64,000 nucleotides of DNA from Bryobacterales bacterium (lineage in GTDB: Bacteria; Acidobacteriota; Terriglobia; Bryobacterales; Bryobacteraceae), in assembly GCA_025463005.1 (NCBI GenBank), contig JAOAPR010000046.1:1-64000 (forward strand). The letters run 5' to 3'. Shown piece by piece: positions 1 through 64,000 of the stretch. Both the position numbers and the translations under genes were made by a program. Position 1 is the stretch's first letter; every line of letters begins with the position of its first letter. The notes under the pieces were generated by a model that saw only the letters and a program-made list of their open reading frames with translations, was not told the DNA's origin and made no database searches.

Positions 1-514
1 TTGCCCCAGCGGCCGCATACATCAGCGGCGTTTGATTGTGAAATTTCTCCACCACGTTTACATTGGCGCCGGATTTGACCAACATCTCGACGATGGGCAA
101 TTCTCCCGTCTTAATGGCGAGCATCAATGCCGTTTCACCGTCCGGATTGGGGCTCTCAGGTCCCGCACCGGCGTCCAGCAGCATTTTGACCATTTTGGCG
201 TCGGCCAGCTTGACGGCTTCCGCAAGTGGACTGGATCCAAACTCATTTGTGACGTCCACTTTCGCCTTCTTCGCGATCAGCGCATCGATCAGCTCATAGT
301 CCACCCGGTAGACCGCCCAGTGTATCGGGCGGGTGCCGTCTGGTTGCACTTCATTCACATCCGCGCCGGCGCGAATCTTCTCGAGCGCAGCCTTGCGGTT
401 TCCCGTTTGAATGAGACTTGCAAGAGAATCCTTTTGGGCCTGCGCCCACATCGGCGCGGCGGCGATCACAACGAAAACGGCGAGGCATAAAACGGCAAGG
501 ATGCGACGTTTCAT
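1..514 (-). CDS. Secreted ankyrin-repeat protein, 3' end cut by window edge
   Basis: Reading the minus strand from the ATG at 514 gives an open frame of about 171 residues that runs off the left edge. It begins with an N-terminal signal peptide (MKRRILAVLCLAVF..., cleavage near AQA). At least four ankyrin-like units follow, with hallmarks such as GADVNEVQPDGTRPIHWAV, NPDGETALMLAIKTGE and QTPLMYAAAGA. Ankyrin repeats are protein-binding scaffolds, and the signal peptide puts this one outside the cytoplasm. It starts 10 bases after the metallo-beta-lactamase-fold gene stops, so it is probably the last visible gene of the operon that begins near 5248. The binding partner is unknown. It may carry further domains beyond the edge. 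Confidence 0.85.
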   Translation of the reverse strand, partial: MKRRILAVLCLAVFVVIAAAPMWAQAQKDSLASLIQTGNRKAALEKIRAGADVNEVQPDGTRPIHWAVYRVDYELIDALIAKKAKVDVTNEFGSSPLAEAVKLADAKMVKMLLDAGAGPESPNPDGETALMLAIKTGELPIVEMLVKSGANVNVVEKFHNQTPLMYAAAGA

Positions 515-524
515 TCGTATCTCC

Positions 525-1424
525 CTAAACGACATTGGGATCCAGCTTGTCGTGGTGAGCCCAGAGACCCTTGGCTGCGTCATACAGGAACTTTCCCGGA
601 TCTTTCCAAGTTCGGGCGAGGCCCTTCATAACGCCGGCCTCTAGCATATCCTTGGGACCGTCGCCTTCCCGAACCTGCTTGAAAAGGCGCGCCCGAACCT
701 CTTCCATCAGGTCGCGCTCCACCTTGAATTCGGCTCGAGTCATGACGGGACCATACGCGGGCACGATCCGGGTCTGTTCATTGCTGAGCGCGAGCAGAAT
801 ATCCATGGCGTCCACGCGGCCGCCGATCCACGCTCCGGTGTAATAGTCGAGGGCCGGATCGCGCAGCGGCGAGGCGACGTCGCCGACCGCAAGAACATTC
901 GAAGTCTTGAAGAAGACGTAAATGTCGCCGCTGGTGTGGGCCAGAGGCAGGTAGCCGTAGTCGATCTGTTCGGTACCGGCTTTCAAAGAACCGGTAGTGA
1001 GAAACGTCTCGGTGGGGCGGGCGGTTTTTGGACGGGCTTTTTCGTAGCGGTCTTCGGCCGGAACCCAGTAGTCGGTCGACATCCACTGGCGGGTGCGCTC
1101 GTGCGCGATGATCTTCGCCCCGGCCGCTGCGAACCGCTCGTTGTTGCCGGTCTGATCGAGGTGATAGTGGGTGTTGAAGAGCGCTTTCAACTGAAAGGCG
1201 TCGGTCACGTTCGTAATTGCGGTCCACACCTTATCGCCGGATTTCGGCGCGCCACTGTCTACCACCACCCACTCGATACCGGTGGTGAAAGCTAGCACGT
1301 TACTGCCCCCACCATCCACCACAAACAGCCTGTCCGTCAGGCGCTGCCCTTTGAGAATCCGGGGCGATGCCCACAGAGTGAGCGCACCCGTTGTGGCGCC
1401 CTTCAAGAATGCTCTGCGATCCAC
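525..1424 (-). CDS. Tat-exported metallo-beta-lactamase-fold hydrolase
   Basis: The 299-residue protein starts with a twin-arginine signal (MDRRAFLKGATTGALTLWAS). A metallo-beta-lactamase core follows, with the metal motif HYHLDQTG near residue 87, where the usual THxHxDH is altered to THYHLDQ. Further metal ligands are likely at LAHTSGD and VLAVGDVASP. The substrate cannot be read from sequence; the family includes lactonases, glyoxalase II-like and quinoprotein-relay SoxH-like enzymes. The start ATG follows directly on the DUF1552 stop, so the genes are translationally linked. The Gln in place of the final His/Asp pattern may change metal occupancy. Confidence 0.85.
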   Translation of the reverse strand: MDRRAFLKGATTGALTLWASPRILKGQRLTDRLFVVDGGGSNVLAFTTGIEWVVVDSGAPKSGDKVWTAITNVTDAFQLKALFNTHYHLDQTGNNERFAAAGAKIIAHERTRQWMSTDYWVPAEDRYEKARPKTARPTETFLTTGSLKAGTEQIDYGYLPLAHTSGDIYVFFKTSNVLAVGDVASPLRDPALDYYTGAWIGGRVDAMDILLALSNEQTRIVPAYGPVMTRAEFKVERDLMEEVRARLFKQVREGDGPKDMLEAGVMKGLARTWKDPGKFLYDAAKGLWAHHDKLDPNVV

Positions 1425-2762
1425 TTAGACCTCCGAAATCGTGCCGGTGCTGTCGCCGAACTTTTCGCGCTCCGCCCCCACCTTCTGCAGCAGCGTCAGG
1501 TGGAGATTCGCGATCGGCGTGCGCTCCGGCAGCACGATATGCTGGCCGCCGAGCTTCATCTTGCCGTTGCCGCCGCCAACCACGATGTTCGGCTCCGGAT
1601 AGTTGTTGTGCAAGTCGCTGTTGCTCATGTTCGACCCGTACATGAAGATCGAGTGGTCGAGCAACGTTCCCTGCCCGTCCGGCGTTGCCGCCAGCTTGGC
1701 AAGAAATTCCGCGAACTTCTCCACGTGCCAGCTCTGGATCTTGACCAGCTTGTTGATTCTTTCCAGATCGTTGGCGTGGTGGGATACGGGGTGGAAGGAA
1801 TCCGGAACTCCGATGTGGTTGTAAGTCCGGTTGGTGCCCTCGGCGACCATGATGTAGGAAGCCACGCGGGTAAGATCGGCCTGATAGGCAAGCGCGATCA
1901 GGTCGAACATCAACTTCACCTGCTCGTCGAAGTTATCCTGTTCCCCGACGGGAGCATCGGGAATCTTGAGGGCGGAAAGATCTTTTGCCCCGGCCATCTG
2001 CGTACGCCGCTCGATTTCGCGAACGCTTTCCAGATACCCGTCGAGGACGGCCTTGTCACCGCTTCCGAGTTCGCCCTGGAGCTTCTTCGTGCGGTCGAGG
2101 ATCAGATCGAGGATGCTGTTGGTCTGGTGGCTGATCGACGTACGCTCCTGTGGCGTGTCGCCCTCACCGAACAACTGCAAAAAGATTTTCCGCGGATTGG
2201 CTTCCATGGGCAGAGGCGATTCCGCGTCGCGGAACGACAGAGTCGTATAGGAGCCGCCTCCGCCCGCTGCCACCTGAACGATGGTTTCAGAGGAGACTTC
2301 GAGCGAGGGCAGAGGGGTGTCCTGGCTGATGACCTTCGCGATCACTTGATCGAGAGTCGTCGCCATGTGTGCCTTGGGGCCGCCGGTGTCCGGACGAGTG
2401 GCGCTGAGCCACGTCGCGGGAGTGAACGTATGCACCGAGCCCGCGGTGGCCGCGTTCTCCAGGTTCCCGAAGGACGAAACGTACTTCTTGTACGGCTCGA
2501 GGGAAGAGAGAATCGGGCTGAGCTTGAAATTGGGCCCGGAACCGCTGGGCGTCCATTTATCCATGGCCGGGCCATGCGAGGTGTTGCCCATGATCGCACC
2601 GTGGGGAAGGTAGAAGAAGCCGGTCCGTAGCTTCGGCACTGCGGCAGTTTGAGCAAGAGCCGTGCCGGCAGGCACCATGGCGTCCAGAAACGGCAACCCC
2701 AAGGTCACTCCGGCGCCCTTCAGCACCGTTCTGCGGGAAATATGTTTCTTGGTGATGAACAT
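1425..2762 (-). CDS. DUF1552 family Tat-exported protein
   Basis: About 445 residues. The start at 2762 is preferred over an in-frame ATG 18 bases upstream because it has an AGGAGAG Shine-Dalgarno and opens directly with the twin-arginine signal (ISRRTVLKGAGVTLGLPFLD). The body matches the DUF1552 family by its layout (FFYLPHGAIMG near the start, YGSNMSNSDLHNN and PIANLHLTLLQKVG near the end). The family is common in planctomycetes and acidobacteria. It is nearly always next to a DUF1592/1588/1585 cytochrome protein, as here, 38 bases downstream of one. The biochemical role is unknown; it resembles DUF1501/sulfatase-like secreted proteins. Confidence 0.9.
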   Translation of the reverse strand: MFITKKHISRRTVLKGAGVTLGLPFLDAMVPAGTALAQTAAVPKLRTGFFYLPHGAIMGNTSHGPAMDKWTPSGSGPNFKLSPILSSLEPYKKYVSSFGNLENAATAGSVHTFTPATWLSATRPDTGGPKAHMATTLDQVIAKVISQDTPLPSLEVSSETIVQVAAGGGGSYTTLSFRDAESPLPMEANPRKIFLQLFGEGDTPQERTSISHQTNSILDLILDRTKKLQGELGSGDKAVLDGYLESVREIERRTQMAGAKDLSALKIPDAPVGEQDNFDEQVKLMFDLIALAYQADLTRVASYIMVAEGTNRTYNHIGVPDSFHPVSHHANDLERINKLVKIQSWHVEKFAEFLAKLAATPDGQGTLLDHSIFMYGSNMSNSDLHNNYPEPNIVVGGGNGKMKLGGQHIVLPERTPIANLHLTLLQKVGAEREKFGDSTGTISEV

Positions 2763-2800
2763 GTTCTCTCCTAACCCCAATCGACTACGTAGATGCTCAA

Positions 2801-5248
2801 CTATTTAGAGGCCACTTGCTTCGGAGCGGCGGCTGCCGCACCCTGCTTACGGAACGCGTCGCTATTAACGATTCCTAAAACGATGGAAGACAACTTGTAA
2901 TTATCTTTCGCAGCCCCACGGACGATCGTACGAACCTGAGGCATATCAAAATATTCCAGTTCCCGGTTGACGGCGTACATCATCAACCTCTCCGTTACGG
3001 ACCCGACGAACGCCGCGGGGCGGTCGACCAGTTGCGCCCTGAGTTCCACGACACCATTGATCGGAACTCCGTTCGGCAGCACCGTGCTGGCATCGATCGG
3101 AGCGTTCGCCTGCCGGTCCACGGTCCGGAACGCCCCAACGGCATCGAAATTCTCCAGAGCCAAACCGGTCGGATCGATTACACCGTGGCACTGTCTGCAG
3201 GTTGCGTTATTGCGGTGCTGTTCCAGCCGCGCTCGCACCGTCTTCGGCTGTTCGCCCGCCTTTTGCGACAGGTCCGTTGCGGTGTTTGGCGGAGGAGGCG
3301 TCGGTGGCGTGCCGATCAGCTTGTCGAGCACCCACGCTCCCCGTAATACCGGAGACGTGCGGTCGCCATAAGAAGTCCGCATGAGCACCGCGGCCTTGCC
3401 CAGCAGGCCCCAACGCTCTTTCTCCGCCAGCGTGACTCTGCGGAACTGCGTGCCTGCGATCCCGGAAATACCGTAGTGGCGAGCCACCCTTTCATTCAGA
3501 AACGTATGGTTGGCGGTCAGGAGGTCCATGACGCTCCGGTCTTCCAACAGGATGCTGCCGATGAAAAGCTCCGCTTCCGTCGAAAAATCGCGCCGCAGTT
3601 GATCGGTGAAGCCCGGGAACAACATGGGATCGGGTTTCACGGAATCGAGAGCATCAAGGTTCAGCCACTTCATTGCGAAACTGGTGACCAGGCTGGATGC
3701 CTTGGGATCCGCCAGCATGCGCCGCACCTGCTTTTCGATCGCTGTTTGTCCCGGCGCCCCAGCCTTCGTCAACCCGCCCGAGGCGGCCAGCGTCAGTAGT
3801 TCCTCGTCCGGGCCGGTGTTCCAAAGGAAGAAGGACAGACGCGAAGCCAGCTCCAGATCGGTGAGGGCAAACTCACTGGTTGGAGACGATCCTTTAGGAC
3901 CACGGATGGCCCGATACAGGAAATCCGGGCTGGCGAGTACTGCCGCCAGGATCTGCTCGATTCCCTGATCGAAGCTTCCTCCGCCCTCACGTCCGGCGTT
4001 ATAGAACGGCATGAGGTGGGCCAGGTCTTCGGCGGTCACTGGCCGGCGGAACGCGCGGCGCGCCAAGTTTTCGGTGATCTGTCGGGCGCAGGAGAGTTCC
4101 TCCGCCGGTTTGGGATCGCAGACAAAGATCATCGCGCGGCTGGAAGTTCTCGAAACACCTTTGGGGTCATACGGTCCGGCGATCACAATGCCGTCGACAA
4201 GACGGGGCATCCGCCCGTTGGCCTGCGCGATACTGCCAGTCAGGCCCGAGAAGGGGGCGGGGTTTGCAACATTTTCGTCGGACTCCACATGGGAACGATC
4301 GACGAAGGCCACGACGACGTCGCGTACGCCCGCTTGCACCTGCACGGGAATCTTCGCGAACCGCTCCATGATCTCGGCGCGTCCCGCGGCTGCCTTGCGA
4401 TCTGCGAGGGCCTGATCCGCCGGCCCGCCGATCGGCTTCCGGAACACGACCTTGCCGTCAATCATGATGACAAGAGTGCTCTCGTTCTCTACCGGACCGG
4501 TATACAGGCCCACCCCAAGATCGTTCATGGTGAAGCGATACTCCCCATCGGCGGGAAAATTGTGTTTGAATTTCACGCCTCCGCGCGTGCCCAAAGGCAG
4601 GGGGTCGTCGGGGTTTTGATTGGCCGCGATCGCGTACTTCACATTCGAAACACGAGGATTGGGACTACCGATTGCGAGCTTCGCCACTTGTCGCGCGGCG
4701 GTGATGTACTGACTTAGGAACGCGGGGGACACGCTCAAAGCAGCCGCGATGTTGTCGAAGCCCTGGACCTGAATGTCCTGCGGCAGGACGTCCGTTGCTT
4801 TCACGTCTACACCCACCAAGGCTTTCACCACCGCGGTGTACTCCGTGCGATTCAGACGCTGGACAGGCACATGGCCCGCCTTCGGACCTTTGGCTGGGGT
4901 GTGGAGCGTGTTGTCGAGATCGTTCTCCATCCAGGCCACGAACGCATCTACATCTTTCTGCGGCGGCTGAGGACTGCCCGGCGGCGGCATCAAATGTCCC
5001 CGCAGCTTACGCAGTGCCTTCTCCCAAGTCTGCGCGTCATCCGCCGCGGCTTGGAGGTCCAGGCCGTCCAACGCGAGGCCACCGGTCTTCGCGCGTGTGT
5101 TGTGGCAGCCGACGCAGTAGGTGTTCAACATCGCGCGATGCTGCTCCGTCCCGCCTGCGGAAGGAGTTTGACCTACGGCTCTGTTTTGCAAAATCGCCAG
5201 AGTGGCGATCAGAACCAGGAGAGCACTCGCGTAAATGAAACCCTTCAT
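2801..5248 (-). CDS. Planctomycete-type cytochrome c protein (DUF1587/1592/1588/1585)
   Basis: About 815 residues. The chosen start at 5248 (MKGFIYASALLVL) gives a signal peptide; an in-frame ATG nine bases upstream is the alternative. A first c-type heme site, CVGCH, lies near residue 45 in the PSCyt1-like domain (TGGLALDGLDL follows). The central DUF1587/DUF1592 block contains RLNRTEYTAVVKALVGVDV and ELASRLSFFLWNTGPDEEL. The DUF1588/1585 C-terminus carries a second heme motif CRQCH in TCRQCHGVIDPTGLALENFD. It heads the operon with DUF1552, the MBL-fold protein and the ankyrin protein. It is probably an exported electron-transfer or oxidative enzyme of unknown substrate. Confidence 0.92.
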   Translation of the reverse strand: MKGFIYASALLVLIATLAILQNRAVGQTPSAGGTEQHRAMLNTYCVGCHNTRAKTGGLALDGLDLQAAADDAQTWEKALRKLRGHLMPPPGSPQPPQKDVDAFVAWMENDLDNTLHTPAKGPKAGHVPVQRLNRTEYTAVVKALVGVDVKATDVLPQDIQVQGFDNIAAALSVSPAFLSQYITAARQVAKLAIGSPNPRVSNVKYAIAANQNPDDPLPLGTRGGVKFKHNFPADGEYRFTMNDLGVGLYTGPVENESTLVIMIDGKVVFRKPIGGPADQALADRKAAAGRAEIMERFAKIPVQVQAGVRDVVVAFVDRSHVESDENVANPAPFSGLTGSIAQANGRMPRLVDGIVIAGPYDPKGVSRTSSRAMIFVCDPKPAEELSCARQITENLARRAFRRPVTAEDLAHLMPFYNAGREGGGSFDQGIEQILAAVLASPDFLYRAIRGPKGSSPTSEFALTDLELASRLSFFLWNTGPDEELLTLAASGGLTKAGAPGQTAIEKQVRRMLADPKASSLVTSFAMKWLNLDALDSVKPDPMLFPGFTDQLRRDFSTEAELFIGSILLEDRSVMDLLTANHTFLNERVARHYGISGIAGTQFRRVTLAEKERWGLLGKAAVLMRTSYGDRTSPVLRGAWVLDKLIGTPPTPPPPNTATDLSQKAGEQPKTVRARLEQHRNNATCRQCHGVIDPTGLALENFDAVGAFRTVDRQANAPIDASTVLPNGVPINGVVELRAQLVDRPAAFVGSVTERLMMYAVNRELEYFDMPQVRTIVRGAAKDNYKLSSIVLGIVNSDAFRKQGAAAAAPKQVASK

Positions 5249-5419
5249 AAATTGCAACCCATCGTTTTATCAGCGACTTGCGGTCAGATTTCCACCATCT
5301 GTTTTATCACAAAATCGCGAACTGTAACAGGGGTTGGAAAGCGGCCGAATACAGCGGATCCAGCCAGGGATTCTAAAGGTCTCTGATTTATAGAGGGCGA
5401 TTCGTTCGCGGTTCGGCAG

Positions 5420-6139
5420 TCAACGACTCGACTTCCGCCAGCTCGTCGTGACAATCCGGTGTCTGCGAAAGACTCCCAACCCGACAAGCCCTAGCGCCCC
5501 GAGCCAGCCCGCCGCAGGCTCGGGGACTGCATCACCAATGACATCGAAGGCACCGAGCGGATCGCTAATATCCATGACATAACCACTGCAATTGCAGCTT
5601 GGAACGTTGGTGAAAACATCTACGACTTTCCCGGTCGCACCAGTAGAGTTTGCGTTCCACGCAGCAAGAGTATTGGCCGCGCCGAGGCCCGCGCCGATCC
5701 AATACTGTCTGCCCGCGAGAAGAACAATCGGCGAACTGGGGATCACCGTCTGTACTGTGCAGCAAGTGCCGAAGTTGGGAAGATTGTTAACCGTCCAGGT
5801 TCCGAGCTGCGTACCGAAGGGCAAGCCAAACCAGTCAGATATGAGGGTAATCACTGCCGAGTTGGTGCCAGCAGCACCAGAGTACGACAAGGCAACGTCA
5901 AGTCTGGTGAGCGAGACGCTCACGGAAGGCGTAAAGGCCATGTAGGAAACGTTAGATCCCCCAGCCGTACTGAGTCCCGTCACGTTATAGCCGAAACCGG
6001 TGTTATAGGCGTTTCCAGGACCAAAATCGTCAAAGACGGTTGCTGCGCGGGCCGCGGTTATTGACGTCATGCCCAGTAGTACAGCCACCATTGCGTAGCG
6101 AATGGAACAGAATCTCGATACTACGGAACGAAATCGCAC
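5420..6139 (-). CDS. PEP-CTERM sorting domain protein
   Basis: 239 residues with a signal peptide (MVAVLLGMTSITAARA region) and a C-terminal PEP-CTERM signal: VPEPAAGWLGALGLVGLG followed by an arginine-rich tail FRRHR. The mature part is Ser/Thr/Gly-rich, with a choice-of-anchor-like beta fold (DDFGPGNAYNTGFGYNVTG near the start). PEP-CTERM proteins are cut by an exosortase and displayed on the surface or in the EPS matrix. No exosortase gene is visible in this window. The gene stands alone, 200 bases downstream of the quinoprotein gene. Confidence 0.88.
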   Translation of the reverse strand: MRFRSVVSRFCSIRYAMVAVLLGMTSITAARAATVFDDFGPGNAYNTGFGYNVTGLSTAGGSNVSYMAFTPSVSVSLTRLDVALSYSGAAGTNSAVITLISDWFGLPFGTQLGTWTVNNLPNFGTCCTVQTVIPSSPIVLLAGRQYWIGAGLGAANTLAAWNANSTGATGKVVDVFTNVPSCNCSGYVMDISDPLGAFDVIGDAVPEPAAGWLGALGLVGLGVFRRHRIVTTSWRKSSR

Positions 6140-6351
6140 TCTATTTACTCCCGAAAAGGAATCTATTTTGAAACCCGTGAGTCAAAAGCATACATCATTC
6201 CGGCTGGAATTTGATACATGTGTTCCTGTCTCTCACACGCAAGTGGTGCTTCGGGTACTATGCGGCCGAGCGCGGTCAACGCAATCGACGAGACGTACAA
6301 GTACATTGCGCGACCCCAAGATTTATAGCGCTTTGGGGCTGCGAAGCGGGT

Positions 6352-8292
6352 CTAGTTGGTGTGTGGCTCTTGTGCCGGCGGAGCCGGTGCCGCAGGGGGT
6401 GCCGCCGGGGGCGGAGCGCCCCTACCACCCCGACCAAACTGACCCGGCGGCGGGGGCGGAGGCATTGCAGCCGTGCCTCCTACCTTCAACGCCAAGAACT
6501 GGGTGCCGGTCGCGAACCCGACGTACTGCGTGTCACCGATCATATAGGTGATCGGGGGAGCCCCACCACCGAGGTTGAACGGCAGCGCCAGCAGTTCGTC
6601 GCCCGTATCCGCCTTGTAGGCGTACAGCGTATTGCCCGCAACCTGGAACACAAGGTTGCTGGCCGTGGTCATCGTGCCGCCGGTCGACCCGGTACCCCGA
6701 CCCGGCTTCACCCACTTGATCTGATTCGTCTTGGGGTCGCGTGCCTGCAAGCCGCTGCGGCCCACGTTGTCGGGGCCCCAGATCGGCATCGGAGTCGATT
6801 TTTTATCTTGATCGCCGCGGCCCAGCCCATGTGCGCCGCCTCCTGCCTTGGGATCGGGTTCCTTGGCGGCGTTGAACGTGTAGCTGCCGGCACTGTAAGG
6901 CAAATAGACCAAGCCGGCGTTCGGGTTGTAGGACATCGGCGCCCAGTTATGGGCGCCCCCGCCGCCCGGGTACATTACAACCGAATTGGTCTGATCGTAG
7001 TAGGCGTCCTGATTGATGATCGGCTTGCCGTTGTTCCTCTTATCGAAGCCCGTCACCCAGTTCACCGGGACGAAGGGCTCGGCCGAGATGAACTGTCCAT
7101 TGGTGCGGTCCAGGATGTAGAACACACCGCTCTTTGGAGCCTGCATGATGACCTTGCGCGTCTTGCCTTCGATCTGGATATCGGCCATGATGAAGCCGCC
7201 TACAGAGTCGAAGTCCCAACTGTCCGTGGGGACCGTCTGGTAATACCACTTCAACTTGCCAGTCTTCGCATCCACGGCCACGATCGAGCAGGTATAGAGG
7301 TTGTCCCACTTACCCCAGTCCGATTTCGGGATGCCGCGCATTTCCTGTGGCCACGGCTCGGCGTTACCTGTCCCGGCGATTACCAGGTTCGTATCGGGGT
7401 CGTACACCAGGCCGTCCCAGACCGAGCCGCCACCGCCGTACTTCGCCCAGTCGCCGACCCAGGTCTTGGCGGCTTTTTCCTGAGCCTCATCCTCAAAGGG
7501 CTTGCCGGGGGCCGGCGGAACCGTGTGGAACTTCCACGCGAGCAACCCGTCCTTGAGGTTGTACGCCGCGAAGAAGCCGCGAGTGAAGTACTCGCCGCCG
7601 GCCACACCGATCACCACCTTGTCGCCCGCGATGCGCGGCGCGATGGTCAACGAGTAGTACTGATTGATGTCCGCGACCTTGCTCTGCCACAACTCCTTGC
7701 CGCTGATGGCGTCGAGCGCGATCAGCCGGGCGTCGTTGGCAGCCAGGATGATCTTGCCGTCCGAGATTGCGAGCCCCCGGTTGTGCGTGCCGCAGCACAT
7801 ATGACTCGCCGTGACCGGATCCGTCTTGGCATCGTACATCCACTTCTGTTCGCCGGTGCGCGCGTCGAGGGCGTACACGATGCTGTTGTCCATCGCTTGG
7901 TAGATCGTGTTGTTCCACATCAGAGGCGTGCCTTCGGTGCCACCGCGGCTTCCCGGCATGCTGATCGGCGCCGACCAGGCCAGGCCCAGCTTGCCGACGT
8001 TTGTCTCGTCGATTTGCTTCAACAAGCTGTAGCGCTGTTCCGATTGGCTGTGGCCGTAGGTGAGCCATGTGCCGGGTATGGCGTCTTTGGCCGTTCCGGC
8101 GGTCTTGAGAATATTCGCGTCCACCGCGCGCGGCTGCTGGGCGGTAACAGTGGAAATCAGAGTGAGCGCAAAGGGTGCGGCGCAGGCCTTCAAACGCTTC
8201 AAGAATCGCGCCGCACCCGTTTTGCGCGAATTCTTCCAAAGAGTGGCGATGACGCCGGCGGCCAACAGGGCCTTGATGTTAGACGTGGTCAA
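6352..8292 (-). CDS. PQQ-dependent dehydrogenase (quinoprotein), no heme domain
   Basis: 646 residues with a hydrophobic export segment around residues 30-50 (ACAAPFALTLISTVTAQQ). The fold is an eight-bladed quinoprotein propeller, shown by repeated tryptophan-docking motifs such as GKLGLAWSA, ARTGEQKWMYD, KTGKLKWYYQTVPTDSWDFD and ADTGDELLALPFNLG. A vicinal Cys-Cys pair sits in SHMCCGTHNRG, as in PQQ alcohol dehydrogenases. It lacks the C-terminal CxxCH cytochrome found in the second quinoprotein at 32858-34942. It ends instead in a Pro/Gly-rich tail (PPPPPPGQFGRGGRGAPPP), so electrons must go to a separate carrier. It is periplasmic; the substrate is not predictable. Confidence 0.93.
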   Translation of the reverse strand: MTTSNIKALLAAGVIATLWKNSRKTGAARFLKRLKACAAPFALTLISTVTAQQPRAVDANILKTAGTAKDAIPGTWLTYGHSQSEQRYSLLKQIDETNVGKLGLAWSAPISMPGSRGGTEGTPLMWNNTIYQAMDNSIVYALDARTGEQKWMYDAKTDPVTASHMCCGTHNRGLAISDGKIILAANDARLIALDAISGKELWQSKVADINQYYSLTIAPRIAGDKVVIGVAGGEYFTRGFFAAYNLKDGLLAWKFHTVPPAPGKPFEDEAQEKAAKTWVGDWAKYGGGGSVWDGLVYDPDTNLVIAGTGNAEPWPQEMRGIPKSDWGKWDNLYTCSIVAVDAKTGKLKWYYQTVPTDSWDFDSVGGFIMADIQIEGKTRKVIMQAPKSGVFYILDRTNGQFISAEPFVPVNWVTGFDKRNNGKPIINQDAYYDQTNSVVMYPGGGGAHNWAPMSYNPNAGLVYLPYSAGSYTFNAAKEPDPKAGGGAHGLGRGDQDKKSTPMPIWGPDNVGRSGLQARDPKTNQIKWVKPGRGTGSTGGTMTTASNLVFQVAGNTLYAYKADTGDELLALPFNLGGGAPPITYMIGDTQYVGFATGTQFLALKVGGTAAMPPPPPPGQFGRGGRGAPPPAAPPAAPAPPAQEPHTN

Positions 8293-8864
8293 GCGGTAAT
8301 CCCTTCAAACGCAGTATGACCGATTTCAGTCCTTAAGAAAACGCCATCGTCCGGACATTCTCTTCCAGAGAGCGCGGATAGGTCTGCAGATGGGCGGCCC
8401 CATTTTCTTAGGTCCACGCAGCATCTGTAACTCCGCAAAGACACTGGCAAAACGTCGTAAATTGGGGACCAATTGGCTCGCGTCGTAAAACCTCAGGACC
8501 TGCTGGGAATTATTATGTTAATCCGGCCGTGATCGAGAGCTATTCACCGAAAGATATTTTGCTGCAGGCGCCCGAAAGCGCGGCTCGCGCAACTGTATTC
8601 TGCTGGATGCAAAGGCCGGAACGCTCAACACGCCGAGCCGCACATCCGTGTTCGCTCCTTACTTTCGGCTGAAATAGATTTCCTTCGATGCGTGTCTAAG
8701 TAGTGACGTGCCCGCTGATGGGAGGGTGCGCCGATCATCGCCGGCGCGGAACCCCACTAAAGCGTACGAGTGTTGTTGGTTCATCCTGTTTTGACCTCAA
8801 CCGGCAGGACCCAAAAGGGCGGTAGCCTGCCAAATCCTACAACTTAAAACCGAAGAAATCTGCC
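8293..8864. other. Intergenic region between divergent genes; EPS operon leader
   Basis: About 570 bases with no convincing gene on either strand. It separates the minus-strand quinoprotein gene from the plus-strand EPS operon and must hold promoters for both. No clean -35/-10 pair could be fixed by eye. The only distinct element recognised is the ops-like sequence near the downstream end. Confidence 0.6.
8818..8830 (+). promoter_or_regulatory. ops-like element (RfaH/antiterminator loading site)
   Basis: The sequence GGCGGTAGCCTGC contains the 8-base ops core GGCGGTAG. It matches 11 of 12 bases of the E. coli ops 12-mer GGCGGTAGCGTG. It ends 34 bases before the start codon of an RfaH/NusG-like gene that heads an EPS operon, which is the expected position for a transcribed loading site. 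The outer GGC and GCC bases could pair to form the small non-template hairpin that RfaH reads. The sequence match is direct; the function is inference. Confidence 0.5.
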
Positions 8865-9446
8865 ATGAGCTTAGCTCCAGTGGCCACCGCGATTAAACAT
8901 GGGTTTCAATGGTTCGCATTGCGGGTCAAAAGCAACCGTGAAAAAGTGACTTCGGTCGCCTTAGAAGGAAAAGGATACGAAGTATTCCTACCGCTATATC
9001 GCCGGCAGGATGGCCCAGATGCAGGCAAGGAACGTCCACTGTTTCCGGGCTATTTGTTCTGCTGTTTTGACCCGCAGAATCGTCTTCCTATCGTCGTCAT
9101 ACCTGGAATCGTACATATAGTGGGTTGCGGTACTACTCCGATCCCCGTGAACCAGCAGGAACTCGAGTCGATTCGCGTTCTCTTAAAGGCCGCCTTGCCC
9201 CTCAACACGGCTCCCGCATTTTCCGTCGGCGAGATGGTGCATGTGATCTCGGGCCCGCTGGCCGGCGCGCAAGGGTCGATCGCAGGCGTGACACAGCAGC
9301 GATTTGTGGTGACCATTACGCTTTTACAACGTTCCGTTTCGGTTGAACTAAACCCCGACTGGATCACCACGGCTGCGAGTACGCGGCTTTTACATCTGGA
9401 TGGCCTAAAAGAACGGCATTTACCAAAGGACGCTGTAGACGTATGA
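8865..9446 (+). CDS. NusG/RfaH-like (UpxY-type) transcription antiterminator
   Basis: 193 residues. An N-terminal NGN domain shows WFALRVKSNREKVTSVAL, EVFLPLY and the signature ERPLFPGYLFCCFDP. A C-terminal KOW-like part follows (FSVGEMVHVISGPLAGAQGSIAGV, residues about 125-150). Specialised NusG paralogs such as RfaH and UpxY travel with RNA polymerase and suppress termination in long polysaccharide operons. It is the first gene of the EPS locus and overlaps the Wza-like gene by ATGA. Its leader carries an ops-like element, suggesting self-recruitment to its own transcript. Housekeeping NusG is unlikely because there is no ribosomal-protein context. Confidence 0.9.
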   Translation: MSLAPVATAIKHGFQWFALRVKSNREKVTSVALEGKGYEVFLPLYRRQDGPDAGKERPLFPGYLFCCFDPQNRLPIVVIPGIVHIVGCGTTPIPVNQQELESIRVLLKAALPLNTAPAFSVGEMVHVISGPLAGAQGSIAGVTQQRFVVTITLLQRSVSVELNPDWITTAASTRLLHLDGLKERHLPKDAVDV

Positions 9447-10399
9447 CTTCATTACAGAGTATTCTCCTTGCGGCAACATGCTTGCTGGCGTATGCGTGGA
9501 CACCGGACACTCCCGCAAAGGAGGCGTCCGGAAGTTACATTCTTGGACCAAACGATCAAATCTCCGTCGATGTCATCGAACTTCCGGAACTCAACGGCAA
9601 ATCCTATCGAATCGATTCCGGCGGCTCGGTGAGCCTGCCGCTCGTCGGCCGATTGCAGGCTGCCGGAATGACACTCACCCAATTCGAAGAGGCGCTGACA
9701 GTCAGGCTCAAAACCCAAGTCCGGAATCCGCATCTGGTTACCGGCCTTATCGAAACCAGAAGCCAGCCCGTGTCGGTCATGGGATTGGTGAGCACGCCCG
9801 GCACGCAACAACTGTCCGGGAGTAAGACCTTGTTCGATGTGCTATCCATGGCGGGCGGCCTGAAACCGGAGGCAGGCGACGTGATTAAGATCACCAGGGT
9901 TCGCAGCGAAGGCCCCCTGCCACTGCCTCAGGCGGTGGAGGATCCGGTGACAGGCACCTACACGGCCGAGGTAAATGTACGAGACGTGGTGGAGCTGCGC
10001 GATCAAAAAGCGAACATTCTTGTACGGCCGCACGACGCTATCTCGGTTTCGCGCGCCCAAGTAATTTACGTCGTTGGGGATGTTCACAAGCCCGGCGGCT
10101 TCCCACTGGCGCAGCGGCACACTCTATCCGCGGTAGAGGCATTGTCGCTCGCGGAAGGCCCGACTGTGACCGCATCTACTCAACACGCACGGATCTTGCG
10201 CGTTTCGGCCACCGGAAATCCGATTCGAGATCACATCCCGATCGACCTGAAGAAGATTCTTGCCGGGAAAGCACCGGACATACAGTTGCAGGCCGAAGAT
10301 GTCCTTTTCGTACCGGACAACACCGTTAAGCGAGCCACCACTCGAGCTGCGGAAACCGCATTGTCAACGCTTTCAGGTCTCATTATCTGGGGTCTTTAG
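9443..10399 (+). CDS. Polysaccharide biosynthesis/export protein (Wza/GumB-like)
   Basis: 318 residues with a signal peptide (SILLAATCLLAYAW), a Poly_export domain (YILGPNDQISVDVIELPEL) and two SLBB domains (PVSVMGLVSTPGTQQL and VIYVVGDVHKPGGFPL). This family forms the outer-membrane or periplasmic channel for EPS export. No lipobox cysteine is evident at the signal peptide end, unlike E. coli Wza. It overlaps the antiterminator gene and sits 6 bases before the Wzc-like gene, its expected partner. Confidence 0.92.
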   Translation: MTSLQSILLAATCLLAYAWTPDTPAKEASGSYILGPNDQISVDVIELPELNGKSYRIDSGGSVSLPLVGRLQAAGMTLTQFEEALTVRLKTQVRNPHLVTGLIETRSQPVSVMGLVSTPGTQQLSGSKTLFDVLSMAGGLKPEAGDVIKITRVRSEGPLPLPQAVEDPVTGTYTAEVNVRDVVELRDQKANILVRPHDAISVSRAQVIYVVGDVHKPGGFPLAQRHTLSAVEALSLAEGPTVTASTQHARILRVSATGNPIRDHIPIDLKKILAGKAPDIQLQAEDVLFVPDNTVKRATTRAAETALSTLSGLIIWGL

Positions 10400-10405
10400 A
10401 ACGGC

Positions 10406-12562
10406 ATGGCGCACCACCTGACCGGCAGATATTCGTCCGCGCCTGTCACCGGCGTATCGCACACGCTCGTGCCGGCGCCTGCTCCGGGCATTCCGATAGA
10501 CAACAACCGGTCCGTGAATTTCTTCCAGGTGCTCAGAAAGAGGAAATGGACGCTGCTTGCATGCGTCGTCAGCGGCACTTTGGCGGGAGCCCTGGTCGTA
10601 TGGCGCCAGCCGTATACTTATCAAGCACGAGTCTTGCTCGAACTGCAGGATCTAAACGAGAATCTGTTGAATTCTCGAGACGTCAACCCGGCAGCGCGTC
10701 TCGACAACTCCTCAGAGACCTACATCAACACAGAAGCGCAGATCCTGCAAAGCCGTCCGGTGTTTGAGAGAGTTTCGCGCGAGCTGAATGAGGGCGCGCC
10801 CCCGAACGAGCCCTGGATGCCTCCCATTACAGCCGAGGAGATCGCACGTAACGTTCGAGTCAGATCCCGCGAGGCGGATCGCATTCTGGAATTGGTGGCC
10901 GAATCCCTGGATCCCCGCCGCGCTGCGGCCATAGCGAACGCGATCACTACGGCCTTTGTTGAGCAGGATCTGGAGTCGCGGGTGCAAGCCGGGCGGCAGA
11001 CAACAGCCTGGCTCTCGAAGCAGCTCGATGACCTGGGCGATAAATTGCGCCGGTCGGAAAATGAGCTGCAGGCTTTTGTCAACAAAGAACGCCTCCTCAT
11101 CGACAGTACCGACGGCAGCGTAGCTGAGACGGGACTCCGGCAAGTGCAAGGGGAGCTTGCACACGCAGAGGCGGAACGGATCGCGAAGCAATCGGCATTG
11201 GACGCAGTCAAGACATCGCCGCCGGAAGTCGAACCGGGCTTGTTGGCGGATCCGACTCTCCAGCAATATCAGATACAGTTAACCGCCCTGCGGAAGCAAT
11301 TGGCGGAATTAGAACAAACCTACGCGCCCGACTATTACAAGATCCCCCCGATTCGCGCGCAACTCGCAATCGTTGAGCAGGCCTACGATCTCCAGCGCAA
11401 AGCCGTTCGCGAACAGTTGGAGAGCGATTACCGGACCGCGCAACGCCGTGAAGGATTATTGCACTCACGATTCGATTCACAATTCACCATCACAGCGGAT
11501 CAAACCGCGAAGATGGTTCGGTACAACGCCCTGAAGAGTGCGCTGGAGTTGAACCGGACGATCTACGGCGCGATTCTCCAGAAGGTGAAAAGCTACGGAG
11601 TCGCGTCGGCGATGCAGACTAGCAATGTGCGCGTGGTGGAGCCAGCGGTGGTGCCGGATGTGCCTAGCCGGCCTAACAAGCCGCTGATTTCTGCTTTAGG
11701 CGCGCTCGGGTTTCTTTTTGCCGGCATGGTCTGGGTTCTGAGCCGTGCGGCAAACGATACAAGCATCCAGGAGCCGGGAGAAGCCCAGCTCTACATGCGA
11801 TCCCCGGAACTCGGTGTGATTCCCTCCGCTAAATTGAATGGCCGGTCCTACGGCTATTATCGGGGCCGAGTGGCAGCGGGCCGCGCACCTCGTCTCGCAC
11901 TGGAAATGGCAGCGTCCGATCAGAATCCGTCATTAATCGGAGAGTCGTTCCGATCGACCACCGCATCCCTGCTGCTGCAGGGCAAGCCTCCCGGCGTGCT
12001 TTTGATCACGAGCCTGAATCCGGCTGACGGGAAAACGACGATCGCCAGTAACCTGGCCATCGCCCTCACCAGCGCGTCACGCCGCGTGCTGCTGGTGGAT
12101 GCGGACCGTCGCCGCGCCAGGCTCCATTCCATCTTTCGTTGTTCGAATGCTCGCGGCTTGAACGACTTGCTGGAACCCTCCTGCTCATCCGACGTCGCTG
12201 ATTTCATTGTCGACACGCCGATCTCAAATCTCTTCATTCTGCCTAGCGGGAAAGCGCAACCCGCCACAGGGGACTTACTATATTCACCGCGAATGGCTTC
12301 TATCATCCATCAATGCCGCCGAAGCTTCGACCTGGTTGTGATTGACACGCCGCCTGTGCTGTATCTGCCGGACGCGCGGATTCTTGGACGTCTGTCCGAT
12401 GGAGTCATTCTCGTGTTGCGCGCAGGCCGCGTCCGCTCCGACAGCATCATCGCCGCCGAGCGGACGCTGCGGCGAGATGGAGTCCCGATCATGGGAACCA
12501 TCCTTAATGATTGGGATCCCAAAACCAACGGCTACGGAGTGTATCCGGAGAAATACTATTAG
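10406..12562 (+). CDS. Polysaccharide co-polymerase with BY-kinase domain (Wzc/GumC-like)
   Basis: 718 residues. An N-terminal Wzz domain has a first membrane segment near residues 50-68 (WTLLACVVSGTLAGALVVW). A long coiled-coil periplasmic part follows, then a second membrane segment (LISALGALGFLFAGMVWVL). The cytoplasmic kinase has Walker A PADGKTTIASN, Walker A' VLLVDADRRRAR and Walker B LVVIDTPP. The C-terminus NGYGVYPEKYY holds a compact tyrosine cluster, fitting autophosphorylation by bacterial tyrosine kinases. It controls chain length and couples polymerisation to export through the adjacent Wza-like channel. Confidence 0.92.
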   Translation: MAHHLTGRYSSAPVTGVSHTLVPAPAPGIPIDNNRSVNFFQVLRKRKWTLLACVVSGTLAGALVVWRQPYTYQARVLLELQDLNENLLNSRDVNPAARLDNSSETYINTEAQILQSRPVFERVSRELNEGAPPNEPWMPPITAEEIARNVRVRSREADRILELVAESLDPRRAAAIANAITTAFVEQDLESRVQAGRQTTAWLSKQLDDLGDKLRRSENELQAFVNKERLLIDSTDGSVAETGLRQVQGELAHAEAERIAKQSALDAVKTSPPEVEPGLLADPTLQQYQIQLTALRKQLAELEQTYAPDYYKIPPIRAQLAIVEQAYDLQRKAVREQLESDYRTAQRREGLLHSRFDSQFTITADQTAKMVRYNALKSALELNRTIYGAILQKVKSYGVASAMQTSNVRVVEPAVVPDVPSRPNKPLISALGALGFLFAGMVWVLSRAANDTSIQEPGEAQLYMRSPELGVIPSAKLNGRSYGYYRGRVAAGRAPRLALEMAASDQNPSLIGESFRSTTASLLLQGKPPGVLLITSLNPADGKTTIASNLAIALTSASRRVLLVDADRRRARLHSIFRCSNARGLNDLLEPSCSSDVADFIVDTPISNLFILPSGKAQPATGDLLYSPRMASIIHQCRRSFDLVVIDTPPVLYLPDARILGRLSDGVILVLRAGRVRSDSIIAAERTLRRDGVPIMGTILNDWDPKTNGYGVYPEKYY

Positions 12563-12638
12563 GCGGCGCCGCGCTGGGCGGTCAAGCTGAACGTTCCTAG
12601 ACCACGGATCGTCCTGGAAATCAACGACACAGGCTGGC

Positions 12639-14144
12639 ATGACGATTCACAGCAGAAATTGCATTCCGCCCGCTCCTTCTGGCCCGGTGTTTCAGATTAC
12701 GAGGATACTGTTCGATCTGGCAGCGCTAATAATTGCCTGGAAGGTCACCCTCGAAATCAGAGTAGCGCTGAACGAGTTCATGCCCCGTTTCATTTCTCGT
12801 TCCAGCATGCACATCGCCGCACCGTCCCCGCTGGGGCTATTAGTGCTCTGGATACTCGCCGCTCTGTGGCTCAAGATCTATCGCGAGGATCCGGACACAT
12901 CTCTAGGGTCGGCTCTTCTGAGGACAACGAAGTCGGCAATTCTGGTCAGCACCTTGGTCATCGTGTTGACATTCTTCTCCCGGCAACTTGGCGCCGAGCG
13001 GTCGCGATCATTCGTATTGTTGTTTGCACCAATCAGTTTTGTACTTCTGGTCGCATCGTTGTACTTGTCCCTGTTCATCGCGGCGCGCGTGGAACGCCGA
13101 TGGCGCACACCCAAGAGACTGGCGGTGCTCGGCGCCGGCGCCGCGGTCCATGACCTTGCCGATGCGATTCGCCGGGCGGGTGGCGAAAGCGTCTCTGTGC
13201 TCGGCCTTATCTTGCCGGAGAGTGCTGTGGCGGCGGCTACAGCGGGGCCGTCCGGTAGCAGCGGTAGCGCGACCGCGCTAGAAACCCTACGCGTGCTCGG
13301 CACGACGCGGGACTTGGCGGAGCTAATCAACCGCGAGTCCCTGGACAGGATCATCATCGCCAGCGGACTGACACAGCCTGAGGTTGAGGATTGCGACCGC
13401 GTGACGCACCGGATGGGCATCACGGTAAGCCGTCCCATTCAGCCTGCGCGCACTGACGTTCTGGTTAAACATCAACGGGAATTCGGCCTCGATTTTATCG
13501 ACCTGCGGGCAGCACCTTTCTCGCACCGCCAGGAGATTATCAAGCGTGCAGTCGACTTGGCTGGGTCGCTAATGCTCACGACGGTGCTTTTGCCTCTGTT
13601 TGCACTCATCGCCTTTGCAATTCGCGTGACGTCTGCCGGGCCGATCTTTTATAAGGCACGTCGCGTCGGCAAAGGCGGACGTTATTTTACCTTTTGGAAA
13701 TTCCGCTCCATGTATGTAAACGGTCCAAGTAGGGACGAGCTAAGAAAGCGCAATGAGACCTCTGGACACCTCTTTAAGATCCGCACGGATCCACGAATAA
13801 CGCCGGTTGGCCGGGTACTGAGGAGACTTAGTCTGGACGAACTGCCGCAGTTGTTAAACGTTCTGGCCGGCGACATGAGCCTGGTCGGCCCGCGACCGCT
13901 TCCCGTGGAGGATCTCGATCCGGATGGTATGAGCAGTGCGTTTGCACACTGGGCAGAACAGCGGGCGCATGTGCGGCCGGGCATCACAGGGCTTTGGCAG
14001 GTGAGTGGCCGGAGCGAATTGCCGTTTTCGAAAATGATGGAACTGGATGTTGAGTACATCCTGAATTGGTCTCTTTCACTCGATCTGAAACTGTTGTTTT
14101 TCGAAACGCCGCGAGCCGTGTTGTCTGGCCGCGGAGCATACTAG
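12639..14144 (+). CDS. Polyprenyl glycosylphosphotransferase (EPS priming enzyme, WcaJ-like)
   Basis: 501 residues. Four or five N-terminal membrane helices are followed by a nucleotide-binding-like CoA_binding_3 domain ([17 protein letters not shown]). The C-terminal bacterial sugar transferase domain has the typical blocks [38 protein letters not shown] and [11 protein letters not shown]. It transfers a sugar-1-phosphate from UDP-sugar to undecaprenyl phosphate, starting the repeat unit at the inner membrane. The sugar cannot be told from sequence alone. Confidence 0.93.
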
Positions 14145-14158
14145 CGCGGACCCTAAAG

Positions 14159-15010
14159 ATGGATACGGACGTCGTTCTAATCGCCTCGCAGAATCGGCCG
14201 CATAAACAGAATGTCGCGGGTGTCGGCATCAGTACAACCAACTACGCCGAGGTGACCGAGATGTGCCGGGACTGGATCGCTATGCGGCGATCAGGAAACC
14301 CGGGGGCCATGGCTCGTTACATTTGCGTGGCCTCGGTTCATGGAGTCGTTACCGCTCGAGACGACCACCAGGTAGCCAGATTCTTGAATGAGGCTGACAT
14401 CGTCACTCCTGACGGCATGCCGTTGGTATGGGCCCTGCGTTCTTTCGGAATCAAAGGGCAGCGTCGGGTGTATGGACCGGATCTGATGCTTCGGCTCTGC
14501 GAGAGCGCGGCGAAACATGGACATCGTGTGTTCCTGTACGGCGGACGCGAAGACAGCCTTCGTGATCTTCGGATGCGCCTGCGAATACGGATCCCCCGTC
14601 TTCGTATCGTAGGCTCGTATGCTCCGCCCTTCCGGCCTCTGACTCCGTCTGAGACTGATTTGGTTCGCAAGCTGATTCTCATGTCCGACGCCGATATGGT
14701 CTTTGTAGGAATCAGCACTCCAAAACAGGAGCGATGGATGCATGAGAACCGCGAAGCCCTGCCGGGAATTGTGATGGTAGGGGTCGGTGCGGCATTCGAT
14801 TTCCATGCCGGCCGCGTTCGCCAAGCGCCTGGATGGATGCAGCGCAATGGACTCGAGTGGCTCTTCCGATTGGTCATGGAGCCGGCGCGATTGTGGAGAC
14901 GTTATTTGCTGGTAACTCCTCGTTTCTTGCCGCTGTGGGCCTTCCAGCGTTTCGGCATATTTTGGCGCACACTCCGCAGCCACGCCCATGCTATCGCGGG
15001 CAGCATTTAG
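14159..15010 (+). CDS. WecG/TagA/CpsF family glycosyltransferase (GT26)
   Basis: 283 residues from the ATG at 14159; an in-frame upstream ATG at 14066 lies inside the previous gene and adds an unlikely leader. Family motifs are visible: ICVASVHGVVTA, the catalytic-region ADIVTPDGMPLVWA, GQRRVYGPDLM, and VFVGISTPKQERWM near residue 195. GT26 enzymes add the second sugar to a lipid-linked first sugar, which suits its place directly after the priming enzyme. No transmembrane segment is apparent; it is probably peripheral on the inner leaflet. Confidence 0.92.
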   Translation: MDTDVVLIASQNRPHKQNVAGVGISTTNYAEVTEMCRDWIAMRRSGNPGAMARYICVASVHGVVTARDDHQVARFLNEADIVTPDGMPLVWALRSFGIKGQRRVYGPDLMLRLCESAAKHGHRVFLYGGREDSLRDLRMRLRIRIPRLRIVGSYAPPFRPLTPSETDLVRKLILMSDADMVFVGISTPKQERWMHENREALPGIVMVGVGAAFDFHAGRVRQAPGWMQRNGLEWLFRLVMEPARLWRRYLLVTPRFLPLWAFQRFGIFWRTLRSHAHAIAGSI

Positions 15011-15042
15011 AACGGCCGACAGCGCTGCTGGCGGTCCGAACC

Positions 15043-16245
15043 ATGAGCGATGACATTAAGACTCCCGCGTTCTCCGTGCATCTAGATGCAATCAGAGGTG
15101 TGGCTGCCCTGGTTGTCTTCCTGGCGCATGGCCGGAATATGTTCTTCGGCAATGTTCAAGGGACCGACGCGAGCCCAGGTTCGTTGCCTGCGGCGGTTGG
15201 CGCGATCCCCGACACGATTTCAGCGCCTTCCGTCTCTCCCGCTGCACTTGGTATCGGCCATCATGCCGTAATCGTGTTTTTTGTGCTGAGCGGCTATCTG
15301 GTGGGTACCAGTGTAGTCCGCTCGATTCACGAAGGACGGTGGTCTTGGCGGAAGTACTTGGAACAACGACTGACCCGTTTGTGGATGGTCCTGATTCCGG
15401 CTCTGCTGATTGGACTGTGTCTGGACACCACCGGCGTTCGTCTGTTTGGTCCCCAGAGTCTGTACGGCGCTCCTCGCGGACAATCTGTGATCCAGCACCC
15501 CGTATCGGAACGATTGAATGTGTTGACGCTTGTTGAAAACGCCGCCTTCGTGCAAACCATCGCCGGGCCGGAGTTCGGCACGAACGTCGCACTATGGAGT
15601 TTGGCTAATGAATTCTGGTACTACATCGCGTTTCCCTTGCTCGCTCTCGCGTTGTGGCGAGGCGGATTCTCCCGAATGGCGTGCCTTCTTTCGACCGTTG
15701 TGTTGTTTTGGTTTGTGGGATCCTCGATCGCGCTCTATTTTTCAGTCTGGATTCTCGGTGTTGGGCTTAGCTATGTTCCACGGATTCCGAACCGTATGAG
15801 CAGGGCGATCGCGCTGATGGCGGCGACCCTGTTCCTGCTCACCAGTGCATATGTTAGGCGACATCCGTTCAGTTCGCAGTACGCATCGGATTTTGTGCTG
15901 GCACTGCTTTGCTGTGCCGTCTTGTACGGATGCCTACACGAACGGCAACCAATGCGTCCGGGCCTCTACTCACGGGTTGCGCAGAGCCTGTCGAAGGTTT
16001 CTTACTCGCTCTATCTGGTCCATTTACCGGCTCTCGTTTTTCTTAATGCCGCGTTTCAGAGTGTTTGGCATCGTTGGCCGAAGGATTCCCAACATATCTT
16101 GGCGTTTGCTGCACTTTCAGGGGGCGTGCTCGTTTGCGCGTACGTGTTTTATGTGCTGTTTGAACGGAATACGGATCGGGTCAGGGAGGCAATCAGCGGC
16201 CTACATCGCCGTCCTGCGGAGACTGCGCCGGAGGTATTCGCGTAG
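15043..16245 (+). CDS. Acyltransferase 3 family protein (OafA/ExoZ-like)
   Basis: About 400 residues from the ATG at 15043. The N-terminal motif HLDAIRGVAALVVFLAHGRN matches the membrane acyltransferase family. The catalytic-type segment VIVFFVLSGYLVG and about ten hydrophobic helices follow. These proteins acetylate or acylate sugars of EPS or O-antigen, using acyl-CoA from the cytoplasm. The gene lies 32 bases after the GT26 gene and its stop overlaps the GTG of the flippase gene by one base. The EPS is therefore likely acylated. Confidence 0.88.
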   Translation: MSDDIKTPAFSVHLDAIRGVAALVVFLAHGRNMFFGNVQGTDASPGSLPAAVGAIPDTISAPSVSPAALGIGHHAVIVFFVLSGYLVGTSVVRSIHEGRWSWRKYLEQRLTRLWMVLIPALLIGLCLDTTGVRLFGPQSLYGAPRGQSVIQHPVSERLNVLTLVENAAFVQTIAGPEFGTNVALWSLANEFWYYIAFPLLALALWRGGFSRMACLLSTVVLFWFVGSSIALYFSVWILGVGLSYVPRIPNRMSRAIALMAATLFLLTSAYVRRHPFSSQYASDFVLALLCCAVLYGCLHERQPMRPGLYSRVAQSLSKVSYSLYLVHLPALVFLNAAFQSVWHRWPKDSQHILAFAALSGGVLVCAYVFYVLFERNTDRVREAISGLHRRPAETAPEVFA

Positions 16246-17540
16246 TGCGTTCCATTTCCGACTGGATCCGCAGATGCCTGGGCTCGGGCAGCGCATTTGT
16301 AATTCTCGATCAGATGGCGGTCAGCCTGGGGAATTTCGCCACCAACCTTGTACTGATCAGGAATTTGGAACCCAGCAGCTTCGGAATATACGCGGTCCTC
16401 TGGACCGTAATGCTGTTGCTCAACATGCTGCAATCCTCGCTGATCGTGCATCCGATGCTAGTGATGGCGGCATCGGATCAAGAGCTTCGGGCGCGAAAGC
16501 TGGCCACGGCCGCCATATGCGCTACGGTCATAGCGACACTACCGTCAGCGCTGATCTTACTCGGCGCCATGTTGGCGCTGCGCCGGCTGGAGCTCGCCGT
16601 GTGGATCGTGCCGGCTTTGCTCACCTGGCAATTGCAGGAAGTACTCCGGCGGTCGCTGATGTCTCGGCGCAAGTACCGGGAGTGCCTTTCGGGCGATTCC
16701 CTGAGCTATATCGGCCAAGCTTTGCTATTGCTATGCGCCGCGCGCGCTTGGAAGTTATCTCTTCCGCTAGTGTTCGTCTGCATGGCGGGAACATCGCTGT
16801 TCGCCGCGGCGGTGCAAACGTATCAGGTTCAGCCCGCATTGCTGCGATTACGCGAACTGAGGGAAGACTTCCGCGAGTTTTGGAAGCTCGGGCGCTGGAT
16901 CGCCAATCTCAATCTGGTTGGGAGCATCACGACTACCGCTCTGCCGTGGTCGCTGGCCTTGTTCCGGGGACCTGTGGAGGCCGCCGGGTATCAGGCGCTT
17001 TTCTATATAACAGGATTCGTTCAACCGTTAACTTTCAGCATTGGATCGCTTGTGACGGTGGAGGTGGCGCGTTCTTCAGCCTTGGGCATGTTCCCCGCTT
17101 CGGTTCGCGGCATCCTGCGTCCTATTGCCGCGGGTGCGGCGGGGATTATTGGCTATGGCGCCGTGTTGGCGCTGTTTCCCGTGCTCGCATTGGATCTGCT
17201 GCTTGGCTCCGGTTCGGCATATCTGCACTTGACTCGCGAACTGCGGCTGTTCGTGGTGGCGGCGTTCCTTCTCTATCTGAGCCAAATGCTGTCCGAGATG
17301 CTGATCGGCCTGAGGGACACGCGGAGCGCCTTTCTATCCCAATGCTGGGCTTCGCTGGCTTGCCTTGCGGTTGGCGTGCCGCTTCTTCTTACGACCGGAA
17401 TACTCGGCGCCGTGGTGGGGCTGATCGCAGCACATCTTGCGAGAACCGTCAGCGCCGGGATTTTCCTCCAAAGATATTTGCGTCTGCCACAGCAGTGGCC
17501 AGTCGCCGAAACATCCGTGACCGCGAGCGGAGCGGCGTAG
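16245..17540 (+). CDS. Polysaccharide flippase (Wzx/oligosaccharide translocase-like)
   Basis: 431 residues from a GTG start that overlaps the previous stop by one base. It shows 12 or so hydrophobic helices with the layout of the MOP/Wzx family: AVSLGNFATNLVLIRNLEPSSFGIYAV near the N-terminus is typical of polysaccharide flippases. It should move the lipid-linked repeat unit to the periplasmic side for polymerisation by the Wzy-like protein at 20502-21848. Assignment rests on topology and the N-terminal motif. Confidence 0.85.
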   Translation: MRSISDWIRRCLGSGSAFVILDQMAVSLGNFATNLVLIRNLEPSSFGIYAVLWTVMLLLNMLQSSLIVHPMLVMAASDQELRARKLATAAICATVIATLPSALILLGAMLALRRLELAVWIVPALLTWQLQEVLRRSLMSRRKYRECLSGDSLSYIGQALLLLCAARAWKLSLPLVFVCMAGTSLFAAAVQTYQVQPALLRLRELREDFREFWKLGRWIANLNLVGSITTTALPWSLALFRGPVEAAGYQALFYITGFVQPLTFSIGSLVTVEVARSSALGMFPASVRGILRPIAAGAAGIIGYGAVLALFPVLALDLLLGSGSAYLHLTRELRLFVVAAFLLYLSQMLSEMLIGLRDTRSAFLSQCWASLACLAVGVPLLLTTGILGAVVGLIAAHLARTVSAGIFLQRYLRLPQQWPVAETSVTASGAA

Positions 17541-17557
17541 TCGAGCGGAGATAATCG

Positions 17558-18733
17558 ATGAAGATTGCGATCTTCGATTACGTCGTGACCGCGAACAATC
17601 CCGCGGGCAGCTGCCATCTTCAAATGCTACGGGATCTGTGCGCCGAGCACGAATTCACGGTCTTCTCCTTAAAGTTTGAAAATCCTTGCCCGGAGCGGAT
17701 TGAATGGATACGTATCCCTGCGCCTGGACGTCCGCTCGCGCTCCTGTTCGTTATCTACCACTTGCTTTGTCCGCTGTTCTATTGGCACTACCGAATGCGA
17801 AGGCGTGTCCGGTTCGATCTCGTGCAGGTGGTCGAAAGCAATGCGCTGGTTGGGGATATCTCCTATGCGCATTTCTGCCACGCCGTCTATCTGCGGGAAC
17901 ACTGGCGAAGTTCGGGAGTCCGCGGGCTGCGAGGATTCTTTCGATACATCGACCATAAACTTCACGCGCTCATGGAACCGTTCATCTATCGCCGGGTCAA
18001 GTCGCTGATTGTTCCCTCGCGTGGCTTGGCCCGAGAGCTGCAAAACGAGTATCCGTGGCTGGCCGGCAAAGTCACCGTTGTCCCGAATCCTGTTGACCTG
18101 GAGCATTGCCGGAAACCACCCGGTTTTGATGCATCGTCGTTCCGCCGGGAGCACGGGTTGGACGAAACAAGCTTCGTCCTGGTTTTCGTGGCGCTGGGTC
18201 AATTCGAGCGGAAGGGTTTGCCCGTGCTCATCGACTCTCTCGCGGCGAGCGCTGATCCGACTCTGCAGTTGCTGGTGGTCGGTGGCCAGACCAACCTGAT
18301 CGCGGATTATCGGCGGCGGTGTGCGCGCCAGGGGCTTGCGAAACAAGTGCTCTTCGCCGGCATGCGGCGTGACATCCGCCCGTTTCTGTGGGCCTCGGAC
18401 GCTTTTGTTCTGCCGTCATCTTACGAAGTGTTTCCGTTAGTGTGCCTCCAGGCCGCGGCGGCAGGGATACCATTGCTGGTTTCGAAGCTAAACGGCGTCG
18501 ACGAGTTCCTGGTCGATAGAGAGAACGGCTTTCTAATGCGGCGCTCGCATGAAGATGTCGGACGCACCATCGCTGCCGTCCGTGCGCTAGACCCATCCAT
18601 CCGAGAATCTATCGCACGAAGGGCGCAAAAGGACGTCGAACGATACTCGACCCCGCTCTTTAGCTCAGCGTGGCGGGGGGTTTATCAGGATTTCGCCCAA
18701 GAATCGCATAAGATCCTGAAACAGGCGGCCTAG
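17558..18733 (+). CDS. Glycosyltransferase family 4 protein
   Basis: 391 residues. The N-terminal half is a GT-B donor-independent fold (MKIAIFDYVVTANNPAGSCH). The C-terminal Glycos_transf_1 domain shows VPNPVDLEHC, LVFVALGQFERKGLPVLIDSL and the nucleotide-sugar-binding stretch VLPSSYEVFPLVCLQAAAAG, with the EX7E-type glutamate replaced by the EVFPLVCLQ pattern. It adds a sugar to the EPS repeat unit in the cytoplasm. It is followed after 25 bases by the convergent beta-helix gene, so the plus-strand run is interrupted here. Confidence 0.9.
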   Translation: MKIAIFDYVVTANNPAGSCHLQMLRDLCAEHEFTVFSLKFENPCPERIEWIRIPAPGRPLALLFVIYHLLCPLFYWHYRMRRRVRFDLVQVVESNALVGDISYAHFCHAVYLREHWRSSGVRGLRGFFRYIDHKLHALMEPFIYRRVKSLIVPSRGLARELQNEYPWLAGKVTVVPNPVDLEHCRKPPGFDASSFRREHGLDETSFVLVFVALGQFERKGLPVLIDSLAASADPTLQLLVVGGQTNLIADYRRRCARQGLAKQVLFAGMRRDIRPFLWASDAFVLPSSYEVFPLVCLQAAAAGIPLLVSKLNGVDEFLVDRENGFLMRRSHEDVGRTIAAVRALDPSIRESIARRAQKDVERYSTPLFSSAWRGVYQDFAQESHKILKQAA

Positions 18734-18758
18734 GGTACACATGGCACATCGCCCTGCT

Positions 18759-20294
18759 TCACTGAAACAGATTGATCAAGCCGTTCTGCAGACACTGCAC
18801 GGTGCTGTTGCCGCTTGTGATCGGATTTTGGGGGGAGCCGCCGTCCGTTGCGCGCGCCAGGTTGACGAAACTATTGTTCGTAAAAATGACGCCATCGAGC
18901 GAGCCTGGGCTGTTGCCGTAGACTCCGGTTCCTTGAAATCCGCCTGTAGTGCGGATCGTGTTCCCCTCGTAGCGCGATTGTGCGTTGCTCCCGGCATTGC
19001 CGTTGATCCGGATACCGATGAATCCGGGACCTGGGATGGGAGTGGAGGTTTCAAGAATAATGCTGTTACCCGTGATGGAGACGCTGGCGCGCGGCGGAGT
19101 GATGCCGATGCCCGTAAAAACTGTGGAAGCATCGTTAGGCCACACCGCCGATCGGAGAATCGTATTGCCGGACACCCGGGATCCCTCCCACTGTTCGCCG
19201 CTCGTGTCGATACCCAGGAATTGAGCGTCTGCGATGTAATTGCCGGTGATGACCGTCGACTGCTTAGAGTATCGCGAGTTGGTCACGTAGATTCCGGTTT
19301 TTGCGTTGTGAAGGAAGTGATTGTTCTGAATGGTGAGGTTGGAAGCTTCGACAGTCATGCCCAGCTCGAAATCGCGAACCAGATTGTCCGCGACCAATGC
19401 CCCGGCCGATCCGACCTCGATTCCGATCTCCCCGGCGCCTTCAACCACATTTTCGACAATTTGGGCGCCTGTCCCGGTGAACACCGAGATTCCAAAGAAG
19501 GACGTGCCCGGCGGCACATGCCATCCGGTGAATACGTTCTGACTCACCACAATACTGCCGGGCCTGCTCTGTCCCTCGCCGATGACTTCGATGCCCATCC
19601 TGGTCAGGTTCGTTCCGTCATTGTTCGCGATCGTAAGGCTCTGGCCGTACTCGACCGGCACGGGATTGTACATGACGGTGATCGCATTGTCTCGGGTGAT
19701 CGTGTCGAAATGATTGCTGGTGATGGCCAGATGATTGGGGCTGAACACAGAAATTCCACCACTGCAGTTAAAGAACAGGTTCCCCGTGATGGTCGTTTGA
19801 TCGAGAGTGCCAGGACTGTAGATGGCATACTGGCCGACCGTGTTCATCGCCGTGATATTCCGAATCGAGATGTTCGTGGCGATCAGGGCGCTGGTGTTCT
19901 CGGCAAAGTCGACCACAAACGCGTTGCCGACGTTATTCCCATCGACCGTCAACCCGGTAAGCGAAACGTTGGAGGGATACGGGTCGCGCAGGCTCAAAAC
20001 TGGCGAACCGCTGGCTGCGCGACTACTCAAACGAATCTTGGCCCAGCCGGAATAGTTCCGGCCGGATTGCAGAAGGATGGTCCGGCTCACGGAATAGGTG
20101 TACGCGGCGCCGCCGAAGTCGATCGTCGAGCCTGCGGGAGCCGCGTTGATAGCGGACTGAATTGCGTCGGCGTCGTCGGTGGATCCGTCGCCCCGCGCGC
20201 CGAACTGTTGGACAGAAACGGCTTGAGCACTCAAGAAGCTAGATAAAGCTAACGCTATTCCCCAGAAAAACACAGTGTGAGCACGGCTGGACAT
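18759..20294 (-). CDS. Secreted right-handed beta-helix protein (pectate-lyase-3 type)
   Basis: 511 residues with a signal peptide ending near SFLSAQA. The Pectate_lyase_3 entry motif QFGARGDGSTDDADAIQSAI follows. The remainder is a long series of beta-helix coils with repeated N-N-x-F / G-N-x-I patterns (VVSQNVFTGWHV, IVENVVEGAGE, SVTGNSI-like). Such proteins bind or cleave polysaccharide. In an EPS locus it may be a matrix lyase or epimerase. It is the only minus-strand gene inside the EPS cluster, so it is regulated separately. No catalytic residues can be fixed by eye. Confidence 0.9.
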   Translation of the reverse strand: MSSRAHTVFFWGIALALSSFLSAQAVSVQQFGARGDGSTDDADAIQSAINAAPAGSTIDFGGAAYTYSVSRTILLQSGRNYSGWAKIRLSSRAASGSPVLSLRDPYPSNVSLTGLTVDGNNVGNAFVVDFAENTSALIATNISIRNITAMNTVGQYAIYSPGTLDQTTITGNLFFNCSGGISVFSPNHLAITSNHFDTITRDNAITVMYNPVPVEYGQSLTIANNDGTNLTRMGIEVIGEGQSRPGSIVVSQNVFTGWHVPPGTSFFGISVFTGTGAQIVENVVEGAGEIGIEVGSAGALVADNLVRDFELGMTVEASNLTIQNNHFLHNAKTGIYVTNSRYSKQSTVITGNYIADAQFLGIDTSGEQWEGSRVSGNTILRSAVWPNDASTVFTGIGITPPRASVSITGNSIILETSTPIPGPGFIGIRINGNAGSNAQSRYEGNTIRTTGGFQGTGVYGNSPGSLDGVIFTNNSFVNLARATDGGSPQNPITSGNSTVQCLQNGLINLFQ

Positions 20295-20501
20295 CCGGAA
20301 TAATTATCTCCAAACAGAAAAACGCGGAATGCTCCGGCCGGCCCAAAGTACAGCTGGAGCCGAAGCAATCACATCTGCAGTGAGTTCATCGGCGGACGAG
20401 CCGTGAACTTTACCAGTAGCAGTATTCGTCGGTAAAAACCACCTTCTCATATTGCAGCCCGGCTGTCCATTAGGAAACCGCCCTAGTAGAAAAGCAGAGT
20501 C

Positions 20502-21848
20502 ATGACGCCAGCAAGAACCAGCAGGTGGCATACCGTTCCGGATCGAGGGGGGCTGCATACACGAGTTGTTCTGCAGCGTGTTGCTCCGCGGACAGCGCGC
20601 GGATTTCTATGGGCAGCAGAAGTGATGATTATCGGCTACTTGGCATTCGGCCGTGGATTCGCGCACCTCGGAGCCGCACCTGTTTATCCTGCCGAACTCT
20701 TTCTCGCTACTTCGTTCTTATTCGGCGGCGCGGCCTGGATTCAGCTTTACTTGCGCGAACTGGCACGCGGGTGGCCCGTGGCCGTCGTGATGACTGCGTT
20801 TTTCGCATGGGGCCTGTTCGAGACCAGCCGAGGCATCTTGGGCGGCTACAGCCTGATCGAAAGCCTTCGAGGCTTGGCGGCTCACTATTACGCGATTTTC
20901 TTCTTCATCGGATGGCAACTCGCCTCCGGCACAAACCCGCAATGGTTTCTGAGGCTCCTGACGCGTGCATCGGCCATTATGACTGCTAGCGGCGTCCTGA
21001 CCGCCGCGCTGTCACACCTGGGCTCAAGTGTTGGACTGATCGCCCTGTTTCTGACTCCGCCGGCGATGCCGGCGTACACCGCTGTCGGTTTGCTGGCCTT
21101 TGCTCCGTACCTGTCCGTGTGGTTTTACCCCTTATTTGGCGGCAGCCTGACGACACTCTTGCTGCATCCAGGCCGAGCCGCCTGGCTCAGCATGTTGATC
21201 GGCGGCGGATTGGTTGTCTACGGATCGGGCAGAGCCCTGATTCGCCGCCTCCTGATCGTCACGATTGGGCTTGTTTTGATGCTTGTAACGATCGGCCCCC
21301 TGCTCCCGGTGATGGAAGGCAGGGGTGGAAATCTTTCGCCCCGATGGCTGATGGCCAGGATGGTCACGCTGGTGGATTCGGACATCGCTGAACAAATCAT
21401 CGCCACAGAAGGAAGCGCCGCGGACGTATCGAAAATTCGTTCGATCTCCGGCACTAAAGAGTGGCGAAAGCGATTCTGGAGCGCCACCTTAGATTCCCTG
21501 GAGGCCGAGAACCTGTGGCTGACCGGTCACGGCTACGGGTTCTCGCTCGGAACTCTGATTCATGAAGACGTTCGCACGCCTCACAACTTTGCCATCTATC
21601 TGCTCGGCTACACGGGATGCGTGGGGCTCGCCTTGTACGCAGGATTTGTCCTCGCCTTGTTCGCGGCGATGCGCGCCTTACCACGTGGACCGTTCCGGCT
21701 GTTTCTAATCGGTCAACTCGCCACCACATTGATCGTGGCGTCTTTCGGCAATGGACTCGAGACTCCATTTGTTGCCGTGCCCTTCTACCTCGTTATGGGA
21801 CTCGCTTACGGTTTCGCGCGGGCGGGCGCCGGAGCGTCGCATGCGTAA
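20502..21848 (+). CDS. O-antigen ligase/polymerase family membrane protein (Wzy-like)
   Basis: 448 residues with 10-12 hydrophobic segments. A large periplasmic loop around residues 255-345 contains MEGRGGNLSPRWLMARMVT and GHGYGFSLGTLIHEDVRTPHNF, where the late HxxxH-type loop (RTPHNFAIYLLGYTG) is characteristic of the Wzy_C family. It is probably the EPS polymerase. It starts about 200 bases downstream of the beta-helix gene's start, so this intergenic space must carry divergent promoters. The end overlaps the next GT4 gene by 8 bases. Confidence 0.85.
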   Translation: MTPARTSRWHTVPDRGGLHTRVVLQRVAPRTARGFLWAAEVMIIGYLAFGRGFAHLGAAPVYPAELFLATSFLFGGAAWIQLYLRELARGWPVAVVMTAFFAWGLFETSRGILGGYSLIESLRGLAAHYYAIFFFIGWQLASGTNPQWFLRLLTRASAIMTASGVLTAALSHLGSSVGLIALFLTPPAMPAYTAVGLLAFAPYLSVWFYPLFGGSLTTLLLHPGRAAWLSMLIGGGLVVYGSGRALIRRLLIVTIGLVLMLVTIGPLLPVMEGRGGNLSPRWLMARMVTLVDSDIAEQIIATEGSAADVSKIRSISGTKEWRKRFWSATLDSLEAENLWLTGHGYGFSLGTLIHEDVRTPHNFAIYLLGYTGCVGLALYAGFVLALFAAMRALPRGPFRLFLIGQLATTLIVASFGNGLETPFVAVPFYLVMGLAYGFARAGAGASHA

Positions 21849-23007
21849 AATCCTGATCGTGGTGCCGCACCTTTACGGCTCCATGCGCCTGCTGGCGGAC
21901 AACATGCGTTACCTCGATCTGGAGCAGTACCGCATTACGATGCTCGTGTTGGAGCCTGTTCTGACGCTACAGGACGAATTCCCTCCGCAGGTGAAGATCG
22001 TCACGGCAGCCTATACAAAAGCTGGAAAAGCGGGAGCTCGGCTGGGCTATCCAATCGATCGAAGCAAGCTCCGCCGCTGGGCTCACCGCTTCTTTCAGGT
22101 GTGGCGAGAAGCTAAGCGGCACGATCTGGTCATAAGCTGGTCGGAGCTGACCCCGACTTACGTTACGGTGGCAGCCGGCGCGCTCGCGAGAAGGCCGGTG
22201 ATCGGCTGGGTGCATATCCATCTCTCGAGGACTTTCGAGCTTAGGATCCGGCCGCGCTGGGCCCACTCTCCCGCCATTCGGCTGTTCTATCCGATCCTGC
22301 GACGCGTGGTCGGGTGCTCGCGTCCTGTAAGTGATGATCTTCAAACCTCTTTCGGGCTAAAGAACGTTACCTGTATCTCAAATACCGTGGATATCCAGCG
22401 GATTCGCAAGTGCGCTTTAGAGGAGATCGAAGGCGATCTGCGGGAACTCTATTCCCCCTCCACGCCGGTCATCATCAACGTTGCGGCGCTGGAACCGCAA
22501 AAAGGTCAAGAGGTTTTGATACAGGCTCACGCCCTCGTGATCGGCAAGGGTTTGGCACATCGACTTCTCTTGGTCGGCGACGGGACCAGGAGAAAAGAGT
22601 TGGCCGCTCTGGCCAAGGCACTCGACGTCTCAGCCACCGTTCACTTTGCGGGTTTCAGAAAGAACCCGTACACGCTGATCGCTCGTTCCTCGGCATTGGT
22701 GCTCAGCTCGCACATGGAGGGATTCGCTCTTGTGCTCGCCGAAGCCTTGGCTTTGGGCGTTCCCATAGTCTCTACCGACTGTGAAGCGGGTCCGCGTGAG
22801 GTCCTTCAGGACGGGCGTTTTGGCTTGCTCGTGCCCGTGAACGACAAAGAGAAGCTGGCTGCGGCGATGGAGCGGATCCTTACCGAAATCGAACTCAGGG
22901 AGCGGCTTACCCATGAGGCGCAAGGCGATTGCAGCCACATTGACGCTGCCCGTAGCGCGGCCCAAATGGAATCTCTGTTTGAAGAGGCACTGGTGGGAAG
23001 AGCATGA
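21841..23007 (+). CDS. Glycosyltransferase family 4 protein
   Basis: 388 residues from the ATG at 21841, which lies in the last codons of the polymerase gene. Typical GT4 blocks are KILIVVPHLYGSMRLLADN, CISNTVDIQRIRK, LEPQKGQEVLIQA, HFAGFRKNPYTLI and the donor-binding EGFALVLAEALALGVPIVST, which has the E-x7-E motif. It acts in the cytoplasm on the EPS repeat unit. Its stop overlaps the next gene's start (ATGA), so the two GT4 enzymes are co-translated. Confidence 0.92.
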   Translation: MRKILIVVPHLYGSMRLLADNMRYLDLEQYRITMLVLEPVLTLQDEFPPQVKIVTAAYTKAGKAGARLGYPIDRSKLRRWAHRFFQVWREAKRHDLVISWSELTPTYVTVAAGALARRPVIGWVHIHLSRTFELRIRPRWAHSPAIRLFYPILRRVVGCSRPVSDDLQTSFGLKNVTCISNTVDIQRIRKCALEEIEGDLRELYSPSTPVIINVAALEPQKGQEVLIQAHALVIGKGLAHRLLLVGDGTRRKELAALAKALDVSATVHFAGFRKNPYTLIARSSALVLSSHMEGFALVLAEALALGVPIVSTDCEAGPREVLQDGRFGLLVPVNDKEKLAAAMERILTEIELRERLTHEAQGDCSHIDAARSAAQMESLFEEALVGRA

Positions 23008-24278
23008 ACAACCTATATGCAAAAGGCGACGGAATTCTCCTGATCCATAATTCGTACCAGCAGGCCGGCGGCGAGGATCGTGTGTTTGACCTCGAGGTCC
23101 GATTACTGCAAGCGAATGGACATCGCGTCTACCAGTATCAGGACCACAACCGGAGAGTCCCGGGCATGGGTCGCATGGAATTGGTTCTGGGCACGATTTG
23201 GAACAACAGCAGCTATCGCGATGTGACTGCTCTCATCCAAAGGGAACGAATTGGCTTGGTTCATGTACACAACACCTTCCCACTGATTTCTCCTTCGGTA
23301 TATTACGCGGCGCGGAAAGCCGGCGTAGCCGTGGTTCAAACGCTGCACAATTATCGTCTATTGTGTCCGGATGCGAAATTGATGCGGCAGGGGAAAGTAT
23401 GTGAAGACTGTCTGGGCCGCAGCATTCCCTGGCCCGGCGTAGTTCGAGGCTGTTATCAGGGAAGCCGTTGCGCCACCGCCGTGACCGCTGCGATGACGAG
23501 CACACATCGGCTGCTGGGTACTTGGTCCAAATGCATTGACCAGTATGTTGCGCTGACGGAGTTCGCACGGAGCAAGTTCATTGAAGGCGGATTGCCCGCC
23601 GCGAAGATCGCAGTCAAACCGAATTTCATTGACCCGGATCCAGGTTGCGGCCGCCCCGGCGACTACGCGCTGTTTGTCGGACGCCTTTCTCCGGAAAAGG
23701 GCCTCGCGACGCTGATCGAGGCCTGGGACAGGCTGGCAAACCCTATCCCGCTTAGGGTAATTGGCGACGGACCTCTGTCGCCACAAATTCTCGCTGCCGC
23801 GGCGCGCAATCCTCGGATCCAGTGGATGGGGGCGTTGCCGGCATCTGAAGTACGGCGGCAAATGCAGAGCGCACGCTTTCTGGTCTGCCCTTCTATCTGG
23901 TACGAAAGTTTCGGAATGATTATCGTCGAGGCGTTCTCGACCGGGCTGCCTGTAATTGCAAGCAATTTAGGGGCGATGGCAGAGCTGGTGGAGCATGAGC
24001 GAACAGGTCTTCTGTTCACGCCCGGTGACCCCGCGGATCTCGCGCGGATTGTCCAGTTCGCGCTAGATCGTCCTCAGTTGCTGGACTACATGCGCATGCG
24101 AGCCCGTCGTGAATACGAGCAACACTATACGGCATCCACGAACTATCACCTTCTGATGTCAATCTACGAAGATGCGGATCGCCACAACAGCGCCCGAGTT
24201 CGCCCCAACGCCCTGAATGACCTCGCTCTTGAAAGGAACGTATGCAAGCCCCCAATCAATCGACCAGCGCAGTCATGA
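23004..24278 (+). CDS. Glycosyltransferase family 4 protein
   Basis: 424 residues. N-terminal ILLIHNSYQQAGGEDRVFD is typical of a GT4 subgroup common in EPS clusters. A cysteine-containing segment LLCPDAKLMRQGKVCEDCLG near residues 120-138 is also seen in that subgroup. The C-terminal donor domain shows FVGRLSPEKGLATLIEA and PSIWYESFGMIIVEAFSTG with E-x7-E. The 3' end overlaps the start of the RRE/PqqD gene, physically joining the EPS operon to the RiPP cluster. Confidence 0.92.
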   Translation: MNNLYAKGDGILLIHNSYQQAGGEDRVFDLEVRLLQANGHRVYQYQDHNRRVPGMGRMELVLGTIWNNSSYRDVTALIQRERIGLVHVHNTFPLISPSVYYAARKAGVAVVQTLHNYRLLCPDAKLMRQGKVCEDCLGRSIPWPGVVRGCYQGSRCATAVTAAMTSTHRLLGTWSKCIDQYVALTEFARSKFIEGGLPAAKIAVKPNFIDPDPGCGRPGDYALFVGRLSPEKGLATLIEAWDRLANPIPLRVIGDGPLSPQILAAAARNPRIQWMGALPASEVRRQMQSARFLVCPSIWYESFGMIIVEAFSTGLPVIASNLGAMAELVEHERTGLLFTPGDPADLARIVQFALDRPQLLDYMRMRARREYEQHYTASTNYHLLMSIYEDADRHNSARVRPNALNDLALERNVCKPPINRPAQS

Positions 24279-24559
24279 CAATATCTTCGAATGTCACCGT
24301 GAGCCGACGGAGCAACATCGTCTCATGCAATCTAAGCGACGAAACAGTTCTCCTTGATTTGACCTCTGGCATTTACTTCGGGCTGAACCAGGTGGGAGCG
24401 AGTATTTGGGCTCTGATCGCGACACCACGGAGCACCGGCGAACTTCGGGACGAGCTGCTCAAGGAATATGAGATCGATACGGCGGCTTGTGACACGGCTA
24501 TGCTGCAGTTTCTGAATCACCTGGCAGCAAAAGGTCTCATCACCTTACAGGAGAAATGA
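24242..24559 (+). CDS. PqqD-like RRE protein (lasso B1)
   Basis: 105 residues from the ATG at 24242, which has a GAAAGGA ribosome site. An internal ATG at 24275 would give an ATGA overlap with the glycosyltransferase stop and is a possible alternative. The PqqD fold is shown by LSDETVLLDLTSGIYFGLNQVGASIW and then a helical C-terminus. PqqD-type RiPP recognition elements bind the leader of the precursor and deliver it to the B2 protease and the cyclase. The next gene, B2, overlaps it by ATGA. Confidence 0.9.
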   Translation: MQAPNQSTSAVMTISSNVTVSRRSNIVSCNLSDETVLLDLTSGIYFGLNQVGASIWALIATPRSTGELRDELLKEYEIDTAACDTAMLQFLNHLAAKGLITLQEK

Positions 24560-25008
24560 CAGTACGGACTCTCTTGCGTGTCCCCCGAAAGCTTCTCGCA
24601 ATGAGGCATGAGAGGCGGCGTTTACTAGTACAGGCCGCTGTATTGTTGGTAATCGCGAGACTATTGCTGCTGATATTTCCACTGAGGAGAGTGAGGCCGA
24701 TGATGACTGTGGCAGCGCGATGGCTTCCAGGAGTTCAACGGCCGTCGCCACCAGAAGACGTTGTGTGGGCGCTGGCGGCCGTTACCCGGAGGTTCTCCGG
24801 CACATGTCTGGTGAATGCCGTTGCGGCTCACGCTCTACTGCACAAACATGGACATTCATCAACCGTTCGCGTAGGCGCGGCGCGCAAAGAGGGTGCTTTC
24901 GCAGCCCACGCCTGGGTGGAACGGGACGGTGAAATCGTGATGGGTGGACCACAGTCGGTGATCGCGGAATATACACCCTTTCCGCGGTGGGATGACTTCA
25001 CATTATGA
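24556..25008 (+). CDS. Lasso peptide biosynthesis B2 protein (transglutaminase-like leader peptidase)
   Basis: 150 residues. The catalytic set of the family is visible: Cys84 in SGTCLVNAVAAHALL, His118 in FAAHAWVE and Asp124 in VERDGE. The N-terminal hydrophobic stretch (VQAAVLLVIARLLLLIF, about 25-41) may anchor it to the membrane or pack against B1. The family cleaves the leader from the precursor, usually two residues after a conserved Thr. It is coupled by ATGA overlaps to both B1 and the cyclase gene. Confidence 0.92.
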   Translation: MTVRTLLRVPRKLLAMRHERRRLLVQAAVLLVIARLLLLIFPLRRVRPMMTVAARWLPGVQRPSPPEDVVWALAAVTRRFSGTCLVNAVAAHALLHKHGHSSTVRVGAARKEGAFAAHAWVERDGEIVMGGPQSVIAEYTPFPRWDDFTL

Positions 25009-26915
25009 GCGGAATCATCGGCCTGTTTCGCAGAGACGGCGCGCCAGTTGGAAGCGAAATGACCGCGGGCATGCTTGGCGCGATCATGCACCGCGGACCC
25101 GATAATTCCGGAGTGTGGAACAAGGGATCGGCTGGACTGGGTCATTGTATGTTGTGGACGACGCCGGAGTCGCTGAGCGAAATCCTGCCATTCGAAGACA
25201 CCGCTTCGGGCTTGGCGATCACGTGTGATGCGCGAATCGATAATCGTGCCGAATTGATCGAGGGCCTTGGGTTGCAGGCGCGAGTCGGCGAAGTTACAGA
25301 CAGCGCTTTGATCCTGGCTGCGTACGTCAAATGGGGAGTGGAATGTCCCAGCCACTTGATCGGGGATTTTGTATTTGCCATCTTCGACAACAAGAATCAA
25401 CAGATGTTCTGCGCCCGGGATCCGATGGGCGTGAAATGTCTGTACTACTACCTCTCCGACCGTCTGTTTGCGTTCAGCTCCGAAATTAAGGGGCTGACGC
25501 GGCTATCGGAAGTGCCACAGCACCTAAACGAAGTTCGTGTTCTGGATTATCTGGTAAATCTTTTCGACGATCGGACCATCACGTTTTATCAACATATCCT
25601 GCGCCTGCCGCAGGCCACCAGCCTCGTCGTGAGCCGGGACCAGACGCGCGCATCCACGTATTGGTCGTTAGATCCTCATCGCGAGTTGAAGCTCGCATCT
25701 GATGAGGAATACTCGGAGGCGTTCAAGACTTGCTTTGTCGAATCCGTTCGATGCCGGTTGCGCAGCGCTTATCCCGTGGTTTCCGCGTTGAGCGGAGGCC
25801 TGGATTCTTCGTCCATCACATGCGTCGCAAGGCAGCTCTACGATTCCGCCGGAAACCATCAGCCCCTGGATACAGTTTCTCTGATTTTTCCCGGGCTGCC
25901 AAAAGAGGATCTTCGGTACATCGATGAGCGCGAATTCATCGACGCTGTTCTCACGACTGGAAACTACCGGCCGCATTTCGTCCACGCCGATCAACTGACG
26001 CCGCTCCAGGACGTCCGCCAGATTCAATTCCATTTGGATGAAGCATTCTTTGCCGGAAACCTCTACCTGCACTGGGAGATGTATCGCACGACGCACTGCA
26101 ACGGGAGTCGTATCTTTCTGGACGGACTCGACGGGGACACCACCATTTCACATGGGTTTGAATATCTGGCTGACTTGATTCTCAGTTTGCGATGGAAAAC
26201 CCTTCTTCGGGAAGTGCAACTGATCCGTCAGAACCTGGGGATCGGCCGCAAGCGAGTGCTTCGCGACTACTGCATCAAGCCGCTGTGTCCTACCTGGGTT
26301 TATAAAACCTGGGATTGGGCGCATGGCCGCCGCGGGGACACACGGATCACAGGTGAGTTAGTCACGCGGGAATTCAAAGAAAGGCTCGGGCTGACCGAAC
26401 GTGTCAACTCATTTCTCACCAGCAGCCGTTCCTGCACTCGCACAGCCCGCGAAAAGCATTGGGAAATGCTGAATTTCCCGCTGTATGCCCACGCTCTGGA
26501 AATGGCTGACAAGGCGTCCGCCGCATTTCAAGTTGAAGCACGCTATCCCTTTTTCGATCGCCGGTTGATCGAACTGTGCCTTGCCTTGCCTGCTCGTCAA
26601 AAACTCGGTCAAGGATGGAGCCGTTGGATTCTGCGCCGGGCGATGGAAGGTATTCTTCCCAAAGATATACAGTGGAGACCCGCCAAGGGTAACCTGAGTC
26701 CAAATTTCTATCGCAAGCTGATCGAGGGCGACCGTAAGCTCCTGGATGAGACAGTTGAGTCGCAGACGTTGGCTCCCTATTTGGATCTTTCGGCGATCAA
26801 GGCCGCTTATCGGCGGTATGAATCCGCTCCACTACACTCGCATGTCGATTCCTCTCAACTTTTCGCTGCGGCAAATCTGGCCGTATGGCTGGATACCGTT
26901 CGATTGAAAGCTTGA
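25005..26915 (+). CDS. Asparagine-synthetase-like lasso cyclase (C protein)
   Basis: 636 residues: N-terminal class-II glutaminase-like domain and C-terminal Asn-synthase domain. The PP-loop SGGLDSSS lies at residues 263-270, as needed to adenylate a side-chain carboxylate. The protein starts MSGIIGLF, so the catalytic Cys2 of true glutamine-dependent synthetases is Ser. It therefore cannot release ammonia from glutamine in the usual way, which fits the lasso cyclases, where the precursor's own N-terminal amine is the nucleophile. It is overlapped by B2 (ATGA). The precursor gene begins 62 bases after its stop. Confidence 0.92.
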   Translation: MSGIIGLFRRDGAPVGSEMTAGMLGAIMHRGPDNSGVWNKGSAGLGHCMLWTTPESLSEILPFEDTASGLAITCDARIDNRAELIEGLGLQARVGEVTDSALILAAYVKWGVECPSHLIGDFVFAIFDNKNQQMFCARDPMGVKCLYYYLSDRLFAFSSEIKGLTRLSEVPQHLNEVRVLDYLVNLFDDRTITFYQHILRLPQATSLVVSRDQTRASTYWSLDPHRELKLASDEEYSEAFKTCFVESVRCRLRSAYPVVSALSGGLDSSSITCVARQLYDSAGNHQPLDTVSLIFPGLPKEDLRYIDEREFIDAVLTTGNYRPHFVHADQLTPLQDVRQIQFHLDEAFFAGNLYLHWEMYRTTHCNGSRIFLDGLDGDTTISHGFEYLADLILSLRWKTLLREVQLIRQNLGIGRKRVLRDYCIKPLCPTWVYKTWDWAHGRRGDTRITGELVTREFKERLGLTERVNSFLTSSRSCTRTAREKHWEMLNFPLYAHALEMADKASAAFQVEARYPFFDRRLIELCLALPARQKLGQGWSRWILRRAMEGILPKDIQWRPAKGNLSPNFYRKLIEGDRKLLDETVESQTLAPYLDLSAIKAAYRRYESAPLHSHVDSSQLFAAANLAVWLDTVRLKA

Positions 26916-26977
26916 CGTGATGCCCGCCAGTGGCGACGGCGGTCCCCGTCCATTTCAAAAGAAAGGAGGTAGAAAGC

Positions 26978-27118
26978 ATGACCGAGAAAAAGACCTGGTC
27001 CCCACCCACTCTGACCGAGTTTGGAAACGTGGAAGACCTCACCTTGGCAACCAACAAGGTCTTCGGTACTGGCGACGCTTTTACGTTTCAGGGCCAGACC
27101 ACAAGACTCAGCGGATGA
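26978..27118 (+). CDS. Lasso-type RiPP precursor peptide (A)
   Basis: 46 residues from the ATG at 26978, which has a near-perfect AAAGGAGGT ribosome site 8 bases upstream; an upstream in-frame ATG at 26930 lacks one. The leader fits the lasso pattern Y-x2-P-x-L-x3-G-x5-T exactly, with Trp7 for Tyr, then Pro10, Leu12, Gly16 and Thr22. Cleavage two residues after the start of the TL pair would leave a 23-residue core starting ATNKVFGTGD. Its only acidic residue, Asp33, is then at core position 10, not 7-9. If cleavage is after Asn26 or Thr25 the ring would have 7 (Lys1) or 8 (Asn1) residues. The tail ends TTRLSG. Confidence 0.88.
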   Translation: MTEKKTWSPPTLTEFGNVEDLTLATNKVFGTGDAFTFQGQTTRLSG

Positions 27119-27159
27119 TTAGCGGATGTCTCCTCAGGTCCGATAATTCTGGGGAGTTC

Positions 27160-27192
27160 GGCGGGGGAGGACCTTTATGACCCGCCCCCGCC
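27160..27192 (+). promoter_or_regulatory. GC-only hairpin after the precursor gene
   Basis: GGCGGGGG at 27160-27167 pairs perfectly with CCCCCGCC at 27185-27192; after one mismatch, two more G-C pairs close an 11-base loop. It lies 42 bases after the precursor stop and just before the kinase gene. No T-tract follows, so it is more likely an mRNA 3'-end stabiliser or partial attenuator than a full terminator. This is inference from the position. Confidence 0.5.
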
Positions 27193-27203
27193 CAATATAA
27201 ACT

Positions 27204-28169
27204 ATGCACACCTACACTGCTTACGGCCTCCACATCAGTTCGGAAGTGCCGCTCCTTGAATTTCTCGCAGGCGATCCCCTGGGCGACGCCGCAGCGGATG
27301 TACTCGTCCGATACGGCATTGGGGAAGATTGGATCGGGGACGTTACCGACCGGGAATATCATCTCGCAATCGAGCACAGAGAGGCGCGGTTCTGGTTCAA
27401 GGAAGTCGGCGGTTTTGTGGTTCGGGATGGAAAAACTATTGAGCTGATGCCAATTCCGGGGGCGGACGAAAGTTTGATCCGGCTGTACATAGAAGGCATG
27501 GTGATGGCGATGCTCCTCTATCAACGGGGATTTTGTGTACTTCACGCCAGCGTCGTAGATATTGATGGCCATGCAGTCGCATTTCTCGGCCATGTGGGCG
27601 CAGGAAAGTCTTCACTCGCTGCGGCGCTGCAAGCCCGCGGACACGCGGTCATCAGCGACGATAATGCCGCCGTCCGCGTCGCGGCAGGCCAGGCTACCGT
27701 CGAGCCCGCTTATCCCTTCTTGAAGCTCTTTCCGGAAATCGCAAGCTCGCTTGGCTACCGAACTGATCAGCTCCGCGTGCTGCACTCTTCGCAAAAGAAG
27801 GTCGCCGGAGTCGTTGCCGGGAAGTTCGCCGCGAAAGCACGGCGTCTGGAGCGCCTTTACATCCTCGGCCGCGAGCACCCGCCGGAGATTCGGTCTTTAG
27901 GCGCGTCGCAATTGATCCTGGAACTAATCCGCAATTCGGTACCCACGCGCTGGGGTTGCACCGCCGACGGAGACCATTTGCGACGCTGCGGGACCGTCGC
28001 GCAACACGTGAACGCATTCACCGTGAGGACCTTCGATAGGCTCGATTCGCTCCCCGAACTTGCGGAACGCCTGGAGCTGCACTGCACCGCGGGCGATGTG
28101 CTTCGCGATAACATCCCCATTGCCATCAGATCGCATACGCTTGCGATGGGTGACGGAGCTCAGGGGTAA
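27204..28169 (+). CDS. HPr-kinase-like RiPP tailoring kinase
   Basis: 321 residues. The core has HASVVDIDGHAVAFLGHVGAGKSS, with a Walker A loop GHVGAGKSS near residues 131-139, and AVISDDNAAV, the HprK-type acidic motif. It lacks the HPr-binding architecture of true HprK. In lasso clusters such as those for paeninodin and pseudomycoidin, the homologous kinase phosphorylates the C-terminal Ser of the peptide. Here the precursor ends Ser-Gly, so the acceptor would be the penultimate Ser45 or a Thr. Its end abuts the ABC transporter start. Confidence 0.85.
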   Translation: MHTYTAYGLHISSEVPLLEFLAGDPLGDAAADVLVRYGIGEDWIGDVTDREYHLAIEHREARFWFKEVGGFVVRDGKTIELMPIPGADESLIRLYIEGMVMAMLLYQRGFCVLHASVVDIDGHAVAFLGHVGAGKSSLAAALQARGHAVISDDNAAVRVAAGQATVEPAYPFLKLFPEIASSLGYRTDQLRVLHSSQKKVAGVVAGKFAAKARRLERLYILGREHPPEIRSLGASQLILELIRNSVPTRWGCTADGDHLRRCGTVAQHVNAFTVRTFDRLDSLPELAERLELHCTAGDVLRDNIPIAIRSHTLAMGDGAQG

Positions 28170-28173
28170 GAAG

Positions 28174-30003
28174 GTGCCGCTACTTAAGAAGTGGACTGGA
28201 CAAATCCCCTATCTGGTCCGAACCGCGAAACTCATCTGGGTATCTACTCGCGAGTGGAGCATTTTCTGGGCCGCGATTCTGATCGTGCTGGCCGTCCTAC
28301 CCGTCGCCACCGTCGTTTGGATGAAAGCGCTCGTGGACAGCCTCGTGAACGGGCTGCGTGCGGGTACTTCCTGGACCACCATGCAGCCTGCCGTCGTCTA
28401 CGGCAGCCTCATTTTGACTACGTCGCTGATAACCGAGCTCGCCCACAGCACTCTGGAATGGATTCGGGCCATGCAGGCCGAGCTGATTCAGGACTACATC
28501 AGTGCTCGAGTCCATCAGAAATCAGTCGAAGTGGACTTAGCCTTTTACGAATCACCCGATTATTACGACAGCCTTTACCGGGCGCGAGACGACGCAAATA
28601 CGCGGCCCGCACTGTTGTTGGAACATCTGGGCGCCGTGATCCAAAACACCATCACGGTCGTTTTGCTGACCTTACTGATCGTTCGATATTCGCCGTGGAT
28701 GATGCTGGCCATGGCATTCAGCGTGGTGCCGGCATTTTTCGTTGTGGCCCATTACAACTGGCTACAGCATCGCTGGTGGCGCGACACTACCGTCGAGCGG
28801 CGCTGGATCCAATACTACGATCAGAAATTCACGACTGCGGCAGCCGCTCCCGAAATCAGATTGTTCCATCTGGGCCCGTTCTTCCAAGCAGCCTTCGAAG
28901 CGCTCCGAACAAATCTGCGCTCACAACGGCTGCAATTGATCCGCAAGCAGAGCTTGTCCAGAATGATCGCCGCGCTTGCCGGAATGGGCGTGGTTGGAAT
29001 CACACTGGGCTGGATGGGGTGGCGCACGTTTCGGGGTTCAGCCACGCTGGGCGACCTGACGTTGTTCTATCAAGCCATCGTGGGCGGCCAGAGTTTAATG
29101 CGGAGCATCACCGCCAGTCTGACCCAGGTATATGGCAACAGCTTGTTTCTTGGAGAATTCTTTGCGTTTTTAGACCTGAAGCCTAAAATTGTCAGTCCCA
29201 AACAGCCCCTCCCCGGGCCAAGCGTTCTGCGCGAAGGTATCGGGTTCCGAAATGTCACATTCTGCTACCCGGGTAGCGAACGCACCGCTTTGCAGAACTT
29301 CGACCTCGTAGTTCCCGCCGGTAAGATCGTCGCGATCGTGGGGCCCAACGGCGCGGGCAAGAGCACATTGATCAAGCTGTTGTGCCGATTCTATGATCCA
29401 CAGACAGGCAGCATCACCTTCGATGGCCGCGATATCCGGCATTTTTCAATTGACGACTTGAGATCCAGCCTGTCTGTTCTCTTTCAGGTGCCGGTTTCCT
29501 ACGATGCCCCCGTGAGTGACAACATTGCCATCGGTGACGTCACGTCCCCAAGCAGTCCGGAGGCAATCGAGGCCGCCGCACGCAGCGCAGGAGCGCACGA
29601 AATGATCTCGTGTCTGCCGAACGGATACAGCACTCTCCTCGGAAAATCCTTCGCAAACGGAACCGACCTTAGCGGCGGCGAATGGCAGCGCATCGCCATG
29701 GCCCGGGCGTTCTTGCGCGAAGCTCCAGTGATCTTGCTGGATGAGCCCACCAGTTTCATGGATTCGTGGGCAGAGCTCGAATGGTTCGACCATCTACGCG
29801 TGCTCTCCAAAGGCCGGACGACCCTGATGATCACACATCGATTCACAATCGCGATGCGCGCGGACTGGATTCAGGTCATGAAAGACGGCCGGATCATCGA
29901 GTCGGGAACACACGAGATGTTGATACGGCAGGATGGCTTCTACGCGCAGTCCTGGCGAGATCAGATGGAAGCCAGCCAGAGGGCTGTGCCCGTGGGCGTA
30001 TAG
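28174..30003 (+). CDS. ABC transporter, fused permease/ATPase (lasso D exporter)
   Basis: 609 residues from the GTG at 28174 (MPLLKKWTGQIPYLV...), four bases after the kinase stop; earlier in-frame starts lie inside the kinase gene. About six membrane helices are followed by an ATPase with Walker A GPNGAGKSTL, Q-loop FQVPVSYD, signature LSGGEWQR and Walker B PVILLDEPTS, then the H-loop THRF. There is no N-terminal C39 peptidase, as expected when B2 removes the leader. It should export the mature peptide and confer immunity. Confidence 0.92.
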   Translation: MPLLKKWTGQIPYLVRTAKLIWVSTREWSIFWAAILIVLAVLPVATVVWMKALVDSLVNGLRAGTSWTTMQPAVVYGSLILTTSLITELAHSTLEWIRAMQAELIQDYISARVHQKSVEVDLAFYESPDYYDSLYRARDDANTRPALLLEHLGAVIQNTITVVLLTLLIVRYSPWMMLAMAFSVVPAFFVVAHYNWLQHRWWRDTTVERRWIQYYDQKFTTAAAAPEIRLFHLGPFFQAAFEALRTNLRSQRLQLIRKQSLSRMIAALAGMGVVGITLGWMGWRTFRGSATLGDLTLFYQAIVGGQSLMRSITASLTQVYGNSLFLGEFFAFLDLKPKIVSPKQPLPGPSVLREGIGFRNVTFCYPGSERTALQNFDLVVPAGKIVAIVGPNGAGKSTLIKLLCRFYDPQTGSITFDGRDIRHFSIDDLRSSLSVLFQVPVSYDAPVSDNIAIGDVTSPSSPEAIEAAARSAGAHEMISCLPNGYSTLLGKSFANGTDLSGGEWQRIAMARAFLREAPVILLDEPTSFMDSWAELEWFDHLRVLSKGRTTLMITHRFTIAMRADWIQVMKDGRIIESGTHEMLIRQDGFYAQSWRDQMEASQRAVPVGV

Positions 30004-31215
30004 ATGTCACTGAAGGCTATCTACGCAAGAGCCGAAACTGAGTTATTGGTACTCTGCGGGCGTAAGACTTTCGGCAGTCGCGAGGCTTCCTTGGTTGATC
30101 GCACTCTCGAGCGACGTTTGGATTGGACGTTCATCCTTAATGAAGGCGATCGCCATTGCGTTCTGCCATTACTCCACGCCAACCTGGCGTCCTCTGGCTA
30201 CCTGCAGCGAGTTCCTTCGGACGCCAGGCGCGCCCTTCAGGCCGCCGTGCGGCGGATCGCCGGACACAATCTCGCTCTGACCGGAGAATTAATCCGGATT
30301 CTGAACGTTCTGGCCGAGGAGGGTATTCCTGCCATACCGTTCAAAGGTCCGATGGTGGCATTGGCCGCGTATGGCGATTACTCCCAGCGCTGTTTTGCGG
30401 ATCTGGACATATTGGTAGATCAAGTAACTTTGGTCCGTGCCAGAGAGGTTATTGCGAGATCCGGTTATCGGCCCGCCTTGGCCCTGACGCCTCATGAAGA
30501 GCGGGCTTTTTTGAAGAACGAGTGCGCGGTTCAACTGCGCGACAAAAGCCGTGGATTTGTCGTCGAGCTGCACTGGCGATTTAGCGAGCGAAACGCTTCC
30601 GTAGACCTGCCTCTCGAAGACTTCCGTAGGCGCTGCGGCACGATATTGCTCGCGGGCGTCAAGGTCCAAAGCCTTGCTCTAGAAGATCTTCTTCTATACC
30701 TGTGCGTCCATGGAGCGAAGCACTGCTGGGAGCGCCTGGAATGGATTTCGTGTGTGGCCGAAATCGTTGCCCGGCATCCTCAATTGGATTGGACGGCCGT
30801 GAAGGCTCGCGCCAAGGCGTATCGCATCGAAAGGCTTGTACATCTTGGCCTGAACTTGGCTCAATTGCTTTTTTGCGTTTCCGTTCCCGATAACGTGCGA
30901 GCCCGGCTGGAGACGGACCACGCTGTTCTCTCGCTTTCCAACTCGGTCCTGACATGGTTATTCGCGGAGCGCGCCGTCCCGCATTATCACCAGCGGGCCG
31001 CGCGATATCTGTTCATGCTGAAGACCCGGGAGCGGTACGCTGATAAACTCCGGATCATTTGGTTTTCGGCTATCAAGCCTCCTCATCCGGATGCGGAGGA
31101 ATGGATCAACTTGCCTCCCCAGCTTTCGTTTCTGCATCGTATCTTTCGGCCCGTCCGCTTGCTGAGTCAATACGGCGCCGTGGCGTGGCGCCATTATTGC
31201 GGGGGACGGGAGTGA
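30004..31215 (+). CDS. Nucleotidyltransferase-fold protein (NTP_transf_5, lasso N type)
   Basis: 403 residues starting right after the transporter stop. The nucleotidyltransferase core has IPAIPFKGPMVALAAYGD and QRCFADLDILVD (near residues 112-142), where KGP and the D-x-D pair are the family marks. A later segment, GFVVELHWRFSERN, is also typical. In the pseudomycoidin cluster the homolog acts after the kinase and attaches hexose to the phosphorylated tail. Relatives also occur in EPS loci with unknown roles. Together with the kinase it suggests a two-step tail decoration. Confidence 0.85.
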   Translation: MSLKAIYARAETELLVLCGRKTFGSREASLVDRTLERRLDWTFILNEGDRHCVLPLLHANLASSGYLQRVPSDARRALQAAVRRIAGHNLALTGELIRILNVLAEEGIPAIPFKGPMVALAAYGDYSQRCFADLDILVDQVTLVRAREVIARSGYRPALALTPHEERAFLKNECAVQLRDKSRGFVVELHWRFSERNASVDLPLEDFRRRCGTILLAGVKVQSLALEDLLLYLCVHGAKHCWERLEWISCVAEIVARHPQLDWTAVKARAKAYRIERLVHLGLNLAQLLFCVSVPDNVRARLETDHAVLSLSNSVLTWLFAERAVPHYHQRAARYLFMLKTRERYADKLRIIWFSAIKPPHPDAEEWINLPPQLSFLHRIFRPVRLLSQYGAVAWRHYCGGRE

Positions 31216-31592
31216 ACCCGTCAGCGACACGAATGCTTGTTCGCGGACTCGCGTTACTGCTGGCATTGACCTTGTTTTCTCTGCTGCCCGAACCTCTCAA
31301 GGGTCGTTTAGCGACCGCCGGCCTGCTGCACGAATGCACTCACATCGCGGCGTTCGGCATCACTTTCGTCGGCATTGCAATTCGCGTCAAGAGTCTTGCA
31401 GCTTCAGCCGCACTGGCGGTTCTGCTGATCGGATTCGGAGCTGCGCTTGAACTGCTCCAGACCGCAGTATACGGGAACTACCTTGAGTACTGGGATATCC
31501 GTGCCGACGCTGCCGGAGTGGCGCTGGGCATGGCATGCCAGCGGATTGCCTTGGCTATTTCTTCGAAGTCGCGTCCGGCATCTCTCTGCTGA
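31212..31592 (+). CDS. VanZ-like membrane protein
   Basis: 126 residues from the GTG at 31212, which overlaps the previous stop (GTGA). Four membrane helices and the family pattern LLHECTHIAAFGITF and GFGAALELLQTAV are visible; the E-x2-Q in the third helix is typical of VanZ. VanZ-like proteins occur in teicoplanin resistance, EPS and exosortase loci; the molecular role is unsettled. It closes the plus-strand run. Its last 38 bases overlap the convergent cupin gene. Confidence 0.82.
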   Translation: MNPSATRMLVRGLALLLALTLFSLLPEPLKGRLATAGLLHECTHIAAFGITFVGIAIRVKSLAASAALAVLLIGFGAALELLQTAVYGNYLEYWDIRADAAGVALGMACQRIALAISSKSRPASLC

Positions 31593-32793
31593 TGCCAAGG
31601 TTTTGCCGAACCAGGTCGGGAGGGGAATTCTCGATCCAATCTGTCAACGACACATCCTGGAATCGATCTGCCCGAAACAGTTCTAAGAAGATCAAATCCG
31701 TGGATCCAGTGTTCTCGACATAATGACCGTAGGTTTTCGGTACGTATCCAATATCTCCCGCGGCGAAATCTGCTGTACGCGCTGTACCGGCATTAAAGAA
31801 GACGGTCATCCGGGCTTTTCCCTGCAAATAGTACTGCCACTCGTCGGCGTGCGGATGCCAATGCATCTCTCGTAAGCCCCCCGGCTTCACGACGACATGG
31901 GCCGCGGCGATGGACGTCGAGACCGGGAAGGTTCGAGCGTCTACAATCTTCATTTCTGTGGACGCAGTCTTACGGGCTGGGGCCATTGCTCCCAGGGAGA
32001 AATGAAATGCGATTGACGAGCGGCCTTTTGAGGCGGCTGCCGTGCGCTGGTCCTGTTCAATGGGATTGGGCGAAGCACCCTGAAAAATATAGCGGCCTCC
32101 TTCAGGCAGCGCGTACACTGCGTCCAAAGCGGCCTGAGACGCGCCCCAATTCTTGGCGAGAACATCCCGGGGTGTATGGCGGAGCCAGTCGGACATCTGA
32201 GTCGTATTGGCGTCTGAGAATGCGCCGGTATCGAAAACCATCAGGACAGCGCATCCGTCCGGACCCAAACCTTGCATGGAGTGCGGAACGCCGGTTGGGA
32301 AGTACCAGAGGTCGTTCGCGGTCAAATCTTTGATATAGCTTTTTCCATCGAGATCGATTGCAGTAAGGCGGGCGTTCCCGCTCAGGACGAACCCCCATTC
32401 AGCGGCGCCGTTCCAATGCAGCTCCCGAATTCCGCCGGCCGTTAGCCGCATGTTCACTCCCGCGATTTCCCTCGCGATCGGAAAATCCTCCGCATTCACC
32501 TGGCGCGACCATCCGCCTTCCAGAATCCTGCGATGAGCAGTCGAGAATGAGCTCCAAAAGTTGGGGGCGTCCCCGTGATCCGTCGGCGGCGGTGAAAAGT
32601 TACTCGGGTTGACGCTCCCTAAGAGATGGTTTTCTGGACCCGCACTGCTGGCACTTCGGCCATTGTCAGCTCCCCTGTTTGGAATGCCCTGCCCCCACGC
32701 ATGTTTTGAAAGCGTGGCCGCGGTCACCAGGGCTGCCGAGCTCGTGCCCAGGAATTTGCGCCGCCCGTAGGCAAGTTGATCGCGGGCATCCAT
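31555..32793 (-). CDS. Tat-exported bicupin, oxalate-decarboxylase family
   Basis: 412 residues with a Tat signal (GRRKFLGTSSAALVTAATLS). Two cupin domains follow, each with a metal motif: first REIAGVNMRLTAGGIRELHW with HW-x-E (HWNGAAEWGFVLSG), second GGLREMHWHPHADEWQYYLQ. Each keeps the His/Glu ligands for Mn of bacterial oxalate decarboxylases. The layout and length (380-420) fit OxdC/OxdD-type enzymes, which convert oxalate to formate and CO2. It is exported, so it may act on external oxalate or plant/fungal material. Confidence 0.88.
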   Translation of the reverse strand: MDARDQLAYGRRKFLGTSSAALVTAATLSKHAWGQGIPNRGADNGRSASSAGPENHLLGSVNPSNFSPPPTDHGDAPNFWSSFSTAHRRILEGGWSRQVNAEDFPIAREIAGVNMRLTAGGIRELHWNGAAEWGFVLSGNARLTAIDLDGKSYIKDLTANDLWYFPTGVPHSMQGLGPDGCAVLMVFDTGAFSDANTTQMSDWLRHTPRDVLAKNWGASQAALDAVYALPEGGRYIFQGASPNPIEQDQRTAAASKGRSSIAFHFSLGAMAPARKTASTEMKIVDARTFPVSTSIAAAHVVVKPGGLREMHWHPHADEWQYYLQGKARMTVFFNAGTARTADFAAGDIGYVPKTYGHYVENTGSTDLIFLELFRADRFQDVSLTDWIENSPPDLVRQNLGISREMPDATSKK

Positions 32794-32857
32794 TCTTGGA
32801 TTTGATCCAGGCCGCAGCCGGCCGTTTCGCTGGAATGCGGCACTCGAAGCGAATCAC

Positions 32858-34942
32858 TTACTTGCGTTGACCCTCGGCCGGCTTCGACGATTCGCGTGCG
32901 CGAGAGAGGACGTACGCCTGAATCGACCGCACCTGCCCAGCGTTAAGGATGTTTTTGAAGGACGGCATGCCGGCCGAGGCGCGGCTTCCGCCCAGAACAA
33001 TGTTCTCGAAATCCTGGTGGATTTCTCTGCTGGCGTAACGGAGATCGGGCAGCGGGCCCGCAACTGCGTTAATTCCGTGACAGGGCGCGCAGTTCGAATT
33101 GTAAAGAAGATTTCCTTCATGCACGACCTTCGGAGAAGCATTGATGGCGATGGCCGGCACGGGTGGATCCTTGTGTCCGTATGGCGGGGCTTTTAACGTC
33201 GCGGTTCCATTGAGGGTGAACGTCAAAATCCGTCCATAGCCGGGTTTCACTGGACCCGATCCGGGAGCATTGAACGATCCCGGTGCTCCACCCCAGCCCA
33301 CCATCAGCGATAGATACTGGGTGCCATCCACGGTATAGGTCACCGGAGGCGCCATGATCCCAGTGCCGGCATCGAACGTCCATAATTGCTTGCCGTCGGT
33401 GGAGCGATAGGCGGCTAACACTCCGTCCCCGCGCCCCTGAAACACCAGGTTGCCGCCCGTAGCGAGAACGCCGCCCGCTTCGACCGTGGGATAACTCACG
33501 CGCCAGGCCGCCTTCTGCCCTACCGGATCCCACGCTACCAGCTCTCCGGTTGCGGGCGGCATGGCTACCAATTTGGCGCTGAGCGGACCATCATACATGC
33601 CGTCCAGACCCAGATTTGCGCGTTCGGAATCGTACTTCCATTTCGAATCGGGCGCATGCAGGAACTGCGTGCCCACTTTCGCCGGAAGATAGACCAGTCC
33701 GGTCGCCGGACTATACGCCATGGGGTTCCAGTTGTGCGCGCCGTCCGGGCTGGGCGAGACGATCACGGGTTTGAGATCGGCGAAACCCGTTGCCGATTCG
33801 ACTGGCCGTCCGGTCTTTGAATCGAGTCCCGTGGCCCATGTCACGCCGCTCACGAATGGCGCACCGGAGATGAACTCTCCTGTCTCGCGATCCAGCACGT
33901 AGAAGAACCCGTTCTTATTAGCCTGCATGATTACCTTTCGCGCGCGACCGCCAATGGTCAGGTCGGCTTGCATCAACGGCTGTGTAGCATCGTAGTCCCA
34001 GTTTTCCCCGGGCGTGGTTTGGAAATGCCAGGCCAGTTCGCCATTGCTCGCGTGTACCGCAAGGATGGAGGCCGTGTAAAGACTATCGCCTCCCCCGCGG
34101 ATTGCCCGATACCAAGCCGTGGCGTTGCCCGTTCCGAAGTACAACAGGTCAAGTGCCGGGTCGTAGACAATGCCTTCCCAGGCTGTGCCGCCCCCGCCTG
34201 TCTTCCAGTATTCGCCCGTCCAGGTTTTCGCAGCGCTCTCCAGAGCTTTCGATTCAAACCCCTTGGAAGGATCTCCGGGCACGGTATACGTGCGCCAAGC
34301 CATCTTACCGGTTTCGGCGTCATACGCCGAGATATATCCGCGCACACCATTCTCCGCGCCTGCGTTGCCGATAATCACCAGTCCCTTGGCGATGCGGGGA
34401 GCACCGGTGATCGAGTATTGCTTCGCGCTATCGGTGGTGGATGCGGTCCACACCGGAGTACCGGACTTTTCGTCCAGAGCGATCAGGCGGCCGTCCAGCG
34501 TTCCCACATACACTTTGCCGCGGTACAGCGCTACGCCGCGATTGACCACATCGCAGCAGATGAAGTAAGCCTGCTCGCGAGGCACCTTCGGATCGTATGT
34601 CCAGCGGACCTCGCCTGTTTTCGCGTCTATAGAGTACACCATACTCCACGAGCCGGTGGTGTAAATGGCACCATCCTTTACAAGGGGCGTCGCTTCCAAT
34701 CCGCGGGTGGTACCCAATTCGCGGCTCCAGACCAGTCCCAGCTTGGAGACCGTCTGCTCGTTGATCTGGTTCAGGGGGCTGAACCGATGGTCGTCATACG
34801 TTCGCCCGTACATTACCCAGTTGCCCGTGTCCTGATCCGCATTGCGGAGCGTCGCGTCGTCTAGAATCTTCTGACGGCTGCAGGAGACGAAAGCGAAAAG
34901 GGCTGGCAACATTGCCCAGGCAGCTACGCGGCGCGTCGACAT
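32858..34942 (-). CDS. PQQ-dependent dehydrogenase with C-terminal cytochrome c
   Basis: About 694 residues from the ATG at 34942, which has a GGGAGG ribosome site and a lipoprotein signal peptide with lipobox-like FVSC. Propeller blades show GKLGLVWSRELGTTRG-like motifs and a vicinal Cys pair in FICCDVVNRG. The C-terminal cytochrome has a heme site CAPCH in YNSNCAPCHGINAVAG. Type II quinohemoprotein alcohol dehydrogenases have this layout. It lies just upstream of the cupin gene on the same strand (64-base gap), so the two may be co-expressed. Confidence 0.93.
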   Translation of the reverse strand: MSTRRVAAWAMLPALFAFVSCSRQKILDDATLRNADQDTGNWVMYGRTYDDHRFSPLNQINEQTVSKLGLVWSRELGTTRGLEATPLVKDGAIYTTGSWSMVYSIDAKTGEVRWTYDPKVPREQAYFICCDVVNRGVALYRGKVYVGTLDGRLIALDEKSGTPVWTASTTDSAKQYSITGAPRIAKGLVIIGNAGAENGVRGYISAYDAETGKMAWRTYTVPGDPSKGFESKALESAAKTWTGEYWKTGGGGTAWEGIVYDPALDLLYFGTGNATAWYRAIRGGGDSLYTASILAVHASNGELAWHFQTTPGENWDYDATQPLMQADLTIGGRARKVIMQANKNGFFYVLDRETGEFISGAPFVSGVTWATGLDSKTGRPVESATGFADLKPVIVSPSPDGAHNWNPMAYSPATGLVYLPAKVGTQFLHAPDSKWKYDSERANLGLDGMYDGPLSAKLVAMPPATGELVAWDPVGQKAAWRVSYPTVEAGGVLATGGNLVFQGRGDGVLAAYRSTDGKQLWTFDAGTGIMAPPVTYTVDGTQYLSLMVGWGGAPGSFNAPGSGPVKPGYGRILTFTLNGTATLKAPPYGHKDPPVPAIAINASPKVVHEGNLLYNSNCAPCHGINAVAGPLPDLRYASREIHQDFENIVLGGSRASAGMPSFKNILNAGQVRSIQAYVLSRARESSKPAEGQRK

Positions 34943-35083
34943 GAAACAAACCTCCCAAGCATTCAGCAAAGGGTCAACTATATCACCACGGACCAGCGTT
35001 GCAGCCGCTGCAATTTTATGAGCCAACGGCGTCACGGCCGGGTACGCGAAGGAAGTCGCACAGTTTCGGCCTAAGGCGGTCTG

Positions 35084-35569
35084 CTATTTCGGTTGTGGGG
35101 AAAAGGTTACATTCACTAATCCGAGGCGCTGTTGCTCGGCTCGAGTGTATTGATCGTCAGCTCGTGCGCAGAGGGCGTCAAAGTCTACCGCGGGTATTCT
35201 CGCATCAAGTTGGGCAATTCGGGACAGAGCTCGCCAGAGGGCCCATTTGCCACGGATTCCCAACGTCAGCGTTTCGAGCGCTTCAAACGTTCCTATACCA
35301 ACGCCATGGTCGTCGCGCCGAAGTTTGAGTCGACTGGCTCTCTCAGCGACCCAGCCCGCCGCCTCGCTCAGATCGAAGTGGGCCGGACCGACTCGATCGA
35401 TGATTTCCTGCAGCGTCTGTTGATCCTGTTTCACTTCAGAGCACAGCTCCGATGCAAACTTGCCAAGCTGGTCATCCCGATAGTGCTCCCTCAACGACTC
35501 CAGCAACTTCACTGCGAAGTGTGATCCAGAGAAATGGTCATGTAAATAGGTGGTTAGCGGGTCGTTCAT
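35084..35569 (-). CDS. Conserved helical protein of unknown function
   Basis: 161 residues, almost wholly helical, rich in charged residues, with no signal peptide. The N-terminal half (HFAVKLLESLREHYRDDQ, then ELCSEVKQDQQTLQEIIDRV) has the feel of a ferritin-like or DUF892/DUF2383 bundle. Metal-binding E-x2-H pairs are not clear. It stands alone between the quinoprotein and a small plus-strand gene. I do not recognise the family. Confidence 0.7.
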   Translation of the reverse strand: MNDPLTTYLHDHFSGSHFAVKLLESLREHYRDDQLGKFASELCSEVKQDQQTLQEIIDRVGPAHFDLSEAAGWVAERASRLKLRRDDHGVGIGTFEALETLTLGIRGKWALWRALSRIAQLDARIPAVDFDALCARADDQYTRAEQQRLGLVNVTFSPQPK

Positions 35570-35764
35570 CTTGCCTCCTCACGATGCCCAGTACGTCCGC
35601 GGCTTAACTGCTCACCGCACGTTTTGGGCCGAGCGGCCGCGCAGAATTGAGCACACCGCGGCGACAGGAACGGTTGAGGGCGCTGTGGCACTACAATTGC
35701 AACGTCTATGTTAGAGATCTAAGCCGATCATGAGTCAATGTACCTGATGGTCTGGCAGGACAAA

Positions 35765-36022
35765 ATGACGGAAACGAAAACGAAGACGTTGCATTCCTGG
35801 ATTGCTTTGGAGCATGCGCGTTTGCACCTCATCACGGCCTGGCCAGAGAGCGCCCGGAAACAGGCATTACTGATCGCAATTCGGTCTTCGATTCAGCGGC
35901 TGATGGTCGAGCCCGAGGCAGCCTCTTTTAAGTGCCTGGTATGCAGAACAGGACGCAAAATGATGGTGCTTCCTTCTCCGCGACGGACGCCGGTTAGTGG
36001 TTTTCACGAAATCGCCGCGTGA
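35765..36022 (+). CDS. Small conserved hypothetical protein
   Basis: 85 residues from the ATG at 35765 (MTETKTKTLHSWIALEHAR...); an in-frame ATG at 35738 would add nine residues. The middle is helical and amphipathic (ARKQALLIAIRSSIQRLM), followed by a short Cys-containing segment SFKCLVCRTGRK with a single CxxC. No export signal. Function unknown; the single CxxC could bind metal as a dimer. Confidence 0.6.
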   Translation: MTETKTKTLHSWIALEHARLHLITAWPESARKQALLIAIRSSIQRLMVEPEAASFKCLVCRTGRKMMVLPSPRRTPVSGFHEIAA

Positions 36023-36092
36023 CCCCAGTGTTAGGTGTCGCGCCGTTGTCTTCAGGTGCCATCCGAACGACTACGGCAATTGGGATTAGGTA

Positions 36093-36615
36093 GTGATCGG
36101 TCAGCAGATGCTCTTTGAGACTCGGGAAGTGCCCGAAGGATTTGTGTTCCAGCCTGAGGTGATGTCTCTTCGGTCTACGCTACACCTTCGCGTCGCATTC
36201 TCTTGGCCCAGCGCCCAGTCTCGCGCCAGCCTTCGAACCGCTGCGGAGCCGGGCTGCTGCGCTTGCTGGCATTCCGCCGGAGGACTCCGCTGAAGTCCTT
36301 GTGACCGAGTATCAGCCGGGAGCAGGCATCGGCTGGCATCGAGACGCGCCATCGTTCGGAATTGTAGTCGGTGTCTCGCTAGGCGCGACCTGTCGTATGC
36401 GCTTTCAAAAGGGAGCAGGCATGGATCGGCAGACGTGGGCGATCGAGCTGCCCCCTCGTTCCCTCTACTTGCTCACCGGGAGCGCGCGCACGGAATGGCA
36501 GCACAGCATTCCTCCGGTCAGGTCGCTACGCTATTCGATCACATTCCGTACTGTTCATCCCAATCCCGGTTTGCGTCGTCCCCATCGTGAGCACTATCCC
36601 GCACGAACCAAGTGA
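36093..36615 (+). pseudogene. Broken AlkB-like 2OG-Fe(II) dioxygenase gene
   Basis: The start frame (ATG at 36093 or 36108) encodes LFETREVPEGFVFQPEV, the usual N-terminus of AlkB-type demethylases. It then becomes nonsense and stops at 36293. From 36169 a different frame carries the rest: FGLRYTFASHSLGPAP, then VTEYQPGAGIGWHRDAPSFG with the HxD iron motif, RTEWQHSIPPV with the distal His, and SLRYSITFR with the 2OG-binding Arg. The roughly 30 residues normally between these parts (the FEFHGYLGKRRVVS region) are missing. This indicates a deletion with frameshift. A sequencing error would not explain the missing length. Confidence 0.75.
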
Positions 36616-36682
36616 AATCTGGACCGAGAATTGCATTACACTTCCGTGGATTGTCTGACGGGCGTTCGCGATAGGAGGACCT

Positions 36683-37195
36683 GTGAAACGTTTTTCGCTG
36701 CTATACGTAGGAGCCCTGACTGCCGTTTCGGTCTGTCTGGCTCCGCTGACTACATTTGCTGACGACTACGACAAGAAGACAATCGTGACGCTTGATCAAC
36801 CGACGGAGGTGCCGGGTACGATTCTGCAGCCGGGTACTTACGTCATCAAACTGCTCAACTCTTCCTCCAACCGTCACATAGCCGAAATCATGAACGAAAA
36901 GATGGACCACCTCTATGCGCTTACCTTCACGGTGGCGGCAGAAAAGGTGGAGCGGACAGGCAAAACCGTCCTGACGTTTTACGAAGGAACTCAGGGTCGT
37001 CCACAAGCGATGCGAAAGTGGTTCTGGCCAGGCGATACCGTCGGCCAGGAATTTGTTTATCCGAAGAACCAGGCTGCAGAGATTAGTGCTCGAACGAAGG
37101 AAAGGGTGCCGGAAGGAGAGCTGCCGAGCGTGTCGGAGAGCGGGCAGTCCTTGATCCCCGACAATGCGCAGCCTGTACCGCTCGAACGCCACTGA
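36683..37195 (+). CDS. Secreted conserved protein of unknown function
   Basis: 170 residues with a signal peptide ending near TTFADDYD and a GATAGGAGG ribosome site. The mature part is a beta-rich domain (VTLDQPTEVPGTILQPGTYV, then VIKLLNSSSNRHIAEIMN) and a Pro/Glu-rich tail. I recall similar short secreted proteins as common in Acidobacteria, but no function is known. It stands alone, followed by the response regulator gene with a 130-base gap. Confidence 0.78.
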   Translation: MKRFSLLYVGALTAVSVCLAPLTTFADDYDKKTIVTLDQPTEVPGTILQPGTYVIKLLNSSSNRHIAEIMNEKMDHLYALTFTVAAEKVERTGKTVLTFYEGTQGRPQAMRKWFWPGDTVGQEFVYPKNQAAEISARTKERVPEGELPSVSESGQSLIPDNAQPVPLERH

Positions 37196-37325
37196 GCAGA
37201 AGACTCCGCACGCCGGCCGACCCCGAAGGTCGGCAGCGCCGCTCAACCGAAGGAACTACAAACGTCAGGATGTTATATTGGAAAGTTCGCGTCCCGGGTA
37301 GCTAACTTACAAGGAGTTCTTCGGA

Positions 37326-37760
37326 GTGAGCATCCCAACAATCCTCGTCATTGAAGATAGTCTGGCTGACGTATTCCTCATTCGTCACGTCCTAGACGAG
37401 TTGGGGGAATCGTACCGGCTGGAGGTCCTTCACGACGGCGAAGCGGCTCTTTCGTTTGTTGCCGAGCATCGCTCGGGAGTCCGTAAACACGAGCCGTGTG
37501 TAATCCTGCTGGACTTAAATCTGCCCAAGTACAATGGCCTGCAGGTGCTAACCGCAATTCGCGAAGAACCGGCCCTGTCGCATATTCATGTGGTTGTACT
37601 GACCTCCGTGGTGCGTCCTGAGGAGCGGGCCGAGATTGAAGAGCTCGGCGGTATCTGTTGTATCAAACCTTCCGATTTGCAGGGAATTGAGAGCCTTGCG
37701 AGTGAGATCATGGCCCTTTGCAAAGGACGGGCGCAAGGGCTTGCCGTGCCAACTGTATAG
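37326..37760 (+). CDS. Single-domain response regulator (Rcp1-like)
   Basis: 144 residues from a GTG start preceded by AAGGAG. A receiver domain fills the whole protein: acidic pair in LVIEDSLADVFLI, phospho-acceptor Asp in VILLDLNLPKYNG (near residue 63), switch Thr/Ser in VVVLTSVVR, and conserved Lys in CCIKPSD. No output domain. The layout resembles cyanobacterial Rcp1, partner of phytochrome-type histidine kinases. No kinase lies nearby, so the partner is elsewhere in the genome. Confidence 0.92.
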   Translation: MSIPTILVIEDSLADVFLIRHVLDELGESYRLEVLHDGEAALSFVAEHRSGVRKHEPCVILLDLNLPKYNGLQVLTAIREEPALSHIHVVVLTSVVRPEERAEIEELGGICCIKPSDLQGIESLASEIMALCKGRAQGLAVPTV

Positions 37761-37873
37761 CTTCCGCTGCCCATGTTTTTGTTACGTGGTTTGCCGAACG
37801 CTTAGGTTCCACATAAGGCGAGGCCTTTCGCTACTCCTGCCGAATCGCACGTCGCGATTCGCTCAACGGTAAA

Positions 37874-38026
37874 ATGGCCTACATGGAAGCTCGTTGCGAG
37901 AACTGCGGGGAACTGATCGAGCCCATCTCCGACCCAAGCCCTGCGCTTAGCTCTGACGATCCGCCAAGCTTTGACCTGCTCTGCCCGAAGTGCCGATTCA
38001 TACTTGACACCCAGACGGAAGAGTGA
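37874..38026 (+). CDS. Tiny Cys4 zinc-ribbon protein
   Basis: A 50-residue frame from ATG to TGA: it starts MAYMEARCENCGELIEP and ends with LLCPKCRFILDTQTEE. Two CxxC pairs (CENC, CPKC) spaced about 28 residues apart form a classic zinc ribbon. The AAAATGG start has no strong ribosome site. The composition and Cys spacing make chance unlikely. The function is unknown; similar mini-ribbons bind nucleic acid or partner proteins. It faces the second Cys4 protein at 38070-38291. Confidence 0.6.
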   Translation: MAYMEARCENCGELIEPISDPSPALSSDDPPSFDLLCPKCRFILDTQTEE

Positions 38027-38069
38027 CGGTCTTCAGCAGCGCGGCATCACAGATATGGTTGCGACCAGC

Positions 38070-38291
38070 TCAATCACCGGTATTCCCATTCGGACGTGTC
38101 TGAGCGAGCCGATACGTTTTGGCCGTCGTGTATCGTTCCGTGCTCCCGAGGCGCTTCCTTCGCTGCTCCCGGCGCTTTACTGCACATTCGATACACAAAC
38201 TGCCCAACTCAGATGGTCGTGGCTTTCCACAGCGAATACACAGGCCTTGACGCCTGCGTTCTTCCTGCCAGCGGTACTGACGCGTGCCCAT
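38070..38291 (-). CDS. Small basic Cys4 protein
   Basis: 73 residues, very basic. One CxxC pair in GLCIRCGKPRPSE and a second in LGSLCIECAVKRREQRRKR give a treble-clef or zinc-finger-like site. The Arg/Lys-rich C-terminal half suggests nucleic-acid contact. I recall similar small proteins in acidobacterial genomes without assigned function. Its start is 50 residues' distance from a convergent GT1 operon end and it is not part of that operon. Confidence 0.6.
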   Translation of the reverse strand: MGTRQYRWQEERRRQGLCIRCGKPRPSELGSLCIECAVKRREQRRKRLGSTERYTTAKTYRLAQTRPNGNTGD

Positions 38292-38396
38292 AAAAGTGGT
38301 CCGCTGTGGAGACTCATTTGCGGCCTCATATGTTTCGCTTCACCGGGGTATCTTTCGTATACCCGCTCAGAACCCGATCCCGATATGACAAAAGGC

Positions 38397-39647
38397 TCAT
38401 GTCATGACCACCTTTTCGACGATGTCGGCGGCCCGTTTCTGACCTCCCGCCTGCCGGATCGCGTCTTGTAGGCGTTGGGCCCCTTTTCTATAGGTGTTGC
38501 TCCCCGGCAACATCGCCTCAATAGAGGCTCGTAACCGGGCATAACTCAGTTGTCGAGGTGGGATAACGATCCCAGCGCCTGTTCTGCCGAGTCTGGCCGC
38601 GATCGCCGGTTGATCGTGGGTTAACGGAATGGCGATGATCGGCACACCGAAGTATAACGATTGCTGAGTCGTGTTCATTCCCGCATGGGTGATGGTTAGA
38701 GCCGCGCGGGACAACAACTCGGTTTGCGGAGCGTAGTTCACTACCAGCGGGTTGCCCGGCAAAGTGGGAACGTCCACGCCGCTGACATCGCCAAGCGATA
38801 GAACGAGTTGCGCATTCAAACCGGCGCAGGCCTCGGCTATAAGGCGGAAATAGTGGCTGTCCTTACTTTGCAGCGTGCCTAACGAGCCATATATCAGCGG
38901 CCTTCCGTCCAGCTTCTCGAAAGGAAATGGAACTTTTGAAGAGAGGCGATCAAACCAGGGACCGAGATAGTGGAATCCGGAAGGCAACCGTTCTCTTGGG
39001 AAATCGAATTCCTTCGGCATCTGCGCCAGTTGGGCGGCGCGGGAAAACGAATCGTCGGGCGTCCGGAGCTGCGGCAGCTTCCAGCGTCCTCGATACTGAT
39101 TGAGGACCTCCTGGATAGGGCGAATGAAATGATCCGAAATCGCGTAGCCAATCTTGTTTCGCAAGCGCGACAAATTTGAATCGCGCCAGGTCCATCCTAC
39201 AAAAGGAGGCGGGATTAGCGGCTCGCGGTTGAGAGGCAAACTGGTACAGATGCTCACGAAGGGCAACTCCAAGTGTTCGGCTACGGTTGCGCCGGCCGGC
39301 TCATTTTGATCCACGAGCAGAGCGTCTATGCCGGAAGCGCGAACAGCATCCGGGGCAAATTCGAGTATTAACTGCGAAATGCGGCGCTCGCACTCCACCG
39401 CATACTTCAGCGACTTCACACCATTGAGAGCCGCCAGCTTGGCAATCGACTGCGCCAAGGTACCTGGAGGAAAATGTTCGCGGCCGAGAGCCGCAAATCC
39501 AAGCTCCTCGGAACGCACTCTGGATTCAAACTCTGCCACCTGGAAGACGGTAACCCTATGACCTCGGCTGATGAGAGTTCTTCCCAGTGCTGCCAACGGG
39601 TTCATGTGACCCGCGACTGGGGGGCAAATCATGCCGAAATGGGACAT
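38397..39647 (-). CDS. GT1 family glycosyltransferase (MGT/UGT type)
   Basis: 416 residues. N-terminal MSHFGMICPPVAGHMNPLAA is the UGT acceptor-site entry with a catalytic-type His in AGHMNP. The C-terminal donor motif is NYAPQTELLSRAALTITHAG and then GMNTTQQSLYFGVPIIAIP, matching the PSPG-like block of bacterial UGTs such as macrolide and zeaxanthin glucosyltransferases. It is the last gene of a five-gene operon and is clearly paralogous to the next gene upstream. The substrate is probably the lipid or aromatic product made by the upstream genes. Confidence 0.9.
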   Translation of the reverse strand: MSHFGMICPPVAGHMNPLAALGRTLISRGHRVTVFQVAEFESRVRSEELGFAALGREHFPPGTLAQSIAKLAALNGVKSLKYAVECERRISQLILEFAPDAVRASGIDALLVDQNEPAGATVAEHLELPFVSICTSLPLNREPLIPPPFVGWTWRDSNLSRLRNKIGYAISDHFIRPIQEVLNQYRGRWKLPQLRTPDDSFSRAAQLAQMPKEFDFPRERLPSGFHYLGPWFDRLSSKVPFPFEKLDGRPLIYGSLGTLQSKDSHYFRLIAEACAGLNAQLVLSLGDVSGVDVPTLPGNPLVVNYAPQTELLSRAALTITHAGMNTTQQSLYFGVPIIAIPLTHDQPAIAARLGRTGAGIVIPPRQLSYARLRASIEAMLPGSNTYRKGAQRLQDAIRQAGGQKRAADIVEKVVMT

Positions 39648-39667
39648 GGTGTGGCGGTTTTCTCTCT

Positions 39668-40909
39668 TTAACGTCCAGCTATATTTTCGATGAGGTCTCC
39701 GGCGCGTCGAACTCCGCCGGCTGCGCGAATCGCTTCAGCAATGCGTTGGGCTTGATTGGCATAATTACGATTCGCGAGTAGCTTCCCTACCTCGGCTCGA
39801 AGTCGCGAAGGATTCATTTGGGAAACCGGAATCATTTCTCCCGCACCGACCCAGCGAACTCTTTGAGCAATCGCCGGCTGCTCGTAGGTGAGCGGCGTCA
39901 CGAGTAAGGGCACCCCGAAAGTGAGTGAATCGAGCACCGTGTTTAGCCCCCCGTGCGTAAAAGTCAGGCTTGCCTTTTGGAGCAGCTCGAGCTGCGGCGC
40001 ATAGGAGACGGCCAGTACATTTTCCGGCAGCGAGCCCAGCGACTCCTTGCCCGCCCCCGCAATCACGAGCTGAACCTCAAGTCTCCGGCAAGCTTCTGCA
40101 AAACAATGAAACAGCTTTAGATTCTTATTTTGCAGCGTTCCGAGCGAAGCGTAGATTAATGGGCGGCCGTCCAGCCGCTCCCACGGAAACTCTATGTGGC
40201 GCCGGCGCTGGCGGCGCAGTGGCCCCACGTAAAAGAAACAATCCGGAAGCGACCGGCGCGGGAAATCGAACTCACGCGGCTGTTGGCTGATCTGAGCGAG
40301 CGACGAGAATGTATCGCTAAGATCCTGGTGAGCGGGAAGTCTCCACCGCGTGCGGTAGTCGGCGAGCACATTCCGAACCGGCGCCAGGATGCGATCTGAA
40401 ATCGCATTCCCAAGCCGGTTTCGAAGTCGTCCCCACGGATCATCGCGATAGTTCCAAGGTGTGAATGGAGGAGGGACGGCAGGCTCGCGGTTCAGCGCCA
40501 GAGCGTTGCAAATCGTAATGAACGGCAATCCCAGATACTCCGCTACGCTCCCGCCGGCCGGCTCGGTCTGATCCACCAGAAGTACGTCGACGTGCGCGGC
40601 CTTTACGGCCGAAGGCGCGTCCCGGCAGATCGTTTCCGTGGTCTTCTGAATGGCCCGCACGGTGAAGCGCAAAGCCGCCAGGCCCGAACGCCTACCCAAT
40701 TGCGCCAACGAATCCTGGAGCGAACCGAGCGGGTGATCACGCACGCCGATAGGACAAAAATCAATCTCTTCTGAGCGAACTTCTGCCTCAAGATCCGGGA
40801 TTTGAAAAAACGTCACGCGGTGCCCACGAGCCTGCAGCTCGTGCGCCAGCGCTAGAAAGGGATTTACGTGACCGGGAACCGGCGGGCCGATGATGCCGAA
40901 GTGAGTCAA
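39668..40909 (-). CDS. GT1 family glycosyltransferase (MGT/UGT type), paralog
   Basis: 413 residues, same family as the gene downstream: MTHFGIIGPPVPGHVNPFLA at the N-terminus and VSYAPQLELLQKASLTFTHG, GGLNTVLDSLTFGVPLLVTP at the donor site. The two differ widely, so this is an old duplication with probable division of labour (two sugars, or two positions). The start overlaps the desaturase stop by ATGA. The N-terminal His is kept in PGHVNP. Confidence 0.9.
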   Translation of the reverse strand: MTHFGIIGPPVPGHVNPFLALAHELQARGHRVTFFQIPDLEAEVRSEEIDFCPIGVRDHPLGSLQDSLAQLGRRSGLAALRFTVRAIQKTTETICRDAPSAVKAAHVDVLLVDQTEPAGGSVAEYLGLPFITICNALALNREPAVPPPFTPWNYRDDPWGRLRNRLGNAISDRILAPVRNVLADYRTRWRLPAHQDLSDTFSSLAQISQQPREFDFPRRSLPDCFFYVGPLRRQRRRHIEFPWERLDGRPLIYASLGTLQNKNLKLFHCFAEACRRLEVQLVIAGAGKESLGSLPENVLAVSYAPQLELLQKASLTFTHGGLNTVLDSLTFGVPLLVTPLTYEQPAIAQRVRWVGAGEMIPVSQMNPSRLRAEVGKLLANRNYANQAQRIAEAIRAAGGVRRAGDLIENIAGR

Positions 40910-41991
40910 TTACCGGTGGACCGCACAGGCGGCTGAGCGCAGAGTTTCGCACTTCGTCCACTCTGCTGCCCGCTTTTCCCGCACCGATAGAGGCGCCGAA
41001 GCGACCAGGGAAGGCTGGGACTCGTGAGCTCCTGATAGCCGGCTTCCGGGGAAAGGCTCGAGACAAGCCGTGCGTACGCCGTTCCAAGATTGTGATAAGG
41101 AATCCCCGGAAAGTAGTGGTGCAGGGCGTGATACCGCAAGCCCACCGGCGCCCAAAGTTCCGTCCAAAGAGCTCCGGGGGTGTCGATGGAATCCAGCAAT
41201 TGTCCTTCGCGATCTAAGGGCGTCCCCGTACTTTCGTAACGATGGGCTCCCAGAGCACGCAGCGCATTGCAAAGAGCGGCGCACGCGCTGATGCCGCTCC
41301 AGACCGCCAATGCCTTCCATCCCAGGCCGTAGTGCCAGGCGATGGTAGCCGCTGCGAGCCAGACAACCAAAATCGCCATCTCCCAACGCCGCATCCACGA
41401 GGTCAGAGAAGGCGTCTCTTCTCTGCGATACAGAGTGTTCATCGAAAGGGAAGAGGCATGGACAACCAGCCATCGATGAAGGTTCGGCCATAGTAAGCCG
41501 ATGGGGGCCAATATCAGGAACCGAAGCAGAAGCGCGAGCGGAATCAGAACGCTATGCGCGGCGAAAACGACGGTCATCCAATGAGACTTTGCGAAAGGAA
41601 GATACTCGGGGTCCTGATCCGTTCCGTACGTTGCGAGACTATGATGATTCGAATGCACCCCGACATAAACGAACGAGGGCATCAGGAGCGGGATGCCGAA
41701 AATCGCGTTCCATACGGTTTCGAAGCCGCGCAGATGGGACCGGCGAATGTGGCTGATCTCGTGGACAAAGCATAGCCCGCGATATAAAGCGCACGTGGCG
41801 ATCAGAAACCCCAGCCACATGCTGGCGGAAAACGGTTTCGCGAGCAGCGCCACTCCAAAGCCGCCCCAGCCTGCCATCGCGCTGAACAGGAGATCCGCCC
41901 AAAAAATCGCAGGTCGAGGCTGATGAAGATCCTTTACCAACGACCAGGCGTCGCTGTGGGTTTTCATTTCTTTTAACTCCACACGACTCAT
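40906..41991 (-). CDS. Membrane fatty-acid desaturase
   Basis: 361 residues with four or more membrane helices and all three histidine boxes: HEISH in GLCFVHEISHIRRSH, HSNHH in YVGVHSNHHSLATYG, and HALHH in RYHALHHYFPGIPYH. This is the FA_desaturase di-iron family; it desaturates or hydroxylates a lipid chain. Both ends overlap their neighbours by ATGA. In this operon it probably modifies the acyl chain of an N-acyl product rather than bulk phospholipid, which is inferred from the coupling only. Confidence 0.92.
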   Translation of the reverse strand: MSRVELKEMKTHSDAWSLVKDLHQPRPAIFWADLLFSAMAGWGGFGVALLAKPFSASMWLGFLIATCALYRGLCFVHEISHIRRSHLRGFETVWNAIFGIPLLMPSFVYVGVHSNHHSLATYGTDQDPEYLPFAKSHWMTVVFAAHSVLIPLALLLRFLILAPIGLLWPNLHRWLVVHASSLSMNTLYRREETPSLTSWMRRWEMAILVVWLAAATIAWHYGLGWKALAVWSGISACAALCNALRALGAHRYESTGTPLDREGQLLDSIDTPGALWTELWAPVGLRYHALHHYFPGIPYHNLGTAYARLVSSLSPEAGYQELTSPSLPWSLRRLYRCGKSGQQSGRSAKLCAQPPVRSTGN

Positions 41992-43631
41992 ATCGGCTGA
42001 TATCGCCCCGGCGCGAGCACGCCGTTGGGATCGATAGCGTCCTTGATCGCGCGTACCAGCCGGCCATATCCGTCCGGCCCGTTCATTTCAGACATGCCCT
42101 GAATGCCCAGCCTATAAGAGTGATAGCCTCGCTCTGTCAGCTCCCGCTGCAGGTGGAGGTAACATGCCATCGCCTGGTCGTCTTGGCCCGGTTCGCGGCG
42201 GTCGTAGCAAATCGAAATCACGCAGGCCACGGCGCGCTCTGTAATGAGTGTCATCGAGATGCTCGGCTCGAAGCCATACTCGAGCAGGATGCGGTTTGTG
42301 AGCTCGGCGATCACTTCGACGTGCTGCCCCTCCATCGGAGCGATGGGAGCGCACCACAGCAGTCCGCAGCCGTCGCGATCGGGGTCCATGCTGGGCGGAG
42401 GAACGCTTTTCTTCCGCCAATAGGCGCTTGCCAGCGGCTGTTCAGTGGGCACTCCCTTCATGAGACCGTAAACAGGACGCGCCAGATCGAGTGTCTTGCT
42501 CAGATCCCACCCCGTCATGAGTTGGTACAGCTTGGCGAAACGGGAGGCGAACGCCAACCTGCGGTCATCCAAAAACTGCAGGCGATCTACCTTGCCCTTC
42601 AGCGCCTTGCGCACAGCTCGACGGGCCTCCGCGACTTGCCCCCGCGTTCCATACAAGCCGCCCGAACCGCTCCAGGCGCCAAACTTGAGACGGCTTCGAA
42701 GTCCGGTCATCAGCTCGGGGCGCAACGGTGTTTCCCCGTTGGTTTCCTGCCATGGATATTGCTGTATGCCCGCCAGCACTTTATAATCGTTCGCAATGTG
42801 CACGGTGCTGCGGAGAATACCTTGCAGGCGCAGCGGCCGCAAGGCCTCGATCAGCGGAGCGATCTGATCGTTGCGATTGCACTGGAAGAAGAACGCCTCG
42901 AAATGTTCCGGCGCTGGCATCAGCCAGATCGTCATGCGCGTCACGATCCCCAGATTCGACTGTGAAAACAGACCTTCTAACGTCGGCCCAGCACCCCACC
43001 TGTAAACGGCGCCGGTGAGAGCTCCGGGGAAACGGCAAAACCCCGTTTCCGCAGTCTCGCCGGTTGGCAATACCACTTCGAAGCCGCAGACCTGCGCGAA
43101 ATGATCGCCATAAGGGGTGTGGCCGAAGCCGCGCTCGACCACATTTCCGATCAGGCTGCAGTCCGGACTTGAGCCCGTGGCGTCCAACCACAACCGCGAT
43201 TGGCGAGCCTGCAGATACTGATAGAGCTGGCGCTGTGTGACGCCGGGCTCGACCGTTACATACGCGAGCTTTTCATTGAAATCCAGGATGCGGTTCATCC
43301 GGCTTAGATCGATCAAAACGTTCGCATCGGCTGCCGGCACGCGCGAGCCGTATCCCCAGTTCTTGCCGCTGCTGACGGGATACACCGGAATCCGGAAACG
43401 GTTAGCGATGCGGATACATTCCTGTAATTCATCGCGGCTGGCAGGTCGGACGATTGCCGGAACGGTATGGGTTGTGGCGAAAGTCGCGGTTTCCGCCGCC
43501 GCTCGACTCCGCCCATCCACGCTCACGTGGTCCACGCCCAGGATCGCCGTCCATGATTCCAGGGCTTGATCCACTAACGCGCCAGTGTCTTCCGCAAGTG
43601 AAGCCGGCTGGCGCAGCGTGGGAACTTCCAT
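41988..43631 (-). CDS. FAD-linked oxidase, vanillyl-alcohol oxidase / p-cresol methylhydroxylase family
   Basis: 547 residues from the ATG at 43631, 10 bases after the upstream gene's stop; a start 60 bases earlier would overlap that gene. FAD_binding_4 marks are SSGKNWGYGSRVPAAD, LIDLSRMNRILDFNEK and YVTVEPGVTQRQLYQYLQ. The VAO-type stretch ERGFGHTPYGDHFAQVCG keeps the catalytic-type Asp. A Tyr-Arg pair in GYHSYRLGIQGM lies where VAO has Tyr503-Arg504, which binds a phenolate. The enzyme should oxidise a 4-alkylphenol via a quinone methide. No signal peptide. Confidence 0.88.
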   Translation of the reverse strand: MEVPTLRQPASLAEDTGALVDQALESWTAILGVDHVSVDGRSRAAAETATFATTHTVPAIVRPASRDELQECIRIANRFRIPVYPVSSGKNWGYGSRVPAADANVLIDLSRMNRILDFNEKLAYVTVEPGVTQRQLYQYLQARQSRLWLDATGSSPDCSLIGNVVERGFGHTPYGDHFAQVCGFEVVLPTGETAETGFCRFPGALTGAVYRWGAGPTLEGLFSQSNLGIVTRMTIWLMPAPEHFEAFFFQCNRNDQIAPLIEALRPLRLQGILRSTVHIANDYKVLAGIQQYPWQETNGETPLRPELMTGLRSRLKFGAWSGSGGLYGTRGQVAEARRAVRKALKGKVDRLQFLDDRRLAFASRFAKLYQLMTGWDLSKTLDLARPVYGLMKGVPTEQPLASAYWRKKSVPPPSMDPDRDGCGLLWCAPIAPMEGQHVEVIAELTNRILLEYGFEPSISMTLITERAVACVISICYDRREPGQDDQAMACYLHLQRELTERGYHSYRLGIQGMSEMNGPDGYGRLVRAIKDAIDPNGVLAPGRYQPI

Positions 43632-43641
43632 GAGTAACTTT

Positions 43642-44436
43642 CTATGCGACCGCCATAGCGCCGGAAGAAGCCAGCGACAACACGGGAACATTCAGGAGGG
43701 TCGCCGAGATCTGCTCGATCCATCGCCAGTACCTTGGGTTCGGGGAGCTGGAGGTGAACCGCACGATTTCCATCTGACAATTGTACTGCGCGTCGTAGTA
43801 GGCGGGTAGCTTCTCTCCGCCGATTTCGAGAGCTCCGCCACCGATACGGCGCAGTATGGAGGACGAGCTGTTGCGCACCGTCGCAGTGGCGACCCCCACG
43901 CAGCCGCCTAGGATTTGCGCAAGCCCATACGTCGCCAAGGCGGTTCTGAGAGCTTCACCAGTACAGCGCCGTTCTTTCGCCAGCGCCCAGCCGCCCACCT
44001 CCACATAGGAGATCGCCTGCCGCCTGGCCGCCGCCAAGTCAGACTCCACGGCTGCCTTGAGTTTTACGCCCCACTGACTGCACTCCGCGAGCGCGCAGTT
44101 CCGCAGGCCCAACTCGTGGAACGAGACGGTATTCCGATACTCGCGGTAGCGAACGCATCCCGAGACGGATCCTTGGTGGTCCAGCGTGAGCAAGTGCCAG
44201 CTTTCGGTGTCCGCGGGACAGCGGTGCCGGCCATCGGTGCCGAGCTGTTGGTGGCTGATCGCGCCATCCTCCAGATAAATGCGTCCCCGCATTCTCTGCA
44301 TGTCGGCGAGTATCGATGCATAACGACGCGGGTCAATCATGACGTTCTGAAAGCGCGCCGGAATGCGGGAAGCGCACGGAGCGAGAAGGATAAGCTGCTG
44401 ATGCGCTGCGGAAAGAGAACTTGGTATGAGTTTCAT
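43642..44436 (-). CDS. LuxI-like / PEP-CTERM-type N-acyltransferase
   Basis: 264 residues. The GNAT/LuxI fold is suggested by MQRMRGRIYLEDGAI, the WHLLTLDHQGSVSGCVRYR strand pair (W-x-LL-x2-D-x2-G-x-V-x-G-C-x-R) and the later VEVGGWALAKERRCTGEALR and SSILRRIGGGAL. This matches N-acyl amino acid synthases and exosortase-associated acyltransferases, which link an acyl-ACP chain to an amino acid. It is the first gene of the five-gene operon. A paralog lies at 46467-47381. The amino-acid substrate is unknown. Confidence 0.75.
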   Translation of the reverse strand: MKLIPSSLSAAHQQLILLAPCASRIPARFQNVMIDPRRYASILADMQRMRGRIYLEDGAISHQQLGTDGRHRCPADTESWHLLTLDHQGSVSGCVRYREYRNTVSFHELGLRNCALAECSQWGVKLKAAVESDLAAARRQAISYVEVGGWALAKERRCTGEALRTALATYGLAQILGGCVGVATATVRNSSSSILRRIGGGALEIGGEKLPAYYDAQYNCQMEIVRFTSSSPNPRYWRWIEQISATLLNVPVLSLASSGAMAVA

Positions 44437-45228
44437 TGCTTGACAATCCGTTCAGAGACACTTGCCGTGTGGACCGCAAATACTACGGCCGGATATTTAG
44501 CGGATCGGGGGCGCGACTTTCTTAAAGACCCAGTGAAAGCGAAAGAGACAGTTTCCGGGCCTTCACCCACACCGCTATGTGAGCGACTCTCAAGACCAAC
44601 TTGGCCACTAACTACTTTGGATAAGGGGACATAGTAACATCTTTTTCCCCTACCGGCAACAGCGAGTTTTGAACTCATCGGTGATTTCATCCTGTGTAGT
44701 ACTAACTCGGCGTTATGTCTACAAGGCTTTAGGGAAAGTCCACTTTGTTGGGAAGTTTTCAAAATATTGATATTAAACAGCTTATCTATACTATTAGGGC
44801 AGACGCTTATGCGGTCGTCGGTAAATCTATGTGCCCCGCATCAGGGATTAAACTGCCGCCGGCCTTAGGTCCTTCGCCTGTACTAGAAAAGGGGATTAGA
44901 TGCCGCAACCCGCACTTCGTCCCATTAAACGAGGCTGGCATGCCAAACTTCCGCCCTCAATTTTGAGAGTCCAGCGATCCCACCGATATCTTCATTTTTT
45001 TCATAGTCATAGCAAGCGACTAAGGTTTCCAATTAGCCTCCTCTGCGCCGGACGGGGGGACCGGAACCTTTTGATCCAAATAGTACTTATGAGTCGCAAC
45101 AGTACTGGACAGGACCACGAGGACGTGGCATACTGACCTTGTTGATTTTGGCGCACGAAGTCTAAGGTCAATAACGGAAAACCCATAGGGCAAAATTTCC
45201 GTAGAATATACGAAGAAAGAGGAGGACT
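44437..45228. other. Intergenic region between divergent operon and PEP-CTERM gene
   Basis: About 790 bases, less GC-rich than the flanks, with no credible gene; short open frames here have atypical composition and no ribosome sites. It must hold the promoter of the minus-strand N-acyl operon and that of the plus-strand PEP-CTERM gene. I could not fix clean promoter boxes or repeats by eye. Confidence 0.5.
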
Positions 45229-45966
45229 ATGAAATTGCGTTTGAGTTGTTTGGTAGCACTATCCGCCCTTGCGGTATCGATGGCCGGGACTGCGGCTGCA
45301 AGCCCCATTGTCGGTAATCTCAACATCTTTGGCGGAGTGTCGGTCTCTGCGACGACAATCGACTTTTTGCCGCTCGGCGGCGGAACGGGGACTGCTGCGG
45401 CTGATGCATTCACAAACACACTTTCGTTTGCGGTGCTGAACACCGGCAACCCCGCTGCTCCTGCTACGGGAACGATCACGGATCTGCTCGGCGGGCCCAG
45501 TGTTGGGGCAGTCAGTGTCTTGAACTTTCTCTCCGGTTTCACCCTAGCCCCCAACATCGCTTTCGATCTGACCTTTATCAATCCGGGAATCTACAGTGCA
45601 GCGGGCTGCGCAGCGACACCGGCGGCTGCCGGGCAAACCTGTACTCCCCCCGGTTCGCCCTTCAATCTGAGCAACATTTCGTCGGGAGGCCAACTGAGCA
45701 CCGTAATTTCCTTGGGTCTGGCTGGAAACGTCCGCAATACCACCACCGCCGAAGTTAGCTCGTTCACTGGCGTCTTGTCGACGCAGATCGACAATACCAG
45801 CTTTCAATCGATCCTGGCGACATTGAGCACTCCTGGGGGCTCCATTTCCACCAGCTACTCCGGTTCGTTCGTAGTCACCGCGATACCTGAACCCGCGACC
45901 TCCGGATTGATCGGTGCCGCGCTTTTGGGACTTGGTTTCCTGTCGCGTCGCCGGGCCCGCAGCTAA
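45229..45966 (+). CDS. PEP-CTERM sorting domain protein
   Basis: 245 residues with a GAGGAGG ribosome site, a signal peptide (CLVALSALAVSMAGTAAA) and a PEP-CTERM tail AIPEPATSGLIGAALLGLG followed by SRRRARS. The mature region is low in charge and rich in Gly, Thr and Ser. Likely a surface or matrix protein. It is the only gene in its transcription unit and is followed by two strong inverted repeats. It sits between the two LuxI-like acyltransferase paralogs. Confidence 0.9.
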   Translation: MKLRLSCLVALSALAVSMAGTAAASPIVGNLNIFGGVSVSATTIDFLPLGGGTGTAAADAFTNTLSFAVLNTGNPAAPATGTITDLLGGPSVGAVSVLNFLSGFTLAPNIAFDLTFINPGIYSAAGCAATPAAAGQTCTPPGSPFNLSNISSGGQLSTVISLGLAGNVRNTTTAEVSSFTGVLSTQIDNTSFQSILATLSTPGGSISTSYSGSFVVTAIPEPATSGLIGAALLGLGFLSRRRARS

Positions 45967-45992
45967 TAGCAAGTCGGGAGTCTCACCTGCAT

Positions 45993-46019
45993 CCTTAGGG
46001 TACGTGCAGTACCCTAAGG
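45993..46019 (+). terminator. Perfect 11-bp inverted repeat after PEP-CTERM gene
   Basis: CCTTAGGGTAC at 45993-46003 and GTACCCTAAGG at 46009-46019 pair perfectly around a 5-base loop GTGCA. It lies 27 bases after the PEP-CTERM stop. No T-tract follows, so it may stabilise the 3' end or block readthrough together with the next hairpin. Confidence 0.6.
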
Positions 46020-46049
46020 GTGTGGAAGTTAAGTGAGTGGATCAAACGT

Positions 46050-46075
46050 AAAGGCCCTACCTCCATAGGGCCTTT
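46050..46075 (+). terminator. Intrinsic terminator-like hairpin
   Basis: AAAGGCCCTA at 46050-46059 pairs perfectly with TAGGGCCTTT at 46066-46075 around loop CCTCCA. The sequence after it (ATTGCATTTG) is T-containing, and the A/T ends of the stem supply the U-run on the RNA. It ends the PEP-CTERM transcript. Confidence 0.75.
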
Positions 46076-46118
46076 ATTGCATTTGGAGTATAGATTGCTC
46101 TAGTCGGAGTGGAGCAAG

Positions 46119-46442
46119 ATGATTACAGCGGCTTTAGAAGAACGTTTTCTATGTTTGGACATGCTCTGCGTGAGCTGGGTAAATCGCTCGGGCAAAGCCT
46201 CTTCGGACTGCGCGATCGTGATGGAAATCTGGAACTCGGGAGCCATACTCCAGAGCGAAACTACCATCCCGCAGGACTCGATTCTGACCATCGAGACCCC
46301 AGGTGGGCCCGTACGGGCCAAAGTCAGTTCATGTACCCAGGACGATTATGGCTTCCTGGTTCAGGTGGTCGTGGATCCGACTGAACACTGGTTCCCCGAG
46401 TCCTACCATCCGATTCATCTGCTTCCCAGTGCGCCCGCCTAG
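46119..46442 (+). CDS. Small PilZ-like protein of unknown function
   Basis: 107 residues; starts at an ATG 44 bases after the terminator hairpin. The C-terminal half is a beta-barrel-like domain (DSILTIETPGGPVRAKVSSC, then TQDDYGFLVQVVVDP, ending HWFPESYHPIHLLPS) that looks PilZ-like. The canonical RxxxR and DxSxxG marks for c-di-GMP are not evident, so binding is doubtful. It is transcribed toward the second LuxI-like gene and is convergent with it. Confidence 0.6.
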   Translation: MITAALEERFLCLDMLCVSWVNRSGKASSDCAIVMEIWNSGAILQSETTIPQDSILTIETPGGPVRAKVSSCTQDDYGFLVQVVVDPTEHWFPESYHPIHLLPSAPA

Positions 46443-46466
46443 TGGCCGCCACGCAAAATTTGCTCG

Positions 46467-47381
46467 CTATGGGAACGCTGGCGCGGTTGATCCCAGGAAG
46501 TCAGGTGTGGAACTCCGTCGAGGCCGCTCACGGTTCCAACTAAGAGCTTCGGCACCATCTGCCAGCACTGAAACAGAGCGAAGCTCTTCTTTGATCTCCT
46601 CGATCCACACCGAGTATCGCGGATTTGGCGCCCACGAATAGAAACGCAGGACTTCCATTTCACATTTGAACTGGTGGTCCTCGTACGGGGGCAATTCCAG
46701 GCCTTCATATTCAAGCGAGCGGCCTCCGATTCGTCGCAGGATCGATGCTGAGCAGTGGCGCCGCGTTACCGTGCTGATTCCTACCGAGCCTCCTAACACT
46801 TGCGACAAACTGTACATGGCCAGCGCCATTCGGACGGCCTCGGTTGTCCCACGAATCCCTGCGGCGAGTGCCCATCCTCCAATTTCTACACAGGGCAAAT
46901 TCAGGCGCCGCGACAAGTCACGTTCTGATTCCACCGCCGCTTTCAGCTTCCTGCCCCAGTCCGGCGAATGGGCGAGAGCAGAACGAGACACATTCAATTG
47001 CGAAAAGGGTGTCTCGTCTGGGTAAGCATGCTGACGCACACAACCGCACACCTGGCCGTCCTTGTCCACAACCAGCAAGTGCCAGCTACGCTCATCGATG
47101 TCGACCCGATGTCGACCATCCGTCAGTTGGGCTGCGTCGATTGCGCCATCTTCCAGGTAGACTTTGCCGCGCAATTTTTGCATTTGACCGAGCAATTTAT
47201 CGCGCCCGCGCGCGTCAGTGTGTACGCGGGCAAAGGAGTCCGGCACTACCCCCTTCGAAGGACTCAATAGTATCCATTTGCGCGACGACGTCGAGCGAAA
47301 TTCCCTCCGAGGAGTTTGCAGTTCTTCGCGCGAGCCTCTTGCTGGGTGCATCGATAGTGTTCTCCATCGGGCTAGATACAC
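46467..47381 (-). CDS. LuxI-like / PEP-CTERM-type N-acyltransferase, second copy
   Basis: 304 residues at most; the likely true start is further in, but the homologous region is clear. It matches the paralog at 43642-44436 block by block: MQKLRGKVYLEDGAI, SWHLLVVDKDGQVCGCVRQH, CVEIGGWALAAGIRGTTEAV and SASILRRIGGRSLEYEGLEL. Over the shared 210 residues roughly half are identical by eye. The C-terminus carries an extra 25-residue Pro/Ser-rich tail. It is a single-gene unit, not linked to the desaturase/GT operon. Confidence 0.75.
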   Translation of the reverse strand: MYLARWRTLSMHPARGSREELQTPRREFRSTSSRKWILLSPSKGVVPDSFARVHTDARGRDKLLGQMQKLRGKVYLEDGAIDAAQLTDGRHRVDIDERSWHLLVVDKDGQVCGCVRQHAYPDETPFSQLNVSRSALAHSPDWGRKLKAAVESERDLSRRLNLPCVEIGGWALAAGIRGTTEAVRMALAMYSLSQVLGGSVGISTVTRRHCSASILRRIGGRSLEYEGLELPPYEDHQFKCEMEVLRFYSWAPNPRYSVWIEEIKEELRSVSVLADGAEALSWNRERPRRSSTPDFLGSTAPAFP

Positions 47382-47617
47382 TCAGCCCTCTACTTTCCCT
47401 GTCCTGATTTGACTGCAACGGTGAGCGTGAAGCAGAGCACATCGTGGACCAAAGATACGCGCCCCTAAGGGTCTGCCGTTTCAGGGGCTTCGCACTAGCG
47501 CAAAATTTTCGCGTTCGTTCTTACTGAAACGTCCATGTAAAACTTTCTTAAATCAGGAGATTCGTCTTAACTCTGGTTCTCCATCATGACTGGTGGCGCG
47601 TTTTTGCGGTATGGCTT

Positions 47618-47866
47618 TTAATCCAGTTCGGCGTCAGTAAGCCCCAGGACGTAATTCAATCTTAGAAGCGCAGTTGTCACTCCGTCCTGCGCGGCGGAGT
47701 ATTCGCGGGATGCTGCCAGGAGCTGATTTAGATGGTCTGGCCCGTCGTTACCGCTCGAAATTGCTTGGACCACGTTTTCCAGGTGCCTAGCGGCACTCTT
47801 CTGGCGCAGTGCTGCTGCGTCCAGCGTATCCTGTAACTCTCTGATGATATGCTCGCGGTCCGCCAC
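47618..47866 (-). CDS. Small helical hypothetical protein
   Basis: 82 residues, helical and coiled-coil-like (IIRELQDTLDAAALRQKSAA, then HLENVVQAISSGND). No signal peptide. It lies alone between two convergent blocks. Composition and codon pattern look like real coding, but no family was recognised. Confidence 0.5.
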   Translation of the reverse strand: MADREHIIRELQDTLDAAALRQKSAARHLENVVQAISSGNDGPDHLNQLLAASREYSAAQDGVTTALLRLNYVLGLTDAELD

Positions 47867-48290
47867 ATAAGTCCTATGTCGCAGGAGGGGCTGCGCGTTT
47901 TGACATCCCGGAACATCCTTCGTTCCTCGCTGAAGGGATGTTTACCCCAGAGCTCTTGTTTCTTTGCGGGTGCCGAAATGCGACTGAATTATTTGCGCGG
48001 GACCGCTGCCGCCGCAGCGCGTCTGCAAATTTGCGATTACTGCTTTGACGAAGCAGACATCATCGATTCCTTGCCGCCGCCCAGGCTGGTCGTCCAGGAT
48101 GTCGAATTCGTACCTGTGCACGCAGGAAGGGTTTGGTCGCGGTTGTGACCTATTTGAAGTGATCCTGAAAAGGCGGGCGACCGCGGCGCGGCAGACTCAA
48201 AATTGTAACGTCACCACATTCCTGCCGTGGCCGGCAGCAGCACGCAAACCGTCAACACGCGAGTGAGAACATCGACCGAGAGAGAATTCT
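47867..48290. other. Intergenic region without credible gene
   Basis: About 420 bases. A short plus-strand frame at 47978-48148 with a CxxC-like segment was considered but lacks support. Nothing else recognisable was found. Confidence 0.4.
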
Positions 48291-48674
48291 TCATGCCTCA
48301 CCTTGGCGCTGGAGGTCGAGGCTGAGAAAACACTGATGACGCGTCTGGCCCGTAGTGGTCGGCTCGAGCACTTGCAGATACAGCCCCCCGGAGTCTGCCA
48401 TGTTCTTGATCACTGTTGGACAATTGATCAAAAGGACGTTTTTCGGCAAGATCTGGACCAGCAACTCCGCAGCATTCCGTTCCACGCGCGAGACATCGCA
48501 AAAATCCAGCACGATCCAACGGGTGGTCTCGCTGTCCAGCCCCATCAGGAAATCGGACCAGCCGACCAGGTCAAGGTCGGTCACTTGTCCGGCGACCTTC
48601 ACGATCGCCACCGTAGCGGTCTCGAAAACTCTACTAATTCTATACATGACGATTACGGTAGGAGCATGGCTCAT
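48291..48674 (-). CDS. STAS-domain protein (anti-sigma antagonist type)
   Basis: 127 residues from the ATG at 48674 (MSHAPTVIV...) or 120 from 48647. The STAS fold is suggested by TVAIVKVAGQVTDLDLVGW and TRWIVLDFCDVSRVERNAAE with a hydrophobic strand then VSRVERNAAELLV. In anti-sigma-factor antagonists a Ser or Thr at the strand-helix turn is phosphorylated; here the turn reads DVSRVERNA, so the Ser is present. It lies about 105 bases downstream of the sigma-54 activator gene with a perfect palindrome between. Confidence 0.7.
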   Translation of the reverse strand: MSHAPTVIVMYRISRVFETATVAIVKVAGQVTDLDLVGWSDFLMGLDSETTRWIVLDFCDVSRVERNAAELLVQILPKNVLLINCPTVIKNMADSGGLYLQVLEPTTTGQTRHQCFLSLDLQRQGEA

Positions 48675-48737
48675 GCCGTGGAATACGGGTCGTAAGTGGC
48701 TGAATCTATTGCTACAAGCCAGACATGTGTCAGTTTT

Positions 48738-48759
48738 CATTGCTGATATATCAGCAATG
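48738..48759. promoter_or_regulatory. Perfect 22-bp palindrome, candidate operator
   Basis: CATTGCTGATA joined to TATCAGCAATG is a perfect 22-base palindrome with no spacer. It lies between the stop of the sigma-54 activator (48779) and the start of the STAS gene, both on the minus strand. A dimeric regulator site upstream of the STAS gene is the simplest reading. A hairpin-forming 3' end of the activator mRNA is an alternative. Confidence 0.55.
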
Positions 48760-48778
48760 TGCCGAAAGGCCCACAGGA

Positions 48779-51700
48779 TTATTCGCGGCTTGCGAGGGCG
48801 CCGCGGTGTTTGGGGAGTTCGATACCTAGCTTCTTCATTCGGGACCACAGCGTGGATCGGTTGAGTCCTAGGATCTCGGCGGCACCGTTAGGACCCGCTA
48901 AAGTTCCCCCGGTTTGCTCCAGTGCGCGCAGGATTAGCCGCCGTTCGGCCTCTTCAAGCGTTGGAAGGCCCTCGCTGGGACGTGCCGTTGCCTGCCTGGG
49001 GCGATTCACCGCAAGGTGCTTGAGCTCCAGGATGTCAGACTGGCACAGGATTACGGCCCGTTCCAGCAGATTTGCGAGTTCGCGCACATTGCCCGGCCAA
49101 TCGTATTGCTGCAATTGCTCATACACGGCGCGGTTGATGCCCTGGATCCGCTTGCCCATGCGTTGCGAGAACTTACGAACAAAATAGCCGGCTAGTAGGG
49201 GAATATCGTCCATGCGCTCACGCAGCGGCGGAACTTCGATGGGAAAGACATTCAGGCGATAGAAAAGGTCCGCTCGGAACGCCCCTCGCCGAACCTCCTC
49301 TTCCAGATCTCGGTTCGTGGCCGCGATGACCCGTACATCCACTTTTTGGGTTTGCGAACCGCCCACCCGTTCAAACTCCTGTTCCTGCAAGACGCGCAGC
49401 AGCTTGGATTGGGTTTCGAGCGGCAGCTCTCCCACCTCATCGAGAAAAATTGTGCCGCGATGCGCCAGCTCAAAACGACCCTTTTTCTGCAAAACGGCTC
49501 CGGTGAAGGCGCCTTTTTCGTGGCCGAACAGCTCGCTTTCCACCAGGCTGGCCGGCAGCGCGCCGCAGTTCACTTTAACCATTACGCTCTGTCTTCGCTG
49601 GCTTCGATTGTGAAGCGCGCGGGCGATCAATTCCTTCCCGGTCCCCGTTTCTCCCAGGAGCAAAACCGTGGAGTCGGTCTGCGCCACCATCTCGATGCTG
49701 GTGAACACCTTTTGAATGGCCGGCGAACCACCCACGATCTCCTCGAAGTTCAGCTCGCTCTGCAACTCTTCCTGGAGATAGACATTTTCACGCTGCAACT
49801 GATCCAGCATTTCCTCCGACTGTTTCCGCTGGCCGATGTCGCGCAGGATGATAGTGAATAATCTGCCGGTCGAGACGTCGGTCCGCGATACCGTGGCCTC
49901 GATCGGAAATTGCTCGCCGTTCTTGCGGACCGCGCGCAGACCCTCAGGAATCCAGCTTTGCGGGGACCCGGAACCGGCCGAAGCGATATATCCTGACAGG
50001 GTCTGCTCGAGCTGCTCGGAGAGAAATGCGTCCATCCTCCGGCCCACCGCCTCCGACGAATCGCACCGAAACACTTTTTCGGCCGCCTCGTTGAAGATAA
50101 CGATTCTTCTTTCGGAATCGATGACTACGATCGCGTCCATGGCCGAACGGAAAATGCCGGCCAGCCTTTCCTCGGTTTCTTTATGGGCGCGCTCCGCCCG
50201 CTTCCGTTCCGTAATGTCCAGCAGAAAGGTCTGGCTGAACAGGAACTTGCCGCTCCCATCCTTCTTGACCACCGAGGATATCTGCAGATCCACCCGCTCG
50301 CCGTTTTTCTTGGAGGCCTGGACCTCAGCGTCTTTAAGGAAACCCTCGCGCGCGAGTCTGGGCATAAGATCATCGCGCACGTACGTCTGATATTCCGGTG
50401 CAGCATAGTTCGCTACGGGCCGGCCAATCACCTCGCTGCGCTCATATCCAAGCGTCTGCAACCAGAACTCATTCACATCCAGGATGCGGCCGTTTTCGTC
50501 GACTGAGTGCATCATGATCGGCGTGTTGTTGTAAAGCGCCCGAACCCGCTCTTCGCTTTCCCGAATCCGGATATTGGCGTCGGAGAGTTCCATAGTTCGC
50601 TCCGCGACGCGCCGCTCCAGATCCGCCGCGTGATGCGCTACCTGTTGGTTCAAGTGGGCATGCCGGATGGCCACCGCGAGACTATCGGCCACATCCTGCG
50701 CAATTTCCACGTGCTCCGCTGAGAAAGCCGCGATCTCGTTCGAACCCAGATTCAGCGTGCCGATCAGTTCACCATTGGCCAGCAGCGGAACCGCGACAAT
50801 GGACCGAATGCCGTCTGCTTCCAGCGCCGCTCGCGTCGGAGAGATTGCTAAGTGCGCGACGTTTGGCACTACATAGGGCCGGCCCTGCCGAAGGTCGTCC
50901 GGATCGCCAAAAAGATCCAGGGGCACATGAGATCCAATGCCGAGCTGCGTTCTTTCCGAAGGCAATACACCTACCAAACGGGCGGTAACACCCCCGGGTT
51001 CGACCACCGATACGCTGGCGCGCGGGCACGGAACCAGCTCATGAAAGCGGGCTAACACCGCCTCCGCGATCTCATGGACGGAACGCGCCGAAAGAATCGC
51101 GCGATCCGTCTGCCGCAGCAATTTCAAGCGCTGGCTGTATCGCCGGAGGGCATGTTCTGCCTGTTTCCGTGCGGTGATGTCGCGCTGAACGCCGAAGTTG
51201 CCGGTAAACCGCCCTTCCAGATCGTATATACAGATGTAGTCTCCATCGAGCCACACCGGCGTGCCATCGAGGCGGCGTTCCTCGCTTTCGCCATGCCGAT
51301 GTCCGGCATCGAGCATTTGTCTGCAGTACTGGCGCCCCTGTACGGGATTGTGGGCGAAAACATCCATCGGCCTCCGCCCCAGGACTTGTTCGCGGGATGC
51401 TCCGTGCAGCCGCAGCATCGCATCGTTCACCTTGGTGATCCGCTGATGCTCGAAGATGTAATCCAGGACCTTTTCTTTATCGACGCTGTCATCCCAGCGG
51501 ACTGGCTCGTCCAGCATCATAAAGAAAAACCCGTCCAGCGACTGGGAGAAAAACAGCTCGAGCTGGTCGAACGATTTCCGGAGCTCGCGCTCCACCTCCC
51601 GGCGGCGATCCGTCTCGAACACCAGTGCAATCAGGTCCGCCAGTGAGGCCGCGAAATTCTGTTCGTCGACTCGCCAGGAACGGGACGAGCCGGTGTGTTC

Positions 51701-52156
51701 ATTGCACAGGACCCCCGCGACGCGGCCTTCGCGACGAATCGGCACATCCAGCATCGCGAAGATATTCAGGACGTCAAGATAGCCGTAGGCGAACTCGCTG
51801 GTGGAAGCGTCGGTGCGAGCATCGTCCGCCGCTATGGTCCGGCTTTCTTGTAGCGCCTTAAAGTACCGCGGATATTTCCCGACCTCGAGAATCGCTCCGC
51901 TTTCCTGGGCGTCGCAGTCGCGATAAACGCGATCAAAAAGATGGAGGCAGCGAAGCTCCGTTTGGTCGTCGTTAAACATCCAGATGCTAACCCGGGCCAC
52001 CTCGAGCGCATCCGCGGCGAGAGCGGTGATTCGGGCTAGCGCGTCATTGAGGGTCGCGGAACCGACACGGGAAATCTCGACCAGCGCCGCCTGGAACTGC
52101 AGTGTTTGAAAACCAGCTCGCGAGTTCGATATATCCGGCATTACCGACGGGCCCAA
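48779..52156 (-). CDS. Sigma-54-dependent activator with GAF and multiple PAS sensor domains
   Basis: 1125 residues. From the N-terminus: GAF (about 20-180), PAS (190-340), GAF (350-490, ending SLAVAIRHAHLN), two further PAS (520-790, with LFSQTFLLDITERKRAE), then the AAA+ domain. That domain has Walker A GETGTGKE, sigma-54 contact GAFTGA, Walker B-type GTIFLDEVGEL, and ends with a Fis-type HTH (GAAEILGLNRSTLWSRMKKL). A second in-frame ATG lies 15 bases inside. It senses unknown small ligands and activates sigma-54 promoters by hydrolysing ATP. Confidence 0.93.
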   Translation of the reverse strand: MGPSVMPDISNSRAGFQTLQFQAALVEISRVGSATLNDALARITALAADALEVARVSIWMFNDDQTELRCLHLFDRVYRDCDAQESGAILEVGKYPRYFKALQESRTIAADDARTDASTSEFAYGYLDVLNIFAMLDVPIRREGRVAGVLCNEHTGSSRSWRVDEQNFAASLADLIALVFETDRRREVERELRKSFDQLELFFSQSLDGFFFMMLDEPVRWDDSVDKEKVLDYIFEHQRITKVNDAMLRLHGASREQVLGRRPMDVFAHNPVQGRQYCRQMLDAGHRHGESEERRLDGTPVWLDGDYICIYDLEGRFTGNFGVQRDITARKQAEHALRRYSQRLKLLRQTDRAILSARSVHEIAEAVLARFHELVPCPRASVSVVEPGGVTARLVGVLPSERTQLGIGSHVPLDLFGDPDDLRQGRPYVVPNVAHLAISPTRAALEADGIRSIVAVPLLANGELIGTLNLGSNEIAAFSAEHVEIAQDVADSLAVAIRHAHLNQQVAHHAADLERRVAERTMELSDANIRIRESEERVRALYNNTPIMMHSVDENGRILDVNEFWLQTLGYERSEVIGRPVANYAAPEYQTYVRDDLMPRLAREGFLKDAEVQASKKNGERVDLQISSVVKKDGSGKFLFSQTFLLDITERKRAERAHKETEERLAGIFRSAMDAIVVIDSERRIVIFNEAAEKVFRCDSSEAVGRRMDAFLSEQLEQTLSGYIASAGSGSPQSWIPEGLRAVRKNGEQFPIEATVSRTDVSTGRLFTIILRDIGQRKQSEEMLDQLQRENVYLQEELQSELNFEEIVGGSPAIQKVFTSIEMVAQTDSTVLLLGETGTGKELIARALHNRSQRRQSVMVKVNCGALPASLVESELFGHEKGAFTGAVLQKKGRFELAHRGTIFLDEVGELPLETQSKLLRVLQEQEFERVGGSQTQKVDVRVIAATNRDLEEEVRRGAFRADLFYRLNVFPIEVPPLRERMDDIPLLAGYFVRKFSQRMGKRIQGINRAVYEQLQQYDWPGNVRELANLLERAVILCQSDILELKHLAVNRPRQATARPSEGLPTLEEAERRLILRALEQTGGTLAGPNGAAEILGLNRSTLWSRMKKLGIELPKHRGALASRE

Positions 52157-52198
52157 ATACGGGGATGAATAGGGGTATTGTATCAGCGGCTTGTTGAG

Positions 52199-52219
52199 AT
52201 TTCAGCCCCGCGCTGAAAT
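52199..52219. promoter_or_regulatory. Inverted repeat upstream of the sigma-54 activator
   Basis: ATTTCAGC at 52199-52206 and GCTGAAAT at 52212-52219 form an 8-base inverted repeat with a 5-base spacer. It lies about 45 bases upstream of the activator start. Its half-site shares TCAGC with the 22-bp palindrome at 48738-48759 (TATCAGC), and TATCAGC and TGTCAGC occur alongside. It may be the activator's own binding site. Confidence 0.45.
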
Positions 52220-52373
52220 GTCAGCATTCACATCTTCCAAATCGAGCGCAGAGTCCTCTGCACTCTAGCGTCAAGTTATTGAACAGGATGTACTTGCATT
52301 ACGCGCAGTAGTTTGGCCTCAACTGTGCCTTCTGAGCGCCATCTTTCCACGATTTTGAAAGGATTTGAACACC

Positions 52374-53795
52374 ATGAAGAGTTCACTTATTCTCACAATT
52401 GGATTCGCCGGCATCATCGCGGCGCAGGTTCCTGACTTCACGCCACCCACGCCGTTGATCGGTGCGGTGATACACAACAATACGGCCACAGCGCAGCGGC
52501 TGCTGGCCGCGGGAGCAAATCCCAACGAAGCCCAGATGCTCGGCTTCCCGGCCATTTTCTTTCCTCTGGTATTCCGGAATAGCGAGCTCTTTCACGTGAT
52601 GGTGGAGAGAGGGGCAGACGTGCAGGCGCGGGATGCTTCAGGTTCGACGGCCCTGATGTGGGCGGCCTCGAATGAGGCTGGCGACCCAACGCTGGTCGAA
52701 GAACTCCTGCGCCTGGGTCTGGATCCGAAGGCCAAAAATCAGGCGGGCGAAACGGCCCTGACCGCCGCCCGAAAAGGGCGCACGCCGGTAGTGCTGGCGC
52801 TTGAAAAGGCGCTCGAAAAAACTGGACCTTCGGACCAGGATGGCGTTCGAGAGTCCGCGCGGCGGGCGATTGCACTGCTGCAAAAAACGAGCCCCCAATT
52901 CATACGGGTATCCGGATGCGTCTCCTGCCACAATCAATTTCTGCCGCAAATGGCAATCGCGGCCGCGCGCGCCCACGGCGTCGCGGTCGATGAGAAATCC
53001 GCGCGGTTGACAACCGAAGCTTCGATGGCGCTCCTGAAGTCGCTGATGGAGGAAACCGCCAAGTCGAGCGACCGGATTCCCGATCCATCGATCACTGTGA
53101 GCTATGCCCTACTCGGACTGGCGGCCGACAGCTATCCGGCAGACGCTAACACGGAGGCGATGGCCCACCTGGTGGCGCACTGGCAGATGGACGACGGCGG
53201 TTTCCGCGCGTTTCCCCTGCGGCCGCCGATCGAATCGAGCCACTTTACAGCAACGGCGCTGAGCCTGCGAGCCTTGCAGCTTTACGGCAGGGATTCGGAA
53301 GAGCAGGTTCTGCGCGCCCGCGCCTGGCTTCTCCGTTCCGCGCCCGAGACGACGGAAGATCGCGCCATGCAGTTGCTTGGCTTGGCGTGGGCGAAGGTTG
53401 AGATCGGCGAGCTCCGCGAACGAGCGCAGGGTCTGCTGGCCGAGCAGCGTCCGGATGGCGGCTGGGCCCAATTGCCGAATCTGGAAACAGATGCCTATGC
53501 GACCGGGCAGGCACTCGTTGCTTTGCAGCGCGGCGCCAAACTCCCAGCTTCTGACCCCGTGATCCAGCGCGGAATCGCATTCCTGGTGCGCACGCAGTTC
53601 GGCGACGGTTCCTGGCTGGTCCGCACGCGATCATTCCCGTTCCAGCCGTACAAAGAAAGCGGGTTCCCGTACGGCAAAGACCAGTGGATCTCCGCGGCGG
53701 GAACCAGTTGGGCAGCCATGGCTCTCTCGCTGGCGCTTCCTGCGCAAAAGGAAGAACCGCGGGTGCTGTTTTCCGCCCGGCCGAGCGAAGAGTAA
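52374..53795 (+). CDS. Ankyrin / CxxCH / alpha-toroid (prenyltransferase-like) secreted protein
   Basis: About 473 residues from the ATG at 52374, with AAAGGA 10 bases upstream; a TTG nine bases earlier is possible. A signal peptide (LILTIGFAGIIAAQ) is followed by ankyrin repeats (ATAQRLLAAGANPNEAQ, GSTALMWAASNEAGDPT, GETALTAARKGRTPV). A heme-type motif CVSCH lies in VSGCVSCHNQF near residue 184. Then comes an alpha/alpha toroid like squalene cyclase or geranylgeranyltransferase subunits (QRPDGGWAQLPNLETDAYAT, QFGDGSWLVRTRSFPFQPY). An unusual combination. Confidence 0.85.
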   Translation: MKSSLILTIGFAGIIAAQVPDFTPPTPLIGAVIHNNTATAQRLLAAGANPNEAQMLGFPAIFFPLVFRNSELFHVMVERGADVQARDASGSTALMWAASNEAGDPTLVEELLRLGLDPKAKNQAGETALTAARKGRTPVVLALEKALEKTGPSDQDGVRESARRAIALLQKTSPQFIRVSGCVSCHNQFLPQMAIAAARAHGVAVDEKSARLTTEASMALLKSLMEETAKSSDRIPDPSITVSYALLGLAADSYPADANTEAMAHLVAHWQMDDGGFRAFPLRPPIESSHFTATALSLRALQLYGRDSEEQVLRARAWLLRSAPETTEDRAMQLLGLAWAKVEIGELRERAQGLLAEQRPDGGWAQLPNLETDAYATGQALVALQRGAKLPASDPVIQRGIAFLVRTQFGDGSWLVRTRSFPFQPYKESGFPYGKDQWISAAGTSWAAMALSLALPAQKEEPRVLFSARPSEE

Positions 53796-53834
53796 TTTCA
53801 GAAACAAGGTGCGTCCACCGGCAGGAGGAAAACA

Positions 53835-54368
53835 ATGGATCGAATCTTCAGAGAACACATGTCGGAATTGTATTGGCTGGCCTTCCTACTGACGGGAGAC
53901 CGGGAGAGAAGCGTTCAAGCCTTCACCGGAGCTCTGAACGCCGACGCTACGCCCCCGGCCTTCCAGAAGTTCTTGCTTGCATGGGCGCGCAAGCTCGTGA
54001 TCGTGGCCGCTGTGGGAACGATCCGTCGTGAACTGGCCGAGTCGGTGTTGCGAACTCGGCCAGCAACCAGGGAAGAACTCGCGGGGTTGGCTCGTCTGGC
54101 TTCGGCTGACCTCGCCCACCTTACCAAGGGCGAACTGGAAGAAGTTCTGGTCGCCATGGATGTATTTCAAAGATGCGCGGTGATTCTGACTGTTCTGGAG
54201 GGCCTGCCGGTGAAAGACGCCGCCGCTCTGCTCGCCGTCGATGACGGCACGTTGAAAGCCACGCAAGCTCGGGGCGTGGCCGAAATGACTTGGAGAATGG
54301 CCGACGTAGTCCCGCCGGCGTCGCAGCGTAATTTGAGCCTCGGCGTTTTGCAGTTGTGTTCTTCGTAA
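53835..54368 (+). CDS. Sigma-70-like (degenerate ECF) regulator
   Basis: 177 residues with GGAGGAAAAC just upstream. The N-terminal half resembles sigma region 2 (FREHMSELYWLAFLLTGDRE). The C-terminal half resembles region 4 with an HTH (DVFQRCAVILTVLEGLPVKD, AAALLAVDDGTLKATQARGV). Region 2.4 and the usual promoter-contact aromatic residues are not visible, so it may not bind core polymerase well. It is 40 bases downstream of the ankyrin/toroid gene, same strand, probably co-transcribed. Confidence 0.65.
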   Translation: MDRIFREHMSELYWLAFLLTGDRERSVQAFTGALNADATPPAFQKFLLAWARKLVIVAAVGTIRRELAESVLRTRPATREELAGLARLASADLAHLTKGELEEVLVAMDVFQRCAVILTVLEGLPVKDAAALLAVDDGTLKATQARGVAEMTWRMADVVPPASQRNLSLGVLQLCSS

Positions 54369-54375
54369 ATCCGTG

Positions 54376-54858
54376 TCAGAGTTTCGCGGCCAGTGCAGCG
54401 AGCTGGTCGGTGCACTGACCCCAGCCCTGATGAAATCCCATTTTCTCGTGGGCTTCGCGATCAGCCACCGTCCAGTGACGAACGACGGCTGTGTATTTTG
54501 TCTTGCCGCCCTGGTCCTCAAAAGTCAGGATCACCGTCATGAACGGTTTTTCGGACGGCTCCCAAGCCTTGGTGTAGGCGTCGGTAAAGACGAGGCGCTC
54601 GTTTTGGACGACTTCGAGATAGACGCCCCTGTTTGGCATGTCGTTCCCTTGGGGATCGCGCATGACGATCAGGTTTTTACCACCCGGCCGTGGATCAATT
54701 TCCGCGACGGGTGTCGTATAGGGAAGAGGTGCGAACCACTGCTTAAGAAGTTCAGGATCGGTCCATGCCCGGAACACCTTTTCGCGCGGCGCGTCGAGGA
54801 TACGGGTCAACACAAGCTCGCGATCTGAAACCGGTGCAGTTTTGTCTGCGGTATTCAT
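54376..54858 (-). CDS. SRPBCC / AHSA1 family protein
   Basis: 160 residues with family marks LVLTRILDAPREKVFRAWTD, LLKQWFAPLPYTTPVAEID and DPRPGG, ending HQGWGQCTDQLAAL. START-like hydrophobic-cavity proteins of this type often sit next to a DoxX or a sigma-like gene. It is convergent with the sigma-like gene (gap 7 bases). The DoxX gene is 19 bases upstream on the same strand. Confidence 0.9.
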   Translation of the reverse strand: MNTADKTAPVSDRELVLTRILDAPREKVFRAWTDPELLKQWFAPLPYTTPVAEIDPRPGGKNLIVMRDPQGNDMPNRGVYLEVVQNERLVFTDAYTKAWEPSEKPFMTVILTFEDQGGKTKYTAVVRHWTVADREAHEKMGFHQGWGQCTDQLAALAAKL

Positions 54859-54877
54859 CGTCCTTCTCCTTCGAGTA

Positions 54878-55285
54878 TCAATTCATGGCGATCGCGCGAC
54901 TAACTGGCAACAATGCCCGCAGACGGTTGTCTCGCAGCCACAGGCCGCCCCAAATGAGCACCCCGAAAAGCACAGGGAACACCATCTCAAACCAGCCGGA
55001 GGTAGCACGCACGTGAGTCGCGACGGCGCCGCCGAGGTAGCCTGTCAGCAACACTGCGCCGAGCATCGAAGTGCGGGGAACGAGATAAAGGACGGTGCAG
55101 GTGATCAGAACGATGCCGATGCCCACGATGGTGGATTCGGGGTACCCCAACCGCAGGGTCGCTTCCACCACTGGAGCCGGCTTGAAGAGTTTCGTGCCAC
55201 CATCCACCAGCAGGAAGAGCGCTGCCAATCCGCTGACGATGCGTCCAGTCCAGCGCCACTTTTTTGAAATGGTCGCCTGCGTCAT
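54878..55285 (-). CDS. DoxX-like family membrane protein
   Basis: 135 residues with four membrane segments. The mark for the family is GLAALFLLVDGGTKLFKPAPVV near the start and LGAVLLTGYLGGAVATHVR in the middle. DoxX-like proteins are of unclear role and often travel with SRPBCC and PhnB-like proteins. The start overlaps the PhnB-like stop by ATGA. Confidence 0.9.
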   Translation of the reverse strand: MTQATISKKWRWTGRIVSGLAALFLLVDGGTKLFKPAPVVEATLRLGYPESTIVGIGIVLITCTVLYLVPRTSMLGAVLLTGYLGGAVATHVRATSGWFEMVFPVLFGVLIWGGLWLRDNRLRALLPVSRAIAMN

Positions 55286-55770
55286 TTCTCTCTGCCTTCG
55301 TAAGCCTGCTTCAACAGCTTGACGTCGATCTTATTCATCTTGAGCATCGCGTCCATGACCCTCTTGGCTTTGTGAGGATCCTTGTCGCGCAACATTTCAC
55401 CCAAAACCCTGGGGATGATCTGCCAGGACAACCCAAACTTGTCTTTGAGCCACCCGCAGCGGCTCGGCTGACCGCCCGCGCTCAGCTTCTCCCATAAGTC
55501 GTCGACTTCTTCTTGAGTTTCACAGTCCACGAACAACGAAATGGCTTCCGTAAACTTGAAAATGGGGCCTCCATTCAACGCCATAAATTTCTGCCCCTCG
55601 AGTTCGAAAGTGGCGGTCAAGACTGTTCCTTTTGGTCCCGGTCCTCCTTCTCCATTGCGGGTAACGTTCAGCACTTTGGAATTCTTGAAAATGGAAATGT
55701 AGTGGTTGATCGCCTCTTCCGCGTTGTTGTCGAACCACAAGAACGTGGTGATTTTTTGCGAACCGGACAT
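55282..55770 (-). CDS. PhnB-like / VOC family protein
   Basis: 162 residues. Family marks: KITTFLWFDNNAEEAINHYI, FELEGQKFMALNGGP, FGLSWQIIPRVLGEML. This is the 3-demethylubiquinone-9-methyltransferase-like (PhnB) group; function is unknown despite the name. It heads a three-gene run with DoxX and SRPBCC. A strong AAAGGAGAAT ribosome site lies upstream. Confidence 0.92.
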   Translation of the reverse strand: MSGSQKITTFLWFDNNAEEAINHYISIFKNSKVLNVTRNGEGGPGPKGTVLTATFELEGQKFMALNGGPIFKFTEAISLFVDCETQEEVDDLWEKLSAGGQPSRCGWLKDKFGLSWQIIPRVLGEMLRDKDPHKAKRVMDAMLKMNKIDVKLLKQAYEGREK

Positions 55771-55811
55771 CGGATCATTCTCCTTTCAATATGCGCGCCC
55801 TAAGCCGGGGT

Positions 55812-57173
55812 CTAGACTTTCCTCGCGAATTTGAAAAGGCTGCGCGGGTTGTCCGCCAGGATGTGCTTCAACTTATCGCTGTTCCGGCCTGCAATCTCCC
55901 AGATCCAGCGATTGAGCAATTCGCCATCGTTTGGCATCTGTCCCTCCTTCATGTTGGGATGCGGCCAATCCGTTCCGGTTATCACCCGGTCGGGAAATTC
56001 CTCAGCCAGCGCGCGCGCAAATGGTAAAACCTTGCTCCAGTCCTCCGGGCGGCTCGATCCGGTAAGACGCTCGGGACAGGTCAACTTGGCATAGCAATCC
56101 TGCTTGTCGCGAAAGAGCTGTAGAAATCGCTGGAAGGCAGGATCACTCACGCCGTTGTTAATGGTTGGAACTGCCATGTGATCGAAGACGACCGGGATCG
56201 CAATCGCCTTGATGTGCGGTTCCAGATCCTGGAGATCAGCCGCTTCGCAATACAGATCGATATGCCAGTCATTTTTCAGCTTTCCTGCGTCCTTCAGGCG
56301 TTTTAGCCGGGTCGCCATCGTAACCATCTCCTCCGGTGGAGGAGGATTGGTGAGGCGCTTCACATAGCTGTAGCGCACGCCGCGCACACCGGCCGTATCG
56401 AGTTCTACCAGTTCTTCGTCCGATACATTCTTATCCACGAACGCAACACCCAAGGCTCTGCCCTTCGATTTCTTTAGAGCATTGAGCATGTAACTGTTGT
56501 CGGTGCCATGACACGTCGCTGCAACAATGACCTCGCCGGAGAAACCAAGAAACATATCCAGCTCTTCCAGCTTTCTCCAGGGCGCGAACGCCGGGTCGTA
56601 TTTCCTATCGTCCGACCAGAGAAAGGGCGTCATCCCATTACTGTTCACATGGCAATGGGTGTTGATCGCTCCAGGCGGCATTTCGAATGCAGGTTTGTCG
56701 GGCTTTGAGTTGGGCTCAAGATTCCTGGGCAGGGGTTTGGCCTTCTTGCGCGGCTTGTCATTGTAGTGGTGCCTGTTGACCTCCCGCGTCTCGGAGACCA
56801 TCGTGTACTCTCGGCCTTCCTCCATCTGGTATTTCTCTGAAAGATGGTTGACGATGACATCCTCGAGATCGAGCCCCAGATCTTTGCGCAGCCGATCACC
56901 CAGCGGTCCTTTTCGATCCGGCTTGTCGCCCAGGGCAAAGTTGACCGAAACCCGCTTGCTGGGACCTTCTTCATCGCCCACGATGCAGTACGTCCAAGGC
57001 GTGAGTGTTGTTGCGACCCGGTTTCGTAGAACCGTATTCTTCGGCTCTTCTGTCACCGGGTCCAGCGATTGATGGTCTTTGAGGAGAGCATGCATCTTCC
57101 TGAGAAGTTCTCCGTCGTTCTCAAGAAAAAAGCTCTCCATCTCCTTCGAACACTTAACCTCAAGATTTGGCAT
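55812..57173 (-). CDS. Amidohydrolase-2 family protein with unusual N-terminal domain
   Basis: 453 residues from the ATG at 57173; a GTG nine codons upstream is an alternative. The C-terminal half is a PDC-hydrolase/amidohydrolase-2-like TIM barrel: PPGAINTHCHVNSNG with the first metal His pair, VVFDHMAVPTINNG and RVITGTDWPHPNM with the catalytic Asp. The first 160 residues (VKCSKEMESFFLENDGELLR, then RVSVNFALGDKPDRKGP) are an extra domain with no signal peptide that I do not recognise. Single gene, divergent from ABC-F. Confidence 0.85.
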   Translation of the reverse strand: MPNLEVKCSKEMESFFLENDGELLRKMHALLKDHQSLDPVTEEPKNTVLRNRVATTLTPWTYCIVGDEEGPSKRVSVNFALGDKPDRKGPLGDRLRKDLGLDLEDVIVNHLSEKYQMEEGREYTMVSETREVNRHHYNDKPRKKAKPLPRNLEPNSKPDKPAFEMPPGAINTHCHVNSNGMTPFLWSDDRKYDPAFAPWRKLEELDMFLGFSGEVIVAATCHGTDNSYMLNALKKSKGRALGVAFVDKNVSDEELVELDTAGVRGVRYSYVKRLTNPPPPEEMVTMATRLKRLKDAGKLKNDWHIDLYCEAADLQDLEPHIKAIAIPVVFDHMAVPTINNGVSDPAFQRFLQLFRDKQDCYAKLTCPERLTGSSRPEDWSKVLPFARALAEEFPDRVITGTDWPHPNMKEGQMPNDGELLNRWIWEIAGRNSDKLKHILADNPRSLFKFARKV

Positions 57174-57265
57174 GTTTTGTTCAAGTTTAACCGGTCGCAC
57201 GAAAGTCGAGGGCCCGACTGTCGGACAATGGGATAGAACCCCCGCGACTCCTTATCTCTTCTGAA

Positions 57266-59053
57266 GTGGCGCTCTTACTCAATACCAACAAGATCTCGAA
57301 ATCCTTCGGTGCTGCACCGTTGTTTCGCAACGTGTCTTTCAGCATTCAGGAAAGCGACCGATTGGGCCTGATTGGACCGAACGGTTCCGGCAAGTCCACG
57401 TTGCTGCAAATCCTGGCCAAGCGCATTGAGCCGGACTCCGGCGATCTGGTGCTCCGCAGCGGCACGCGTCTGGTCTATGTTCCTCAGGATTCTCAGTTCG
57501 AGCCCGGGGAATCGATCCGAGGCGTGATGCGGCGGGCTATGCGCTCCGCTGGGCTGCCGGAATCGGAATGGCAGGCACGCGAGGCGGAAACCCTGGGCCG
57601 CGCCGGCTTCCGGGATTTCGATGCCGAAGCAGCCACGCTCTCCGGAGGCTGGGGCAAACGGCTCTCTATCGCCGAAGCTCTGGTACAAAAACCGGAAATC
57701 ATCCTGCTCGACGAACCCACCAATCACCTCGACCTGGCGGGTATCGAGTGGTTGGAAAAATCCCTACAGGGTGCGCCCTTCGCATGCGTGATCGTCAGCC
57801 ACGATCGCTACTTTCTCGAAAACGTACCGACGAGAATGGCGGATCTGAACCGCGTCTATCCCGATGGGATTTTCTATGTCGCCGGCAATTATAGCTCCTA
57901 CCTGGAACAGAAGGCTGAGTTCCTGCACGCCCAGGCTAGGCGTCAAAGCGCGTTGGAGAACCGTGTGCGCATCGAAATGGATTGGCTGCGGCGGGGTCCC
58001 AAGGCGCGTGCAACCAAGGCCAAAGCGCGCATTGACAACGCAGGCGAACTGATCGCTGAGCTTTCCGACCTCCGGTCCAGAAGTCAGACCGCCGACGCCA
58101 ACATCGACTTCGTCGCAACAGGCCAACAAACCAAACGCCTGGTCCATCTAGAAGACGTCGCGTTTGGATTCGATGAAAGGACGCTGTTTGAAAATCTCGA
58201 CTTTACGATCACCGCAGGGATGCGAGTTGGCCTGGTAGGACCGAACGGCAGCGGCAAGACCACACTTCTCCAGCTCCTGCGAGGTGAGATCGCGCCGCTC
58301 AAGGGTGAGATCCAGCGTGCCGAGACACTGCGGATCGTCTACTTCGACCAGCGGCGCCAGATCGATCCGGATTTGACTCTCCGGCGAGCACTCGCACCGG
58401 ATAGCGATTCAGTGATCTATCGCGATCGCGTGATTCACGTCGCTTCATGGGCGGCCCGTTTCCTGTTTGCAAATGAGCAACTGGATCAACCTGTCAGCAA
58501 GTTATCTGGAGGCGAGCGCGCGCGGGTATTGATCGCGAACCTGATGCTTCAGCCGGCCGACCTGCTCCTTCTCGACGAGCCGACCAACGATCTCGATATT
58601 CCGACGCTCGAGATCCTGGAAGAGAGCCTGCTCGAATTCAAGGGCGCGCTTGTTCTTGTTACTCACGACCGCTATTTGCTGGATCGCGTTTCGACCGTCG
58701 TCCTGGGACTGGATGGGAGCGGGAAAGCGGAACGCTTCGCCGACTACTCACAGTGGGCAGCAGATCAGGCCGAACGCAAGCAGGCGAAACCAAGAGCGCC
58801 CGCACCAAAAGCGGCGGCGACTGAACCCCAGAAGAAGAAATTGTCTTACCTGGAAAACCGCGAGTACGAATCGATCGAACAGAGAATTTCCACCATGGAG
58901 GAAGCCCTCCACGCAAAGCGCGCTTCGTTACAGGAAGCTGCGCTGAAAGACGCACGTCTTCTCGAACAGATTTATCGGGAGATCGAAGCGTCGCAGCAGG
59001 AAGTCGATTTGCTGTACGCGCGGTGGGCCGAGTTGGAAGAAAAGGTCCGGTAG
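57266..59053 (+). CDS. ABC-F family ATPase (Uup-like)
   Basis: 595 residues from a GTG start. Two ATPase domains without membrane helices: first Walker A GPNGSGKSTLLQ with signature LSGGWGKRLSIAEAL and Walker B IILLDEPTNHLDL, second Walker A GPNGSGKTTLLQ with LSGGERARVLIANLM and LLLLDEPTNDLDI. The linker and a coiled-coil C-terminus (PQKKKLSYLENREYESIEQR) resemble Uup. These proteins act on the ribosome or in DNA-structure maintenance. Confidence 0.93.
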   Translation: MALLLNTNKISKSFGAAPLFRNVSFSIQESDRLGLIGPNGSGKSTLLQILAKRIEPDSGDLVLRSGTRLVYVPQDSQFEPGESIRGVMRRAMRSAGLPESEWQAREAETLGRAGFRDFDAEAATLSGGWGKRLSIAEALVQKPEIILLDEPTNHLDLAGIEWLEKSLQGAPFACVIVSHDRYFLENVPTRMADLNRVYPDGIFYVAGNYSSYLEQKAEFLHAQARRQSALENRVRIEMDWLRRGPKARATKAKARIDNAGELIAELSDLRSRSQTADANIDFVATGQQTKRLVHLEDVAFGFDERTLFENLDFTITAGMRVGLVGPNGSGKTTLLQLLRGEIAPLKGEIQRAETLRIVYFDQRRQIDPDLTLRRALAPDSDSVIYRDRVIHVASWAARFLFANEQLDQPVSKLSGGERARVLIANLMLQPADLLLLDEPTNDLDIPTLEILEESLLEFKGALVLVTHDRYLLDRVSTVVLGLDGSGKAERFADYSQWAADQAERKQAKPRAPAPKAAATEPQKKKLSYLENREYESIEQRISTMEEALHAKRASLQEAALKDARLLEQIYREIEASQQEVDLLYARWAELEEKVR

Positions 59054-59093
59054 TTTAGCGGGTGGGTTGAAGTGGTCCACCACCGGGCGTAGC

Positions 59094-60026
59094 ATGCGGA
59101 GTGTGGTGACCATCCTGGGAGCGGGCGGCGCAATCGGCAACGAACTTCTCAAAGAGCTCAGCGCTCGCAACGAGCCTATTCGGCTAGTCAGCCGAAATCC
59201 CAAGCCGGTTCAGGGCGTAGCCGAAGTAGTCGCAGCCGATCTCTCGAACCTTGATGACACCGTGAAAGCCGTTTCCGGTTCCAGAGTTGCGTTTCTGGTT
59301 GTCGGTCTGAAGTATGACCTCAAGCTATGGCGGGAAATGTGGCCTCGCATCATGAGCAATGCCATTGAGGCCGCTAAACGCTCCAACGCCCGGCTTGTCT
59401 TTCTCGACAACGTGTATATGTACGGAAAAGTGGACGGTCCGATGACTGAGGAAACACCCTTCCGGCCTTGCAGCAAGAAGGGCGAGGTCCGCGCGGAGAT
59501 CGCCACCATGCTTTTGAATGAAATCAAGGCGGGTAACACTACGGCGCTGATCGCGCGCGCCGGGGACTTTTACGGGCCTCGCGTTCAGACCGCGATACCT
59601 ACCGTAATGGTGTTCGATAAATTCGCCAAGGGTGCGAAAGCGAACTGGCTGGTTAACGACTCCGTGAAGCACTCGTTCACATTCACGCCGGATGTGGGAA
59701 AGAGCTTGGTTTTGCTGGCGGAGACTGAAACCGCATGGAACCAGAGCTGGCACGTTCCTAGTGCGCCTGATCCACCCACGGGAAAAGAGTTGATCGAACT
59801 CGCGGCGAAAGAGTTCGGGACGCAACCAAAGTATCGCGTTCTAACAAAACCTATAATCTGGGCTGCCGGGTGGTTCGACAGCACCATCCGAGAGTTGTAC
59901 GAAATGCTCTATCAGTATGACGTCGATTACGTTTTTGATTCGACAAAATTCGCGAAGGCCTTCGCTTTTAAAGCGACTTCTTACGCCGACGGCGTCCGTC
60001 GATGCGCCCAAGCCTACAGGCAATAG
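59094..60026 (+). CDS. NAD(P)-binding epimerase/dehydratase family protein
   Basis: 310 residues from the ATG at 59094; an earlier in-frame ATG at 59067 is less likely. The nucleotide site is VVTILGAGGAIGNELLKELS (GxGGxIG). Later marks: VFLDNVYMYGKVDGPMTEET with a YxxxK-like YMYGK, and GKELIELAAKEFG. It is an atypical extended SDR related to NAD-dependent epimerases. The substrate is unknown. It stands alone after ABC-F. Confidence 0.85.
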   Translation: MRSVVTILGAGGAIGNELLKELSARNEPIRLVSRNPKPVQGVAEVVAADLSNLDDTVKAVSGSRVAFLVVGLKYDLKLWREMWPRIMSNAIEAAKRSNARLVFLDNVYMYGKVDGPMTEETPFRPCSKKGEVRAEIATMLLNEIKAGNTTALIARAGDFYGPRVQTAIPTVMVFDKFAKGAKANWLVNDSVKHSFTFTPDVGKSLVLLAETETAWNQSWHVPSAPDPPTGKELIELAAKEFGTQPKYRVLTKPIIWAAGWFDSTIRELYEMLYQYDVDYVFDSTKFAKAFAFKATSYADGVRRCAQAYRQ

Positions 60027-60068
60027 GGAGCTCCGACTGGACGCCGCCGCGAGAGTAGTCGAGAGTAG

Positions 60069-60695
60069 CTACCAGCGGATTCCAAAGGTCACCGGAACCA
60101 TGTCCGCGTGTCTGTCGCCAAAGATCACCCGGTGATAGCGAGCTTCCGCATAGACCTTTACGTTCCATCGCGTGCCGAAGGATAAGCCGAGGCCGCCATT
60201 GACGCCGGGCTTGTTGACGCTGTACGAAGTGATTACCTGGTCGGCGGGGATCGCAGCCCGGAAGAATCCAAAGAACGGATCGAAGCCCCTAAAGATCGCG
60301 ACCGTTGGCTGTGTGAACTCCTGACGCCAGTGGTAGAGACCGCCTCCTCCTATGAAGTACAGGTCCACGGGACCGCGTGGGTTCGTGTGCACGATCGGAT
60401 TCAACGTGAGAGACCAAAGGTTGACGTTTCCACCCGGAAATCCGAGGCTGTTGAGCGTGCCGCCGTTGATATCGAATTGGCTGTCGTTAAACTGTACGAG
60501 TGCGCCCACGTACTTGTGAAAATTGAACCCGGCGCCGGCGTCGACATTCCAGCCTGGGTCGAGACGGGTTCCCGTTTCTCCCACGGGCGTGGTGAAACCA
60601 GCTCCTACGTTAAAGGCGAACGGTGGTGTCTCCTGAGCGCTGACCGCCCCCAGTAGCAACAGTCCGATTCCTGAAGTTAGCAGAATGTTTTTCAT
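60069..60695 (-). CDS. Outer-membrane beta-barrel protein
   Basis: 208 residues with a signal peptide (LTSGIGLLLLGAVSAQ). Alternating hydrophobic/polar strands with aromatic girdles (FAFNVGAGFTTPVGETGTRL, GLGLSFGTRWNVKVYAEARY) end in a typical terminal strand VPVTFGIRW, with Trp last. It fits OmpW/OmpA-barrel-type porins. It lies convergent with the SDR gene. Confidence 0.88.
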   Translation of the reverse strand: MKNILLTSGIGLLLLGAVSAQETPPFAFNVGAGFTTPVGETGTRLDPGWNVDAGAGFNFHKYVGALVQFNDSQFDINGGTLNSLGFPGGNVNLWSLTLNPIVHTNPRGPVDLYFIGGGGLYHWRQEFTQPTVAIFRGFDPFFGFFRAAIPADQVITSYSVNKPGVNGGLGLSFGTRWNVKVYAEARYHRVIFGDRHADMVPVTFGIRW

Positions 60696-60823
60696 TGGAA
60701 TTTCCTTCCTCCCACACCCGTAAGATCTCGCCGCGGAAATAGAGTTTCAGAGTAGGTTCGGGTGTTTGAGGACAGTATGTTACGCGCTTTTCGGCGTAAC
60801 GAAAATTCCGCTTTTGAATCGAA

Positions 60824-61351
60824 CTATATCTCCGTGTCGGACACGCAGTCACGCCGTGATGAGACTAACGGCCGGCTCAGCCGTTTTCTTGCAGCCTGTC
60901 GGGCAATGTCTCTGGCAGCGCGCCGTGCCCGAAGGAGCCGAATTCGGATGGCGGTAGGACTGGCTCCCGTGCGGGAAGATAGCTCCTTCACCGTGACTCC
61001 CTCCAGTTGTGCCTCCAGCAATGCGCGGTCCCGCGCCTTGCAACCGCTCAGGATTCGCGAGACGTCGATCGCCGCCCAGTTCAAGGCGGCAGTTCTGTCA
61101 GGCGTCTCCTGCAGGCCCTGGTGGCGGCGCTCATACCGGATCAACTTACGAAAATAGTTGAGCGCGATGGTGTTAACCCAGGTGGCGAGAATGCGCTCGT
61201 CGCGAAGTTGATCCAGCCGTTCCCAGCCCCTGAGCCAAGCCGATTGAGCAATGTCAACGGCTGTATCTCGCAGGACTCCCCTTGAAAGCAGGAAACGAAC
61301 GGTTCCATCCAGACCCTTTTCGTATGCTCTTCCGTATCGTTCTCGTGTCAT
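60824..61351 (-). CDS. ECF RNA polymerase sigma factor
   Basis: 175 residues. Region 2 is seen in DTAVDIAQSAWLRGWERLDQL and ILATWVNTIALNYFRKLI. Region 4 is seen in ALLEAQLEGVTVKELSSRTG followed by ASPTAIRIRLLRARRAARD, the HTH. No anti-sigma factor is adjacent; the outer-membrane protein gene downstream on the same strand may be a target. Confidence 0.88.
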   Translation of the reverse strand: MTRERYGRAYEKGLDGTVRFLLSRGVLRDTAVDIAQSAWLRGWERLDQLRDERILATWVNTIALNYFRKLIRYERRHQGLQETPDRTAALNWAAIDVSRILSGCKARDRALLEAQLEGVTVKELSSRTGASPTAIRIRLLRARRAARDIARQAARKRLSRPLVSSRRDCVSDTEI

Positions 61352-61517
61352 CGAAAACCTCTTGGCATGCCTGGTAGGCCGGATAGCACGTGGTCCGCCA
61401 GAGCCATACGACCCGGTAATTCAACTGAATCAAAGGAATAGAAAGGATGTGCGCGTTAAGTTCGGCGCTGCACTTCCACTCATCGGCAACCGTAACGGAA
61501 GAACGGTTCCTACGGCG

Positions 61518-61787
61518 CTAGCTCGCTCTCTTGCGGTTCGTGTGTGTGCCCTCCGCAATAAAGTCCCGGAGGGTTAGTTCGTAGCGTCGCGCGGCTATGG
61601 ATACGGCGCTATTTGCATGAACCAAAGCAGCTTCCAGGTGCTTGGCGTTACGACCGCGGACGTCGGCTAACAGTTCTGCCGTCTTCCGTTGGAGAACCAG
61701 CGCATCCCGGTATTGCTCCCGCGCCTTTGCCAAACTCACCTGGAGCTCAGCCAGGGACCCGATCGGGATCTGCCGAACCCGTTTCAC
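61518..61787 (-). CDS. Small helical hypothetical protein
   Basis: 89 residues from a GTG at 61787 with GGGAG upstream (VKRVRQIPIGSLAELQVSLA...). The middle is a long amphipathic helix (REQYRDALVLQRKTAELLAD, then VHANSAVSIAARRYELTLRD). The frame stays open further upstream, but that part lies antisense to the BON gene's leader and looks non-coding. Function unknown. Confidence 0.5.
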   Translation of the reverse strand: MKRVRQIPIGSLAELQVSLAKAREQYRDALVLQRKTAELLADVRGRNAKHLEAALVHANSAVSIAARRYELTLRDFIAEGTHTNRKRAS

Positions 61788-62002
61788 ACGATGCTCTCCC
61801 AGCCCAAAACAACGGATAGCGTTCCACTTCTTATTGCGCAATTCCCGTGCCAACGGCGGAGAGACGTAAGTGGTTCCTGTGAATGGTATTTGAGGATCAC
61901 GATCACGCCAATGCGCGGAAAAATCTTCCGGGTGTCTGCGACCGTTGTGCTCGCACGAAACGCCAGCCCTACGGCGAGGATCTCCGGGACGGGAGGCTGT
62001 AT

Positions 62003-62620
62003 ATGCGAACGGCCACATTTCTAATTAGTATTGGATTCCTGCTCATGGCAGGATGCTCTGAAAGGGGGAGCACAACGGCCGCCAGTGCCCCTAGTGGAAT
62101 GACCAATTCGGAACTGGAACAGGCGATTCAGTCGCGCCTGAACGCCGATCCTGACTTGGCAGCGGCCAAGATTAAAGTCGACGCAGATGCCAAGGCGAAT
62201 AAGGTCACTCTGTCGGGTACCGTATCGTCGGAGTCGTTGCGCACCCGCGCCGTCGAAATCGCGAAATCCGTGCGACCAGACCTGGAGATCACTGACAAAA
62301 TCGAGGTCAAACCGAGGGAAGTTTCGCGCAGCGAGTATACGGAACAAATGGCGCGCGACGCGAGAGAACGAGCCAAAGCGTCAGGCGACACTATCGGTTC
62401 GTCGATCGATGACGCTTGGATTCACACGAAGATCGCGTCAAAGTTGATCGTGGACAAGGACACGCCGGCCCGCAAGATCAATATCGACGTAGCTGACGGC
62501 GTCGTCACCCTGCGGGGCGAGGTGGATACACCAGCTGCGAAACAAGAGGCTGAACGAATCGCCAAGGAGACTGAGGGCGTAAAGCGAGTGAGGAACCTTC
62601 TGAAAGTGACCAACGGGTAG
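62003..62620 (+). CDS. BON-domain lipoprotein (OsmY-like)
   Basis: 205 residues from the ATG at 62003 with GGGAGG upstream. The signal peptide ends with lipobox LMAGC at the cysteine. Two BON domains follow: first QSRLNADPDLAAAKIKVDAD with NKVTLSGTVSSES, second AWIHTKIASKLIVDKDTPAR with VADGVVTLRGEVDTP. OsmY-like proteins stabilise the envelope under osmotic stress. A strong hairpin lies 22 bases after the stop. Confidence 0.93.
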   Translation: MRTATFLISIGFLLMAGCSERGSTTAASAPSGMTNSELEQAIQSRLNADPDLAAAKIKVDADAKANKVTLSGTVSSESLRTRAVEIAKSVRPDLEITDKIEVKPREVSRSEYTEQMARDARERAKASGDTIGSSIDDAWIHTKIASKLIVDKDTPARKINIDVADGVVTLRGEVDTPAAKQEAERIAKETEGVKRVRNLLKVTNG

Positions 62621-62642
62621 TTACTGTCGTGTTAGCTAAAAC

Positions 62643-62665
62643 GAGGGACGCATGTTGCGTCCCTC
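62643..62665 (+). terminator. Hairpin after BON lipoprotein gene
   Basis: GAGGGACGCA at 62643-62652 pairs perfectly with TGCGTCCCTC at 62656-62665, loop TGT. It is followed by GC-rich sequence, not a T-run, so it is a strong stabiliser or a weak terminator. The rest of 62666-63027 shows no gene on either strand. Confidence 0.6.
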
Positions 62666-63027
62666 CGGCTGCTCGGAGGCTTGCCTCTGCGTCGTAATGC
62701 GTCGGATACCAAGACGCCGCACTCTTTAGGGCGGTCGCAAGCTCCAGGTTTGAAGCCTGATACACATACGCACCACCCTCCTAAACCGCGCCAAAACCGC
62801 GGGCGTTTAGTGAGCGGTTGAACAGCTTCAACCAGCATCCTGCATTTTCCAGTACAGAAACGCGTTCGCTCCGGCATCTAAATGCCCGGTCCCCCAGGGT
62901 GCGTTCCGACTAGTACCAGGACGCTCTTTCCGGTACCATCATTGGCGAGCCATTAAGTATTGAGAATTTTGAACCGCAGGTTCGGCCGCTCGATTGCAAG
63001 GCGACAGCCCGGGGCGGCTGGATCTTC

Positions 63028-63279
63028 ATGGATACTCGAGAAATGCTTTCGCAGGCAATGGAGTTGCCGAGGTCGAAACTTATCGGGAAGGAAAAGCTCG
63101 CAGAGTTGGAGCGCTGGGACTCGTTGGCTCTCCTGAATTTCATGGCTCTGGTGGACGCTAACTGTCAGATAACACTATCTGCGGACGGACTTCTCAAGTG
63201 CGAGTCGATCGCCGAGGTCGAGAAGCTCATAACGGAAGCGCGAAGCAGGAGTGATGAAAGCGTCCATCAGCGCGATTGA
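63028..63279 (+). CDS. Acyl carrier protein
   Basis: 83 residues. The phosphopantetheine site is WDSLALLNFMALVD, with DSL intact, in a helical frame (MLSQAMELPRSKLIGKEKL before and SIAEVEKLITEARSR after). Low acidity compared with AcpP suggests a dedicated ACP rather than the housekeeping one. It overlaps the KAS III gene by 26 bases, so the two form a pathway-specific pair cut off by the window. Confidence 0.85.
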   Translation: MDTREMLSQAMELPRSKLIGKEKLAELERWDSLALLNFMALVDANCQITLSADGLLKCESIAEVEKLITEARSRSDESVHQRD

Positions 63280-64000
63280 GTACTATCTGCCTGGAAACGT
63301 GCTCTCATCGGCGCACCTGGCCGCTGAGTTTCCGGATTGGCCGGTAGAAAAAATTGAGAGCAAGACCGGCATTCGGGAACGGCATATCGCCGGCGCCCAT
63401 GAATGCTCTTCAGATCTCGGTTTCATCGCGGCTCGCAAGCTGTTCGATAGCGGCGCGTGTAATCCCGACGTTATTGATTACGTGCTGTTTTGCACGCAGA
63501 GTCCGGATTATTTCCTGCCATCGACGGCGTGCCTGCTTCAGGATCGTTTAGGTATTCCAACCTCTGCGGGGGCTCTCGATTTCAATTTAGGGTGCTCGGG
63601 GTTTGTGTATGGTCTGAGCCTCGCCCAGGGACTCATCGAAACGGGTCAATCTAAACGCGTTTTGCTCATTACGGCAGAGACGTACAGTAAGTTCATCCAC
63701 CCCTCTGACAAAAGCGTGCGCACAATCTTCGGGGACGCCGCGGCAGCCACGCTGATTGAAGGCGTCGAGGCTGGTGGGGGACCCGATATTGGTCCGTTTG
63801 TTTTCGGCACCGATGGTAGTGGCGGCAACAATCTGATTGTCGCGACAGGTGGGATGCGTTCTCCCCGTTCGAGCAAGACAGCGATCGCGGTGGAGGCGGA
63901 GAGCGGCAACTGGCGTTCGCAGGACAATTTGTACATGGATGGCCCCAAAATCTTCGAGTTCACTTTGCGCGTTGTACCCGAGTGCGTGACCGAGTTGCTC
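63254..64000 (+). CDS. Beta-ketoacyl-ACP synthase III-like protein, 3' end cut by window edge
   Basis: The first 249 residues of a KAS III-type thiolase fold. The ATG at 63254 lies inside the ACP gene. The active-site Cys is C114 in LDFNLGCSGFVYGL. The N-terminal marks ISAIEYYLPGNVLSS and KTGIRERHIAG, with FGDAAAATLIEG later, fit FabH and its relatives in secondary metabolism. Active-site His and Asn would lie past the edge. The overlap with a dedicated ACP suggests polyketide or acyl-starter chemistry rather than housekeeping fatty-acid synthesis. Confidence 0.88.
   Translation, partial: MKASISAIEYYLPGNVLSSAHLAAEFPDWPVEKIESKTGIRERHIAGAHECSSDLGFIAARKLFDSGACNPDVIDYVLFCTQSPDYFLPSTACLLQDRLGIPTSAGALDFNLGCSGFVYGLSLAQGLIETGQSKRVLLITAETYSKFIHPSDKSVRTIFGDAAAATLIEGVEAGGGPDIGPFVFGTDGSGGNNLIVATGGMRSPRSSKTAIAVEAESGNWRSQDNLYMDGPKIFEFTLRVVPECVTELL

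Follow-up and report, generated by a model that had tools for sequence, protein, structure and literature searches.

The peptide precursor encoded at positions 26978 to 27118 of the window (the whole stretch of 64,000 nucleotides that we analyzed) belongs to a cluster that is lasso-type by its genes and by its leader, and the rule-based prediction of its ring fails. Its atypical Asp position is real and recurrent in relatives and not confined to the window; the Asp is part of a K-x-x-[G/S]-x-x-D motif that lies at varying distances from the leader and whose presence follows the relationships of the cyclases. On balance we favor Lys27 and Asp33 as the predicted ring pair, in a subfamily of lasso-type RiPPs, and put forward, more tentatively, closure of the ring through the side chain of Lys27.

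The gene cluster and its precursor

The lasso cluster, together with a VanZ-like gene, occupies positions 24242 to 31592, all on the + strand. The genes for B1 (a PqqD-type RiPP recognition element [RRE]; 24242 to 24559), the lasso leader peptidase B2 (24556 to 25008), and the asparagine-synthetase-like C (the lasso macrolactam synthetase, or cyclase; 25005 to 26915) are mutually adjacent. B1 scores 61.3 bits against Pfam PqqD (cutoff 23.4) and 69.5 bits against NCBIfam lasso_PqqD_Bac (below the cutoff of 80), resembles TbiB1 5v1u (E 2.3e-12), and carries a Tyr within SGIYFGLN. B2 matches NF033537 (82.5 bits, cutoff 33) and Transglut_core3 (68.3 bits, cutoff 26), and the cyclase matches NF033535 lass_lactam_cya (756.7 bits, cutoff 525), its SGGLDSS loop and K561 being invariant in all four rows of the cyclase alignment A1. 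The precursor gene is placed between the cyclase gene and the gene for an HPr-kinase-like protein as found in phosphorylated-lasso clusters (27204 to 28169; HprK_rel_A 38.2 bits, below the cutoff of 200, and Hpr_kinase_C 32.0 bits, just below the cutoff of 33.3), in which the motifs LHAS (113), GAGKS (132), and SDD (151) are present. The remaining genes encode an ABC exporter, D (28174 to 30003; ABC_tran 107.5 bits against 25, the best NCBIfam match being MsbA-like and below cutoff), a nucleotidyltransferase (30004 to 31215; NTP_transf_5 195.4 bits against 31.2), and a VanZ-like small membrane protein (31188 to 31592), named from synteny and a weak Pfam match (17.8 bits, below the cutoff of 30.1); its gene stays beside the nucleotidyltransferase gene at loci L050 and L053 as well. 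Directly upstream on the same strand (20502 to 24278) lie polysaccharide-like ORFs, O-antigen ligase/polymerase-like and two glycosyltransferases as judged from their translations.

The precursor ORF (+ strand, ATG start, 46 residues) is preceded by GGAGG at 26965 to 26969, read as its own ribosome-binding site, and matches NCBIfam lasso_leader_L3 (NF033521) at 21 bits, above the cutoff of 19; homologs were also found. The initial annotation took it for a lasso-type precursor, and the leader residues, this match, and the full lasso cluster bear that out. The leader (residues 1 to 23; 26978 to 27046) has W7, P10, L12, G16, and T22-L23, in agreement with Y/W-xx-P-x-L-xxx-G-(x5)-T in its Trp form; the fit had been called exact, which is slightly too strong, because Trp stands for the Tyr of the motif. 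With the cut after T22-L23 that the Thr(-2) rule prescribes, the core starts ATNKVFGTGDAF... and reads ATNKVFGTGDAFTFQGQTTRLSG. As annotated, Asp at core position 10 is its sole acidic residue, and the standard ring acid (Asp or Glu at core position 7 to 9) is absent. The core can be divided into A24-T25-N26 (27047 to 27055), a segment from the leader Thr-x to Lys27 that is of variable length in relatives (Lys at Thr +2 to +9 in the motif set described below); the motif K27-V-F-G30-T-G-D33 (27056 to 27076), with the proposed ring pair Lys27/Asp33; and a loop and tail (residues 34 to 46; 27077 to 27115) that ends in R-L-S-G, with Ser45 as a candidate phosphorylation site. Residues P10, G16, T22, K27, G30, and D33 are invariant in the 23 rows of the precursor alignment A3, which were chosen by the motif.

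We rejected a chance ORF, given the placement between the cyclase and kinase genes and a precursor 80% identical at the same place in the nearest relative, and dismissed a Pfam EMA match (E 0.25) as chance. That a wrong ORF, a wrong start, or a frameshift has put the Asp at position 10 is extremely improbable: the ribosome-binding site, synteny, and the homolog from another assembly, which is 80% identical and has its Asp spaced alike, all speak against such an artefact, the homologs already contradict it, and nothing was found in its favor.

Collection of relatives

The nearest named relative, L050 (a Bryobacteraceae MAG, JASHRP010000097.1), has a cyclase 77% identical to that of the window, and its precursor occupies the same position in its cluster; this relationship makes an acidobacterium the very probable host. 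When 200 genomes of the family were searched with B2, 35 matched (the window's own genome counted), with no match in the 11 other same-genus genomes listed, and we therefore regard the cluster as patchy; a search of 200 genomes with the precursor matched four, again counting the window's own. Alignment A1 comprises four cyclases, those of the window and of three loci (on the contigs of L052, L053, and L063) that had originally been found via B2 and precursor similarity, and a search of the genome collection with A1 returned 17 cyclase loci. From 15 of these we read 19 precursors, by the leader motif or by place beside the cyclase and with the core disregarded; no precursor was found beside the L060 cyclase and none at L064, where the contig ends. 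In profile searches, matches came from 21 of 347 genomes in the window's phylum, 24 of 386 in the cyanobacterial phylum, 10 of 301 and 14 of 366 in two overlapping Chloroflexota sets, and 5 of 148 in the Desulfogranum phylum; smaller sets were searched as well, and the motif is missing from many of the matches. On plasmids, a search with the cyclase at E 1e-40 returned seven cyclases with identities of no more than 35.8%, and one with the precursor returned no match.

The K-x-x-G-x-x-D spacing occurs in named Acidobacteriota, Cyanobacteriota, Chloroflexota, and Thermodesulfobacteriota records, and one Pseudomonadota record, L065, has the motif spacing plus a canonical Glu7; a single odd peptide was rejected as an explanation, given this recurrence across named records of several phyla. 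Among 19 loci of motif-bearing precursors that were checked, a cyclase gene is present at 17 (L154 has no cyclase gene, and L155, at a contig end, only the kinase), and RRE, B2, cyclase, and kinase genes occur together in records of three named phyla.

Two further groups of precursors came to light. The cyanobacterial L168 (G915:C74; also L117 and L134) has six tandem profile matches, of which five were read as precursors, with one cyclase found beside them, and these five carry C-terminal Cys pairs. L145 (1519 and 1959), L120, and L195 have lasso-leader precursors with a recurrent long tail, D-x-x-F-P-x-G-T...L-T-F-S, which form a separate family.

A motif that slides relative to the leader

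We assembled a motif set of 26 precursors (the window included) with K-x-x-[G/S]-x-x-D; these were picked by the motif, so that the spacing within it is fixed by construction, and only precursors selected through cyclase loci provide a fair test. Among the 20 such precursors (the 19 above plus the window) KxxGxxD is present in 15, where shuffled tails would give 0.24, and each of the remaining five has a canonical acid. When the window and the three seed contigs are left out, the motif is present in 10 of 15 (0.165 expected from shuffles). Not entered in the counts were L121 (motif at +6, a leader with Tyr, and about 30% cyclase identity), the copies L112b, L113a, L109c, and further copies of L117/L134, L102 (not demonstrably beside the L060 cyclase), and precursors with distant or unexamined cyclases such as L069, L070, L142, and L145; L091, L092-L098, and L104 duplicate precursors already in the set.

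Across the 26 precursors of the motif set the leader Thr is always retained, and the motif Lys lies at Thr +2 (three precursors), +3 (one), +4 (two), +5 (ten), +6 (five), +7 (two), +8 (one), or +9 (two). The Asp, always six residues after this Lys, is accordingly offset from the Thr by 8 to 15 residues. In L181 Ser replaces the Gly of the motif, and L113b has a second overlapping match at +7. The annotation had proposed an alignment of close homologs, and this alignment establishes its oddity as a family trait, both the Asp spacing and K-x-x-G-x-x-D recurring in relatives; its longer N-K-x-F-G-x-G-D stretch does not hold as a whole, the Asn and Phe not being conserved. Homologs with Asp or Glu at position 7 to 9 under the same leader rule, which it had named as the observation that would tell against it, do occur, in 7 of the 26 motif-bearing precursors, and 19 have no such acid; among motif-free precursors of related cyclases the proportion is 18 of 20 (Fisher p 2e-5, kinship ignored). 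The two motif-free precursors without such an acid are L111b and L118, whose Asp stands at position 10 by the standard cut. Both are cyanobacterial (L111, 1335 on the - strand; L118, 1513 on the + strand), and L111b adjoins two siblings with Asp9, so that one cyclase may handle 9- and 10-residue rings.

Traits that accompany the motif

Two features outside the motif are linked to it. The first leader position is Trp in 25 of 26 motif precursors versus 1 of 20 motif-free ones, and a Ser stands within the last four residues of all 25 complete motif precursors (L180, cut by a contig end, is excluded) versus 5 of the 20 motif-free.

Presence of the motif also follows the inferred cyclase tree closely. 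In a tree of 34 cyclases a single branch separates the precursor types (SH-aLRT 83; one change, a number as low as in none of 500 shuffles, which averaged 10.7); the long-branched rows L064 (labeled from a precursor on another contig) and L065 are flagged as unsure in this tree, which was built without L152, L171-L174, and the partial or broken cyclases L058_1, L066, and L195. A 35-row tree that includes these partial or broken cyclases and omits L064 and L065 requires two changes of label, the extra one due to L060 (where no neighboring precursor was found), and places 14 motif-free rows in one group (SH-aLRT 98). Our first cyclase tree had four label changes, with distant cyclases included, L058_2 mislabeled as motif type, and L065 mislabeled as 'other'. 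At L058, which has two neighboring cyclases, the partial one groups with L055 and the full one with the motif-free group, each matching its own precursor type. The Lys offset, for its part, changed at least 12 times on the 34-cyclase tree. Comparison of the cyclase groups yielded candidate specificity positions (for example, 360, 503, 517, 519, 605, and 620), from which no mechanism emerged.

A 6.7-kb Chloroflexota contig, L193, has one cyclase and two neighboring precursors (1802 to 4272), with Lys at +5 and +3 and equal Lys-Asp spacing; the first is non-canonical (KxxSxxD), and the other fits Gly1-Asp8 with Lys2.

Codon differences between the window and L050 number 4 synonymous and 1 non-synonymous in residues 27 to 46, and 7 and 7 in leader residues 1 to 23. 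The L050 genome has another precursor, L103, on a different contig; in comparison with it the corresponding figures are 4 and 6, and 10 and 4. The core is thus not better conserved than the leader in every comparison.

Predicted closure of the ring

In the reading that we put first, the RRE and B2 would remove the leader, B2 cutting at its usual place after Leu23; the cyclase would adenylate Asp33, and the side-chain amine of Lys27 would attack the activated Asp33, giving a ring of 26 atoms, with A-T-N left over as a short tail at the N-terminus. Ser45, the candidate site, is the probable target of the kinase, and the ABC protein would export the product (leader removal and kinase action in known systems are covered in PMC10885120 and PMC10368454). 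The simplest assumption is that cutting still occurs after Leu23, given that the leader Thr and a Tyr of the RRE are both kept. A search of 32 loci gave RRE matches at 30 of them, 31 matches in all, and every match but one, a weak second one in L152, has the Tyr of the SGxYxGLN site. In characterized systems the RRE helps to shape the S2 pocket for residue -2, and Tyr33 of FusE is suspected to contact the Thr (PMC10368454, citing Kretsch 2023); we infer from the alignment to TbiB1 that the Tyr of the SGxYxGLN site equals Tyr33 of FusE.

The Lys side chain is put first because a backbone ring would span anywhere from 7 to 14 residues across the subfamily, whereas the side-chain ring is a constant 26 atoms. 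A Glu-closed ring of 8 residues, as in microcin J25, is equally large. Retention of the linker in the product is suggested by the precursors L055 and L058b, in which one linker Cys is matched by one tail Cys, and perhaps in some Chloroflexota a disulfide would tie the N-terminal tail to the C-terminal tail. This pair rests on two related sequences, the argument is weakened by L181 and L192 (a tail Cys without a linker Cys) and by L065 (a Cys at Thr+1 but no tail Cys), and a profile search of additional genome sets for further linker-Cys precursors found none. Closure after the standard cut, with the A-T-N tail kept, is accordingly a tentative proposal within the favored Lys27-Asp33 pairing.

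The same pair would also be joined if cutting or trimming proceeded to Lys27, the product then starting at Lys27 and its backbone amine closing a ring of 7 residues and 22 atoms. By the standard rule L054, L056, and L100 (the last from the named strain Desulfogranum mediterraneum DSM 13871) have Lys at core position 1 and Asp7, the same arrangement without a linker, and because of them Lys27 is favored as the ring partner in the window. The annotation had listed this Lys1/Asp7 option (a cut after Asn26), and we consider it rather doubtful, judging the side-chain form more likely even though the prior for such a form is low. We know of no lasso ring that is closed through a Lys side chain, that starts with Lys, or that has 22 atoms.

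Other rings would leave Lys27 without a part in the closure. With the standard cut after Leu23, the backbone amine of Ala24 and Asp33 would form a true 10-residue macrolactam (31 atoms), Lys27 serving for recognition only; the Thr(-2) rule is then obeyed, and at Thr+2 the 10 precursors with Lys at +5 have Ala or Gly, typical first residues, in seven cases, although Gln in the other three. The strongest case for a real 10-residue ring in the wider family comes from the motif-free L111b and L118, with Asp10, and a fuscanodin/fusilassin analogue with a ten-residue ring has been made in vitro (as reported in PMC8498205). Applied to the 10 relatives whose Lys lies at +6 to +9, however, the same rule demands rings of 11 to 14 residues in all but L065 (which also has Glu7), it leaves the Lys-Asp spacing without a reason, and only rings of 7, 8, and 9 residues are structurally characterized according to a 2026 review (PMC13352647), and so we hold the 10-residue ring to be unlikely. 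A cut after Thr25, the annotation's Asn1/Asp8 option, would instead make Asn26 residue 1 of an 8-residue ring with Asp33 (25 atoms) and place Lys27 at position 2. This ring size is common, Asn1 is known from metanodin (PMC12670498), L192 gives Gly1-Lys2-Asp8 under the standard rule, and lariocidin has Ser1, Lys2, and Asp8 (PMC11451635); but the residue before the Lys is not conserved (Pro, Leu, Arg, Val, and Gln are among those found), the cut would fall directly after the Thr in L054, L056, and L100, and the nearest relatives have Ala, Met, or Lys in place of Thr25. We therefore regard this start, too, as improbable.

Finally, the product may be no lasso at all, but an unthreaded branched macrocycle or a linear phosphopeptide from a cluster that has drifted from lasso chemistry. 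Within the subfamily the acid does lie at very different distances from the predicted cut, and threading may fail in rings of extreme size, small or large. Arguments to the contrary are the cyclase score far above cutoff with the synthetase motifs kept, the recurrence of the RRE, B2, cyclase, and kinase genes together across records of three phyla, and the conservation of residues 27 to 46 relative to L050 (less so relative to L103), and we consider such an outcome quite improbable. The options listed in the annotation (a later cut, a larger ring, or a ring of another type) were the right set, among which sequence alone fixes neither the cut site nor the ring.

Comparison with known systems

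Lasso rings have 7 to 9 residues according to two reviews (PMC13352647 and PMC8498205). Among the closest described models are NF033535 'lass_lactam_cya' and NF033528 'lasso_cyano', with which the window shares the gene set, a cyclase above cutoff, and a weak leader match, and some motif-free cyanobacterial precursors (for example, L119 and L059) share an F-x-F-x-N-G-like tail. Unlike lasso_cyano, the window precursor scores below the cutoff (22.2 bits against 33), has no acid at 7 to 9, and carries KxxGxxD and the leader Trp.

The split B1/B2, the NTP_transf_5 protein, and the ABC transporter are as in phosphorylated lasso clusters (paeninodin and bsf type, with kinase and nucleotidyltransferase), and so are the HprK-like kinase with LHAS, GAGKS, and SDD and the Ser near the C-terminus, phosphorylation being predicted here. 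BsfK targets core Ser3 (as described in PMC10368454), and the window core has no Ser at such a place. The likeness to metanodin lies in soil, an uncultured host, and a non-standard first ring residue, metanodin extending lasso position 1 to Asn; it obeys the Thr(-2) rule, whereas a start at Asn26 in the window precursor would take a shifted cut (metanodin as described in PMC12670498). Lariocidin B likewise has a Lys side chain in an isopeptide bond of a lasso peptide, with Lys2 and Asp8, but this Lys2 bonds the C-terminus as a second ring, the first being Ser1-Asp8 (PMC11451635), while in the window the Lys is proposed for the first ring.

Among the eight cluster proteins of the window scanned with NCBIfam and Pfam there is no ATP-grasp ligase, the enzyme type that makes graspetides. 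Graspetides contain Lys-Asp/Glu side-chain amides. Xanthomonin rings close on Glu7 and have 23 atoms, against 22 for an Asp7 ring in the window. They have 7 residues (by a title in the references of PMC13352647), like the window ring if Lys27 were residue 1. Our search of open-access full texts found, among the matches listed, no description of a K-x-x-[G/S]-x-x-D lasso family or of a lysine-closed lasso ring.

Implications

Lasso precursors are predicted from the Thr(-2) cut together with an acid at position 7 to 9, and a multi-phylum subfamily that breaks this rule would be missed or mispredicted by genome mining. It is possible, if tentative, that a branch of lasso cyclases in four phyla, perhaps a fifth, uses the side chain of an internal Lys (Lys i to Asp i+6, 26 atoms) in place of the N-terminus. 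Such closure might uncouple the ring module from the cleavage site, letting it slide 2 to 9 residues from the Thr and leaving a free N-terminal tail. We know of no smaller lasso ring than the one that would result if Lys27 were instead the first residue. If closure through the Lys side chain is true, the N-terminus would be dispensable for lasso topology, ideas of cyclase chemistry would change, and N-terminally extended or tagged lassos would become possible.
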